Source of the DNA: Myxococcota bacterium
GTDB taxonomy: Bacteria > Myxococcota_A > Polyangia > Polyangiales > Houyiibacteriaceae
Assembly (NCBI GenBank): GCA_028284955.1
Contig: JANQQS010000041.1
Location: 1-47,461, forward strand
DNA length: 47,461 nt
Direction of reading: 5' to 3'
This document shows positions 1 through 47,461 of this stretch, in pieces; the first letter of the stretch is position 1, and every line of letters begins with the position of its first letter. The translations under genes and the position numbers were made by a program. The notes beneath the pieces were generated by a model. That model saw only the letters and a list, made by a program, of their open reading frames with translations, had not been told where the DNA came from and did no database searches.

Positions 1-1
1 G

Positions 2-40
2 CCGCCTGCGGAAGGGCGTTCAGAGCCTCTCCGCAGGCGG
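2..40. other. GC-rich hairpin at window edge
   Basis: Bases 2-12 are perfectly complementary to 30-40, giving an 11-bp stem with a 17-nt loop. There is no T-run on either side, so it is not a classic intrinsic terminator. It may be the 3' hairpin of a gene left of the window or an intergenic repeat. Confidence 0.5.
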
Positions 41-126
41 GTGGTGCTACCGACCGGCGAGGCGCCACGTCATGGCCACCAGAGCGTCGAGATGCTCCAA
101 TACGGACTTTGCTTCGTCTTCGCAGA

Positions 127-188
127 GCTCCTGATGTTTGGGTTGAGGGTCACGCCCCGTCTTGACCCTCAACCCGAATATCAGGAGC
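127..188. other. 26-bp-arm hairpin
   Basis: Bases 127-152 and 163-188 form inverted arms matching at 24 of 26 positions around a 10-nt loop (153-162). The two mismatches could pair as G-U in one orientation. No T-run follows. The structure lies just left of the Asp-rich repeat tract. It could be a strong RNA stem or a remnant of inverted duplication. Confidence 0.6.
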
Positions 189-199
189 GGATGCAGATG

Positions 200-440
200 C
201 TGAATCTGATACGGACACGATACGGACACGGGTGCAGACACCGACGCAGAATCAGATGCCGAACCAGATTCTGCGTCCGTATCTGCATCGGAATCGGGAT
301 CTCCCTCGGCGTCCGTATCTGCATCGGAATCGGCGTCTGATTCTGAATCAGCGTCGGCGTCTATGTCGGTATCCGAGTCCACGTCAGATTCAGCGGGTCC
401 GGCTCGGCTTCGGTGCTCGATTCGACCATCAACCCATCTG
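200..440 (-). pseudogene. Asp/Ser/Ala-rich low-complexity tract, probable relic of a secreted protein linker
   Basis: On the minus strand, positions 382 to about 235 read as an acidic repeat (units such as DSDADTDAE), built from imperfect GAT/GCA/GAC hexamers. Just upstream a second frame continues in similar acidic style (MVESSTEAEPDP, beginning near 430). The best reading is therefore a coding tract interrupted by a frameshift. Downstream the frame runs into the 127-188 hairpin and loses its bias. Acidic linkers of this kind occur between the lipobox and globular domains of myxobacterial lipoproteins, but no signal peptide or domain survives here. It could also be a simple DNA repeat that never encoded protein. 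Confidence 0.35.
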
Positions 441-504
441 ATCGCAGCTCGAGCGCTCGAGCAGTGCCTGCTTACGTTGATAGTAAACTCGAGTCGCGCG
501 CCAT

Positions 505-628
505 AGAGTGCTGAGATTTTGGTCTGATTGCGAGCGCCCCCACAGCGAACGACTGAGGAAGGCTTCGAGCCTTTCGCAGGGAGAGAGCGAGGAGGTAAGC
601 CGCAATCAGGCCAAAAGATCAGCGCTCT
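505..628. repeat. Foldback element with nested hairpin at the 3' end of the receptor operon
   Basis: Bases 505-532 and 601-628 are inverted arms matching at 24 of 28 positions. Inside is a second hairpin around 552-572 (GAAGGCT, loop TCG, AGCCTTTC). The right arm touches the stop codon of the lipoprotein gene that ends at 627. It would therefore fold right at the end of the receptor-lipoprotein transcript and may terminate or stabilise it. Its size and nesting also fit a small foldback mobile repeat. No target-site duplication was recognised. Confidence 0.55.
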
Positions 629-1688
629 AGCGAGTTACGCAGGCGGCACGCTCTATCCACTCCACACCGCCGCGGCCGTCGCGTAAGACGAAGAAGAAGC
701 GCACCACGAGGCCTTCTTCGGGCACGTCTCCAGGGAGCGGAGTGTCCCATTCGACTTCGAGGGTGGTGGTCTCGTCGTCGTCCACGAACGAGAACTGTCG
801 GTCGAACTCGCCCGCGGTGCTGAAGTGCGAGATTTGCAAGGACTCTTGCTGCGGTAGCGTGCGGGTTGGGTTTTCGAATACGAGCTCGAAGCGTTCGCGA
901 TCTTCCGGTGTCCATCCCGTCATCGTGATCAACAGCGGCGCGTCCTCTTCGGGGCGGGCGACAAGTTCGACCGGGGTTGCCTCGCTTTGGGCGCAACCGG
1001 TTTGCTCGGCGGGGAGCGGATCGCTGACCGGCCATTCGGCAGACTCGAAGCGAAGTGGCGACTCCGAAAATCGAGGGCGCTGGTTGGCGTCGTTGCCCAA
1101 ATTGATGCGCGTGGCGGTGAAAAATGGTTCGCCCGCGTTGACGGGTTGCTCGGTTTCGGGGTCGGTGCAGAGCACGAGCTCTTGATTGCCCTCAACGGTT
1201 CCTGTGCCGACCGCCCCTGCGCCCAGGGCAGCTTCATCGAGATTCGGGACGCCCTCAGGGCACACAACCCCTGCAATGAGTACCTGCTGCGCGTCGGCAG
1301 GCAATTCATCTGCGGAGGGGATCGTGACGCTGAGCGTGGGCAAGTCGGAAGTTGCTTCCGCAGCGCCCGAGACCGCGATGGGGTCGCCCAGGCATCCCTC
1401 GACTCCGCCTCCATCGGTATCGGGAGCGAGGCACGCGCTCGCGACCCACGTCCAGGTCGCGTCGAACTCTGGCGCGACGACCAAGAGCCGCCAATCAAAC
1501 GTCTCTCCTGGCGCGGGTCGCGTTTGGTTTGCGTTGTCGTCGTCGTTTTGCACGATGACTTCGGCTCCCAGCACGCGCGTATCGGCGACGACGGATCCGG
1601 GAGCGAAATCCATGGTGCATCCGCTCGCGGTCGCCGCCAGCGCAAGCGCGATCCATCGGTCGAGGTTTACGAAGCGGCGCAAAGTCAC
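627..1688 (-). CDS. Receptor-coupled outer-membrane lipoprotein
   Basis: This 353-residue secreted lipoprotein has the signal segment WIALALAATASGC, with the lipobox cysteine near residue 24. The rest is acidic, rich in Pro, Gly and Cys, and has no membrane segments. I recognise no enzymatic family. Its GTG start overlaps the TGA stop of the upstream TonB-dependent receptor gene (GTGA), so the two are almost certainly translationally coupled. An AGGTGA ribosome site lies inside the receptor's last codons. By analogy with SusC/SusD-like or haem-uptake pairs, it may be the surface partner that captures the receptor's ligand. That role is inferred from position only. Confidence 0.8.
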   Translation of the reverse strand: MTLRRFVNLDRWIALALAATASGCTMDFAPGSVVADTRVLGAEVIVQNDDDNANQTRPAPGETFDWRLLVVAPEFDATWTWVASACLAPDTDGGGVEGCLGDPIAVSGAAEATSDLPTLSVTIPSADELPADAQQVLIAGVVCPEGVPNLDEAALGAGAVGTGTVEGNQELVLCTDPETEQPVNAGEPFFTATRINLGNDANQRPRFSESPLRFESAEWPVSDPLPAEQTGCAQSEATPVELVARPEEDAPLLITMTGWTPEDRERFELVFENPTRTLPQQESLQISHFSTAGEFDRQFSFVDDDETTTLEVEWDTPLPGDVPEEGLVVRFFFVLRDGRGGVEWIERAACVTR

Positions 1689-4429
1689 AGCTCACCTCGA
1701 ATGCCTAGCGAAGGAATAATCGGCAAGCCGGATACCGTATCCGATTCGCTGAAGTCGAAGCTGTACGCGATGCCTTCTTGGTTTTGTCGGTTGTACACGT
1801 TTTGAATGTCTAGGTAGAGCGCCAGCTTCCAGTACTGAAACGCCCACTGTTTTTCGACGCGAACGTCGAGGCGGTGAAAGAGCGCGTCGCGGCCGGAGTT
1901 GGTGGGCCCGAATACCGCGACGTAGAGATCCGAATCGGTGTTGTAGACGGATCCGATAATCGGCGTATTGGGGTTGCCAGTGGCGAGGCGAAAGGTGCCG
2001 CTCAGCTCCCAGCCGCGCTTGAAGCGATACCCCGCCGCGGCGTTCAAGACATGGGTTTGGTCGAAATCGAAAAGCCGCGTAGGCTCGCCTCGATCGTTAC
2101 GAAAGCTTCGCGAAAGAGTGTATGAAAGGAAACCGAAGAGCCCTCCTTTAGGCTGGATGCGACCGGATACTTCGAGGCCGTAGATGCGCCCGCGCCCATC
2201 GTTGGTGAAGCGCGGGAGCTCTAGGTTTTCGACCTGCACGATGCGATCCCACAGGTACTTGTAGAAGCCTTCGACGCCAAACGAAATATTGTCGGTGAAA
2301 TCTTGCTCGACCCCGACCGAGGTATGCAGCGCACGCATGGGTTTGAGGTCCGGGTTGCCGAGCTCTTCTGAGAGCTCGTTGCCCTCGGGGGCTTGATTGA
2401 AGAGGCCGATGCCTGCTTTGAGACGCGTTTGCGGGCCGACCGACCAAATGGTCGCGAGCCGAGGATCGACGGCGAAATCTTGGAGAAAGCTGTAGTAGTC
2501 GACGCGAACGCCAGGAATCACGGTGAGCGATGGAACGGGCTGCCAATCGAGTTCGACGTAGGCGGCGGGTCGGCTCACGAACTCCCGTGCGTCGATAAAG
2601 GTGCGGTTTTGGTTCGAGAGCGCCTGGTCGCCCCCGATGCCGGCCGGGTTGCCTTCTTGTTGTCCGGGATTGATGCCCACGAACTCGATATCGAAGTCGG
2701 TAAAGAAGAGGTCGAACCCTGCCGTCAGCTGCAACTGTTCGCTGAATCGAATGCGCCACTCCGGTCGCGCATTGATAATGTTTTGTCGATTCTTGAAGTC
2801 GGCGTTTTCTCCGAGGAGGAAACGAATGTTTTCAGGGCCCACCGAAAGGCGAATGTCTTGGGTCACGCGATCGGAGTATTGGTGCTCCCACGCCGCGTCG
2901 AAGCGCAAGAACCAAAAGCGGGTCTCGAGGTTGCCGCGGAGCGCGGGATCGCTATCCGCAGGGTCCGAAAAAAGCAGCCTTAGTTCGTCACTCGAGCCAT
3001 ATGCTTTGAAGCGAAATCGATCGCGCGGCGTCGGCCGGTAGGTCACAAAACCCTGATAGTCCCAGTAGACCGGCGCGGCGATGACGCCGATGTCTTCGGG
3101 CACCAGCGCAGAGAAAAACGTGTCGATATAGCTGCGCCGCGCTGCGACAGCCATGGAGGCGTTGTCTCCCATCGGGAACTCCGCGAGGATAGACGCATCG
3201 ATGACGTTGATATCGGCGACCCCGTGCAGCCCATCGGTCGCGGGATCGCGCGCGCCCACTTCCACGATGCCGCCGGTGAGACGGCCGTACCGAACACTGA
3301 AGTTGCCCGGATAGAAGTCGATTCGGTCGAGCAAGCGGGAGTTCATGAAACTCGTCACCCCGCCAAAGTGATACAGCAAGGGAATAGGCGAGCCGTCCAG
3401 GTACGTCAGGCTGTCTTGCGGCGAGCTGCCGCGTATGATCAGCTGACCGATGCCCGCAGGTGGCCGAGCCACGCCGGGCAACAGCTCGATGGTACGCAGC
3501 GCGTCGCCACGCGTGCCCGCGACGCGGGTGAGCTCCTCGCGCCGAATCGTTCGCCGGGTGACTTCGCGCGGCGGTGGATCCACAAACGCAGTCGCGCCAT
3601 AGATGTCGTCATCCGAAACCGCGGCGTCTTCCGCCGTCAGCCGGTAGGTCAGCGTAAGCTCTTCTCCGGCCGGAACCGTTTCTCGCAAGGCGAATGGCGC
3701 ATAAGCGTCTTTCGAAACCCGAACCTCGTAGGTCCCGGGCACAAGATCCTCGAACACGATTTCGCCTTGCTCGTCGGTGACTCCTTTTCGTTCAATTGCG
3801 CCCGCGGGAACGGAGCTTGTGGGCTCGGTGCTGGTTGGGTCCGCCGCTGAGGATGCATCGTCTGGAGAATCTCCGTCGTCCGTGGTTCGAGGAACCAGCG
3901 ACACGTCAGCTTGGTCGATCGCCACGTCTTCTTTGGAGCGCACAAGGATGATGATACGGCTGCTGGGTGGCGGCTCCGCTTCGGGCTCTGGCGCAGGAGG
4001 CGAAAACACGTAGCGGTACTGGATGCGCGCGGGAATCGGCGTGTCGCCCTGCCGTGCGGGGCGAAATTGGAACTTGCGGGCGGCGGTGGCGGCTGCTGAG
4101 TCGAACGGTTCGCCTGCGGGCTGAACAATTTCGGCTTCCTCGACCGAGCCTTCGGCGCTGATCGTGAGCCGCAGCGTTACCGCGACTTCGCCTTCTTTGG
4201 GCAGCGCATCCTCTGCGACGTTGGCCTCGACAAACTGGGTCAGCTCGGGGGGCGACAAGGGAGCTGATTCGCCCGTTGCCTCCTCTTCGGTAGGGGGCTC
4301 ATCTCCCGCAGGCTCTTGCGCCTTGGCGCGCGGGCTGAGCGACAACAGGAGCAGCCCAATCAGCGTAGTCGCTCTGGCGCAGCGCCCAAGCTTCGCGGAA
4401 CAGGCCGTTCGTGAGGCGAGTCGAATCAT
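1685..4429 (-). CDS. TonB-dependent outer-membrane receptor with an N-terminal TonB C-terminal-type domain
   Basis: The product is a large receptor (914 residues from this start). The order is: signal peptide (TTLIGLLLLSLSPRAKA); a TonB C-terminal-like domain at roughly residues 55-145, with the typical 'G.V..A.V..S' and 'F.PA...G.P' pattern; a carboxypeptidase-regulatory-like beta-sandwich near 190-265 (GEIVFEDLVPGTYEVRV); the plug (DALRTIELLPGVARP, YLDGSPIPLLYHFGG); and a beta-barrel to the end. ATG codons in frame also exist at 4471 and 4531. I chose 4429 because the signal peptide then begins at the usual distance. The gene is divergent from exbB-exbD-tonB and overlaps the next lipoprotein gene by 4 bases. 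The substrate cannot be read from sequence. Confidence 0.9.
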   Translation of the reverse strand: MIRLASRTACSAKLGRCARATTLIGLLLLSLSPRAKAQEPAGDEPPTEEEATGESAPLSPPELTQFVEANVAEDALPKEGEVAVTLRLTISAEGSVEEAEIVQPAGEPFDSAAATAARKFQFRPARQGDTPIPARIQYRYVFSPPAPEPEAEPPPSSRIIILVRSKEDVAIDQADVSLVPRTTDDGDSPDDASSAADPTSTEPTSSVPAGAIERKGVTDEQGEIVFEDLVPGTYEVRVSKDAYAPFALRETVPAGEELTLTYRLTAEDAAVSDDDIYGATAFVDPPPREVTRRTIRREELTRVAGTRGDALRTIELLPGVARPPAGIGQLIIRGSSPQDSLTYLDGSPIPLLYHFGGVTSFMNSRLLDRIDFYPGNFSVRYGRLTGGIVEVGARDPATDGLHGVADINVIDASILAEFPMGDNASMAVAARRSYIDTFFSALVPEDIGVIAAPVYWDYQGFVTYRPTPRDRFRFKAYGSSDELRLLFSDPADSDPALRGNLETRFWFLRFDAAWEHQYSDRVTQDIRLSVGPENIRFLLGENADFKNRQNIINARPEWRIRFSEQLQLTAGFDLFFTDFDIEFVGINPGQQEGNPAGIGGDQALSNQNRTFIDAREFVSRPAAYVELDWQPVPSLTVIPGVRVDYYSFLQDFAVDPRLATIWSVGPQTRLKAGIGLFNQAPEGNELSEELGNPDLKPMRALHTSVGVEQDFTDNISFGVEGFYKYLWDRIVQVENLELPRFTNDGRGRIYGLEVSGRIQPKGGLFGFLSYTLSRSFRNDRGEPTRLFDFDQTHVLNAAAGYRFKRGWELSGTFRLATGNPNTPIIGSVYNTDSDLYVAVFGPTNSGRDALFHRLDVRVEKQWAFQYWKLALYLDIQNVYNRQNQEGIAYSFDFSESDTVSGLPIIPSLGIRGEL

Positions 4430-4520
4430 CGTCGCAGGGAGCAAGGTGCCAGCCTGGAACGTGAACGGCATGGCTTTCCCGGCCAAAGAGTTGACCCTAC
4501 TGACCGCCCTGAGCTCTACG

Positions 4521-4703
4521 CAGTGTGTCATCGCTGTGTCAGATGTTGCTGTGTCAGAAGTCGCTGTGTCGCCGCGTCGGCGTATGTCTGGCCGCGACGG
4601 TCAAATTTCTGGCCGGCAGGGTCATGCTGCGAATTGGCTGGCGCCGCATCCTACCAGTGAACCCAGTGAAGGCCCAGTGAACCCAGTGAAGGCCCAGTGA
4701 AGC
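4521..4703. promoter_or_regulatory. Divergent control region with two families of direct repeats
   Basis: The gap between the receptor gene and exbB carries GCTGTGTC repeated at 15-bp steps (4533, 4548, 4563). It also carries CAGTGA at 4655, 4664, 4675, 4684 and 4695, which is a 20-bp unit holding two CAGTGAA boxes, repeated. Regular spacing suggests iterated regulator-binding sites controlling both directions, though replication slippage could produce the same pattern. No clear -10/-35 pair or Fur-type box was recognised. Confidence 0.45.
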
Positions 4704-4811
4704 CTGTGGAGGCGCCACGGAAACCGGCGACTCTGCAGGGCGACGAAGCCGGGCGACCCAGCTGGGCCTCAACGCCGATCAATAGGGCTGAGCAACGGGA
4801 GGATCGCAACG

Positions 4812-5447
4812 ATGGACATGAATCAACAACTAGCCGCGCTGGCGGGGCTCGGCGCGACATGGGTGCTTTGGCTGCTGGTGGGCCTGTCAGTAACCTGCCT
4901 TTACGTGATCTTCGAGCGTGCGGTGTATCTTGCGCGCCATCGTGAGCCGCTCGCGCGACAGCGAAAGATTCGTGAGCTGATTCAGCAAGGAAAGTTTCGA
5001 GATCTTTTCGTACTGACAAAAGACCACGGCTCGATGCAGTCGCGGGTCGTTCGGGCGGCTCTTTCGAAGCCCGAGCAGGGCAGCGTGGCGGCTGAAAAAC
5101 GCATCGCCAGCGCGCTTCGTTCGAGCGAACAAGACACCTCCCATACGCTGGGGTTTCTGGGCACGGTAGGCGCCAACGCGCCCTTTGTGGGGTTGCTCGG
5201 CACGGTGATCGGCATCGTGGGCGCGTTTCAGGAACTCGATCAGAGCGGTGGACGCGTAACCAGCGGGCTGATGGCCGAAGTTGGCGAAGCATTGATTGCC
5301 ACAGCGGTCGGTCTCCTCGTCGCGTTGCCGGCTGTCGCGGCGTTCAATTCGTTTCAACGACTCATTAAGCGACGCAGTGCGCGAGCTCGTGCGCTCGGTG
5401 ATGAGCTTCTCGCTGAACTCTCGGCGCGCGATTGTCGAGGAGTATGA
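4812..5447 (+). CDS. exbB: ExbB/TolQ/MotA-family proton channel subunit
   Basis: The 211-residue inner-membrane protein has the family's three helices: one near residues 16-36 (VLWLLVGLSVTCLYVIF) and two in the C-terminal half. These flank the conserved stretch ANAPFVGLLGTVIGIVGAFQ (about 117-136) and EALIATAVGLLVALPAVAAF (about 158-177). With ExbD it forms the motor that passes proton-motive force to TonB. GGGAGG at 4797-4802 lies 9 bases before the ATG. It is the first gene of exbB-exbD-tonB. It could equally be named TolQ, but no Tol-Pal genes are present. Confidence 0.92.
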   Translation: MDMNQQLAALAGLGATWVLWLLVGLSVTCLYVIFERAVYLARHREPLARQRKIRELIQQGKFRDLFVLTKDHGSMQSRVVRAALSKPEQGSVAAEKRIASALRSSEQDTSHTLGFLGTVGANAPFVGLLGTVIGIVGAFQELDQSGGRVTSGLMAEVGEALIATAVGLLVALPAVAAFNSFQRLIKRRSARARALGDELLAELSARDCRGV

Positions 5448-5449
5448 CC

Positions 5450-5899
5450 ATGGCCGCGGTAGATGCAGAAGAAGAAATCACCTCGATCAATGTGACTCCG
5501 CTCGTCGATGTTGTGTTGGTGCTGCTCATCATTTTGATGGTCACGTCGTCCGCGTTGCTTTCTCAGTCGATTCCCATGGATCTCCCCAAGGCTGCGACCG
5601 GAGACACTATTCCATCGGTGGTGCGTATCGCGCTGGATCAGCGTGGGGCCACGTACTGGGAAGGAACCGCTATTTCGGAACGCGAGATCAAAGCTCGCGC
5701 AGCTGCCGCCTATGCCGACAATCGCGACGTTCGCGTGGTGCTCTCCGCGGATCGAAAGCTCGCCCACGGGCGCGTGATTCACGTGATGGACGTTCTGAGA
5801 TCCGCGGACATCACCAAGATCGCGATTCAAGTTGAAGCGCCAAAGGAAGCGCAGCAAGTGGCTGCGCAACAGAGGGATGCACAGAGAGAAAAGCGATGA
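5450..5899 (+). CDS. exbD: ExbD/TolR-family motor subunit
   Basis: The product has one N-terminal membrane helix (VVLVLLIILMVTS) preceded by the family signature ITSINVTPLVDVVLVLL, which contains the proton-carrying Asp. A periplasmic domain of about 100 residues follows. I start at the ATG at 5450 because GAGGAG (5437-5442) sits 7 bases upstream, inside the end of exbB. In-frame TTG at 5432 and ATG at 5444 are too close to or upstream of that site. The gap after exbB is only 2 bases, so translation is coupled. The 3' end overlaps tonB by 4 bases (ATGA). Confidence 0.92.
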   Translation: MAAVDAEEEITSINVTPLVDVVLVLLIILMVTSSALLSQSIPMDLPKAATGDTIPSVVRIALDQRGATYWEGTAISEREIKARAAAAYADNRDVRVVLSADRKLAHGRVIHVMDVLRSADITKIAIQVEAPKEAQQVAAQQRDAQREKR

Positions 5900-6654
5900 A
5901 TGCTACGCGTTTCTTCGTATTCGTGCTGAGCGTGGCGGTGCATGGCGCGGCTTGGGGATTGCTGAGCGGAGCGACCCACGAGTCTGCAGCGCGGGCAGAG
6001 CGTTTTAGCGAAGTCGAGGTGCTGCCGGTTCCTGTCGACCCCGAGCCGAAGCTCGCGATTCCCGAGCCGACACGTCTCGAGCCCCAAACCCCCAAGCCTA
6101 AGGCGATTCCTGAGCCAGCGCGTAGCGAGACGCGTCGACCCAGCGCGCCATCGACCCAAACCCTCGCGACTGGCTCGTCCGCTCCCGAGCGCGAATCTGC
6201 GCCACGAAGCTTTGACGACGTAGTGCTCACGAATCGTGACGCTCCCGCGTCATGGAGCGTTCGCGCAGCAGGTGGCCCGCGCACGAATCAGAGAGGCGTC
6301 TCGAGCTCTGTCGCGCGGGGGGCAAGGGGCCAGTCCTCGGGAACCGCGGTGGTTGCCGTGGCCGACCTCTCTCGAAAGCCAAAGCAGCCGAACGCGCTGA
6401 GCACCATTCCGCGCCGATACTTTCCTCGCGACGCCCAGCGACAAGGGAAGGACGGACTCGCGCGCGTCCGCGTGCGGATTTTTCGAGACGGCGCAGTGCG
6501 CGTGCTTTCGGTGCTTTCGCAAACCGGTTCGGGGTACGCGATGGCCTGCAAACGTTTTCTGCAAGATTCTCCGCGCTGGTCGCCAGGCGTCGATCGAAGC
6601 GGCCGCGCAGTGACCACGGACATTGTGTTTCCATGTCGCTTCATGATTCGCTGA
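5896..6654 (+). CDS. tonB: TonB energy-transducing protein
   Basis: The 252-residue protein has the classic layout: an N-terminal anchor (FFVFVLSVAVHGAAWGLL), a long Pro/Glu/Lys/Arg-rich periplasmic spanner (about residues 45-140), and a C-terminal TonB domain. The last contains IPRRYFPRDAQRQGKDGLAR, RVRIFRDGAVRVLSVLSQTG and the terminal IVFPCRFMIR. It carries energy from ExbB-ExbD to outer-membrane receptors, most obviously the divergent one next door. The start overlaps the exbD stop (ATGA). A Cys pair in the C-terminal domain (MACKRF and FPCRF) could form a periplasmic disulfide. Confidence 0.92.
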   Translation: MNATRFFVFVLSVAVHGAAWGLLSGATHESAARAERFSEVEVLPVPVDPEPKLAIPEPTRLEPQTPKPKAIPEPARSETRRPSAPSTQTLATGSSAPERESAPRSFDDVVLTNRDAPASWSVRAAGGPRTNQRGVSSSVARGARGQSSGTAVVAVADLSRKPKQPNALSTIPRRYFPRDAQRQGKDGLARVRVRIFRDGAVRVLSVLSQTGSGYAMACKRFLQDSPRWSPGVDRSGRAVTTDIVFPCRFMIR

Positions 6655-6758
6655 AGGAGTTGTTTCTGAGCCCGGTGGCTTGTTGACGCGGTCGAATCCA
6701 GGCGCAAAGATGGTGGAACGAATTCGATGATGGCGATCGATTCTAGGTGTGCGCGGCG

Positions 6759-7772
6759 ATGAGCTTCGTTTCCGTTCCTCTAGTTCACAATGTGCTTCGC
6801 TATGCCATTGGGCGCGGGGTTTCCCGCGCGGCGCTACTCGAGCATTCGAGCCTTCGCGAAGAGGATTTGGTCGACTTAGACGATTGCGTTCCGTACGAGC
6901 GCATGTACGCGTTGCTCGAGTATGTGGTCCGCGAGCTCGAGGAACCGAGTCTTCCGGTCAACTTGGCGGAATCCACCGTGATCGAGAACCTCCACGTGAT
7001 GGGGTTTGCGGTGATGACCAGTTCGACGGCGCGCGAATCTCTGGAGCGTGCGGTTCGCTACTGGCGGCTGCTCGCGGACGGCTCGTGGGAGCTCGAAGAA
7101 GACGGAGAAGACGCGGTGCTTCGATGGGTCGGGCGATTCCCCAAACGTCTCGGCGAGCGTGTGTCTGACGAATGCAAAGTCGCATCGTTTCTCCACCACA
7201 CGCGCGAATGCAGCGGTGTACACGTGATTCCGAGCCGGGTGTGTTTTCGGCACGCCGCGCCCGCCGACCTCACTCGCCATCGGGAATTTTTCGGTATTGA
7301 TCCGCGGTTCTCGGAATCTGAAGTCGAGTTTCGATTTCGGCTGGCGGATATTTCGGACAAGGTCGGCATCAAGGCGAACCCTGAGCTCAACGACTACTTC
7401 GTGCGGCAAGCCGAAACGCGGCTGCAAGACGTCGACGAAGGCGCGGGCATCGTCGTGCGCACGCGAGACGCCATCAGCCGCGCGCTCTCGAGCGGCGAGC
7501 CCTCCTGCGAATCGATTGCCCGGCGGCTCGCCACCAGCGAACGAAACCTCCGCCGTTCGCTCAGCGGTGAAGGAACATCGTTTCGAAAACTCGTCGCCGA
7601 AGTCCGGCAATCGCGCGCCGAGCTCTTGCTCAAGCGGCCGCGCACCACCATCACCCAGATTGCGTTTTTGCTGGGCTTTTCGGACGCCAGCGCATTCAGT
7701 CGCGCGTTTCGTCGATGGTGTGGAGTGAGCCCGCAAGCCTTTCGCGCCGCCGCGGTCGGGCCCTCCGAGTAG
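6759..7772 (+). CDS. AraC-family transcriptional regulator (arabinose-binding-like N-terminal domain type)
   Basis: This 337-residue regulator has an N-terminal ligand-binding part of the type with an 'R..Y..LL.DG.W' signature (RYWRLLADGSWELEEDG). Its C-terminal AraC double helix-turn-helix ends in the diagnostic ITQIAFLLGFSDASAFSRAF and RRWCGVSPQAFR. An in-frame GTG lies four codons upstream (6747). I prefer the ATG at 6759. It follows tonB on the same strand and precedes the RoxA-like gene, so it may control either. Its effector is unknown. Confidence 0.88.
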   Translation: MSFVSVPLVHNVLRYAIGRGVSRAALLEHSSLREEDLVDLDDCVPYERMYALLEYVVRELEEPSLPVNLAESTVIENLHVMGFAVMTSSTARESLERAVRYWRLLADGSWELEEDGEDAVLRWVGRFPKRLGERVSDECKVASFLHHTRECSGVHVIPSRVCFRHAAPADLTRHREFFGIDPRFSESEVEFRFRLADISDKVGIKANPELNDYFVRQAETRLQDVDEGAGIVVRTRDAISRALSSGEPSCESIARRLATSERNLRRSLSGEGTSFRKLVAEVRQSRAELLLKRPRTTITQIAFLLGFSDASAFSRAFRRWCGVSPQAFRAAAVGPSE

Positions 7773-7877
7773 GGTCTGCGCACAACGCGCTTCGGTCGCT
7801 GGAAAAAACGTGGTATAGCCCCCGCGTTTCTACATACGCGCGAAACGCGCCTTCGGGTCACCACGGAGTACGAGCCC

Positions 7878-9623
7878 ATGAACAGAGCGGAAAGAAGTTT
7901 TGACGTGTTCCAGCGCTGGGTGTTGTTGGCCGCACAGTTGTTGGCCGCACGGGGTTTCATCGCCGTCGCGGGTTTCATCGCCATCGCGGTGTCCGCGGGC
8001 GGATGCGTGCCGGACGTGGACGATGGAGCTGCCTCGGTTGAGAAATCGCAGACCGATGGCGCAATTACCTATGTGGACCAGGGCTGGTCGCTCGACGAGA
8101 GAAAAAAGTTTCATCACGAACCCGTAGGCTCGGGAATTGTGCCTTCGGCGTGGGTTCCGCACCTGAAGCTGGCCGACGGTTCGTCGCTCTTTTCAGCGAC
8201 CACAAATGCGAAAAGCGGCCAGCTGAATCCGAGCGACGCCAGCGGCCTAGACACCGTGGGCATTATCGGCGGAGCCATAAGTCCGGGGTTCGAAGATGAA
8301 CATCGAACCTATTGGGGCGTCACGTGCGCGTGGTGCCACACCACCGATATTCACTTCGGTGAGCGCACGATTCGCATCGATGGCGCAGGCGCGGCATCAA
8401 ACGACGGGTTCAAATTTTTCGCGTTGCTCGGCGAAGCGCTCGGCGTTGCAAAGCCATCTGCGAACAATGGACGCTTCGACGAATTTGCCGCCGCTCTAGG
8501 CGTGCCGGGGCCTCAGCGCGACGCGCTGGGCGCGGAAGTCGAGATCTTCGCCGAGGTGTTTCGAAAAGCAGGAGAGATCAAAGCCAACCCGGTTGACGGG
8601 CCCGGACGAGGCGACGGGGTGACCGCCGTGATCAATGCGGCAATGACGTCGTTCGTGGTCAATGGGATGCTCGTTGAGGTGCCCGGCAACCGCTACGACC
8701 GAAACGCGCCAGTGGCCCAGCCTTCGATTTGGCGAACGAACAACAACGAATGGTTTCATTGGACATCGAGCATCAAGCAGCCTCTGGCGCGCGACGTATG
8801 GACCACGTCGGCGTTTTCGCTGCGTCGCGTGGAAGACTGGCAGGGTGACCCGAAGAGCGTCGACTCATTCGTCGATATCGACGCCATCGCAGCGATTCGT
8901 GAGAAGCTTGAAACCCTCAAGGCACCAGCGTGGCCGGAGGAGATCCTTGGCTCGCTTGATAAGGACAAAGTCACCGACGGCAAAGCGCTATTCGCCACCC
9001 ACTGCGGGTCCTGCCACGATGGGCAAAAATACCTTGGTGAGGACCCCTTTGCAGCGACGTACTACGACATCGACGGGCTCGGCACCGACACTGCGGCGAT
9101 CGAGAAGCTTGCCCTAACGGGGTTTGATATGCGCGCGATCGGCGGCCAAGAGAATATGAAACTGACCGACGCGTTCGCCTTGCTGACGAACAAGATCTTG
9201 GAACGAAGATACGTAGAGCTCGAGTGGGACCAGGAAAAGAAGACCGCGGCCACGCGAGGCCAGCCCAACGATTGGCGCCGAGTTCCTGGTTACCAAGCGC
9301 CCGAGCTCTGCGGCGTATGGTCCACTCCGCCCTACGGCCATGCCAACACCATCGCTTCTCTCGAGCAAATGCTTACCCACCCAAGCGCGCGCCTGACGTC
9401 ATTCTACGTCGGCGGAGCGCGACAATATGACCCCGACTCGGTGGGCTATGTCACCGAGCAGCAAGGCCTCCCCGGAGAACATTTCCTCGACACCACCGTC
9501 AACGGAAACCTCGCCACCGGCCACGACTACGGTACCTATCTCGCGCCAGAAGAGAAGGACCAGCTCATCGAATACCTCAAAGCGCGCACCTGCGACGAGC
9601 GTGAAGGAGCGTTTCTACGGTGA
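7878..9623 (+). CDS. RoxA-like di-haem c-type cytochrome lipoprotein
   Basis: The 581-residue protein has two covalent haem sites: CAWCH at residues 150-154 and CGSCH at about 376-380. The C-terminal third carries the pattern of the rubber-oxygenase (RoxA) and cytochrome-peroxidase-like group: YQAPELCGVWSTPPYGHANT, then FYVGGARQYDPDSVGYV. The N terminus is a lipoprotein signal ending IAVSAGGC (Cys43), so it sits in the periplasm or on the outer membrane. The signal contains two tandem duplications (LLAAQ/LLAAR and GFIAVA/GFIAIA), visible in the DNA at 7922-7991. RoxA enzymes cleave polyisoprene; most relatives are uncharacterised, so the substrate is unknown. A dedicated peroxidase role is the alternative. 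Confidence 0.8.
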   Translation: MNRAERSFDVFQRWVLLAAQLLAARGFIAVAGFIAIAVSAGGCVPDVDDGAASVEKSQTDGAITYVDQGWSLDERKKFHHEPVGSGIVPSAWVPHLKLADGSSLFSATTNAKSGQLNPSDASGLDTVGIIGGAISPGFEDEHRTYWGVTCAWCHTTDIHFGERTIRIDGAGAASNDGFKFFALLGEALGVAKPSANNGRFDEFAAALGVPGPQRDALGAEVEIFAEVFRKAGEIKANPVDGPGRGDGVTAVINAAMTSFVVNGMLVEVPGNRYDRNAPVAQPSIWRTNNNEWFHWTSSIKQPLARDVWTTSAFSLRRVEDWQGDPKSVDSFVDIDAIAAIREKLETLKAPAWPEEILGSLDKDKVTDGKALFATHCGSCHDGQKYLGEDPFAATYYDIDGLGTDTAAIEKLALTGFDMRAIGGQENMKLTDAFALLTNKILERRYVELEWDQEKKTAATRGQPNDWRRVPGYQAPELCGVWSTPPYGHANTIASLEQMLTHPSARLTSFYVGGARQYDPDSVGYVTEQQGLPGEHFLDTTVNGNLATGHDYGTYLAPEEKDQLIEYLKARTCDEREGAFLR

Positions 9624-9686
9624 GCAGGCTCGGGAGCATTGGCTCGCTCCGATGTCATCGATTCGGCATTCTGGTACCGTTTTGCG

Positions 9687-10175
9687 ATGTCGAAATCTCA
9701 GCCCTACGCCGCCGCCGTTCGCGCCACCGACGTGGCGCCTCAAGCCAAGCGCTCGAACTACCCCGAGCCTTTCTTCAGTCGCATGGCGAAGCGCGAAAAG
9801 CGCAAGCTTGGCGATCACTTCGGACTCGTTAATTTCGGCGTCAACCTTACCACGCTGGAGCCGGGTGGAGAGTCGGCGTTGCTTCATCGGCACAGCCAGC
9901 AAGATGAATTCATCTATGTGCTAGAAGGCTGCCCGACGTTGGTGATGGACGATGAAGAGATCGCGCTCGAGCCCGGGATGTGCGCAGGCTTTCGCGCGGG
10001 CGGAGCGGCCCACCAGATGGTCAATCGTTCGAGCGAACCCGCGACCTATCTCGAGGTCGGTGACCGGACGCCTGGCGACGAATGCACATACCCTCGGGAC
10101 GATCTAAAGGCGTCCCTTGATAAGGAAGGGAGCTGGGTCTTCTCCCGCAAAGATGGTCGTCCGTATCCAATCTAG
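9687..10175 (+). CDS. Cupin-domain protein
   Basis: This 162-residue soluble protein has a single beta-barrel cupin. The metal-binding first motif is seen in LLHRHSQQDEFIYVLEG (His, His, Glu), and the second motif in CAGFRAGGAAHQMVNRSSEP (His). A TTG start at 9639 is open, but MSKSQPY at 9687 gives a family-like N terminus, whereas the extra 16 residues look non-coding. It lies 63 bp after the cytochrome gene on the same strand. Cupins of this size may bind a small ligand or act as isomerases or dioxygenases; no choice can be made. Confidence 0.8.
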   Translation: MSKSQPYAAAVRATDVAPQAKRSNYPEPFFSRMAKREKRKLGDHFGLVNFGVNLTTLEPGGESALLHRHSQQDEFIYVLEGCPTLVMDDEEIALEPGMCAGFRAGGAAHQMVNRSSEPATYLEVGDRTPGDECTYPRDDLKASLDKEGSWVFSRKDGRPYPI

Positions 10176-10208
10176 TTGGTCGCGTCGTCGAGATTGGCGT
10201 TTGCGATG

Positions 10209-10240
10209 ATTCGACAGAACCGTGATTCGACAGAACCGTG
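10209..10240. repeat. Two tandem copies of a 16-bp unit
   Basis: GATTCGACAGAACCGT occurs at 10209-10224 and again, identically, at 10225-10240. A shorter partial copy (GACTCAATAGA) follows. It lies between the cupin stop and the next small lipoprotein gene. It could be a regulator site or slippage. Confidence 0.7.
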
Positions 10241-10343
10241 ACTCAATAGAGTTGCGTTGAGGGATCGATGTTCTACAGTCCGCGCCCTGAACCGAACAGG
10301 GACACCAGTCTCCTAGGTTCGAGAGATCCGACTCGCGACGCCA

Positions 10344-10811
10344 ATGGATTTTCGTTGCAGGGTAGCGCCATTGCTTATCGCCATGTTTTTGGGAGGCGCG
10401 TGTGCCTCTGCGTCGTCCGCGGAGCAGGAAGACGTCGAGAAGCAGGCGGGCAAGCTGCGTGGCTACGTCCGAGTGACGGTCGAGACCAGAACATCGAGGT
10501 TGAAGAAAGTTCAGATTGTGCGTCAACTTCCGATGACATGCGAGCGAGTGTACCCGGAAAATCTAGCGTCAGAATTGCACTGCACCAGTCGACGAGCGTT
10601 CGCCAAAATTCTCGGCACCGAACATCCCGGATTAGTTGCGCTCTTTGGGAAAGTGAAGTGTACACGGGAACCTCGACCCTGCTGGCCCGGCGCCTTTTGG
10701 CGGTGCAAAAAGGACCACGGAGGCTGGGGCGGTTGGCAGCAGGACCCCGCCGTGCCCGGCGTTCCTGACCCGCCGCATCGAGATGCTCCGCAGCCGGCGG
10801 GGAGGCGCTAA
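10344..10811 (+). CDS. Small putative lipoprotein
   Basis: The predicted 155-residue product has a short signal peptide and lipobox (APLLIAMFLGGAC, Cys at about residue 20). Four to six further cysteines and a Gly/Trp/Pro-rich C-terminal tail follow (KKDHGGWGGWQQDPAVPG). I recognise no family. Overlapping frames are open on both strands here, so support rests on the signal peptide. The next lipoprotein gene starts about 135 bases downstream on the same strand. Confidence 0.5.
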   Translation: MDFRCRVAPLLIAMFLGGACASASSAEQEDVEKQAGKLRGYVRVTVETRTSRLKKVQIVRQLPMTCERVYPENLASELHCTSRRAFAKILGTEHPGLVALFGKVKCTREPRPCWPGAFWRCKKDHGGWGGWQQDPAVPGVPDPPHRDAPQPAGRR

Positions 10812-10946
10812 AGACACGTCGTGGATGAGTTTTCGGCTCCGAACAGTGTGATTTGGCGTTCAAAGCGCGCCCTCGTGAGCACTGATCGGGTCGGGGTGAC
10901 AAGCGCCGCGGAATCGACCACGTTTTCGCGCCGCAGGAGAAGTACC

Positions 10947-11747
10947 ATGAGCAAAGCTGGTCCATTCCTTCGCGAGCTCTGCGAAGAACGCAAAAACGTC
11001 GCAGGATTCGCGCTGATTGCATCGCTGGTCGCAATCGTTGGTTGTTCAGCAAGAGTCGAGCGGTTCGAGCCTCAAAAAGAGAAAAACACGACTCAAACCC
11101 CGATCCAGGATGGCAATATCCTGAACTTGTCCCAGAAAGCCTCGTGCGCTCGATATTCGTGGACGAAATGTACACAAACCGGCCGCGAGGCGAGTTGCCA
11201 CGAAGTTACTGTGAATCGGAGCCAAGCCAAGGCGATTCGATTTTCGATCGGGGAGACGATTGCGTACCAATACACAGGACGGTCCAAGCTCCGGCAGGAC
11301 GAGGCTCTGCTCAATCTAGTGATCGAAGACGCGGAGCCACATCGATTGAAAGACTGGGATGGGAAGCAATGTGACGTCGGGTGCAGCTTGTCGGTGAAGG
11401 CGGACTTACGGATGAGCACAGCCAACGTGAGTGGCAACGGTTCGACTCGACAGCTCTTCGCAGCTCAAGATTTATGTGGCCCGAACGACGAAGCTTCGTG
11501 CACGAGGCCTGCTCGAGACGTGAAGTTCGGTAATTCGCACCGGAGCATCCCGCCGTCCTTGGCGATGCTCTATTTGGGAGCGGACGCGGCGCATCTCCCT
11601 CAAAGCACACAAGTCCACTTAAAGTACATCGTGGTGTCGCCAAGCTCGACACCGAATCGCTCAGCGCAGATGTTCTTCAGTCAAGGAAAGCCAGGTGACG
11701 CGCCATTTGCCATGTTGACCCTGCACGGGTGCAACGAAGAGGGGTGA
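10947..11747 (+). CDS. Cys-rich putative lipoprotein
   Basis: This 266-residue product begins with a signal segment (NVAGFALIASLVAIVGC) whose lipobox Cys is near residue 32. A mature part with at least nine cysteines suggests disulfides. The ATG at 10947 is chosen because GCAGGAGAAG lies just upstream with correct spacing; the frame is open back to 10821 without such a site. Its C-terminal segment (GDAPFAMLTLHGCNEEG) ends 1 base before a duplicated fragment. No family was recognised. Confidence 0.75.
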   Translation: MSKAGPFLRELCEERKNVAGFALIASLVAIVGCSARVERFEPQKEKNTTQTPIQDGNILNLSQKASCARYSWTKCTQTGREASCHEVTVNRSQAKAIRFSIGETIAYQYTGRSKLRQDEALLNLVIEDAEPHRLKDWDGKQCDVGCSLSVKADLRMSTANVSGNGSTRQLFAAQDLCGPNDEASCTRPARDVKFGNSHRSIPPSLAMLYLGADAAHLPQSTQVHLKYIVVSPSSTPNRSAQMFFSQGKPGDAPFAMLTLHGCNEEG

Positions 11748-11748
11748 C

Positions 11749-11861
11749 CGCGCGCTACTGCGCCCGCGCGACCTGCACGTACAAGGCGCCGCTGCTGTCG
11801 CGACGAACCTCGAGCGTCCAGGGGCGGCAGCATACTTCGCAGTCTTCGACGATGGTCCCTT
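11749..11861 (-). pseudogene. Copied 3' fragment of the CPXCG gene (113-bp direct repeat, copy 1)
   Basis: This stretch repeats 13312-13424 with 111 of 113 bases identical. It encodes the last 31 or so residues of the CPXCG protein (TIVEDCEVCCRPWTLEV... to the stop at 11755) without a start. The repeat ends exactly inside the stop codon of the adenosine-deaminase-like gene. That gene reads in frame into it, separated only by the TAA. The layout shows a duplication or recombination that joined the fragment to the deaminase gene. Confidence 0.85.
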
Positions 11862-13026
11862 ACTGCACTTGCCCAACAAATCGCCGCGCTTGCGCAGCGG
11901 CACGGGCGGCTTGGCCAGCTGCAAGAAGTCTGGCAACCGTCATGTTCTCAGCCAGTGTTCCGATGTTGTCGGTACCCACATGCAATAGATCTCTTGGAAG
12001 CTGCAACGCAGCAATCGATTTCATGTTGTCGATGGACACTGCGCGAAACACGACATTGGAAAGCGGATTGACGTTCACCACCACGTTCGTTTTGCAGCGA
12101 AGACTGTTTAGAAGTTGTGTCGTTTCCGCTATGTCGTCGATGTAGACGGCGTGAGCAATGATGACCCGCAATCGACGAATTCGTTCGTCAGCCGCCCGCT
12201 GGGCAATGCTTCGCAAATACATATTCACGTTCCCTATGCCCCTGCGGCCCAGAAACCCCTCGCCGGCATGAATACGTAGAATCAGCTCTTTGTTCGCCGC
12301 GATGTCGAGCAGACGATCCAGAAGGCTCGTAAAGAAAGGCTCGCTGTCGTTACGTTCCTCCGCTCCGATGATGTCCACCCCGTGCACATCGGGATCATGA
12401 AGGAGCGCCAGAGCACGTTCGGTTCGAGATGACTGTTGATTGCGAAAGATTCCAACTATCGCGCGCAGTCTGCTCGCGGACCCGGGAATCGCGCCGAGCG
12501 CCCAGCGGTACGCGTCGATTTGCGCCGGAGCTATCTGCACGATTACGCGAGACACGCCCGATTTCATGATGCGCGCGATGCTGGCGTAGATCCAATCGTC
12601 GTGTCTCTCAAACGCGGCTTGGCGGAAACGCCGCACATGCTCGTAGGTTTGCTCAAAATTTCCTTGCCGAAGATCGAGCCGACTCTTCGCGTCCTCAAAC
12701 GCGTCGACATGCGCGGGATCGATCCCAAGAGCCCGAATTCCTGCCGAGACCGATCCATGCTCCTGCGCAACGTAGAGGAGTTGCTCGGGTTCAAGCACCC
12801 CAGATAGATGGACATGAGGATCTTCCTCGTTCCAGGCGCCACCGAACAGAGCCGATTTCGAGCGGCTCGTCTCGCCGGAGTCCTTGTGATTTGCCGGGCA
12901 GCCAACGTGAACGAGGGCCAACGAATAGAGCAAGACGGGCAGGAATTCGGTTTGGCCAAAGCAGGAAAAACAACGTGTGCCGAAAACAGCCAAACTCCCA
13001 CCGTGCTCCTCAAACGAGGCAAACAA
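11860..13026 (-). CDS. Adenosine-deaminase-family metallohydrolase, predicted lipoprotein, C-terminus cut by recombination
   Basis: The 388-residue protein carries the family's catalytic series: HVH (His71, His73), RIHAGEGF (His253, Glu256), AHAVY (His292), NPLSN (320-324) and GTDN (Asp353). These would bind zinc and deaminate adenosine-like nucleosides. Unusually, a hydrophobic segment with a lipobox-like LALVHVGC (Cys43) precedes the domain, implying export. No ATG is available. The frame opens with TTG at 13026, and another TTG lies 11 codons on, so the start is uncertain. Only about 35 residues follow the Asp353 motif. The stop codon lies at the junction with the copied CPXCG fragment, so the end is probably truncated. 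Activity is therefore uncertain. Confidence 0.7.
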   Translation of the reverse strand: MFASFEEHGGSLAVFGTRCFSCFGQTEFLPVLLYSLALVHVGCPANHKDSGETSRSKSALFGGAWNEEDPHVHLSGVLEPEQLLYVAQEHGSVSAGIRALGIDPAHVDAFEDAKSRLDLRQGNFEQTYEHVRRFRQAAFERHDDWIYASIARIMKSGVSRVIVQIAPAQIDAYRWALGAIPGSASRLRAIVGIFRNQQSSRTERALALLHDPDVHGVDIIGAEERNDSEPFFTSLLDRLLDIAANKELILRIHAGEGFLGRRGIGNVNMYLRSIAQRAADERIRRLRVIIAHAVYIDDIAETTQLLNSLRCKTNVVVNVNPLSNVVFRAVSIDNMKSIAALQLPRDLLHVGTDNIGTLAENMTVARLLAAGQAARAAAQARRFVGQVQ

Positions 13027-13311
13027 TATCCTTCGCGAACGAAAGCAGCGAGCTCCGAAGACTAACAGTTGCCCGTGTTCGTCGCATCCGCGCTGCGTCT
13101 ACGGTGCGGACGACGATTCCTAGCGGGATCGATGTTCTTCATTCGGCTGCCCCGCAAGTCTGGTGGTCTTGTGGGTCGGGCTTTTCCGGGTGATTCTCCA
13201 GTCGACGCGCTGACGCAGCCTGACGTAGTCCCGGTGGGCGTGCGCTGAAGACACGTCGAGCATCGCGACTTGAGTGCCGTTGGTGATTTGATACCCCACC
13301 GCGTTCGGTAG
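13027..13311. other. Gap between the deaminase and CPXCG genes
   Basis: No convincing gene was found. A minus-strand frame of about 47 codons (from a start near 13260) has no ribosome site and no recognisable motif. The segment is internal to the interval bounded by the 113-bp repeats, so it may be residual material of the rearrangement. Confidence 0.4.
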
Positions 13312-13424
13312 CGCGCGCTACTGCGCCCGCGCGACCTGCACGTACAAGGCGCCGCTGCTGTCGCGACGAACCTCGAGCGTCCACGGGCGACAGCATACTT
13401 CGCAGTCTTCGACGATGGTCCCTT
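13312..13424. repeat. 113-bp direct repeat, copy 2
   Basis: This is the parental copy of 11749-11861, lying within the 3' end of the intact CPXCG gene. The two differences fall in the 'gcgtcca.gggcg.cagc' stretch. Copies are 1563 bp apart in the same orientation. Confidence 0.9.
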
Positions 13425-13497
13425 CGCATTCAGGGTCGATGTAGACGCTTACGAGTTCAAAGCAATAGGGGCATTGAATTTCCGCGGCGTCGTCCAT
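13318..13497 (-). CDS. CPXCG-motif cysteine-rich small protein
   Basis: The 59-residue protein begins MDDAAEIQCPYC and ends after EDCEVCCRPWTLEV. The paired CPYC and C-x2-CC motifs are those of the CPXCG family, presumed to bind zinc. The frame is open to 13572, but the family starts a few residues before CPYC, which supports 13497. The function of the family is not established. Its last 107 bases are also present downstream of the deaminase gene. Confidence 0.8.
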   Translation of the reverse strand: MDDAAEIQCPYCFELVSVYIDPECEGTIVEDCEVCCRPWTLEVRRDSSGALYVQVARAQ

Positions 13498-13568
13498 GCG
13501 TAAAGCCTTCCACAAAAGCGCGCTGAAGGAGAAAGACGTGCTTGGCGAAAGCTGTCCGTCGGCGTGCA

Positions 13569-13679
13569 TCAACAGCGTCGGAACAAGAACTCTTGTATCT
13601 CCACTTTGACATCCTTCGCAATCTTGCGGACCAAGTCTCGGGGCTTTGAGTGGAGGTACTTTTGGCGCTGATTTATACG
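13569..13679 (-). pseudogene. HicA-like toxin remnant
   Basis: Immediately after the HicB stop, the same strand encodes a 36-codon tail ending SKPRDLVRKIAKDVKVEIQE-FLF. This resembles the C-terminal helix region of HicA-type toxins (the L..IAKD....EEFL pattern). The N-terminal part with the dsRBD-like fold and the catalytic His (usually in GSH) is missing, and there is no start codon. If correct, the toxin has been lost by deletion. The resemblance is short, so this is tentative. Confidence 0.45.
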
Positions 13680-13889
13680 CTAGGCGACTTCGACTGTCGC
13701 TGTACCCACGAACTCAGATTCGAGGTCGGGCTCGCCGTCTTCGAGCAACATGCCCACAACTTCTCGGAGGTTGATCTGCAGCTCGTCCAGGGTTGTCGCT
13801 TGGCTGTGTGCACCCGGCCACCCCGGTATATAGCCTACCAGCAGACCCGTTTCGGGATCTCGCTCGACCACTGCTGTGAACGTTCTCAC
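13680..13889 (-). CDS. hicB: HicB-family antitoxin (solitary)
   Basis: The 69-residue protein has the full HicB N-domain pattern: FTAVVERDPETGLLVGYIPG, WPGAHSQATTLDEL, then NLREVVGMLLEDGEPDLESE. HicB binds and blocks HicA, an mRNA-cleaving toxin, and represses its own operon when it has a DNA-binding domain. This one is the short form with no obvious HTH or RHH tail. The adjacent hicA appears decayed, leaving an orphan antitoxin. Confidence 0.85.
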   Translation of the reverse strand: MRTFTAVVERDPETGLLVGYIPGWPGAHSQATTLDELQINLREVVGMLLEDGEPDLESEFVGTATVEVA

Positions 13890-13950
13890 GGAATTGTAAT
13901 AGCACGGCCGCTAGTCACGATCGAATCAAGATTCGCGGGAACGCCGAGCG

Positions 13951-15681
13951 TTAGCGCAGGGCATCGCTTTTGATCGCGAGCAGTTGCCCGGTGCTGTTTT
14001 CGAAAATCCAGAGCGTGTCGCCGCTGGGGTCGAGGGCGAGGTGGCGCGGGTCGCCGAGCCCTTCCATCACGGTTTCGAACGTCCCATCGGGATGATAGGC
14101 GCGCAAGCTTCCGCGTTCGTTTTGAAAGCTGATGTAGATGCGATCTTTGAGCGCGCCGCGGTCGGCTACGGCCATGGCGATGGGGCCGCCGTTGACTTCG
14201 AGGAAAAACGGCTCAGCACCGCTTGCGTTGAGTCGGTAGACCGCGCCGCGACCGTCGAGGGTGAGCGCGAGGGCGTAGAGATACCCCGCGAGCGAGCCTT
14301 CGGTCGCGTCGCCGCTGGCCGGTGCATACACCGGGCCGGCGGGGAGATCGTAGACCTCCGGGTTTTCGCCCCCTTCGAGAATGCGATGTACGCCGTCTCC
14401 ATCCGGCCAGACCGAGAACTCTGGAATGTAGATCGCTCGGCGTTCAGAGCCATCGTTCATCACTCCGCCACGATCCACCGTGAGCGCGCTGAAGCAGATT
14501 TGGTCGGCATCTAGGATCTGGTCGCCGGCTGGGGTCACGCGCACCATCGTCCCCCATGAGGATTGAAATGCGATTTCTCCGGTGCAGATGACCGCTTCGT
14601 CGTCAAACTCGTCGCCCGGTCCAGTAAACACCATGGTGGCGTAGAGAATGGGATTGAGCCCGAGGGGGAGACCGAGCGAGGTTTCGATCAATGACTCGAG
14701 CGACCCGTCCGAACGCACGCGAATCAGCGAGGTAAACCCTTCGCGGTCGATGCTCAAGCCTGAGTGATTGGTGAACACGATATGCGGCAATGGTTCGAAG
14801 GCGCTTTCGACTGGCGGAACGGCGAGGTCGAACACAAAGTCGCGAAGGCCCTGCCGAACTTCTTCGGCAAGCGGAACCGCGCTCAATCGGTACCCCGCCG
14901 AGACGGTGTAGCTTTTGCCGTCCACGACAACCTCCTCGGGCCCGCGCGGCCCTGCGCCGACGCATCCACGATCGGGGTCGCAAAATTCGCCAGCAGCCGT
15001 GTCGCAGGCGTCTTCCTCGGAAGATTCGCGAGGCGTCGCCCAACATACCCGATCGAGGCATAAGCCTTGCGCACAACTCGCGACCGAGGTGCACTCGGCG
15101 TCTTCGTCGCAGAGGACGCCATCGCCACAAAACTCGGGCGCTTCCACGGAACATCGCGGGTCGACGCATTGTCCCGCGAAGCAAGCGTCCCCGTCTGGGC
15201 ATTGGACGTTCAGGCACGAGCGCGTAATCGGAACCGTCACCGACAAGTTCTCGCGTACATCGAGCAAAACGGGCCGTTCGATGAGGCTTGCTCCGCTCGC
15301 GTCGAGCAGCGACACGCCCAAACGGTAGCCATCGGGCATGACCGAGAGCTCTGCCACGGTTCGTTGAGGTAGATAGCCTTCAGTACCCGCCGGAGTAAAC
15401 GACCGCTTCGAAGTGCCCAGCTCGTCCACTGGCAGCAGCGTGAGCTCTATGGCTTCAAACTCTCGGCCCACGAGCAGGTCGGTGCGCAGTTGAACCTGCA
15501 GCGTGTAGTTCTCGGTGGATTCGCAGCTCGCGAGCAACAGACCCACGCACACGAGCCAAGCACGGAAGATACGCGAGATGCGCGGTCCCCGGACCAGCTG
15601 CGCCCGAACGAACTGTGCCCGATCGAACTGGGCCAGTTCGAATTGGGCCAGATCGAATTGGGCGGAGCCGAGAGTCGCCAT
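13951..15681 (-). CDS. Lipoprotein with Cys-rich module and propeller-like C-terminal part
   Basis: The frame gives 576 residues from the ATG at 15681. After a positively charged segment comes the lipoprotein signal AWLVCVGLLLASC. The mature protein has a beta-sandwich-like N part (about 45-145). A Cys-rich module (about 155-250, with C..GDACFAGQC and EFCDPDRGCVG) follows, of the kind often seen in myxobacterial surface lipoproteins. The last 300 residues carry repeats such as HLALDPSGDTLWIFENSTG, typical of an SMP-30/NHL-like propeller. Five pentapeptide-like units (AQFDL AQFEL AQFDR AQFVR AQLVR) precede the signal helix, which is abnormal. The true start may therefore lie further in, at a non-ATG codon. 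Confidence 0.75.
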   Translation of the reverse strand: MATLGSAQFDLAQFELAQFDRAQFVRAQLVRGPRISRIFRAWLVCVGLLLASCESTENYTLQVQLRTDLLVGREFEAIELTLLPVDELGTSKRSFTPAGTEGYLPQRTVAELSVMPDGYRLGVSLLDASGASLIERPVLLDVRENLSVTVPITRSCLNVQCPDGDACFAGQCVDPRCSVEAPEFCGDGVLCDEDAECTSVASCAQGLCLDRVCWATPRESSEEDACDTAAGEFCDPDRGCVGAGPRGPEEVVVDGKSYTVSAGYRLSAVPLAEEVRQGLRDFVFDLAVPPVESAFEPLPHIVFTNHSGLSIDREGFTSLIRVRSDGSLESLIETSLGLPLGLNPILYATMVFTGPGDEFDDEAVICTGEIAFQSSWGTMVRVTPAGDQILDADQICFSALTVDRGGVMNDGSERRAIYIPEFSVWPDGDGVHRILEGGENPEVYDLPAGPVYAPASGDATEGSLAGYLYALALTLDGRGAVYRLNASGAEPFFLEVNGGPIAMAVADRGALKDRIYISFQNERGSLRAYHPDGTFETVMEGLGDPRHLALDPSGDTLWIFENSTGQLLAIKSDALR

Positions 15682-15802
15682 GCCAGTAAAATATTGTACC
15701 ACGATTGCGTGGCGCCCGGATGGGCGCGCCCACAAGGGTCGTCATCCCGGCTGCAGCGAGCTTGGTGGTAGTGAGCTCGGTGGTAGTGAGCTCGGCGGTA
15801 GA
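15601..15802 (-). repeat. Two blocks of 15-bp tandem repeats with pentapeptide-like coding pattern
   Basis: Block 1 (about 15601-15663) encodes five AQ[F/L]xx units in the lipoprotein frame. Block 2 (15758-15802) holds three copies of GAGCTYGGYGGTAGW. In another minus frame it reads AELTT TELTT TKLAA. Both match the A(D/N)LXX style of pentapeptide-repeat proteins, suggesting a decayed or frameshifted repeat gene in this intergenic space. Slippage of an unrelated sequence is the alternative. Confidence 0.5.
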
Positions 15803-15891
15803 GATTTGGAGGGCAATGTGCGAGTGTACCCCTGAGGGTGAGTGGTCTCGGGGACGCCCATGGCACATGGGCACGACGCGTGGAGGTAAGG

Positions 15892-18837
15892 ATGGGCGCG
15901 GTTTCCGTAGGGCGTGCGGTGGCGACGGGTCTGGTGTTGACGGTGGCGGTTGCGTGCGTCGAAGCGTCGGATCCTGGGGAGTCGCGCGAAGATCCTGTGC
16001 GCCCCGTGCGTTTGAGCTTGGTTTCTTGCGGCGACGAAACCGAGAGCGTGACCCCGGGAGATTGCTACGGCGCCATACCGCAGCGAACCCGGTTGGCTCG
16101 GGCAGGCAAGACATCGCTGCAGATTTCGATTTGGCCATCGGCAGACGGGCGAACGCGGGATGCGGCGGCGGATCTTTCCGACTATTTGGGTCGCATCACG
16201 GGCGCATCGTTTGCGGTGGTGGAGACCACCGCGCCTCGCGGCATCGTGCTCGGAACGCAGTCTCAGTGGGGCGACGATGTACCGGGGCCGGGGCTGCCCA
16301 TCGCTACGCCCCCCTACGACGAGACGCACATCATTTTCTCCGAGTCCTCGCGGCTGTGGCTAATCGGAACCACATCATGGGGCGCGGCGCAAAGCGTCTG
16401 GAGCTTTCTTCATCACCTGGGGTATCGCCATTTCTTTCCTGGTGAGGAATGGGAAATCGTTCCCGATCAACCAACCGCGACTGTATTCCTGTCCAGGCTT
16501 CATACCCCAAGGCTGCTGACGCGCGACTTGTATGCGGGCTTCGGGTTTTGGCGACCGCCTGAAGGGAACGACCCTACGCAACCACGCGACCGGCGATGCT
16601 CCCCGTTTTGGCCCACGCATCGATGCGACTTTGAAACCTGGCGACGGCACAACCAAATGGCAGGACCGCTCGATTTCTCCCAAGCACATATCTATCCGAG
16701 CATTCAAGAGTGGTGGGAGGAGCGCTATGCCTACGAAGACACGACGGGGCAGAGCATCCCGGTCGCGTTTCCGAGCGAGCTGCTCGCGAGCAAGCCTGCG
16801 GCATCGGGCGGCCTCGAGGATTCGTCCCAGTTCTGTATGACCGGTAGCGCGACGCGGCGGGTGCGCGATCTCAACGGAGCGAAGCACGAGACCGTCGTCC
16901 GCACCTTTACGGTGCGCGATATCGTCATCGAATGGGCGCGCGAGCAGGTCGCCCAGCATCCCGATCGATTTGTGATTGGGGTTGAGCCCGCCGATGGCTA
17001 TGGCGCGAACGCATGGTTGGCGGGGGATTGCGACGACGAGCGCGTATTCGACAGCATCAGCGATCGGGTGGTCTGGCTTGCCAATGAAGTCGCGCGCGAG
17101 TTTCCCGATCGCTTCATTGCGCTCAACGCCTACAGCGCCCACGCGCCGGCTCCGCAACGCATCGACCCGGAGCCCAACGTGGGCATCGGAGTCGCGACGA
17201 ACTTTTCGGCCCCGGGCCAGAACCCGCTCGAGATCGCGCAGAGCTGGTCGGCCGCAGGAGCAGAGCTCAACGGCTTCTTCACGTATCCGGTTTCCATTCG
17301 AGACACGCGAGATGTATTGCGAACGTTTCAGCCCAACGGCTTCTTTCAGCAGATTCGCGAGCTCAACGAGTATCTCGAGAGCGGGGCGCGGTTTGTCAAA
17401 GCGGAGTCGGGAGCTGGCTGGGCGTTTGTGGGGTTGACCAATCTTGCGATTGCGCGCGCAGGATGGCTCGAGCGCGGCGAGACTCTGAATAGCCAGCGGT
17501 TGCTCCAAGATTTCGCGCAACGCGCGTTTCCTCAGGTCGGAGAAGTCATCGCTCGTTTCTACGATCGTTTGTTTACAGAGCCTACACTGAGCCGCGACTA
17601 CGTCGGTCGGCTCTACGATCTGCTCGCCAAAGCCTGGCCTTTGGCTTCCGAGGAAGAGCGGCAGCGACTGGAGAAGCTTGGCCTCTACGTGCGCCACGTG
17701 GAGCTTTACAAACACTATTGGAGCCAGTGTTTTCGTTCGGCGGCGCGACAAAGCGCGTTTGAAGAATGGATGCAGTATCTCTACGCGATTCGCCACGACC
17801 AAGTCGTGCACACCCACGGCATCTGGCAATCGTTCGCGCCAACCCGCGGACCGCGCGCCGACGGAAGGGTGACTGTTCCGCCCGGCGCTCGCGCGAACTG
17901 CCCCAATGCGAATCTCGGTTGCCCCGGGCCGAACCCGTGGAAAGCAGGCGCTCGGCCTATCGTGGATGAAAGGTTTCTTTTGGCAGGCGCAGCGCGGAAC
18001 CCAAGGCGCGACCACGTTCCCGTGAGTTTTTCCAGCACGCTGCAGCCTGCGAACGTTCCTCACCCGGCCGGCTCCGACGTGCTCTCTCGTCGTCGTGAAT
18101 GGCCCTATCGAGGAGACCAAACTTTTTTTTCGTGGGTGTCGCCAAGGACAGCGTCGTCCATGGCAGGGTCGTCCACGACAGGGTCGCTCGCGTTCACGCT
18201 CACGAGCGGCGCGGTGCCCGCCCTCTGTCGCGGCAATACTGGCGTGGAGATGCTCTTTCAATCGTCGGATGGCGTGACGCAGGACAAAAGACGCTTTGAC
18301 GGGTGCAATACGAACCACAGCGTCGTGTTGCCGAGCCGGTCGACCGGTTTTCATCTGATCCATACCGAAGATTTCGGGCAAGGCGTGCGGCTCGACTGGG
18401 CACCCCGCGCAGACCCCGATCAGCGCACGCGCATCGTCGCCGGGCTCGGCCGAAGCGATGCCACCAACGCGCACTTTCACAATGTATGGAACGGCTTTTT
18501 CTACGTTCCCCAAGACGCCACCGTGGTCGGCGGTTGGTCAGACAAAAACCTGCGCTTGTTTGCGATCTATCGCGACCCGGTCTCTGGGGCCTGGAGGCGA
18601 GCCAACTTCGATTCACACCTCTATTCGGCCGCTCAATGCGACCTCACGAACGACGCGGAGGTACGAGAACACTTCACCATCCCGGTCCCTGACGACATGC
18701 CAGGGACAGGCCAAATCTGGGGCTTCGCGCAAGTCGCGAGTGACCGCGTGGTGCTTGAAACCGTGCCGCCGTATCTAGCTCGCGACGTCGACGAGTTTTT
18801 GTTGCCCGAAGATGTCGTCGCGGCGGATGGGCTTTAG
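15892..18837 (+). CDS. DUF4838-type glycosidase-like lipoprotein
   Basis: The 981-residue protein starts at the ATG at 15892, with GGAGG at 15882-15886; the frame is open earlier without such a site. The signal AVATGLVLTVAVAC gives a lipobox. Residues about 75-170 resemble the alpha-glucuronidase/GH20-type N-terminal domain (DLSDYLGRITGASFAVVE, IVLGT). The central part matches the DUF4838 pattern, with WGAAQSVWSFLHHLGYRHFF, IGVEPADGYGANAW and LNAYSAHAPAP. The last 280 residues are beta-rich and unrecognised. Such proteins are presumed to act on acidic or N-acetylated glycans, but activity is unproven. It converges on the next gene, and their stop codons overlap. Confidence 0.78.
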   Translation: MGAVSVGRAVATGLVLTVAVACVEASDPGESREDPVRPVRLSLVSCGDETESVTPGDCYGAIPQRTRLARAGKTSLQISIWPSADGRTRDAAADLSDYLGRITGASFAVVETTAPRGIVLGTQSQWGDDVPGPGLPIATPPYDETHIIFSESSRLWLIGTTSWGAAQSVWSFLHHLGYRHFFPGEEWEIVPDQPTATVFLSRLHTPRLLTRDLYAGFGFWRPPEGNDPTQPRDRRCSPFWPTHRCDFETWRRHNQMAGPLDFSQAHIYPSIQEWWEERYAYEDTTGQSIPVAFPSELLASKPAASGGLEDSSQFCMTGSATRRVRDLNGAKHETVVRTFTVRDIVIEWAREQVAQHPDRFVIGVEPADGYGANAWLAGDCDDERVFDSISDRVVWLANEVAREFPDRFIALNAYSAHAPAPQRIDPEPNVGIGVATNFSAPGQNPLEIAQSWSAAGAELNGFFTYPVSIRDTRDVLRTFQPNGFFQQIRELNEYLESGARFVKAESGAGWAFVGLTNLAIARAGWLERGETLNSQRLLQDFAQRAFPQVGEVIARFYDRLFTEPTLSRDYVGRLYDLLAKAWPLASEEERQRLEKLGLYVRHVELYKHYWSQCFRSAARQSAFEEWMQYLYAIRHDQVVHTHGIWQSFAPTRGPRADGRVTVPPGARANCPNANLGCPGPNPWKAGARPIVDERFLLAGAARNPRRDHVPVSFSSTLQPANVPHPAGSDVLSRRREWPYRGDQTFFSWVSPRTASSMAGSSTTGSLAFTLTSGAVPALCRGNTGVEMLFQSSDGVTQDKRRFDGCNTNHSVVLPSRSTGFHLIHTEDFGQGVRLDWAPRADPDQRTRIVAGLGRSDATNAHFHNVWNGFFYVPQDATVVGGWSDKNLRLFAIYRDPVSGAWRRANFDSHLYSAAQCDLTNDAEVREHFTIPVPDDMPGTGQIWGFAQVASDRVVLETVPPYLARDVDEFLLPEDVVAADGL

Positions 18838-19487
18838 GGCCCTGCTTCTTCCGTTTTTTCTTCCCACACTCTGTTCTTGCACTCAAATTCTTTTACGAGG
18901 TGCTTCATGAATTCGTTGGGATCTTGAATGACTGCCATGCATTTTTCGCCTGGATTACAGCTCTTTGGAAGTTGATGCTGAAATATCACCACCTGCCCTT
19001 CTTGACGGCAGTGTCCACGCGACTTGTTTGCTGTCTTGACGATTGCGAAGGCGTCTCGGAGATTCATCGATTGGTTTGTGCTCGCTAAAGCAATGAGGGT
19101 GCCGATGTTTGTGGTGCATTGCGCCGCGTCGTTTGCGGTCGAGTACGTGGGAGTTCCGGCAACAATTCCCAGCCCCCCCAAAGACACTAGGCCGGCCTTC
19201 TTGAGAGCAGGCACGCTGACCGGTGCGGTCATCCATACGACCTTCAGCACCAGTGCGCCTGAGATCGCCACGATGCCGACCCGGATTACGTTTTCGAACC
19301 ACGAAGGCTCGAAGTCAGGCGTTGAGCCGCAGATGTAGACCTTGAATGACGAATCATCGAGCTCTTCGAGCTTGTCCGATTCGCGGCCCAGAAAAATCGA
19401 AAATTTCTCTCTCTCGTTTGCGCTTTGGGGAACATCCGCGGCACACGCGGTGACCGAGAGCGCGACGACGACGGATAGGTATTTCAT
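18834..19487 (-). CDS. Putative lipoprotein with one internal membrane helix
   Basis: This 217-residue product begins MKYLSVVVALSVTAC, a short clean lipoprotein signal. A hydrophobic segment near 68-85 (VIRVGIVAISGALVLKVVW) could span a membrane or pack in a fold. It has six or so cysteines in the mature part. No family was recognised. Stop codons of this gene and the convergent DUF4838 gene overlap (18834-18837), leaving no room for a separate terminator. Confidence 0.7.
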   Translation of the reverse strand: MKYLSVVVALSVTACAADVPQSANEREKFSIFLGRESDKLEELDDSSFKVYICGSTPDFEPSWFENVIRVGIVAISGALVLKVVWMTAPVSVPALKKAGLVSLGGLGIVAGTPTYSTANDAAQCTTNIGTLIALASTNQSMNLRDAFAIVKTANKSRGHCRQEGQVVIFQHQLPKSCNPGEKCMAVIQDPNEFMKHLVKEFECKNRVWEEKTEEAGP

Positions 19488-19539
19488 TGCGAGAACGCAT
19501 CAAGCAAAAAATGTGCCAAGTTTTGCTGTGCTTGCGGTT

Positions 19540-20448
19540 TTAGCGTTTGGCAGAAACCGACGCGTCCAAGAACGCTTTGCGGACGGCTTGGAGGCGGGCG
19601 GTTTCGTCGGTCCCTTTTCGCCACGCGATCCATATGGGTTTGCGGTACGAGGTTTCCGCGTTCTCTAAAGATACGCGCTCGAGCTCTCCGGTCTCGAGGG
19701 CATCGCCGAGCGCGAACGTGGGGACGATGGCGATGCCAAGCCCCCGCTTGGTCAGAGCCAGCGTTTCTCGAACTTCCTCTACGTCGCAGCGGTTCCGTTG
19801 GGGAGGGGGGCCGAGGTGGCCGTAGAGCGTTCCCCACCATGGGCCAATCATGCGCAACGAGTTGCCGAGGTACGCGTGCTCCCGCAGTTCTTCGGGAGTT
19901 TTCGGGGTTCCGTGTTGCGCGAAGTAGTCTGGCGAAGCCACCGCGACGATTTCTTCTTCGTACACTTGCGCCTTTTCGAGCGCTCCTGATTCGCGGTGTC
20001 CGAAATAGAGGCTGATGTCGAGCTCGCCCTGCAGGAGCTGGTCTTCGATCAATCCGGCATCACCAAACGCGACCTCGAGTTCGAGCTGGGGGTGATGTTC
20101 GAGCAGCTTTCGAATTCGCGGGCGAAGCCAGAACTGATAAAACGGCCCCGGTCCGCCAACCCGTACGCGGCCGCGAATATCGTCTCGGTTAGTTCGCGTC
20201 CCGTGCAAGGCGTCGTCGATATTTCGAAACTCGGGGGCCACTTTGTCGAGCAGCCCCATGGCGGCTTGCGTGGGTTTTGATCGGCGGCCCACCCGCTCAA
20301 AAAGCGGAAACCCGAGCTGCCCTTCGAGGGTTTTGATTTGATGGCTAATCGCCGAGGCGGTGATTCCTCGCCGCTTCGCCGCTTCGGAGAAGCTCGAGGC
20401 ATGAACGACCTCTACGAAGCTACGAAGGAGGTTGTAGTCAATCAGCAT
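19540..20448 (-). CDS. LysR-family transcriptional regulator
   Basis: The 302-residue protein has an N-terminal winged HTH (LLRSFVEVVHASSFSEAAKR, ITASAISHQIKTLEGQLGFP, LFERVGRRSKPT) and a periplasmic-binding-protein-like effector domain. The ATG at 20448 fits family length; the frame is open to 20487. It is divergent from the 54-residue peptide gene and the adenylating enzyme, which is the classic LysR arrangement, so these are its most likely targets. The effector is unknown. Confidence 0.9.
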   Translation of the reverse strand: MLIDYNLLRSFVEVVHASSFSEAAKRRGITASAISHQIKTLEGQLGFPLFERVGRRSKPTQAAMGLLDKVAPEFRNIDDALHGTRTNRDDIRGRVRVGGPGPFYQFWLRPRIRKLLEHHPQLELEVAFGDAGLIEDQLLQGELDISLYFGHRESGALEKAQVYEEEIVAVASPDYFAQHGTPKTPEELREHAYLGNSLRMIGPWWGTLYGHLGPPPQRNRCDVEEVRETLALTKRGLGIAIVPTFALGDALETGELERVSLENAETSYRKPIWIAWRKGTDETARLQAVRKAFLDASVSAKR

Positions 20449-20487
20449 GGGTTCGGTCCGTAGTTCGTTCCGGCAGGGGCAGCACAA

Positions 20488-20668
20488 TCATTGAGCCGCG
20501 CAGTCGTTGAGCCACACAGTCGTTGAGCAGAGCTCATCAGTTTCTCAAATGGTTTTCAGTAGACGGGAAGCAGCCGCCATGTGATGGATGCTTCCGTCGA
20601 TTGCAGCCCAACGCGGTCGAAGCGAACATAGACATATCATACAGAGAAAACAATAGAGGAAGATCATC
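20488..20668. promoter_or_regulatory. Divergent LysR/peptide control region with tandem repeats
   Basis: Near 20488-20535 the unit CAGTCGTTGAGC is repeated imperfectly (three ...TTGAGC boxes at about 16-bp spacing). LysR proteins bind long interrupted sites, so these are candidates. GAGGAAG at 20656-20662 is a good ribosome site for the downstream ATG. No confident -10/-35 pair could be assigned. Confidence 0.4.
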
Positions 20669-20833
20669 ATGAAAAAGAATGCACAATCAAACAGAGATCC
20701 GAAGGAACTCACGAAGGGCGTCGCGGACGCTCAGAACATGTTGAGCAAGATGAGTGAGAAAATGAGCCCAGCAGATCTCGCACAAACATTCGGCGGCGCG
20801 ACCGCGATCAATATGATGGACGACCTCAAGTAG
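20669..20833 (+). CDS. 54-residue peptide with double-glycine motif (candidate modified-peptide precursor)
   Basis: The peptide is MKKNAQSNRDPKELTKGVAD followed by AQNMLSKMSEKMSPADLAQT and FGGATAINMMDDLK. The ATG is preceded 6 bases away by GAGGAAG. The first half is basic and helical. The stretch MSPADLAQTFGG resembles leader ends of double-glycine peptides (L....L..V.GG), which would leave an 11-residue core, ATAINMMDDLK. There is no signal peptide, Cys, or run of Ser/Thr. The next gene downstream is an adenylate-forming enzyme, and a LysR gene is divergent. It may be a RiPP-like precursor or carrier substrate, or just a small regulatory protein. No peptidase or transporter gene is adjacent. 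Confidence 0.6.
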   Translation: MKKNAQSNRDPKELTKGVADAQNMLSKMSEKMSPADLAQTFGGATAINMMDDLK

Positions 20834-21009
20834 ATCGCTTTGGAAGTGCTGGCGGTTCTGTGCGTGGCAGATGGTTCTGCGCGCGAGGGTTTTGCGTGCG
20901 GAAGGCTCGCGTACAGGCCTGGCCAGCTTTCGAAAGACTTGCGGTACGATGCGCTGATTTTGAATTGGTTGTTTGTGGATTGATCGGTTTGGATTGAAGG
21001 ATGCTCGAC

Positions 21010-22401
21010 ATGGAATCGGCTCGATATGTTCGTCAAGAGATGCCGTGGAGCGATCCCGAAGTTGCGTCTGCGGCGATGCTTCGCGCGATGACGAGCGGGT
21101 GGGTTGAGTTCGAGGAACGAATGCAAGCGCTCGACAAGAAAGACGGGATTGCCGTGTTTCTGGAGCACTGCGTGACGCATGTCCCATTTTATCGGGCAAT
21201 GTTGGGACGAGACGGAGAAAACCCGCTCGAGCATGTGCGGTCAGGCGGGCTTCAATCATTTCCGGTCTTGGGACGAGCGGAGTTGATCGAATTTGCGTCG
21301 GATTTTCTGTCCACCCATGACCCGGCGCCCGCATGGCGCTTTTGGACGCACACGGGATCGACGATCCCGCCCGTCACAACGTTTACTGACCATGTCGGTT
21401 GGTACGGGATGTTGCTCGCGCAGTATGATGACATCGCCCTGCGAGAGCCCGCTTTTGTGGACGCGCTGCGTCCTGAACAACTTGCCGTTCTGGCCCTCGA
21501 TGGCTACGGCGGCGCACCGGTATTTCGGATGTTCATGCCGAACTTGCAGCTTTCCATTCGCGAATCGGCACGCTTCGGGCGCTCGCGAGCGAATAGCGGC
21601 GAACCGTTTTCAGATGAACTGCCTTCTTTGCAGGAGGACATCGAGCTTGTGCGACGGCTGCGGGTGAATCCGCCGCCGATGATTCATATGCGACCTTGGG
21701 GAGCGATGTGCATGGCGGATCTCGACGAATATTGCGACGCGTCGACCGAACGAATCCGACCTAAAGTTCTATTTCTCTCGGGCGGCAATCTATATGACGA
21801 CCATCGCCAGAGGCTCGAGCGCTGGTTCGAGTGCCCGGTGTACAACGCGTACGGCATCTCGGAGGGCGGGTGCGTGGCCGTTCAGGACCCAGGCCAGAAA
21901 GATTATGACGTCGTGCCGCGCGTGCACCTTGAAGTACGTCAAGAAGACGGTGAAACAAAAGAGGAGGGCACAGGGGAGATCGTGTTGACCAACCTGTGGA
22001 ACTGGACCATGCCGATCGTCCGTTATCGGACGGGAGACTGGGGAACGCTCCGCTGGGGAACTTCCGAAGACGGGTACCGGATTCAGAAGCTCTCGAACTT
22101 TTTTGGCAAGACCGCCCGCACGTTTCTTCGCGCCGGACGCCTCGTCGACCCCGCGCCCTTATTTCGGAAGATCGTGGAGCAGCTTCCTATCCGGCACTAC
22201 CAAGTGGAACAGCGCCCAGATGAGAGCCTGCTCTTTCGTTGGGTTCCGGAGGGTGAGCGCGACCATGACCGAACCGCAGCCGCAGCCGCGATTCGAGCGA
22301 GGGTTGCACAGCACTTTGGCGACGCGCCGCTTCACATCGAAGTCGCAAGCAGCCTCGTGGCCCGCTTTGGAAAGATGCACCGCTTCAGCCTGTCTTCTTG
22401 A
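21010..22401 (+). CDS. PaaK/CapK/F390-synthetase-like adenylate-forming enzyme
   Basis: This 463-residue soluble enzyme has the family landmarks: phosphate loop THTGSTIPPVTTF (about residue 117), YNAYGISEGG (about 280) and PIVRYRTGDWG (about 338). These belong to the phenylacetate-CoA-ligase-like branch, which activates a carboxylate, or in F390 synthetase a hydroxyl, with ATP. The ATG at 21010 has GAAGGA 8 bases upstream; the ATG at 21001 overlaps that site. It follows the 54-residue peptide gene by about 175 bp and has no neighbouring CoA-dependent pathway. Phenylacetate catabolism is therefore unlikely. Its 3' end overlaps the convergent mscS by 17 bases. Confidence 0.8.
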   Translation: MESARYVRQEMPWSDPEVASAAMLRAMTSGWVEFEERMQALDKKDGIAVFLEHCVTHVPFYRAMLGRDGENPLEHVRSGGLQSFPVLGRAELIEFASDFLSTHDPAPAWRFWTHTGSTIPPVTTFTDHVGWYGMLLAQYDDIALREPAFVDALRPEQLAVLALDGYGGAPVFRMFMPNLQLSIRESARFGRSRANSGEPFSDELPSLQEDIELVRRLRVNPPPMIHMRPWGAMCMADLDEYCDASTERIRPKVLFLSGGNLYDDHRQRLERWFECPVYNAYGISEGGCVAVQDPGQKDYDVVPRVHLEVRQEDGETKEEGTGEIVLTNLWNWTMPIVRYRTGDWGTLRWGTSEDGYRIQKLSNFFGKTARTFLRAGRLVDPAPLFRKIVEQLPIRHYQVEQRPDESLLFRWVPEGERDHDRTAAAAAIRARVAQHFGDAPLHIEVASSLVARFGKMHRFSLSS

Positions 22402-23266
22402 TCGCGCCGACGACAGACGGGTCCAAGTGCACGTCGAGCTGCGGGAACGCGATCACAATGTTGTGGGCTTTGAATGCCCACCACACGGCTTCGTGCAGTT
22501 CTGAAAGAGCTGGTTTCCAATCCCAGGGGCGCCGCATCCAGACCCCCATTTCGAAGTTGACCGAGTTGTTGCCGAACCCCGTCATCACCACCATGGGCTC
22601 TCGGCGGGCGCCCCACTTTCGGCTTACCTCGGTCGCTACGGTTTTGAGCGTGTCGAAGACTTGGTTCATATCTGCGCTGTAGACGACGCCCACAGGCACG
22701 CGAAGGCGGTATTCGGTGTTGCCCAGCGTATAGTTTTTGACGGTGGATTGAATCAGCGCGGAGTTGGGCACGATCATTTGCTCTCCATCGCGGGTTTCGA
22801 CGATCGTGGCGCGGATGCCCATTTCTTGTATTCGGACAATACCGCCTTCGACTTCGACAATGTCGCCGGGTTTGATGCTCTGCTCGACCAAGAGAATCAC
22901 CCCTGCGACAAAGTTCTGGGCAATGCTCTGCATTGCGAAGCCAAGACCAACCGCGAAGATGGCGCCTGCTGCGAACAAGGCGCCGAGATCGATGCCTATC
23001 GTCTGCATCGCGATACCGAAGCCGACGAGCAGCGTGACGTAGTGCAGCAAACGGCTTACGGCTCGAACTGTGCCTTCGTGATCTACTCCGCGAAATCGAA
23101 ATGCTTGGCGAGACGCGCGCTGAACGATGCGCGACGTGAGCAAGGTGAGCGCAATAATCAGCACCACCGTGACGACCGTGGCCATGCTGATGGGCGTGCC
23201 GGCGAGTTCAAAGAGCGTCGCGTTAAGCGCCTTCCAGGTTTTCGCGGCTACGCCATTCCACGTCAT
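22385..23266 (-). CDS. Small-conductance mechanosensitive channel (MscS family)
   Basis: The 293-residue membrane protein has three N-terminal helices and then the pore-lining TM3 (FAAGAIFAVGLGFAMQSIAQ-NFVAG). The MscS beta domain follows (EQSIKPGDIVEVEGGIVRIQ, RATIVETRDGEQMIVPNSAL), and then the alpha/beta cytosolic vestibule. It releases solutes on hypo-osmotic shock. The length is typical of the E. coli MscS core. The 3' end overlaps the convergent adenylating-enzyme gene. Confidence 0.93.
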   Translation of the reverse strand: MTWNGVAAKTWKALNATLFELAGTPISMATVVTVVLIIALTLLTSRIVQRASRQAFRFRGVDHEGTVRAVSRLLHYVTLLVGFGIAMQTIGIDLGALFAAGAIFAVGLGFAMQSIAQNFVAGVILLVEQSIKPGDIVEVEGGIVRIQEMGIRATIVETRDGEQMIVPNSALIQSTVKNYTLGNTEYRLRVPVGVVYSADMNQVFDTLKTVATEVSRKWGARREPMVVMTGFGNNSVNFEMGVWMRRPWDWKPALSELHEAVWWAFKAHNIVIAFPQLDVHLDPSVVGAIKKTG

Positions 23267-23293
23267 GGAGAAATCCTTCCGTTGCCACTTGTC

Positions 23294-25744
23294 CTACGGC
23301 GCAGACATCGACGGAGGCAAATTATGTTTGCCGAATTCTTCGTTCGGGCGAGAACCCATCGAGAACTTGAGCTCGCCACCGGCCAGGAGCGTCTCGTGCT
23401 CGATCCACGCCCGGGTGAACGGCTGCCCGTTGAGGGTGGCGCTTTGAATGTAGCGATTCTCGGACGACGTGCCTTTCGCGCGAATGACGAATTTCTTTTC
23501 TCCAAGGTGCAGCGTGCTCTTTTCGAACAACGGGCTAGTGAGCACGTAGTACGGAAAACCGGGGGCTACGGGGTATAGACCGAGCGCGGTGAGCACAAAC
23601 CAGGCGGAGAGCTGTCCCGCGTCGTCGTTTCCGGTGATGCCGCCAGGGCCGAGCCCATATTCGGTATCTTGGAGTCGGCGCACAATATCTTGAGTGCGCC
23701 ATGCTTCGCCCGCGTATACGAACAGAAAGGGAACATGATGGCCGGGCTCATTGCCGTGCCAGTAGTAGCCGGCGTCGAACATGGCGCGAAGCCGCTCGAC
23801 GAACGTTTCGCGACCCATGAGCTCAACTAAGCCAGCCACGTCATGAGGCACGAAGAAGGTATAGTGCCACGCGGTGCCTTCGGTGAAATAGGGCTGCCGA
23901 GCCGCTGGATCAAAAGGTGTCGCCCAGCGTCCGTCGCGATGGCGGCCGCGCATGAATCCCGTCGACGTATCGAATACGTTTCGGTAGTTGGTGGCGCGCT
24001 TCTCGAGGTCACGAACGTCTTTGCCAAGCGCGCGGCCGAGTTGAGCGAGGGCGAAGTCGTTGTACGCGTACTCCAGCGTCCGAGAGACTTGCTCCGCTTC
24101 GTGAAACGCTTCGGCTATCGGCTCTTCCAGCGGAAGATATCCGTGCGCGACGTACGCGGGTAGGGCGCGTCGTCCTTTCCCGTCGACATATTCATTGCGC
24201 GGCGGGGTGTCGTGCGCGTTTTGTTTGAGCAGCCGAAAAGCGTCTTCGGCGTCGAAATCGGTGACGCCCTTGACGTATGCGTCGGCGATGATCGACGACA
24301 GATGGTCTCCGATCATCGCGGATGTATAGCTATTCCACATGGGAAACGTAGGCATCCAGCCGCCGTCTTGCCCTTTGCGCACCAGCGAACGCACCAGGTC
24401 GCGCGTCGTTTTCGGAGCGAGTAGCGTCAGCAAAGGATGCACGGCGCGAAAGGTGTCCCACGCTGAAAAATCGCCGTAGTATGGGCGACCTTTCTCTTCG
24501 ACGAGATTCCCGCGGCTGAACGCTGGAAACGATCCGTCCGTATCGCTCATCGTTCGCGGATGAAGCAGCGCGTGGTAGAGGCTGGTGTAGAACTTGATGC
24601 AGTCGTCTCGCGAACCTTCGACGTGTACACGGCCAAGCAGATCACTCCACGCCGCTTGCGATTGCTTGTGCACCGCGGCCAAACTCCACTCTGGAATCTC
24701 AGCCTCGAGGTTTCTCTTGGCCCGCGCGATGTCGGTAAACGAAGTGCCCATCTTCGCGCGTACTATGTTGTCTGACGGAAGATCGAAGCGAACGTAGGCG
24801 CCCACGGTTTCGCCAGGGTGAGCGGTGCGGTTCGCGCCGGCGGTTTTTTTCGCTTCGGTTTTTTTCGCTTCGGTTTTTTTTACGTCGGGCCCGTGCGCTG
24901 ACATCGTGCCAGGGTGGACCTTGGTTCCTGCAAATGTGCCGAACTCGGCGAACGGCTGGTCGAAGACCACTACGGCATGACCCGAAAACCCAGCCCGTTT
25001 TCCGTGTCCTTGATAGATTCGATGCACCGGGTTTTCGGCGTGAATAGTTCGGGATTGGGGATCGACGACCACCTGTCCTAAACCCTCGTCGCTATTCGGC
25101 TCGAATACGATGTACGCGGGCTCACCCTTCGGAAAACGAAACTCGAAGATGCCCGATCGAGATCGTCCGCTCATCCGAACAACAACGCCGCTATCGAGCG
25201 TGACCTGGTAGAGCGATGGTCGGGCAACCTCGCGCGTATGCCGGAAATCTGACGCGCGGTCTCGCGCGGCAACCCGGAGAGGACCTGCGACGGGCATCAA
25301 GGTGAAGCTTCCGTAGTCTTGAACGCAGCCGCCGCTCAGCCAGTGGGTGGCGCGAAACCCGTGAATCTGGATGTCTTCATAGTAGTACGGAGCCACGCAC
25401 TTTTTCTCGCTCGCGCGGGTCTGAGGCGTCCAATACGTCATGCCATGCGGCACGCCGACCATCGGCAACGTATGAGGACGGAGCTCCGTTCCGTCTCCGT
25501 GGCGCTTGGCGCTTGGTGTGTCGGAAGTGCCCGTTCCGGTGCGGGTGTCGATGAGGAACGCGTAGTCTCCGGCAACTCGAGCTGGGCGCGCGTTCGAACT
25601 AGATCCACGCGCGGAATCGGGAGGCGGCTCGATGGCGACGGGATGTGCATCCCATCTCAAGAAAAGCGAAGCCAGAACCAATATCCGAGCTAGCCCATGC
25701 CTCGGAACATTTGTTGCCGCTTCGTTCGTGGATCGGCCGGCCAC
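23294..25744 (-). CDS. GH92-family alpha-mannosidase, secreted
   Basis: The 816-residue protein has an N-terminal export segment (LARILVLASLFLRWDAHPVA). The GH92 hallmarks are HTLPMVGVPHGMTYWTP, FRATHWLSGGCVQDYGSFTL, FYTSLYHALLHPRTMSDTDG, FSAWDTFRAVHPLLTLL and GNDDAGQLSAWFVLTALGLY-PV. These enzymes are calcium-dependent exo-mannosidases acting on N-glycan-like or yeast mannans. The start is GTG at 25744, 32 bp after the TetR stop on the same strand; the ribosome site is weak. In the middle lies a Lys-rich repeat (KKTEA KKTEA KKTAG) from three T-runs of 7, 7 and 8 in the DNA at 24844-24881. It may be a slippage site. Confidence 0.9.
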   Translation of the reverse strand: MAGRSTNEAATNVPRHGLARILVLASLFLRWDAHPVAIEPPPDSARGSSSNARPARVAGDYAFLIDTRTGTGTSDTPSAKRHGDGTELRPHTLPMVGVPHGMTYWTPQTRASEKKCVAPYYYEDIQIHGFRATHWLSGGCVQDYGSFTLMPVAGPLRVAARDRASDFRHTREVARPSLYQVTLDSGVVVRMSGRSRSGIFEFRFPKGEPAYIVFEPNSDEGLGQVVVDPQSRTIHAENPVHRIYQGHGKRAGFSGHAVVVFDQPFAEFGTFAGTKVHPGTMSAHGPDVKKTEAKKTEAKKTAGANRTAHPGETVGAYVRFDLPSDNIVRAKMGTSFTDIARAKRNLEAEIPEWSLAAVHKQSQAAWSDLLGRVHVEGSRDDCIKFYTSLYHALLHPRTMSDTDGSFPAFSRGNLVEEKGRPYYGDFSAWDTFRAVHPLLTLLAPKTTRDLVRSLVRKGQDGGWMPTFPMWNSYTSAMIGDHLSSIIADAYVKGVTDFDAEDAFRLLKQNAHDTPPRNEYVDGKGRRALPAYVAHGYLPLEEPIAEAFHEAEQVSRTLEYAYNDFALAQLGRALGKDVRDLEKRATNYRNVFDTSTGFMRGRHRDGRWATPFDPAARQPYFTEGTAWHYTFFVPHDVAGLVELMGRETFVERLRAMFDAGYYWHGNEPGHHVPFLFVYAGEAWRTQDIVRRLQDTEYGLGPGGITGNDDAGQLSAWFVLTALGLYPVAPGFPYYVLTSPLFEKSTLHLGEKKFVIRAKGTSSENRYIQSATLNGQPFTRAWIEHETLLAGGELKFSMGSRPNEEFGKHNLPPSMSAP
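24844..24881. repeat. Homopolymeric T-runs in a 15-bp tandem repeat inside GH92
   Basis: Runs of T occur at 24844-24850, 24859-24865 and 24874-24881, separated each time by CGCTTCGG. On the coding strand they are A-runs encoding Lys-Lys within KKTEA units. Slippage in these tracts could change frame or add units. Confidence 0.8.
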
Positions 25745-25776
25745 TCTGAGAGTATGAAAGAGCCTCGCGTTCGGAG

Positions 25777-26361
25777 CTAACCATCCGTGTCTGCGCGGAA
25801 CCTGTTTGCGAACTGGTCAACCACCAGACGAAACCTTCTCGCATCCCCCAAGGCACGAACGCTCATCATGGCGCCTTCGAGTGAGGACAGGAACGCCGAT
25901 GCAAGATGGGAGGCGTTCTCTTCTTGGGGTAGCGCGCCGCGGACCTGTGCCATCTCGAAGATGCCCTCTAGCCAACGTTCGCTTTCGACAAAAAACGCTC
26001 GAACTTCAGCTTGCATCGGTGGCGACAGTGTCTCGTATTCCACCGCGAGCGTTCCGCACAAGCACATGCGACCCGCTTTGAGCGTGTTGAGAAAAAGCTC
26101 GGCGAAACTCGACAGCGTATAGTGCAGATCGGTCTCGGTGGTTTTGATCTCACGAACCGATTCCATAAACTTCTCCCGGTAGCGATTCGTCATCGCGGTT
26201 CCGAGGTCGCTTTTGGTGCGAAAGTGATGGTGAATGCTCGCCGTGCGGATGCCGATTCGTTCGGCGATGTCGCGGTAGCTAAACGCGTTGAAGCCTCGCG
26301 TTTGAGACAGTTCTTGGGCGACATCTAGAATCGAGGTCTGCGTTTTGGTGAACTTCGTCAT
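25777..26361 (-). CDS. TetR/AcrR-family repressor
   Basis: The 194-residue regulator has an N-terminal HTH: ILDVAQELSQTRGFNAFSYR, DIAERIGIRTASIHHHFRTK and SDL. The effector domain contains three Cys-Leu rich positions (AGRMCLCGTLAVEYETL). That pattern is common in TetR repressors that sense reactive or thiol-reactive compounds. It is divergent from the SDR-MFS operon, with an 18-bp near-palindrome between, and should repress that operon. The GH92 gene lies 32 bp downstream and may be read through. Confidence 0.9.
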   Translation of the reverse strand: MTKFTKTQTSILDVAQELSQTRGFNAFSYRDIAERIGIRTASIHHHFRTKSDLGTAMTNRYREKFMESVREIKTTETDLHYTLSSFAELFLNTLKAGRMCLCGTLAVEYETLSPPMQAEVRAFFVESERWLEGIFEMAQVRGALPQEENASHLASAFLSSLEGAMMSVRALGDARRFRLVVDQFANRFRADTDG

Positions 26362-26446
26362 GGGCGGGTTCTAATTACCCAATATTTCCATAGGTAGATT
26401 AATATCCACGATTCTATTGAAAAACAAGTTCTCATGTGGCATCAAT

Positions 26447-26464
26447 CTACTTATTGATAGGTAG
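26447..26464. promoter_or_regulatory. Probable TetR operator
   Basis: CTACTTAT-TG-ATAGGTAG is a near-perfect palindrome (one mismatch per arm pair). A half-site, ATAGGTAG, recurs at 26390-26397 closer to tetR. The region is AT-rich compared with its surroundings and lies 20 bases before the SDR start. Binding here would block both directions. Confidence 0.65.
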
Positions 26465-26483
26465 TTTTATTGGGGGTGTTCTC

Positions 26484-27251
26484 ATGGTTCAAAAAACGTC
26501 AATGGTTGTCGGTGGTTCCAGCGGAATGGGCTTCGAGGCGGCGAAGCGACTCGCTCAGAGGGGGAGCGATTTGCTTCTTGTCGCACGCGATGCCGAAAAA
26601 TTAGAGCGCGCTCAGCAGACGCTTTCGGCAGCTGGCGCAAGCTCAGTAAGCGTGCATCAAGCAGACTTGAGCAAACGCGCGGAGGTGGATGCGTTGGTGG
26701 CGGCCATCACCAATCATCCGCGACACGTGGCCTCTCTGGTGAACGCGGCCGGGGTCTTCGCGCCGAAACCGTTTACCGAACACGCGCGCGACGACTACGA
26801 AAAGTACCACGCGTTGAACGAGGCGACGTTTTTCATCACCCAGGCAGTGGTGAAGAACATGAAACAGCATGACGGCGGCGCGATCGTCAACATTGGCTCG
26901 ATGTGGGCGAAACAAGCCATCAAGGCTACCCCTTCCTCGGCCTATTCGATGGCCAAAGCAGGTCTTCATGCGCTGACCCAGCATCTCGCGATGGAGCTCG
27001 GCGACGATGGGATTCGCGTCAATGCAGTGGCGCCGGCGGTGGTGGTGACGCCGATCTATAGCGCATTCATCGATCCGAAGAACATCGAACGCACGCTCAC
27101 GTCGGGGTTCGATGCGTTTCATCCTATCGGTCGCGTTGGGCGTCCGGGCGATGTAGCTTCGGTGGTGGATTTCTTGCTATCCGATGAAGCATCGTGGGTC
27201 ACGGGAGCGGTATGGGATGTCGACGGCGGGGTGATGGCGGGCCGCAACTAG
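26484..27251 (+). CDS. Short-chain dehydrogenase/reductase
   Basis: This 255-residue SDR has the nucleotide-binding [18 protein letters not shown] near the N-terminus (Gly-x3-Gly-x-Gly), the NAAG motif, and the catalytic Ser/Tyr/Lys set in NIGSMWAK and [10 protein letters not shown] (Tyr154, Lys158). It reduces or oxidises a carbonyl or alcohol with NAD(P)H; the substrate is unknown. The ATG at 26484 follows GGGGGTG. The frame is open to 26436 but would cross the operator. The MFS gene overlaps its 3' end, so they form an operon under the TetR protein. Confidence 0.92.
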
Positions 27252-28396
27252 GTCTGGCGACTCCTCGGCATATTCTGCCGGTCATCGTCGGGGCGCAGTT
27301 TGCGGGTACGTCGCTTTGGTTTGCCGGCAATGCAGTGCTTCCTCAGCTCAGCGCCAAGCTCGGCGTAGACGGAGCGATCAGCGATATGACGTCGTCGGTG
27401 CAGCTTGGCTTTATCGTCGGCACCGCGCTGCTGACGCTATCCGGCCTTGGAGATCGATGGCCATCGCGCGCGGTGTTCTTCGTCAGTACGACCATCGGCG
27501 CGCTCTTCAATCTGGGCGCGCTGTGGGCCGAGAGCCTGGGCGAGATGTCGGTGTTGCGGTTCGGGGTAGGGTTCGCTCTCGCGGGCGTTTATCCGGTCGG
27601 GATGAAAGCAGCGGCGAGCTGGTATCGACACGGGCTCGGCAACGCGCTGGGCTTGCTGGTCGGAGCGCTCGTCTTGGGCACCGCCCTTCCGCATCTCGCA
27701 AGTGCCGCGTTACCTTGGCGCACAACGCTCACCATCGTTTCGGGCTTCGCGTTCTTGGGAGGGGTTGCGGTCTTCGTCGCGGTTCCGGAAGGCCCCCATA
27801 CCCGACGCGCTCCGTTTCGCGCGCGGGTGATTCCAGAGCTCCTTCGCAATGGGAGGTTTCGGAGAGCTGCGCTCGGATACTTCGGGCATATGTGGGAGCT
27901 CTATACGTTTTGGGCGTTTCTCCCTCTACTCCTCGCGCTTCACGGCGAGCTATCGATCTCGCTGACAACGTTTGCGACGATTGCCGCGGGTGCGGTGGGG
28001 TGCGCGGCCGGAGGGGTTGTCGCGTCTCGTCTGGGCAGCCGTCGCGTGGCCAGAGTTCAACTCGGCGCGTCGGGGGCTTGCTGTTTGCTCTTGCCCATTG
28101 CGCTCGCGTTGCCGGGCTGGGCGTTTGCGGTCTATCTATTCTTTTGGGGAGTGGTTGTGGCGGGAGACAGCCCGCAGCTCTCGGCGCTGACGGCACAAGC
28201 CGCGCCGCCGGATATGGTCGGGACAGGGCTTTCGCTGACCACCAGCCTCGGGTTCGCGCTCACCGTCTTGAGCATCGAAGTGGCCGACGCCCTCGGGGAT
28301 GTACGCGTGGCGCTGACGGCGCTAGCGATAGGCCCCGCGGTCGGGGTGTTCGCGTTGCGTAGCGGAAACGATTCGGCTGCCTCGCCAGAACGATGA
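27212..28396 (+). CDS. Major facilitator superfamily transporter
   Basis: The 394-residue protein has about twelve hydrophobic helices. The MFS loop pattern is seen in [14 protein letters not shown] after helix 2 and in [13 protein letters not shown] in the second half. It overlaps the SDR gene by about 40 bases; starts at GTG 27194 and ATG 27212 are both possible. Paired with an SDR and TetR, it could export or import the compound that the SDR converts. Drug efflux is one option. Confidence 0.85.
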
Positions 28397-28657
28397 GGTT
28401 ATCGAAAGCGGTCGGTGCGTTCACAAACGAACCGACGCCGGTTGGACCGCCCAAATAGACGCACAAGTATTCGATACTGTCGCAGCCAGAAAAAATTGAA
28501 GCAACCGTACGTGGGGTGTGGTGACGAGACACCTTGACTGCGGGCAGGAGTCTCCAGCGCCGAACGCAATCACGCTCGTTTTCGTGATCTAGAGAGCATT
28601 TCGAAAAGGAACGCTTTTTGCGTGCGTTCGATGGAACGCTCACGTCGGAGGTAGTTC
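28397..28657. other. Intergenic gap after the MFS gene
   Basis: This region holds the promoter side of the TT3 relic. GGAGG near 28647-28651 is a good ribosome site for the ATG at 28658. No gene or clear terminator was recognised in the rest. Confidence 0.4.
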
Positions 28658-29354
28658 ATGATGCGTGGCTCTTGGCGAAGTGTGAATGCGTCGTATTGCG
28701 GGTTGCGGGCGGTGATGCTCATCGCGATGTCCGGCTTGCTCGGGCAAGGTATACCGGGATGCGGAGCGGACGGTTTGAGCAGCAGACGTTCGAATGGTGC
28801 TGCAGATTCCGCAGGTGACGGAATCAACGCGGGCGATGGGACGCCTGGCGACATCGATGGCGACGGAATTCCGAACGCCTCCGATCCGGATCGCGACGGC
28901 GATTTGCTCCCGAACGACCGTGAGTTGGAATCCGCTCGTATTCGACATCCAGGGTGACGGGTCGGGGCTGGATAGCGCAGTGATCGATGCGGTGAAGACT
29001 CTCGTAACGTCCACGCGACAAGATGTGACCACGCGTACCGAAAACGTGGCTGGCAATCCGGACGACTTCGATGCGACACGTTTCATCAAAGCCATTCGCC
29101 CGCGCGAGGGTTATCGTGATGGCAAGGCGGGAGAGGTGTACGACCGATTCGACGAAACCACGTTCTACGGAGTTGCGGCAGGCACCGAGGTGGAGTTTGA
29201 CGTCGTGTTTCAAAACGACGAGCGGCCTCATTTGGACGAACCACAAGTGTTCAAGGCCCGCATTGTCGTGGTGGGAGAGAACAACGCCGACCTTGATGCG
29301 CGGACGGCGCACATTGTGGTCCCCCCCAACTCGCCTGACCTCATACTGAACTGA
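28658..29354 (+). pseudogene. Truncated, frameshifted thrombospondin-type-3 lipoprotein
   Basis: The 5' frame encodes a lipoprotein signal (AVMLIAMSGLLGQGIPGC) and a short Ca-binding TT3-like tract (DIDGDGIPNASDPDRDGDLL). Near 28925 the reading frame changes. The other frame then gives the C-terminal end typical of myxobacterial TT3/VWA proteins: DATRFIKAIRPREGYRDG, TTFYGVAAGTEVEFDVVFQN and ARIVVVGENNADLDARTAHI-VVPP. The large middle part of such proteins is missing. Both a deletion and a shift of one base would be needed, so the gene looks dead, unless sequence errors are involved. Confidence 0.7.
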
Positions 29355-29400
29355 AGCATGTTGCCGGTCGGTCCTTAGTCGCCTCGCGCGCGGTCGCCGT

Positions 29401-29441
29401 GTACAAACCAGGGCTTGCAGCGTGCGCGCCCTGGTTTGTAC
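29401..29441. terminator. Bidirectional terminator hairpin
   Basis: Bases 29401-29414 (GTACAAACCAGGGC) pair perfectly with 29428-29441 across a 13-nt loop. It lies between the end of the TT3 relic and the convergent lipoprotein gene. The inner stem is GC-rich and the outer AT-rich ends give short T tracts in both directions. Confidence 0.75.
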
Positions 29442-29459
29442 CGTTGTCGTTCGGCGTTT

Positions 29460-30374
29460 CTAGTTTGCTAGCGAAGTGATCCAGCAGCCGTTCGGCGTGC
29501 CACCCCAGGCGCCGGACATATGAAATACGTCGGGCGGGTGGATGCCGCCAGCCGGCAAGCCGCCGACTGTGATCCTCCGCGCATAGCTGCTGCACGAGGA
29601 GCTGCTCAAGTAGAGGTATCGATTCATGCCGGCGGTATGCAAGGTGCGCTGGGTTCCTGAGATCGTGCTCCAATTGGATTGGCCGGTGCGACGCTGCATT
29701 CTCACGCTGAGGTCGCCGTTCCCATCGCCCTGGCTGACGAAGCAGGCGCCGGTGACGATGCGCGAGTAGTAGCCTAGATAGCCGTGGCTTTGGAACGTAG
29801 CGGGGGAGGTGGTCGTGTCCATGACATGAGCGGGCGTTCCGACGCCGCCGAACGAGCTGGCTTCGCCGTTAAAGTAGGCCTGCCACCTATCGCAATCGCC
29901 GCTCGAAGTCTCGGGGGCCGCGTTGTACACAATGCTTCGCACGGCGCTGCCGCTGGTGAGTTCGTGATGCTTAATGACGCGTGGGCTGACCGCCATCGTT
30001 GCGTCCACGCTCAGTAGGTATTCATACGGTGTGATGGGGGTCCCATCGTCATGCTGAAGAGGCAGCGCGTAGTGATCGGCCTCTGTGGCGGCAAGCATCA
30101 CCGAGAGAGAAGGCTCTTCGCTTGCCGGCTCTTCGTCAATGACGGTGAGCGTGCCGACGCCTTCGAGGTCAGCGGTGTGCAACACTTCCGCGGGCTGCGT
30201 ATCCATCGCGCTGGCGGCCGGCTCGGTGACATCGTTTCCTCGTTCAAACGCTTCCTGGACGCTTGTGTCAGGTTCTCGACCGGTTTCCGTGCTGCACCCG
30301 CTCAAGCTGCTCGTCGCGGGCGCGACTAGGGCAATCGCACACATGATTTTCGTGACTCGTTTCAGGCATCGCAT
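29460..30374 (-). CDS. Secreted lipoprotein of unknown function
   Basis: The 304-residue product has the signal MCAIALVAPATSSLSGC. An acidic linker comes next, then a beta-rich C-terminal half with Cys residues (SGDCDRWQAYF, GACFVSQGDGNGDLSVRM, SSSCSSYARRI, GTPNGCWITS). The ATG at 30374 has AAGGAGAACG upstream. No family was recognised. The C-terminal half could be a carbohydrate-binding or jelly-roll fold. Confidence 0.75.
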   Translation of the reverse strand: MRCLKRVTKIMCAIALVAPATSSLSGCSTETGREPDTSVQEAFERGNDVTEPAASAMDTQPAEVLHTADLEGVGTLTVIDEEPASEEPSLSVMLAATEADHYALPLQHDDGTPITPYEYLLSVDATMAVSPRVIKHHELTSGSAVRSIVYNAAPETSSGDCDRWQAYFNGEASSFGGVGTPAHVMDTTTSPATFQSHGYLGYYSRIVTGACFVSQGDGNGDLSVRMQRRTGQSNWSTISGTQRTLHTAGMNRYLYLSSSSCSSYARRITVGGLPAGGIHPPDVFHMSGAWGGTPNGCWITSLAN

Positions 30375-30615
30375 GGTTCGTTCTCCTTTGCGGCCGCGAC
30401 GGGTTGTGACAGCGGTCACGGCGGTGCAAGGAACTTCGATGCGTCGCCAGATTTTCTGACATGCGAGGTTGTTCAGCAGTGAAGCTCTCGCGTCACACGT
30501 GCGGCGGCGTGCCGAGGCGGGCTCTGAGGGTGAACTGTCGGCCTAATGGATTAGGCCTTTGAGATGTAATTTGCCCCGCTTTATGGAGATAATCGTTCAA
30601 TGATAGAAAAGTACA

Positions 30616-30645
30616 TTGTCACTGGCTGTAATTTTTGACTATAAA
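30616..30645 (+). promoter_or_regulatory. Sigma-70-like promoter for the GH28-like gene
   Basis: TTGTCA at 30616-30621 and TATAAA at 30640-30645 are 18 bp apart. This places the transcript start near 30652, which rules out the TTG at 30635 as a start codon. It leaves a leader of about 100 nt with a small stem (GATGGC/GCCATC, about 30681-30698). Confidence 0.5.
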
Positions 30646-30754
30646 GGTTAGACAAAGCTTTCGCGACAGAGAGCCGCGTGGATGGCGATGCGGCCATCAG
30701 AAAGACAAAAAAAGAGGGAACGCCCCAGGGGTATGGGGAAGGAGTAGGGCTGTT

Positions 30755-32668
30755 TTGTTTTTTAGGCAGTGGAAGATAGTCAGTATCGCGGCGGCCTTGG
30801 CCACCGCATGGGGCTGCGCGGTCGCCAAGCCATCTACGGAAACGGAAGCGGCGGTTGAATCGCTCGTGGTGGGCGGCTCAAACGGCGACCCGGTGGTTGT
30901 GACCTACCCGGCGGCGCCGAATGCAGTGCAAAGCACCACGTTTGCCGTGAAGGTGAATGGTCAGCCGGTCTTCGTCGAAGAAAATCGACGAATCAGTCAC
31001 GCGCATTTCGCGTTCGCGGGCGAGGTAACCGTCGAGGTATCCGTGGCCGGCTATTTCGGCTCGTACACCATCAGCCCCGAGGTCTACAACATTCAGAGTA
31101 CAGCGCATAACGACGACATGAGCTTCACGATCGATCGTCCGCGTAAGCTTGTACTTCACGAGATCAACAACTGGGCCGACGACTTTGTGATGGAAAAGCG
31201 GCTCTTCATTTTCGCCGACGCGATTCCTCAGGCCGCCGACGAGCTCGGCGAGCCGCAGCTCGTGACGTCTTCGGCCGCGGGCATCGACAACACGGGCGCC
31301 ACCGACGTTTCCGCGGCGATTCAGGGTCAGCTCGACAGCCTTTCCGCTTCGGGCGGCGGCGCGCTGGTGCTTGAGCCAGGCCTCTACAAGGTGCAGTCGG
31401 TGTTCCTCAAAGACGACACCACGCTCTACCTCGAAGGCGGCGCGCGGATTCAAGGCTCGGACACCCCGGGGCCGGAAGACGGCATCATCAAGTTTGCTGA
31501 TGTCGACAATGCGAAGTTGATGGGCCCGGGTTCCGTGAGCGCCAACGGCGTGCACCTCAAGTATACCCACGGCAAATCGTCTTCAGTGATTCGTGCCGAC
31601 CGCGCGTCCAACGTGCTCGTTCAGGACGTGACCCTCTTGGATCCCTCCTCGTTCGCGGTATGGGTTCGCGACTCCGAGCAGTGGACGATGTACAACACGA
31701 AGCAGATCGACTACGACAACCGCGACCTGAGCAGCAACGGCGGCAACGACGGCATCGACCCCGATGCGTCGCGTGACGTGCTGGTGGACAACTGCTTCGT
31801 ATACGCAGGTGACGATGCGACGGCCATCAAGGGCATCACGCCCACCTGGTCGACGATCGACAACATCACGTTCCGCAACAACGTGATCTTCCAGTCGGCG
31901 CTGGGCTCTGGTTTAGGTACCGGCAGCCAGTTCGACAACACGCACTTCAACACCATCCTGTTCGAGAACAACGACGTGGTGAAATCGCGCTTTGCCGTCG
32001 ATATGGGGATGCGATCGCATACGTCGAATCCGGGTGATGAACCGTTCTTTCAGAACGTGAAGTACCGCGGCAACCGATTCGGAATGACCCGAGGCTCGTT
32101 CCCCTTCGGTGGCAACGCGCGTCGGGACGCGCTCTACAAGGATGTTACGTTTGAAAACAATGTCTTCGAGGGCAACAACGACGGCAACCTGCCGAAGTAC
32201 GAGACCTTCGACACCGCGCGCATGATGGACTGGCACTTCGACGGCGTGTACTACGACGGCCAGTTGTTGACCAGCACCTCGCAGATGACCATGAACGGCA
32301 CGGGCTTCTCCGGGTTCACCTTTGCGAACAGCAATCATCAGGTCGTCACCGTGGATGCGAACGACACGATGGTTTCCGAAGGTGGCTCCGCGAGCTTCCA
32401 GATCACCCGAAGCGGCGACATCAGCAAAGGTCTTGTGGTGTACTACGAGCTGCGTGGAACCGCGGAGAACGGCGTAGACTACAACAACATGCCGGGCTAC
32501 GTCTGGATGGGACCGGGGCAGGCGTCTGAAGGCGTCACCGTCAACACCATCGCCGACTCGCAAAACGAGGGCGTTGAACCGGTGGTGCTGAGCCTCTCCA
32601 CCACCCACAGCAGCAAGTACATGCTGGTCGGAAACCACGACGCGATGATCACCATCGACGACCGCTAG
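30755..32668 (+). CDS. GH28-like right-handed beta-helix lipoprotein with C-terminal Calx-beta domain
   Basis: The protein is about 637 residues. The signal KIVSIAAALATAWGC is followed by a beta-sandwich (about 30-150). A parallel beta-helix comes next, with the polygalacturonase-type NDGIDPD (about 331-337) and AGDDATAIKG (about 351-360), which supply the catalytic Asp residues. The usual Gly-His-Gly is replaced by GLGTG, so the activity may differ. Residues about 530-637 form a Calx-beta-like domain (VSEGGSASFQITRSG). The best start is TTG at 30755 with GGAAGGAG 10 bases upstream. Substrates are probably acidic or alpha-linked polysaccharides, by inference. Confidence 0.8.
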   Translation: MFFRQWKIVSIAAALATAWGCAVAKPSTETEAAVESLVVGGSNGDPVVVTYPAAPNAVQSTTFAVKVNGQPVFVEENRRISHAHFAFAGEVTVEVSVAGYFGSYTISPEVYNIQSTAHNDDMSFTIDRPRKLVLHEINNWADDFVMEKRLFIFADAIPQAADELGEPQLVTSSAAGIDNTGATDVSAAIQGQLDSLSASGGGALVLEPGLYKVQSVFLKDDTTLYLEGGARIQGSDTPGPEDGIIKFADVDNAKLMGPGSVSANGVHLKYTHGKSSSVIRADRASNVLVQDVTLLDPSSFAVWVRDSEQWTMYNTKQIDYDNRDLSSNGGNDGIDPDASRDVLVDNCFVYAGDDATAIKGITPTWSTIDNITFRNNVIFQSALGSGLGTGSQFDNTHFNTILFENNDVVKSRFAVDMGMRSHTSNPGDEPFFQNVKYRGNRFGMTRGSFPFGGNARRDALYKDVTFENNVFEGNNDGNLPKYETFDTARMMDWHFDGVYYDGQLLTSTSQMTMNGTGFSGFTFANSNHQVVTVDANDTMVSEGGSASFQITRSGDISKGLVVYYELRGTAENGVDYNNMPGYVWMGPGQASEGVTVNTIADSQNEGVEPVVLSLSTTHSSKYMLVGNHDAMITIDDR

Positions 32669-32722
32669 CGCGCGTCGCAAACGGCGGAACGTTCGACTTC
32701 GAACGACCGCTGGCGTGAAGAA

Positions 32723-32752
32723 AACCCGGCTCGGAAGAGCTGGGTTTTTTTT
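32723..32752 (+). terminator. Intrinsic terminator
   Basis: AACCCGGCTC and GAGCTGGGTT form a stem with a 4- to 5-nt loop, followed by eight T. It ends the GH28-like transcript and excludes any start of the next gene upstream of it. Confidence 0.9.
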
Positions 32753-32885
32753 ATGTAGATTTCGATTTCGACGTGTCGTGACGGCTTCGGAATGGGTTGC
32801 TGAAGGGTATGAAATACGAAAAAAATCCACGTTTTCCGCGTTCGGGGAGGTAAGGAAAAACCCCTACAGGCCGTTTGTGGGGGAA

Positions 32886-34538
32886 ATGCAGAAGCACAGG
32901 TTTTGGGCGGTCGCCTTTGCGGGTGGCTTGGGGATGACGTTTGGTTGCACGGCCGATGTAGAATCGGTCGACCACGGAGGCGGGGCGCACGCGATCGATG
33001 GCGCGCATTCCGACCTTCGTTTCGGAAAGCGACGCTACCGGCGTCGCGCGGTAGAGCTCCTTCCGCTTGGGACGTACGCCACGGGCACGTTTGATGGCGG
33101 AGGCGCGGAAATTCTCGATTACGATTCGCGCGGCAAGCGCTTGTGGGTCGCCAACACCGTTGCCGGCACGATCGATGTTCTCGATATTCGCGATCCTTCG
33201 TTTCCCACTCTTTCGTTCCGCGTCGATGTACGCGCCTACGGGCCGCGGGCGAGCAGCGTGGCGGTTCATCCCTGGCGCCGCGTTGCGGCTGCTTCGATCC
33301 CCAATGCAGACCGAACGCTTCCCGGCAAAGTGGTGTTCTTCTCGCTCAACGGGCGGGTTCGGTCGGTGGTCGAAGTGGGCTCCAATCCTGATCAGCTGGT
33401 CTATTCTCCGAACGGCCGACATCTGCTCGTCGCCAACGAAGGCGTGCCGAACGAGGCGTACGACGTAGACCCCGAAGGATCTGTCAGCGTGATCAACACG
33501 CGCCGCTGGCGCGTGCATCAAAGCGATGTTCGTACGGCTGGGTTTGGGGCGTTCAACGACGCCGATCTGGACCCGTCGGTGCGCGTATTCGGCCCAGGGG
33601 CAACGGTGGCCCAAGATCTCGAGCCCGAATATGTCACGGTATCGAAAGACTCCCGCACGGCGTGGGTCGCGATGCAAGAAAACAATGCGATAGCCATGGT
33701 CGACGTGGCGTCGGCGAAGGTTGTGAACATCGTCGGCCTGGGATTCAAAGACCATCGCAAACCTGGATTTGGGCTCGACGCGAGCGATCGAGACGGCGCG
33801 GTTCGCATCAAGAACTGGCCGGTCTGGGGCATGTATCAGCCAGATTCGATTCAGAGCTTTCAGGCATGGGGCGAAACGTTCTTGGTGCTTGCCAACGAAG
33901 GTGACGCTCGAGACTGGGACGGGTTTTCGGAAGAGACACGCGCGGGCGACCTTCCTCTCGACCCGATCGCGTTTCCCGACGCGGCCGCGCTCCAGGCTGA
34001 CGAGGCATTGGGTCGCTTGCGGGTGAGCTCGGCGATTGGCGACGACGATGGCGACGGCCTCTTCGAATCGCTCTACTCTTTCGGCGCGCGCTCGATTTCG
34101 ATTCGTCGCAGCGACGGCTCGCTCGTATTTGATAGCGGAGACCAGCTCGAGCGCGTGACCGCGGAAGCCTCGCCCGATGACTTCAACTCGACGAACGACG
34201 AAAATGGATCGTTCGATAAACGAAGCGACGACAAAGGGCCAGAGCCCGAAGGGCTCACGGTGGGGCGTATTCGCGGCCGAACCTACGTCTTTGTGGGTCT
34301 CGAACGAATCGGCGGCATCGCCACGTACGACGTCAGCAACCCGTTTGCGCCGCGTCTTGTGGACTACACGAACACGCGCGACTTCACTGGCGACGCGGAG
34401 ATGGGCACGGCGGGCGACCTAGGGCCTGAAGGCTTGAAGTTCATTCCCGCGAAGAAAAGCCCGATCCACGCTCCGCTGCTCGCGGTCGCCAACGAAGTAA
34501 GCGGGACCACGACCATCTTCAAAGTACACGTGCGATAG
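32886..34538 (+). CDS. Choice-of-anchor I family propeller lipoprotein
   Basis: The 550-residue protein starts at the ATG at 32886, next to GGGGGAA, because the open frame further up crosses a terminator. The signal WAVAFAGGLGMTFGC is a lipobox. The mature part has beta-propeller repeats: KRLWVANTVAGTIDVLDI, PDQLVYSPNGRHLLVANEG and SRTAWVAMQENNAIAMVDVA. The end shows the motif set DDKGPEPEGLTVGRIRGRTY, VGLERIGGIATYDVS and LGPEGLKFIP, characteristic of this alkaline-phosphatase-like propeller group. Function is unproven; phosphatase or adhesion roles are proposed for relatives. Confidence 0.85.
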   Translation: MQKHRFWAVAFAGGLGMTFGCTADVESVDHGGGAHAIDGAHSDLRFGKRRYRRRAVELLPLGTYATGTFDGGGAEILDYDSRGKRLWVANTVAGTIDVLDIRDPSFPTLSFRVDVRAYGPRASSVAVHPWRRVAAASIPNADRTLPGKVVFFSLNGRVRSVVEVGSNPDQLVYSPNGRHLLVANEGVPNEAYDVDPEGSVSVINTRRWRVHQSDVRTAGFGAFNDADLDPSVRVFGPGATVAQDLEPEYVTVSKDSRTAWVAMQENNAIAMVDVASAKVVNIVGLGFKDHRKPGFGLDASDRDGAVRIKNWPVWGMYQPDSIQSFQAWGETFLVLANEGDARDWDGFSEETRAGDLPLDPIAFPDAAALQADEALGRLRVSSAIGDDDGDGLFESLYSFGARSISIRRSDGSLVFDSGDQLERVTAEASPDDFNSTNDENGSFDKRSDDKGPEPEGLTVGRIRGRTYVFVGLERIGGIATYDVSNPFAPRLVDYTNTRDFTGDAEMGTAGDLGPEGLKFIPAKKSPIHAPLLAVANEVSGTTTIFKVHVR

Positions 34539-34556
34539 AGACTCAATCGCGAAACG

Positions 34557-34585
34557 CCCCCCGGTGCGGTTCTCGTCCCCGGGGG
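34557..34585. terminator. GC-rich hairpin between convergent genes
   Basis: CCCCCGG (34558-34564) pairs with CCGGGGG (34579-34585). It lies between two converging genes and has no T-run. It may terminate with Rho. Confidence 0.4.
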
Positions 34586-34626
34586 TCGTCTGCGTCGGCA
34601 GCTCTTCGAGCGCGAAGCGCGGTGTT

Positions 34627-35892
34627 CTACTGGCCGAAGAAGCGTCGAACGTCGCTCATGCTCGGCTTCGATGTTCCGGAGGTCCCGTTGGGGAATCCAT
34701 TGCTCAGCACGTAGTAGGTCATGCCGGAATCGGAAGCGTCGCCGGCCTTTTTTGTGCCTGTCGCCACTGCGGAAAACAACCAGTCATCCGAGTCGACCTG
34801 CTTCAGCCATTGCCAACTGCTGACAGGGCTGTTGAACGCGGGAGGGTTTTGGTCGTTGATGTGGTGAAGAACGACCGATAGGTCTTCGAGGTAGTTTGTG
34901 TTTCTCGCTTCAGACGCGGTGCAGCGGTTGTTGAGCGCGGAGCAGTCGCAGCGGGCGCGGCTCCAGCAAGTGTTCATGTTGGATCCCACGGCGAACTTGT
35001 CGTTCCAATAGCTATGCGAGACGACCGTGATAAACGGTTCTTTGTTGTTGGGCCCCGCGGTGATGAAATCGTACGGCACCTGCATGGGGCCAGCCAAGAT
35101 GTATACGAGCCGCTTATTCGAGCCGAGCTGATTCATCACGGACACGAAGTTGGCTTTCCCGGCGGAGTGCTGCGCGCCTCGCGTGCCGCGCACGTCGAAG
35201 AACACGTTCGCGTTGTATCCAAAGCGATCGATGGCCGAGACCACGTTTGCGTGCTGCAGGTCGGCTTGGTTCGTGTTTCCAAAAAGATTGGTGTTGTACG
35301 CGAAGTGAACCACGCATTTTTGGAGGCCGGCCTCCGCGATCAACGCGAGCGTCATCGCCGTGGCATGAATGTCGTCGGCGTCATAGATGTTCCCGTCAGC
35401 ATCGTATGCGATGAGATAGTCGCAACCGTTGGGGTTCGAGGGAGGCGCCGGGGGCATGGGCGTTGGGGGTGCGGGCGTCGGGGGCATAGGCGAAGGAGGC
35501 GGCGAGGCGTTGTCGCAGGGGTCGCTGCCGCACATGCAGACGCTTTGATTGCTTCTGCTGTTGAGGCAGTCGGTCGCAGAAGGCCCGTGCATCGCTTTGC
35601 ACTGCGATGTTGTGTTGCATTCGTCGGCGGATGGAGACGGCGCGGGAGTCGGCGAGGCGTTGTCGCAGGGGTCGCTCCCGCACATGCAGACGCTTTGGTC
35701 GCTTCTGCTGTTGAGGCAGTCGGTCGCGGAAGGGCCATGCATCGCTTTGCACTGCGATGTCGTGTCGCACTCATCGGCAGCCGTGGCGAGGAAGACTTCG
35801 GTCGATGGATCCTCGGTCGACGTCGCGCATCCGGCGACGCCGCATCCGAGCAGAACGGCCAGCGGCATGCATAGTCTACGACGGTTTTTCAT
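34627..35892 (-). CDS. Lipoprotein with duplicated Cys-rich module and nucleoside-hydrolase-like domain
   Basis: The 421-residue protein has the signal PLAVLLGCGVAGC. Two nearly identical 50-residue modules follow (each ...TSQCKAMHGPSATDCLNSRS...CMCGSDPCDN). A Pro/Met/Ala linker comes next, and then a globular domain of about 250 residues beginning CDYLIAYDADGNIYDADDIH. The Asp cluster at its start and the ADDIHATAMTLALIAEAGLQ helix recall nucleoside-hydrolase-like folds, but I cannot assign a family. The ATG at 35892 has GAGGAGG 4 bases upstream. The modules may bind substrate or cell wall. Confidence 0.75.
   Translation of the reverse strand: MKNRRRLCMPLAVLLGCGVAGCATSTEDPSTEVFLATAADECDTTSQCKAMHGPSATDCLNSRSDQSVCMCGSDPCDNASPTPAPSPSADECNTTSQCKAMHGPSATDCLNSRSNQSVCMCGSDPCDNASPPPSPMPPTPAPPTPMPPAPPSNPNGCDYLIAYDADGNIYDADDIHATAMTLALIAEAGLQKCVVHFAYNTNLFGNTNQADLQHANVVSAIDRFGYNANVFFDVRGTRGAQHSAGKANFVSVMNQLGSNKRLVYILAGPMQVPYDFITAGPNNKEPFITVVSHSYWNDKFAVGSNMNTCWSRARCDCSALNNRCTASEARNTNYLEDLSVVLHHINDQNPPAFNSPVSSWQWLKQVDSDDWLFSAVATGTKKAGDASDSGMTYYVLSNGFPNGTSGTSKPSMSDVRRFFGQ
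35501..35788. repeat. Tandem 150-bp coding repeat
   Basis: Two copies start at 35501 and 35651, with about 90% identity over the first 130 bases. They encode the two 50-residue Cys-rich modules. High DNA identity points to a recent duplication. Confidence 0.85.
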
Positions 35893-36018
35893 GATTCCTC
35901 CTCGGTCGGGCCCGACATCAGTCGCGATGTAGTGCGTGAGGCGAGTAGGTAGGACGACCACCGAGAAACGGCTCAAATTCGGATGACGACAAAGAGTTGC
36001 ACCTTGTCGGGATTGCAA

Positions 36019-36373
36019 AACGGACTGTCGAAAGGCGTCGAGCCAATCGTCCGACCGCGCTAAACCAGTTCACCCGCCCATAGAGAAGATAGAAATTCTT
36101 TCCACGGCGCGATTTCGATCGCGTTGACCTTTCGCGGCCGTGGTTCGAGACGCCAATGGTTCGGGGTTCCGCCAGGCGCTTCGTGGAAATAGGGATTTTT
36201 TGCCAAATATCGAGCAGATCGAGTGCTCGTCGGAGAACTTCTGTCTGCTCCATTTCGCGAGCGAGTCGTGGATTTTCATGAGAATCCACAACTATCTTGT
36301 GGAATTTCTCGTATTGACTTGGCGATGAATCGCTCGGCTAGCTGGCTATGCTAGTGACCGTTACGATTGTCGT
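36019..36373. other. AT-richer gap with alternative hairpins
   Basis: No reliable gene was found; overlapping frames of about 60-70 codons on both strands lack ribosome sites. GTGGATT/AATCCAC (36268-36274, 36283-36289) and CCACAA/TTGTGG (36286-36291, 36297-36302) share CCAC and cannot form together. It lies upstream of the fitA relic. Confidence 0.4.
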
Positions 36374-36628
36374 ACGGCGGCACTCCACATTCGCGGGTTG
36401 GACGAGCAGGTCCACGCTGCATTGCGGCTTCGGGTGGCGAAGCGCGGGCGGAGCATGGAAGCGGAGGTACGCGCGATTCTCGAAGAAGCGTGTCGGGAAC
36501 CTGACCGGGCTCGCCCGGTGAGCAGGCTGCGAGGATGGGCCAATCAATCCAATCGCGCTGGTAGTGCGGTGGACGAACTGGTTGTCGAACGGCGTGCAGA
36601 AGCCGAACGAGAATTGGCAGGCAAATAG
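36374..36628 (+). pseudogene. FitA/VapB-type antitoxin with damaged start
   Basis: The frame encodes AALHIRGLDEQVHAALRLRV followed by AKRGRSMEAEVRAILEEAC, the ribbon-helix-helix domain of FitA-type antitoxins, and an acidic toxin-binding tail. Where relatives begin Met-Ala, this sequence has ACG (36374-36376), and no other ATG, GTG or TTG is in frame upstream. The first usable start is TTG at 36398, which would remove the DNA-binding strand. The toxin gene follows 3 bases after the stop. The gene is either started at ACG, or broken. Confidence 0.7.
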
Positions 36629-36631
36629 ACG

Positions 36632-37011
36632 ATGGTGAACGCGGATGCCTCCGCGTTGTTGGCGCTTGTTTTCGATGAAGCCGGAGCGGGCGACGTAGCC
36701 GAAGCGTTGGAGAATGGCGCGCTACTGTCCGCGATCAACTTGGCGGAGGTGCTTGGCAAAGTGAGGCAGCGTGATATGGACCCACCGCGTTGCTGCACGA
36801 GCTGCGACGCACGTCGCTCGAAATAGTCCCTTTTGATGAGTACCATGCGAATCAGGCGAGCGAACTTATTCCGTATGCGAAGAGCCATGGCTTGTCGCTG
36901 GCCGACCGCTGCTGTCTCGCGCTTGGCATGCACCGCGAGCTCCCCGTGCTCACCGCAGATCGCATTTGGACAACGCTCGACGTGAACGTCGAAGTGATTT
37001 CAATTCGTTGA
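36632..37011 (+). pseudogene. PIN-domain toxin (FitB/VapC type) with a frameshift
   Basis: The first frame gives the N-terminal PIN motif (NADASALLALVFDEAGA, with the first Asp) and AINLAEVLGKVRQRDMDP, including the conserved Glu. The rest lies in another frame starting at about 36784: LLHELRRTSLEIVPFDEYHA, GLSLADRCCLALGMH and LTADRIW, with the other metal-binding Asp residues. One base appears to be lost in GACCCACCGCG near 36779-36787. A restored protein of about 125 residues would be normal length. PIN toxins cleave RNA. This copy cannot be intact as read. Confidence 0.8.
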
Positions 37012-37294
37012 CTTGACCTGTCGCTGACTCCGGAAGGAACCGGTGACTCCTGATTGTTCGCGGGTGCATCCGGTGAAGCCGAGCTAACAAAATGGCGAAT
37101 AGCATGCTTGTTCGACAACGGTTTTCACCGACGGTGACGGTGACGCTTGGGCACCGATCACCGATCACCTCAGAGCACACAGGTGTAGACACACGTCAGG
37201 AACCGCGCGCACGCGCCTGGTGAAGCCCCCCCCGGCCGCCCCGGGTATCCTTTGCCCGTGCTGCCATGCCGGCGAATCCTACGGTCGAATACGA
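37012..37294. other. Gap between the PIN relic and the unknown cassette
   Basis: No gene was recognised. It contains short repeats (GGTGACGGTGACG, CACCGATCACCGATCACC) and a C-run near 37228-37236. It lies downstream of the cassette and may hold its terminator, but no clear hairpin with T-run was found. Confidence 0.35.
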
Positions 37295-39103
37295 TTACTC
37301 TGGAAGTATTCCAAGAGCGGACCAAACATGAGCATACGCCCGTCCGATGCTTGTCAGCCTCAGAACGGGTTCGTCACCTTCATCGAACTCGATCTTTTCC
37401 GGATTCCGGAGCACTTCACGCCGAGTGTTGTTGATGCGGACATTCACGTCGAAGATCTCATTGACCTTCGCGACCACGAGTGACTGATGGGCTTCGCCAC
37501 CCAGACGGTGTAGCGCCACCAGAACCCTGTTCAAGGCTGTAATCCTCGGCAGCTTGGCCGGTGGCAACCACCTGCCCTGATTTTTTTGGGCAAAGGTCAA
37601 CTCCAACCGTTTGCATTGCTCAGACCACCATAGGACCAATTTCTTGCTGGCTTCGAGCTGACGATGCTGGAGGCCGTCGTAGTAGTCTTCTCCCACCTTT
37701 AGTCGTTCCTGGTCCGGGCGCTCGACGACGATCTCAACGTCGACGAGAAAGGCCCCTTTGACGATCGAAGAAGGAATGGCTCGAACGACCTCAGATTCTC
37801 CCGTACTGAGCCACTCCAGCCCCTTTAGAAAGAAGCGTTCACGTCGCTTTGCATTGACCCGCCGTTCGACGGTGAACGTTGTGGGACGAAACAGCACGTC
37901 GTCCGTTCTTGGGAGCAGTCTGGCACCACTCGGAACCTCCCCCTCGCCGTCATCAGTTGCTGAGACGGTGAGCACCCGCGCAGGGAAGATCGTAGCCTCG
38001 ATCTGGGATGCGTGGTTCATGATCCCAGTCTGAACTCCGAATACGGCAATTTCTTCGACTTCCACATCGATGTCGTCAGCATCTCCGCTTGGTAGTTGAA
38101 CCTGCTCGTATTCTGCGTTTCCTCGGCGATGGCGCACCTTTGTCTCAGGACTCGGGTGCGTTACCGCCAATACAGCCGCGAAGAGTTGTTCCGTCCGCGG
38201 AAGCCACTCCGGTTGTTGGCCCCGCAGTAGGGACTCTAGGAGGCGAAGTTCCAAGACGCGCGATAGTTTCTCTCCAAGAGTTCGCTCTTCAATGTCGGCT
38301 CTGAATACCAAAATCGCGCTGGCTGCTTTCATTTCCCGGAAACGCGGGGCGGGGACCTTCGTTTCCAGGAACGAAAAATGAGTCACCAGCTTTGACGCCG
38401 ACTGTTCGTGCAGAGTCCGAAGATTGTGTAGCGTTCGACTTGCCACATCAACGTCCAACCCTCCTCCTGCCGCGACACCCCCTTCGTACGAGATGGCGTA
38501 TTCATCACCGACCGTAGTCAGCGCATCCAGAAGCGACTCGAACTCGCGCTCGGAATCGGGTTCGACGGCTGCACGTGCGATTTGGACCGCGTAGTCACCG
38601 TCCGCGTAGTGACAACGGACCGCGTGTACCGCGGGATGACTAGGATCGAGTGCCAACCCAACGTCGAGCAGAAACTCTCTGTCCGTTGTGGGAACCTCGG
38701 GCTCGGCGTAAAGAAGGCGCTTGAGTAGAGCGTCGATCCGGTGATGGCAGTAACGTCGTCGAGACCGGTCGCTGTCGAAAACGTAGTAGTGGTGCCCTTT
38801 GTTCTGAGCATGGGCGACGAGTCCGCCTGCCTTCCCAGTGTCCACGCGCAGCAACTCGCCGTACTTGGCGGTGGTGTCGATGGCGACGACCTGCAAACCC
38901 ATGGTTGGAACCCCAGCTGGTAAAGCCATATCCGGCGTGGGGGACGCAAAGCCTTGGCTGGTGAGTTCATCAAGGTCGGCAATTGACGAGACATGCCCGC
39001 TTGCCGAGTTAATCAGTTTTCCTGCCTGCTGGAGAACAGCCGCCCCCCAGCTTACCGGGAGCGCTCCTCCCACGTTGCCCTCGAATCCACGTACCACGGT
39101 CAT
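37295..39103 (-). CDS. Unrecognised 602-residue protein, second gene of a two-gene cassette
   Basis: This soluble protein has no signal or membrane helix, and I do not recognise it. The N-terminal 100 residues are Gly/Ala-rich; the middle is mixed alpha/beta. The last 90 residues look like a winged-helix domain (ITALNRVLVALHRLGGEA, then INNTRREVLRNPEKIEF). Its ATG overlaps the stop of the upstream 243-residue gene by 4 bases, so the two act together. Decayed toxin-antitoxin genes lie on both sides, suggesting horizontally acquired material. Phage defence is a guess by location only. Confidence 0.75.
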   Translation of the reverse strand: MTVVRGFEGNVGGALPVSWGAAVLQQAGKLINSASGHVSSIADLDELTSQGFASPTPDMALPAGVPTMGLQVVAIDTTAKYGELLRVDTGKAGGLVAHAQNKGHHYYVFDSDRSRRRYCHHRIDALLKRLLYAEPEVPTTDREFLLDVGLALDPSHPAVHAVRCHYADGDYAVQIARAAVEPDSEREFESLLDALTTVGDEYAISYEGGVAAGGGLDVDVASRTLHNLRTLHEQSASKLVTHFSFLETKVPAPRFREMKAASAILVFRADIEERTLGEKLSRVLELRLLESLLRGQQPEWLPRTEQLFAAVLAVTHPSPETKVRHRRGNAEYEQVQLPSGDADDIDVEVEEIAVFGVQTGIMNHASQIEATIFPARVLTVSATDDGEGEVPSGARLLPRTDDVLFRPTTFTVERRVNAKRRERFFLKGLEWLSTGESEVVRAIPSSIVKGAFLVDVEIVVERPDQERLKVGEDYYDGLQHRQLEASKKLVLWWSEQCKRLELTFAQKNQGRWLPPAKLPRITALNRVLVALHRLGGEAHQSLVVAKVNEIFDVNVRINNTRREVLRNPEKIEFDEGDEPVLRLTSIGRAYAHVWSALGILPE

Positions 39104-39831
39104 ATGGACACCTGCTTATCGCGCAGTTTCGCAATCAGTTGTCCGAGTCCTCCGGGAACGTACCGCGCGACCAGTTCTAGGATCTGCGGCTGGATCGCTG
39201 GCTTGTGGTCACCCAGCCGCAGGAAAGCTGGGAAGACGTCGGGAGGGCAGGTCCAGAATGCCAACGTATCAACCGGTAAACGAGCGGGAACACGAAGCTC
39301 CCAAACCCATGCCCTCCAGCTGCCGTTTTCGACCCAAAGCTCAACCTCGGGGAGGTCGCCACTGATGTCTGCGAGAGCCTCGTGTGGGCCACGCATCTTT
39401 GGTCGGTCACCATCCAGGTATGCCGCTTGCTCGGCTGGATCGTTTCCTGGCCATGTATCCAAGAGCGTTTCAAGCGCACGGTGGTCCCAGGAGTGCTGCC
39501 CCAGGTACTCACGGCGCTCTTCCTCGTCCCATTCACAAATCGGATGGATATGCTCAACGAGCCCTCCGGTATCGAACGGCGAGAGCTGCCCTTCGGGTAC
39601 GGAGGTCACGAGACCCGCCATTTCAAGCGATATCCCGAACTTACCGAAAGACGGTAGGGTCTTGCCGAGGTAGGCGTACACGTGGGGCGGACTGATTCCC
39701 AGCGTTCTTTCGTTCTGCTGAGTGGTGCAGTCGGAGTTGGGGTTGGGGGTGTCACCTTTCGACAGCACGTCGAACAGTTGTTCGGCTTCGGTGCGGTTGA
39801 AAGCCCGAAACCACAGGAAGCGCGCCCCCAT
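39100..39831 (-). CDS. Unrecognised 243-residue protein, first gene of the cassette
   Basis: I do not recognise this family. The protein is soluble, with aromatic-rich segments: ARFLWFRAFNRTEAEQLFDV at the start, HVYAYLGKTLPSFGKFGISL, and ELWVENGSWRAWVWELRVPA near 165. The middle holds an acidic patch (CEWDEEERREY). The start at 39831 gives a sensible N-terminus, although a clear ribosome site is absent. It sits just downstream of the vapC relic on the same strand and overlaps the next gene by 4 bases. Confidence 0.7.
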   Translation of the reverse strand: MGARFLWFRAFNRTEAEQLFDVLSKGDTPNPNSDCTTQQNERTLGISPPHVYAYLGKTLPSFGKFGISLEMAGLVTSVPEGQLSPFDTGGLVEHIHPICEWDEEERREYLGQHSWDHRALETLLDTWPGNDPAEQAAYLDGDRPKMRGPHEALADISGDLPEVELWVENGSWRAWVWELRVPARLPVDTLAFWTCPPDVFPAFLRLGDHKPAIQPQILELVARYVPGGLGQLIAKLRDKQVSI

Positions 39832-40188
39832 CGTGCCCAGGCTACAGCGTCCGGGCGACGTTGGTCGATATTCTGCTCGGCCACGGGATGTGGTATACTG
39901 AACGCATAAACAGTTTTCCAGACGAGACTATCGTCGAATTCATCACGTCGGTTCACAAAGCGTTCAGAGAAGTATCCCAATCCTAAAAATGAAAGGATCT
40001 CAAATAGATGAAGCGCCTCGCCGATCGTCTCTACAGTCGGGGACTGCGGCAGCAACGCAAGCTGGAGGCGGATGAAGACTTCGAGACTTACTTGACGCTC
40101 GACCATCGGCAGGTTGCACATTGCTTCGTCGGCGATGTGGTATGCGTCAGGCTCGCGAAGCCTCCACAAGAAGCAACGACTAAAATTT
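39832..40188 (-). pseudogene. VapC toxin remnant
   Basis: Right after the vapB stop, the strand reads EILVVAS in one frame and then LWRLREPDAYHIADEAMCNL in the next. Aligned by eye, this is a VapC N-terminus (M-I-L-V-D-T-S-V-W...L-R). Downstream, LALLPQSPTVETIGEALHLF and LGLGY match the mid-part of VapC (LPQ.P......L..I....L.G.GIGY). The catalytic Asp, the start codon and the end of the domain are lost. A plus-strand frame of 69 codons at 40008-40217 is probably a shadow. Confidence 0.5.
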
Positions 40189-40389
40189 CTACGCCGAGTC
40201 GCGACGCATATCGCTGAGGTCGCCTTCCCATTGTCCTTGGCCCCGCAGCTCTAGAATGCGGCGAGCTTTTGCGCGCTGCACATATTGTTCGAGCGCCCGC
40301 GTCACTGCGCCGGAGTAGGTTTTTTCTCCGCTCAGTCGTTTGGTCTCGAGCAGCAGCTGCTTATCGAGCACAAGATTCGCGCGCTTCAT
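40189..40389 (-). CDS. vapB: VapB-family antitoxin (orphan)
   Basis: The 66-residue protein has the standard VapB pattern: MKRANLVLDKQLLLETKRLS with GEKTYSGAVTRALEQYVQRA, then KARRILELRGQGQWEGDLSD. The ribbon-helix-helix domain binds DNA, and the C-terminal tail blocks VapC. An upstream ATG at 40410 is in frame; I chose 40389 by family. Its toxin partner downstream is decayed, so it survives alone. Confidence 0.85.
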   Translation of the reverse strand: MKRANLVLDKQLLLETKRLSGEKTYSGAVTRALEQYVQRAKARRILELRGQGQWEGDLSDMRRDSA

Positions 40390-40439
40390 ATATTCGATGT
40401 ACAGCGACATGCCGTCGCCGTCAGTGCTTTTTCGAAAAC

Positions 40440-42341
40440 CTAGTACACCGCCAATCCGTAGAGGCGATTCACGGGGGCTCCGGGAGGGAAGAGGACAATG
40501 CATTGGCCGCGGCTGCACGTTTCTCCGAGGCTGGTTGAGTTTTGCAGCAATGCGCCGGTCCTTCCGAGGTAGGTGAAGACGGCGCCCGCGTCGTTTGCGG
40601 AGTCGTCGAGTTTGGGGGAGCCAACCACGAGTTCGGTGAGGCCGTCGCCGTCGTAGTCGATGCCGGGGCTGATGCCGCGGCCGAAGCCAGCGTCCAATTG
40701 GTCGGCGGGGCCGTTCAGCACAATGTCGGCGGCGCTGGAAATGCCTTCGGGCGATCCGTGGTGGATGACCACTCGGTCCATGTTGAAGCCGCCAATGACA
40801 AGGTCGGCGTAGGGGTCGCCATTGGTTTCGCCAATGCGCACCCAGCCGAACTCTCGTCGCTCCGCGGTGGGGCTCGCGATGCGCACGCAGTCGGGCGGCG
40901 CACACTGGCTGACTACGGGTTCGGTAAATGGGCCGTAGTAGACGTAGGCGGCGCCTACGTTTGAGTTTTCGCGCAACGCTCCGATGGCGATGTCGGCGAT
41001 TCCGTCGCCGTTCAGGTCGTCGTGGCTGGCGAGGGATTCGCCGAACCGCGCGCCTTCTCCGGCTGACGAATCGCCAATGGGCGAATCGATGCGCACGTCG
41101 GGCGAACTCTCCGCCGCAGGGTTGGCCGACCCGAAGAAGATGAATGCGCTGCCCGAGTCTGCGGCGGCATCTGTGTCGGTGAGGTTCGAGCCGACTACGG
41201 CGTCCGCCAAGCCGTCTCCGTTGACGTCGCCGCCGCCGGAGATCGCGATGCCGTGCTGCGAAGGTGTAGATCCGCTGGGGGCGATGAGTTTGTAGGCAAA
41301 CGTAGAAGAGAGGCCTTGGGCTGAACCGGGGAACACGAAGACTTCGTCGAGAAGCGGTTTGGATACTGCGACGTCGACAAAGCCATCGCCGTTGGCGTCG
41401 CCGAGGCTGGAGACGGCGGTGATGCAGCCGGAGGGCGTTTCAAGTTCTACGCAGCGCCCGTCGGTGCAAGTTTCGCTGAGTCCAGAGGGCGACCCGTAGT
41501 AGACGAAAACGCGCCCCGGATGCTGCGCGCCGATGGCAAGGTCGGCGAAGCCGTCGCCGTTGACGTCGCCGAGGCCCTGAATGTGAAAACCAAACTGGGT
41601 GCCCAGTTCGTCGCCCGGGGCGGAGATTCGGTGACGCGGGTTATCCAGCTGACCCGTGGACGAGCCATAGTAGACCAGCACTTCGGCGGCCTCGGTGGGC
41701 GGAGGGTCGATGACCAAACGAACGTCGGTTGCACCGATGGCGATGTCCGAGTAGCCGTCGCCGTCGTAGTCGCTCGCAAGCCGCCCGACGTCGAGATAGC
41801 GCGTTTCGGTCCACGCGGAGCAAGCATCGTTTTCGCGGCACGCGCGCACCCGCCAGAAGTAGCGTCGCCCCACGGGCGGATCGGTTGATACCGGCAAATC
41901 GACCTCCAGTGCAAACTCGAGCGCGCGGACTTCGGTGTCGATTTCAGGGCTTGGAAACGTGCATTCGCGAAACGAAGAGCGTTCGCATTCGTTGTCGATC
42001 TGAAGCTGGTAATAGCTCGCGCCGGCTGCTTCTTCCCAGCCAAACCGAGGCCGCAGAGGCTCGCGCGCAGCTTTCGTTCCGCGTGCGCGTGCGCTCCCGG
42101 TGAGCATTCCGTTCCAGGGGTACCGGGCGCGCGTGTCTTCGGGTGCGTCGCTGCGCGAATCTGTACCATTCGGGTTGTTGGGGTCGACGGGATTGTTTGG
42201 ATCGACGCAAGAGCGCTCATCCGTCTCTATGGTTCCTTCCGGGCACGAAACATCTCCGCATCCCATGAGACCACCCGCGATGCCCGCGTAGCCCAGAACG
42301 CCCGCATAGCCTACGACCCAAGTTGCTTTTCTCCGTGTCAC
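40440..42341 (-). CDS. FG-GAP repeat (integrin-alpha-like) lipoprotein
   Basis: The protein is about 633 residues. The signal VVGYAGVLGYAGIAGGLMGC contains a small tandem duplication (GYAG). A Pro/Asn-rich linker (DPNNPVDPNNP) follows. Next comes a fibronectin-like domain (FGWEEAAGASYYQLQIDNE) near 90-190. The rest is a seven-bladed FG-GAP propeller with Ca-binding motifs such as GDVNGDGFADLAIGA, GDANGDGFVDVAV and DDLNGDGIADIAIGA. These are surface-exposed adhesion or binding modules. GTG at 42341 follows GGAGGT; the frame is open to 42374. Confidence 0.88.
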   Translation of the reverse strand: MTRRKATWVVGYAGVLGYAGIAGGLMGCGDVSCPEGTIETDERSCVDPNNPVDPNNPNGTDSRSDAPEDTRARYPWNGMLTGSARARGTKAAREPLRPRFGWEEAAGASYYQLQIDNECERSSFRECTFPSPEIDTEVRALEFALEVDLPVSTDPPVGRRYFWRVRACRENDACSAWTETRYLDVGRLASDYDGDGYSDIAIGATDVRLVIDPPPTEAAEVLVYYGSSTGQLDNPRHRISAPGDELGTQFGFHIQGLGDVNGDGFADLAIGAQHPGRVFVYYGSPSGLSETCTDGRCVELETPSGCITAVSSLGDANGDGFVDVAVSKPLLDEVFVFPGSAQGLSSTFAYKLIAPSGSTPSQHGIAISGGGDVNGDGLADAVVGSNLTDTDAAADSGSAFIFFGSANPAAESSPDVRIDSPIGDSSAGEGARFGESLASHDDLNGDGIADIAIGALRENSNVGAAYVYYGPFTEPVVSQCAPPDCVRIASPTAERREFGWVRIGETNGDPYADLVIGGFNMDRVVIHHGSPEGISSAADIVLNGPADQLDAGFGRGISPGIDYDGDGLTELVVGSPKLDDSANDAGAVFTYLGRTGALLQNSTSLGETCSRGQCIVLFPPGAPVNRLYGLAVY

Positions 42342-42437
42342 GCGCACCTCCAGCGATCCGTTTCGGGGAGACACGAGACTAGCGAGCCAGGCGCAGACTT
42401 CAAACCGGGCGACCGGCGGGTAGAACCGCTATCTGGG

Positions 42438-42698
42438 CTACGGCATCCGCCCCGGTGTAGGTTTAGATGCCGGGCAATCCCAGTGTTCGTGCAACGATTC
42501 GATTCCAGTCGAGCTCGAACCTTCTCGATCTTCGGCGAGGACCTTTCGAATGGTTCGCGAGGAACGCTGACGACCGACGGTGCGCGCTGGCGCCGGCGCG
42601 TGGGGAGGTGAAATCCAGCCTTCGTCGAGGCCACGCTTGAGATTGCGGCCTGCTTTGGTGATGGATTGGGCGTCCAGCTCGCGAACTCCTACGGCCAT
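42438..42698 (-). pseudogene. Phd/YefM-like antitoxin relic
   Basis: MAVGVREL at the start matches Phd antitoxins. GRQRSSRTIRKVLAEDREG later matches their C-terminal tail, but the DNA-binding middle (usually ...RV.AGE...T..G.P.A.LVP) is missing. No toxin follows. The open frame runs on to 42438 with low-complexity sequence. The assignment is tentative. Confidence 0.4.
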
Positions 42699-42724
42699 GT
42701 GACTAGATTGGTGAGACTGTGTGG

Positions 42725-43147
42725 TCACGTCAAGGCTCGGCCAGGTTCAATGTTTGCGGTATTTCTCAGTGCGTACGCGGGAATCATGAGGATTGCGAGG
42801 TAGAGCAGGTTGCCCACTAGGTTGAGCGCGGCGCCGTTTGTGACCGAGACGATTCCGTCGGTCACGAACCAAACTCCGGCGCCCCACATCGTGGCTGTGC
42901 CGAGGACCGAAGGCGAAAGCGAATGCACATGCTTCGCGAGCACGGCCAGGCTGCTTGCCCATCCCGCCATCACTGCGCCCGCGATGCCCGTGCCGAGACG
43001 ACCTGGAGCGTCGAGCGCGACGGGGTCGGCGAATACGAGGCTGATGATCGGATCGAGCGAGCCGGGGATCAGCGCGGCCGCGACTAGGCTCAGCCCGGTG
43101 AGTTCGGTGAAGAGTGCGGCGGCAAATAGCCAGGTTGCGGGATGCAT
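42725..43147 (-). CDS. Four-helix membrane protein divergent from an XRE regulator
   Basis: This 140-residue hydrophobic protein has about four helices (ATWLFAAALFTELTGLSLVA, GIAGAVMAGWASSLAVLA, TMWGAGVWFVTDGIVSV, LVGNLLYLAILMIPAYALR). The ATG at 43147 has GGAGGT 4 bases upstream; an earlier start at 43165 overlaps that site. The family was not recognised. It is divergent from an XRE/MmyB regulator with a perfect palindrome between, so it is the likely regulated target. Confidence 0.8.
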   Translation of the reverse strand: MHPATWLFAAALFTELTGLSLVAAALIPGSLDPIISLVFADPVALDAPGRLGTGIAGAVMAGWASSLAVLAKHVHSLSPSVLGTATMWGAGVWFVTDGIVSVTNGAALNLVGNLLYLAILMIPAYALRNTANIEPGRALT

Positions 43148-43205
43148 ACAGACCTCCGTGAGCAATGTGTGAATTTAGTCTTTGGTAGCGGGGTCATTGC
43201 CGCAA

Positions 43206-43220
43206 TTACCTCTGAGGTAA
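43206..43220. promoter_or_regulatory. Palindromic operator of the XRE regulator
   Basis: TTACCTC-T-GAGGTAA is a perfect 15-bp palindrome lying midway between the divergent genes (59 bp from one start, 35 from the other). XRE regulators bind such sites. It probably controls both genes. Confidence 0.7.
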
Positions 43221-43254
43221 GTGAGGGACGAATAAAAGTCGTTATGATGGCGGA

Positions 43255-44133
43255 ATGTCGAGTTCTTCCGCGGCCAAGCCGGCGCGCACGCGCTCCCTAT
43301 GTCCGTTCGGCGTGCATCTCAAGGAATGCCGACACGCGCGCGGGATGAGTCAGCTCGACCTCTCGTTAGCAGCCGGCGTGTCGACGCGGCATGTGTCGTT
43401 CGTCGAGTCCGGACGGTCGAGCCCGAGTCGGGAGATGGTGCTTCGACTCGCCGAAACGCTCGAACTGCCGCTTCGCACGCGAAACGATTTGCTGCGGTTG
43501 GCCGGGTTTGCGCCCGCGTTTCCCGAACGAGGGCTCGAAGAGCCCGAGCTCGCTACGGTTCGCGCGATCATCGAACAAATGCTGAATAAGCACGAGCCCT
43601 ATCCGGCTTTTGTACTCGACCGAATGTGGAATATCGTTCGCGCCAACCCATCCGCGGAGCGGCTGTTCGCGTCGGCCTTGGCGCCCGAGGCGTCGGGGGC
43701 ATCGGGGGCATCGGGGGTGGCGGAGCAGGGCTCCGTACATGCGACCGAGGTGAACGCGATCGAGGTGTTCTTGGGTCCGGGCGTGTTTCGCGACATCGTC
43801 GAAAACTGGGAAGAGGTCGCGTGGGTGACCCTTTCGCGATTGCGTCGCGAGGCGGCGGCGGGCCACGACGAGGAGCTCCATGCGCTGCTCGCGCGAGCCG
43901 AATCGTTTTTGGGAGACCGGAAGCCGCCGGCCAACCTTGATATTCACGCCCCCACGGTGGCTCCGCGTTTGCGGTTCGGAGACCAAGTGATCTCCACCAT
44001 CAGCACCATCGCCTCGTTCACCGCTGCGCGCGATGTGACGCTCGAGGAACTACGCGTCGAGCTCATCTATCCCGCCGACGACGCAGCCGAGCGATTTTTT
44101 CACGCGCTGGCTGGATGCGCGCGCTCCGAATGA
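43255..44133 (+). CDS. XRE-family regulator with MmyB-like ligand domain
   Basis: The 292-residue protein has an N-terminal HTH (LKECRHARGMSQLDLSLAAG, VSTRHVSFVESGRSSPSREM) and a C-terminal MmyB-like domain (YPAFVLDRMWNIVRANPSAE, WVTLSRLRREAAAG, STIASFTAARDVTLEELRVE). MmyB-type domains bind fatty-acid-like ligands in relatives. A Ser-Gly-Ala microrepeat occurs at about 145-152. It is divergent from a membrane-protein gene. Confidence 0.92.
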   Translation: MSSSSAAKPARTRSLCPFGVHLKECRHARGMSQLDLSLAAGVSTRHVSFVESGRSSPSREMVLRLAETLELPLRTRNDLLRLAGFAPAFPERGLEEPELATVRAIIEQMLNKHEPYPAFVLDRMWNIVRANPSAERLFASALAPEASGASGASGVAEQGSVHATEVNAIEVFLGPGVFRDIVENWEEVAWVTLSRLRREAAAGHDEELHALLARAESFLGDRKPPANLDIHAPTVAPRLRFGDQVISTISTIASFTAARDVTLEELRVELIYPADDAAERFFHALAGCARSE

Positions 44134-44137
44134 GGCG

Positions 44138-45112
44138 TTAGCGAAGTGACCGCCATGTGAACTCGAGCTCTACTGCTTCGTGATCCGAGAACCGCTGCGC
44201 TTCTGGCTTCCCTTTGGGATCCCAAAGTTTGCGAACCGCGACGGGCACGATCTCTGCGTTCGCGCCGCTTCCGTAGAGGAAGCGATCGTTGTTGGTGTTT
44301 TTTCCGTTGACGAGCTCAGTGCCGAGTGTTGTCGCAGCGTCGCGCAGCGCGGTGCGTCTTGCGATTTCGTCGATGATGGTGGGGCTCTGCTGATAGTCGC
44401 TGGGGCTTAGGTTGAAGTCGCCGCCCACCAGCACTGCGCACCCGAGGCTCGGCCGGGAAGGGTGGTTGATGGCGCGAACAAGCTGGTCGGCTTGAAGGGT
44501 TCGAACCCACGTGTCGTACGCGCGCTCGCCAGCGTCGAAATGAACGTTGTAGATTTCAAAGCAGGGAGGGATTCCGCCGGTGATATTGGGATAGTGCTTT
44601 GCGTAGGTGAATCCTTTTCGCGTTCCGCAATCCGCGCCGCCGCCTTTTTGCCAGAGCTCTCCGCCGCATTTTTCCCAGTCGTGGCGTTTGTGGGCCTCAA
44701 ACCGCCATGACGAAAATCGATTCAATCCATCGCCAGATTTGTTCTCGATGGGCACCAAGTAGGCGCCATCCGGATTTGATTGAAATGGGTAGGTGCTTGG
44801 ATTGAGCGAAAACAAATCGGTGCGAAAGAAGTCTTCCTGAATCAATACGAGGTCGGGGCGCGGCGCGCGATTGTTCAACACCGAGCTGATCTGAGGCAAT
44901 GTATGTTTCGTTCGATGGGTTTGCCAGGCCATGTTGGCGATGTTGTACGTAATCGCGCGCGCGGTGTGCCAGGGGCGGCTGGTTTGTTTGGATTCGAAGT
45001 CTTCTGCATCGAGCCCAACTTCCGCCGCGCATGCGCCGAGCGTGAGCGCCGCTGCGAGAATGGGGAGAGAGGAGAAACGTATTGGGGGAATGAACTGGGG
45101 AACTGCAGTCAT
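44138..45112 (-). CDS. Endonuclease/exonuclease/phosphatase-fold lipoprotein
   Basis: The 324-residue protein begins with the signal LPILAAALTLGAC. The EEP-fold signature is complete: AITYNIANM, LVLIQEDFF (catalytic Glu), IYNVHFDAG, LVGGDFNLSP (Asp, Asn) and FSDHEAVELE (His). It would cut phosphodiester bonds in nucleic acids or phospholipids outside the cytoplasm. The ATG at 45112 is preferred; the frame extends to 45160 without a ribosome site. Substrate specificity cannot be read. It converges with the XRE gene and is divergent from the kinase. Confidence 0.88.
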   Translation of the reverse strand: MTAVPQFIPPIRFSSLPILAAALTLGACAAEVGLDAEDFESKQTSRPWHTARAITYNIANMAWQTHRTKHTLPQISSVLNNRAPRPDLVLIQEDFFRTDLFSLNPSTYPFQSNPDGAYLVPIENKSGDGLNRFSSWRFEAHKRHDWEKCGGELWQKGGGADCGTRKGFTYAKHYPNITGGIPPCFEIYNVHFDAGERAYDTWVRTLQADQLVRAINHPSRPSLGCAVLVGGDFNLSPSDYQQSPTIIDEIARRTALRDAATTLGTELVNGKNTNNDRFLYGSGANAEIVPVAVRKLWDPKGKPEAQRFSDHEAVELEFTWRSLR

Positions 45113-45311
45113 GGTACTTCTTTCACAACATTGGTCGAGACGACCCGCTTGGGCCTTCACTCACATGACCCGCAACGAGACTGGTTCGGACACGCTTGTT
45201 TTTCGTCGTTTCGTGAGTCGGCCGTTTGGGAACTGGAATTCCCAAGCGAATGTAGAAATTGCGTCGTAGAGATGCGCGAATCGAGGGTATGAACTATGAT
45301 TCGCGTGCTCG

Positions 45312-47369
45312 ATGCCCGAACACGACAGCTACGCGCGAACGCTTCCGCAGGACTCTTTGGACACGGTGGACGTTTCGGATGCGGCTCATTCGGGGAGAGC
45401 GGCGCGCTCGGAACGAGCCGAGCACTCCGGCAACGTGCCCAGTTCAGGTAAGGTTCCGAAACTTGCGCCAGACCTGAATACGACAATCGTTCCGGAGTAC
45501 CAGTTGGACACCGCCGACTATGCCCAAGGCATTCTCGAGCGGCTGGCTTCCGTGAAGAGCGGCCAAGCCGAGGCGCGCCTGACCATGGGCCGATGCATCG
45601 GTGAGGGCGGGATGGGAGTCGTCCGGCTGGCCAATCAATGGAGCGTCGGTCGGGACGTGGCGGTGAAAACGCTTCGCGACCCGAAGCCATCTGACGCGGT
45701 GACCATGCGGTTGCTCCAGGAGGCATGGGTGACGGGGGCACTCGAGCATCCGAGCGTGGTCCCGGTTTACGATGTAGCCGTCGATGAACGGGGCAATCCG
45801 GTCATCATGCTCAAACGGATCGAAGGGCGGGAGTGGACTCAGGTCATGCATCGGTCGACCGAGTTTCACGCTGCGCTGGGCGTCGGCGATCTGCTTCGGT
45901 GGAACCTGCGGATTCTGATTCAAGTCGCCAACGTGGTGCACTACGCACATCGCCGCGGCATTGTGCATCGAGACATCAAACCCGAAAACGTGATGCTGGG
46001 CGCGTTTGGCGAGGTTTATCTGCTCGATTGGGGGCTCGCGGTGTGTACGCGAGAGAGCGCCGCGGGAAGGCTTCCGCTCGCCAAAGACGCCGACCGTCTC
46101 GCGGGGACGCTTGCCTACATGGCGCCAGAAATGCTCGGGCGGGAGCACGGGGCGACGGGTTCGATCGATGAACGCACCGACGTCTATCTGCTGGGGGCGA
46201 CGCTTTACGAGATTTTGTCGGGCAGCCCGCCCCACCATGGCACGACCACAAAAGATGTCATTCGTCATATCGCCGATTCGCAGTTCGCGAGCCGTGATTC
46301 TTTGCGCCCGCTGCATGTTTGCTGGGGCGCGCCGGCTGAGCTGGTGAGCATTTGCCTGAAGGCGATGTCTCGCGACCCACGCGACCGGTATGCCAACGCG
46401 GAACAGTTTCGTTTGGCGCTGCAAGGGTTTTTGGAGCACCGGCAGTCTACCGTGCTTGCCGAGGAAACCGGCGTTCGGCTCGCCACGTTGCGCGCGATGC
46501 TGCATCGCGTGAGCAGTCCTCAAGGTGGCGAGGTAACGCGAGAGCGAGAAGCCGCCATCCAGCGGCTACAGGTATACGGCTTGTTCAGCGAGTGTCGGTT
46601 TGGGTTTCGTCAGGCCCTGAAGGAATGGCCGGAAAACCCACGGGCCAAAGAAGACCTCGCCCACGCGGTTGCGCTGATGGTGGAATATGAGCTGTCCCGC
46701 GGAGACCCAGAAGCAGCATCGGTGCTCCTTTCCGAGCTCCAGCATCCGCCACGCGCGCTGGTGGCTCGCGTGCGCGCGTTGATGCAGCAGCATGCGCATG
46801 CCGAAGCCTACCGAAAGAAGCTCGAGCGAATCGGCGAGCAACACGACGCCGCGGTCGGAGAAAAGACTCGCCTGACATTTACGCTCGGGGTCATGACGCT
46901 ATTCGTTGTGAGCCCGGCCATCTCGCATGTGCTGATGCGCGGCCGCGAAACCCATCGTGGGCTCATTCTCTATGCGCTGACGCTGCTCCTTTTGGTCAGC
47001 ATCGGCGCGTACGTGGGCCGGCGATCGCTCATCAAGACAGCCGTCAATCGACGGCTCGTGTTTACCGTATTCATGGTATTTGCATCGCACTTTTTGCTTC
47101 ATTCGGTGACCTACCAGCTCGGCATCCCCGCGGCGACGAGCTACGTATTGCAGTTCCCAATTTGGTTTGTGCTCACCTGCATGGTCGCCGCGGGCATCGA
47201 TACCCGGCTTTTTCCCATGGCCGCGGGATACGGCCTCGCTAGCGCGTTCGCGGCCGCGTTCCCATCCTGGCGCTTTCTCATCGCCGCCGCAGCCAACGCG
47301 GTGACCGCGGTGAACGTGGCGCTCGTATGGGGAAGCCGAACGTGCCGATTCGGCCTTTGGCGACGCTAG
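45312..47369 (+). CDS. PknB-type serine/threonine kinase with C-terminal multi-helix membrane domain
   Basis: This 685-residue kinase has an acidic N-tail, then the Gly loop IGEGGMGVVRL (about 95-105), VAVK (Lys about 118), HRDIKPEN (about 218-225) and APE (about 270). LLDWG stands in place of the usual DFG, a substitution seen in several bacterial kinases. A helical, tetratricopeptide-like stretch (about 390-510) is followed by roughly six membrane helices to the end (about 523-676), so the kinase domain faces the cytoplasm. Neighbours give no hint of substrates. The ribosome site is weak. Confidence 0.92.
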   Translation: MPEHDSYARTLPQDSLDTVDVSDAAHSGRAARSERAEHSGNVPSSGKVPKLAPDLNTTIVPEYQLDTADYAQGILERLASVKSGQAEARLTMGRCIGEGGMGVVRLANQWSVGRDVAVKTLRDPKPSDAVTMRLLQEAWVTGALEHPSVVPVYDVAVDERGNPVIMLKRIEGREWTQVMHRSTEFHAALGVGDLLRWNLRILIQVANVVHYAHRRGIVHRDIKPENVMLGAFGEVYLLDWGLAVCTRESAAGRLPLAKDADRLAGTLAYMAPEMLGREHGATGSIDERTDVYLLGATLYEILSGSPPHHGTTTKDVIRHIADSQFASRDSLRPLHVCWGAPAELVSICLKAMSRDPRDRYANAEQFRLALQGFLEHRQSTVLAEETGVRLATLRAMLHRVSSPQGGEVTREREAAIQRLQVYGLFSECRFGFRQALKEWPENPRAKEDLAHAVALMVEYELSRGDPEAASVLLSELQHPPRALVARVRALMQQHAHAEAYRKKLERIGEQHDAAVGEKTRLTFTLGVMTLFVVSPAISHVLMRGRETHRGLILYALTLLLLVSIGAYVGRRSLIKTAVNRRLVFTVFMVFASHFLLHSVTYQLGIPAATSYVLQFPIWFVLTCMVAAGIDTRLFPMAAGYGLASAFAAAFPSWRFLIAAAANAVTAVNVALVWGSRTCRFGLWRR

Positions 47370-47461
47370 ACCGCCCACGGCTTAAACTGATCCCGACTCG
47401 CGGGTCTGGTCCGCGTCGCCGCGCGTTGTTCGTCATCGAAATAGCTTGGCTATTCCTCTTC
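47370..47461. other. Window end
   Basis: This short stretch after the kinase stop shows no gene. CGGGTCTGGTCCGCGTC may form a weak stem. It continues beyond the window. Confidence 0.3.

Follow-up and report, generated by a model that had tools for sequence, protein, structure and literature searches.

The 47,461-nucleotide stretch of DNA that we analyzed (the window) contains a small gene followed by a stand-alone adenylate-forming enzyme gene, which raises the question of whether the enzyme acts on the encoded peptide. An earlier note on this DNA had described a 54-codon gene with a strong ribosome site, a leader ending in AQTFGG and followed by ATAINMMDDLK, an adenylating enzyme after the peptide, and a divergent LysR gene. 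Our re-examination bore out each of these: the small ORF is preceded by AGAGGAAG, its translation reads MKKNAQSNRDPKELTKGVADAQNMLSKMSEKMSPADLAQTFGG and then the eleven-residue tail, the enzyme is PaaK-like by both NCBIfam and fold, and the regulator has a LysR domain match. The features of the locus are as follows.

19540..20448, minus strand: divergent LysR regulator gene (domain search)
20655..20662, plus strand: Shine-Dalgarno-like AGAGGAAG of the peptide gene, with the ATG 6 nt further on (sequence)
20669..20833, plus strand: precursor-like peptide gene, 54 aa, stop TAG, one of a family of 11 paralogues
20669-20797, plus strand: peptide leader, MKK...AQTFGG (sequence)
20798-20830, plus strand: peptide tail, ATAINMMDDLK (sequence)
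20838..20936, plus strand: predicted hairpin in the peptide-enzyme spacer, starting 4 nt past the peptide stop (RNA folding)
21001..22401, plus strand: PaaK-like adenylating enzyme (ANL), 466 aa (family models, fold)

The window peptide alone had no match in Pfam or NCBIfam. The enzyme gene has an alternative ATG at 21010, whose distance from the Shine-Dalgarno site is more favorable. Downstream of the pair lie an MscS channel gene and then a glycosyl hydrolase family 92 (alpha-mannosidase type) gene (23294-25744, minus strand); we saw no recurring link between the latter and the peptide-enzyme units described below.

Assignment of the enzyme to the PaaK type

The NCBIfam models placed the window enzyme weakly but consistently near PaaK, F390 and BagE-FevW, with scores far from the equivalog cutoffs (PaaK, 33.8 vs 646.3 bits; coenzyme F390 synthetase, 19.1 vs 458.7 bits), and its only Pfam AMP-binding match was sub-threshold. 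The AF2 model of the enzyme was confident (pLDDT 86.8), and its best PDB matches were the PaaK-family structures BT_0428, PaaK1, AjiA1, NatL2 and ClxA, at only 15-18% identity. Besides this fold, the residues expected of a PaaK-type ANL enzyme were present and invariant in the window enzyme and the eleven relatives described below: the A5 glutamate (E288), the YRTGD motif with its aspartate (342-346) and the C-terminal lysine (K458). K458 aligned with the lysine of the PaaK1 GKARR motif, which we identify as the Lys422 named as the alpha-phosphate lysine in PMC7204872. Several members, the window enzyme among them, have a degenerate P-loop, and we count this against the reading in which the ligase acts on the peptide. 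Two of the related enzymes also carry low-complexity repeats, internal or N-terminal, namely NTGRPNTGRSNTQRPNTQ in C112 (L032:7170-8756, minus strand) and DAEPDAEPDADAEPD in C165 (L024:7543-9153, minus strand).

Eleven copies of the peptide-enzyme unit in one genome

When used as a query against its own genome, the window enzyme recovered eleven paralogues at about 30-38% identity. A profile built from the 12 enzymes, with all 72 candidates scored, placed exactly 12 clade members in this genome, and these formed one clade (FastTree support 0.978) in a tree of 166 sequences. The earlier note had proposed asking whether every enzyme homologue has a small GG-tailed ORF on its 5' side. Such an ORF, on the same strand and with its stop 0-170 nt 5' of the enzyme start, accompanied 11 of the 12 clade enzymes and none of 166 more distant PaaK-like ORFs taken from a wide range of phyla as well as from the same order; the varied neighborhoods lacking a conserved small ORF that the note had named as contrary evidence were therefore not what we found for this clade. 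The twelfth enzyme (C198, plus strand) is encoded divergently from another enzyme-peptide pair, whose enzyme is its sister in the tree. Under a fixed pattern, a GG-type small ORF no more than 700 nt upstream of the enzyme, the counts were 9/12 in the clade and 0/166 in the comparison set (Fisher p 5e-13). The units are scattered over eleven loci, where neighbors other than LysR and symporter genes vary. A precursor gene steadily linked to the gene of a tailoring-type enzyme, the arrangement expected of ribosomally synthesized and post-translationally modified peptides (RiPPs), is thus what the clade displays.

The eleven partner ORFs (49-68 codons) share a common plan that consists of a Lys/Arg-rich start, an amphipathic helix, L-S/T-x-E-E-L-like residues, the GG motif of double-glycine leader precursors and a variable tail of 8-19 residues. 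The GG is present in 10 of the 11, with GD plus an insertion in C146, and every gene is preceded by a Shine-Dalgarno site of the AGGA or GAGGA type. Pooled over the 11 genes, GC content by codon position was 0.62/0.41/0.62, and the AF2 model of the peptide placed a helix at residues 11-31 with low confidence. A peptide profile run on the whole genome gave 11 significant matches (E about 2e-14 or better), all adjoining the enzymes; as those same 11 peptides had gone into the profile, this result is in part circular. A leave-one-out search avoids the circularity: each peptide was sought with an HMM of the remaining ten among 10,315 small ORFs, and 9 of 11 were recovered (E 2e-10 to 1.6e-5), the divergent C146 and C198b peptides giving no significant match in that set. 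The best non-members, at about 0.001 to 0.03, appear to belong to a further family of GG peptides encoded in this genome. Because 11 of 12 enzymes have the ORF, leave-one-out recovery reached 9 of 11 and Shine-Dalgarno sites precede 11 of 11, the association exceeds chance, and we regard it as almost certain that this GG-leader peptide family is truly paired with this clade of PaaK-like ligases.

The spacers within the units provided a further feature. The 167-nt spacer of the window had a minimum free energy of -64.7 kcal/mol (z -2.74), and six of the seven long spacers (≥70 nt) folded better than their dinucleotide shuffles (z -2.4 to -4.8), with the predicted hairpin directly 3' of the peptide stop in all six. 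Of 102 control spacers, about 10-12% had z < -2 (Mann-Whitney p about 1e-4 vs unit spacers), and no classic intrinsic terminator was found in the unit spacers. A stem-loop right after the precursor gene is familiar from lantibiotic operons, in which it raises precursor over enzyme. We take the predicted hairpins to favor, short of proof, the reading of the small ORFs as precursors. The peptide and enzyme genes are presumably co-transcribed. The C211 spacer before the enzyme (L030:8976-9145, minus strand) also holds short GAATGATGTCGCT-like tandem repeats besides its hairpin.

Searches of 318 genomes of the class turned up no other carrier of the enzyme clade or of the peptide family, and the clade was likewise not found in a 379-genome sample of the phylum. 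With the enzyme as query, matches appeared in three of the 33 other genomes of the family, all of them weak and partial, and plasmid and viral collections returned distant ligases only. Class-wide HMM matches to the peptide were weak and partial, and the five that we inspected sit in unrelated reading frames. The nearest enzyme gene outside (G578) is CapK-like, and the polysaccharide-type locus around it has no small GG ORF. As the enzymes form one clade and other genomes yielded none, the unit represents, among the genomes searched, an expansion in one lineage. Since the collection of named genomes was covered only among the matches listed, the unit may be distributed more widely.

What the enzyme may do to the peptide

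A LysR gene adjoins 6 of the 11 units (C108, C165, C188, C146, C211 and C72), out of 31 in the genome. In a tree that included 25 of these 31, five of the six unit LysR genes fell in one clade (support 0.989) together with three that have no unit (C99, C89 and C213). Sodium/solute symporter genes, of which the genome has 6, adjoin four units (C166/L023, C146/L027, C211/L030 and C112/L032). The four symporters are not one duplicated block, since C146 and C211 are about 50% identical and the remaining pairings about 30%. Calculated post hoc and assuming about 5,200 genes, the chance of such adjacency is about 2e-9 for LysR and about 4e-9 for the symporters. A fifth symporter gene (C16) lies near a contig end.

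Our best reading of these data is that the unit is a lineage-restricted, RiPP-like peptide-maturation family whose sole constant enzyme is an ANL/PaaK ligase. We give a probability of about 0.5 to the proposal that this enzyme is a dedicated ATP-dependent tailoring ligase that transfers an acyl group onto the GG-leader precursor, which we prefer on account of the fold, the CoA-independent relatives, the linkage to LysR and symporter genes, and the presence of Ser or Thr in every tail. As acyl donor we infer a small solute that is probably a carboxylic acid and that would be made by the cell or imported (by the symporter at some units) and sensed by LysR. The enzyme would adenylate its carboxylate and then, with no CoA involved, acylate the leader-bound peptide, where the attachment site may be a Ser or Thr of the tail or a terminus. 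A C39-ABC exporter encoded elsewhere would cut after the GG and export the product, and the eleven diverged copies would yield eleven products. Direct acyl transfer of this sort is established within the PaaK family, since NatL2 makes an ester from the adenylate (PMC7204872) and ClxA is reported to be able to form esters as well (PMC12519233). We count it against the acyl-transfer proposal that LysR and symporter genes stand next to some units only, that the tails share no acceptor residue, that the exporter is unlinked and has other possible GG-peptide cargo, and that C146 and C198b failed leave-one-out recovery. On the same side is the lack of significant co-variation between peptide and enzyme distances (Mantel r 0.13, p 0.25); at such divergence this neither supports nor rules out interaction.

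In a rival reading, the substrate that the enzyme adenylates would be the carboxylate at the C-terminus of the peptide itself, still bound to its leader as scaffold, and an amine or some other nucleophile would be coupled there, much as the C-terminus is activated in microcin C or extended in the pearlins. The final tail residue is Ala or Gly in 8 of the 11 peptides, against 11% of 234 called genes of the genome (p 3e-6, post hoc), a statistic that is weakened by the overall Ala and Gly richness of the tails (27% of residues). The 11 tails have no conserved internal residue, which suits a terminal modification; however, Lys is the last residue of the window peptide, and we know of no ANL enzyme that adenylates a peptide C-terminus, the relatives activating small acids. 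We consider C-terminal activation unlikely by itself, and taking both routes together it is likely that the ligase modifies the peptide in some way. About as improbable as C-terminal activation is an arrangement of two functions under one regulator, with an unmodified secreted signal or effector peptide beside an enzyme that makes or activates a separate small molecule. The LysR and solute symporter genes do suggest small-molecule sensing and uptake, and other GG peptides of the genome are located away from the PaaK-like ligase; on the other hand, the near one-to-one linkage is kept at 11 scattered loci while other neighbors vary, and the genome has no further PaaK-like gene without such peptide company.

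If the small protein were not secreted but served the enzyme as a subunit or activator, as MbtH-like proteins do for adenylation domains, this would also account for its invariable pairing with an adenylating enzyme and for its conserved helical region. Such a role is distinctly improbable given the GG in nearly all peptides with a hypervariable tail after it, the weak leader matches to bacteriocin and RiPP families, and the spacer hairpins; moreover, no MbtH-family match was obtained for the window peptide (Pfam, NCBIfam) or for 8 other peptides (NCBIfam). Least credible of all is a chance or upstream regulatory ORF without a functional product: the window peptide does lack a database match and a credible relative in the other genomes searched, but this reading is contradicted by the eleven copies, their leave-one-out recovery, the ribosome site in every case and the empty outgroup.

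Export and comparison with known systems

The earlier note had held the lack of a nearby protease or exporter against the idea that the enzyme acts on the peptide. Although this is true of the locus, it does not hold for the genome, whose only C39 peptidase is encoded on contig C97 (L034:6641-12185, minus strand) as a fusion with an ABC exporter. A C39-ABC exporter of the type that serves double-glycine leader precursors is thus present in trans, unlinked to any unit, and removes the objection. Its C39 domain has the Cys motif DCGPSC, its best NCBIfam model is the NHLP bacteriocin exporter (below cutoff), and it lies beside HlyD-like and TolC-like genes, both named by sequence reading rather than by family search. 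This exporter may process the unit peptides by C39 cleavage, and at least four other GG-type peptides of the genome are rival candidates for its cargo. Sensor-kinase, response-regulator and universal-stress-type genes were also observed among its neighbors.

The unit peptides resemble known GG-leader peptides (class II bacteriocins, class II lanthipeptides, TIGR04149) in having an L-S/T-x-E-E-L-like helix that ends in GG before a short variable tail, and they resemble C39-exported peptides in that their genome encodes a C39-ABC exporter, although here it is not linked to the units. Unlike those families, their partner is an ANL/PaaK ligase, and no leader exceeded the cutoff of any curated GG-leader family, the sub-cutoff matches being to TIGR04149 (best, E 0.0018), lichenicidin and cerein 7B. 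Unlike most bacteriocins, the tails lack Cys and hydrophobic character. The enzymes of the pearlins (PEARLs) and microcin C (MccB) offer a parallel, being ATP-driven and acting on the C-terminal end of small encoded peptides; however, both belong to enzyme families unrelated to the unit ligase. MccB is E1-like, and PEARLs extend scaffold peptides using aminoacyl-tRNA. The unit enzymes have their fold and family in common with NatL2, AjiA1 and ClxA, and also with BagE/FevW. For NatL2 and ClxA, CoA-independent chemistry from adenylate to ester or amide is established; in contrast to the unit enzymes, these relatives join small aromatic acids and have no peptide partner. An adenylating enzyme that activates a small acid within a RiPP pathway is known from nosiheptide, where NosI loads the carrier protein NosJ and did not modify the precursor NosM (PMC5585349). 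Unlike the case of NosI, no carrier protein or NosK-like hydrolase recurred among the called and annotated neighbors of the units, a set in which very small carrier genes could be missed.

In the literature searched, which covered few subscription journals, we found no RiPP pathway with an ANL/PaaK ligase as its sole partner enzyme, and the novelty of the ligase-peptide pairing is therefore provisional. That the eleven units, each with its own tail and some with their own regulator or importer, amount to a new class of ribosomal peptide natural product defined by a PaaK-like ANL ligase that works directly on the GG-leader precursors is a tentative proposal, to which we assign slightly less than an even chance. 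If the ligase does act on the peptide, the units would offer a compact, genetically encoded means of attaching carboxylic acids to ribosomal peptides, and specificity could be tested on 11 natural pairs of peptide and enzyme. Units of this kind can escape RiPP searches built on known enzymes or on a local exporter.

The genome also contains a second family of GG-type small peptides, with the pattern K-L-x-x-x-R-x-x-I-G-L-R ... GG and no adjoining PaaK-like ligase, which is possibly further cargo of the lone C39 exporter. Its members were recognized from sequence at the following positions.

L155:1501-1689 (C164), plus strand: second-family GG peptide
L164:8332-8523 (C205), minus strand: second-family GG peptide
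L025:12195-12389 (C188), minus strand: second-family GG peptide

Finally, on C179 (L165:8603-12589, minus strand), a GG-type peptide ORF lies near a gene for an MvdC/MvdD-type ATP-grasp ribosomal peptide maturase (11087-12214), with another small ORF at 12374-12589, so that the same genome holds a graspetide-like locus as well.
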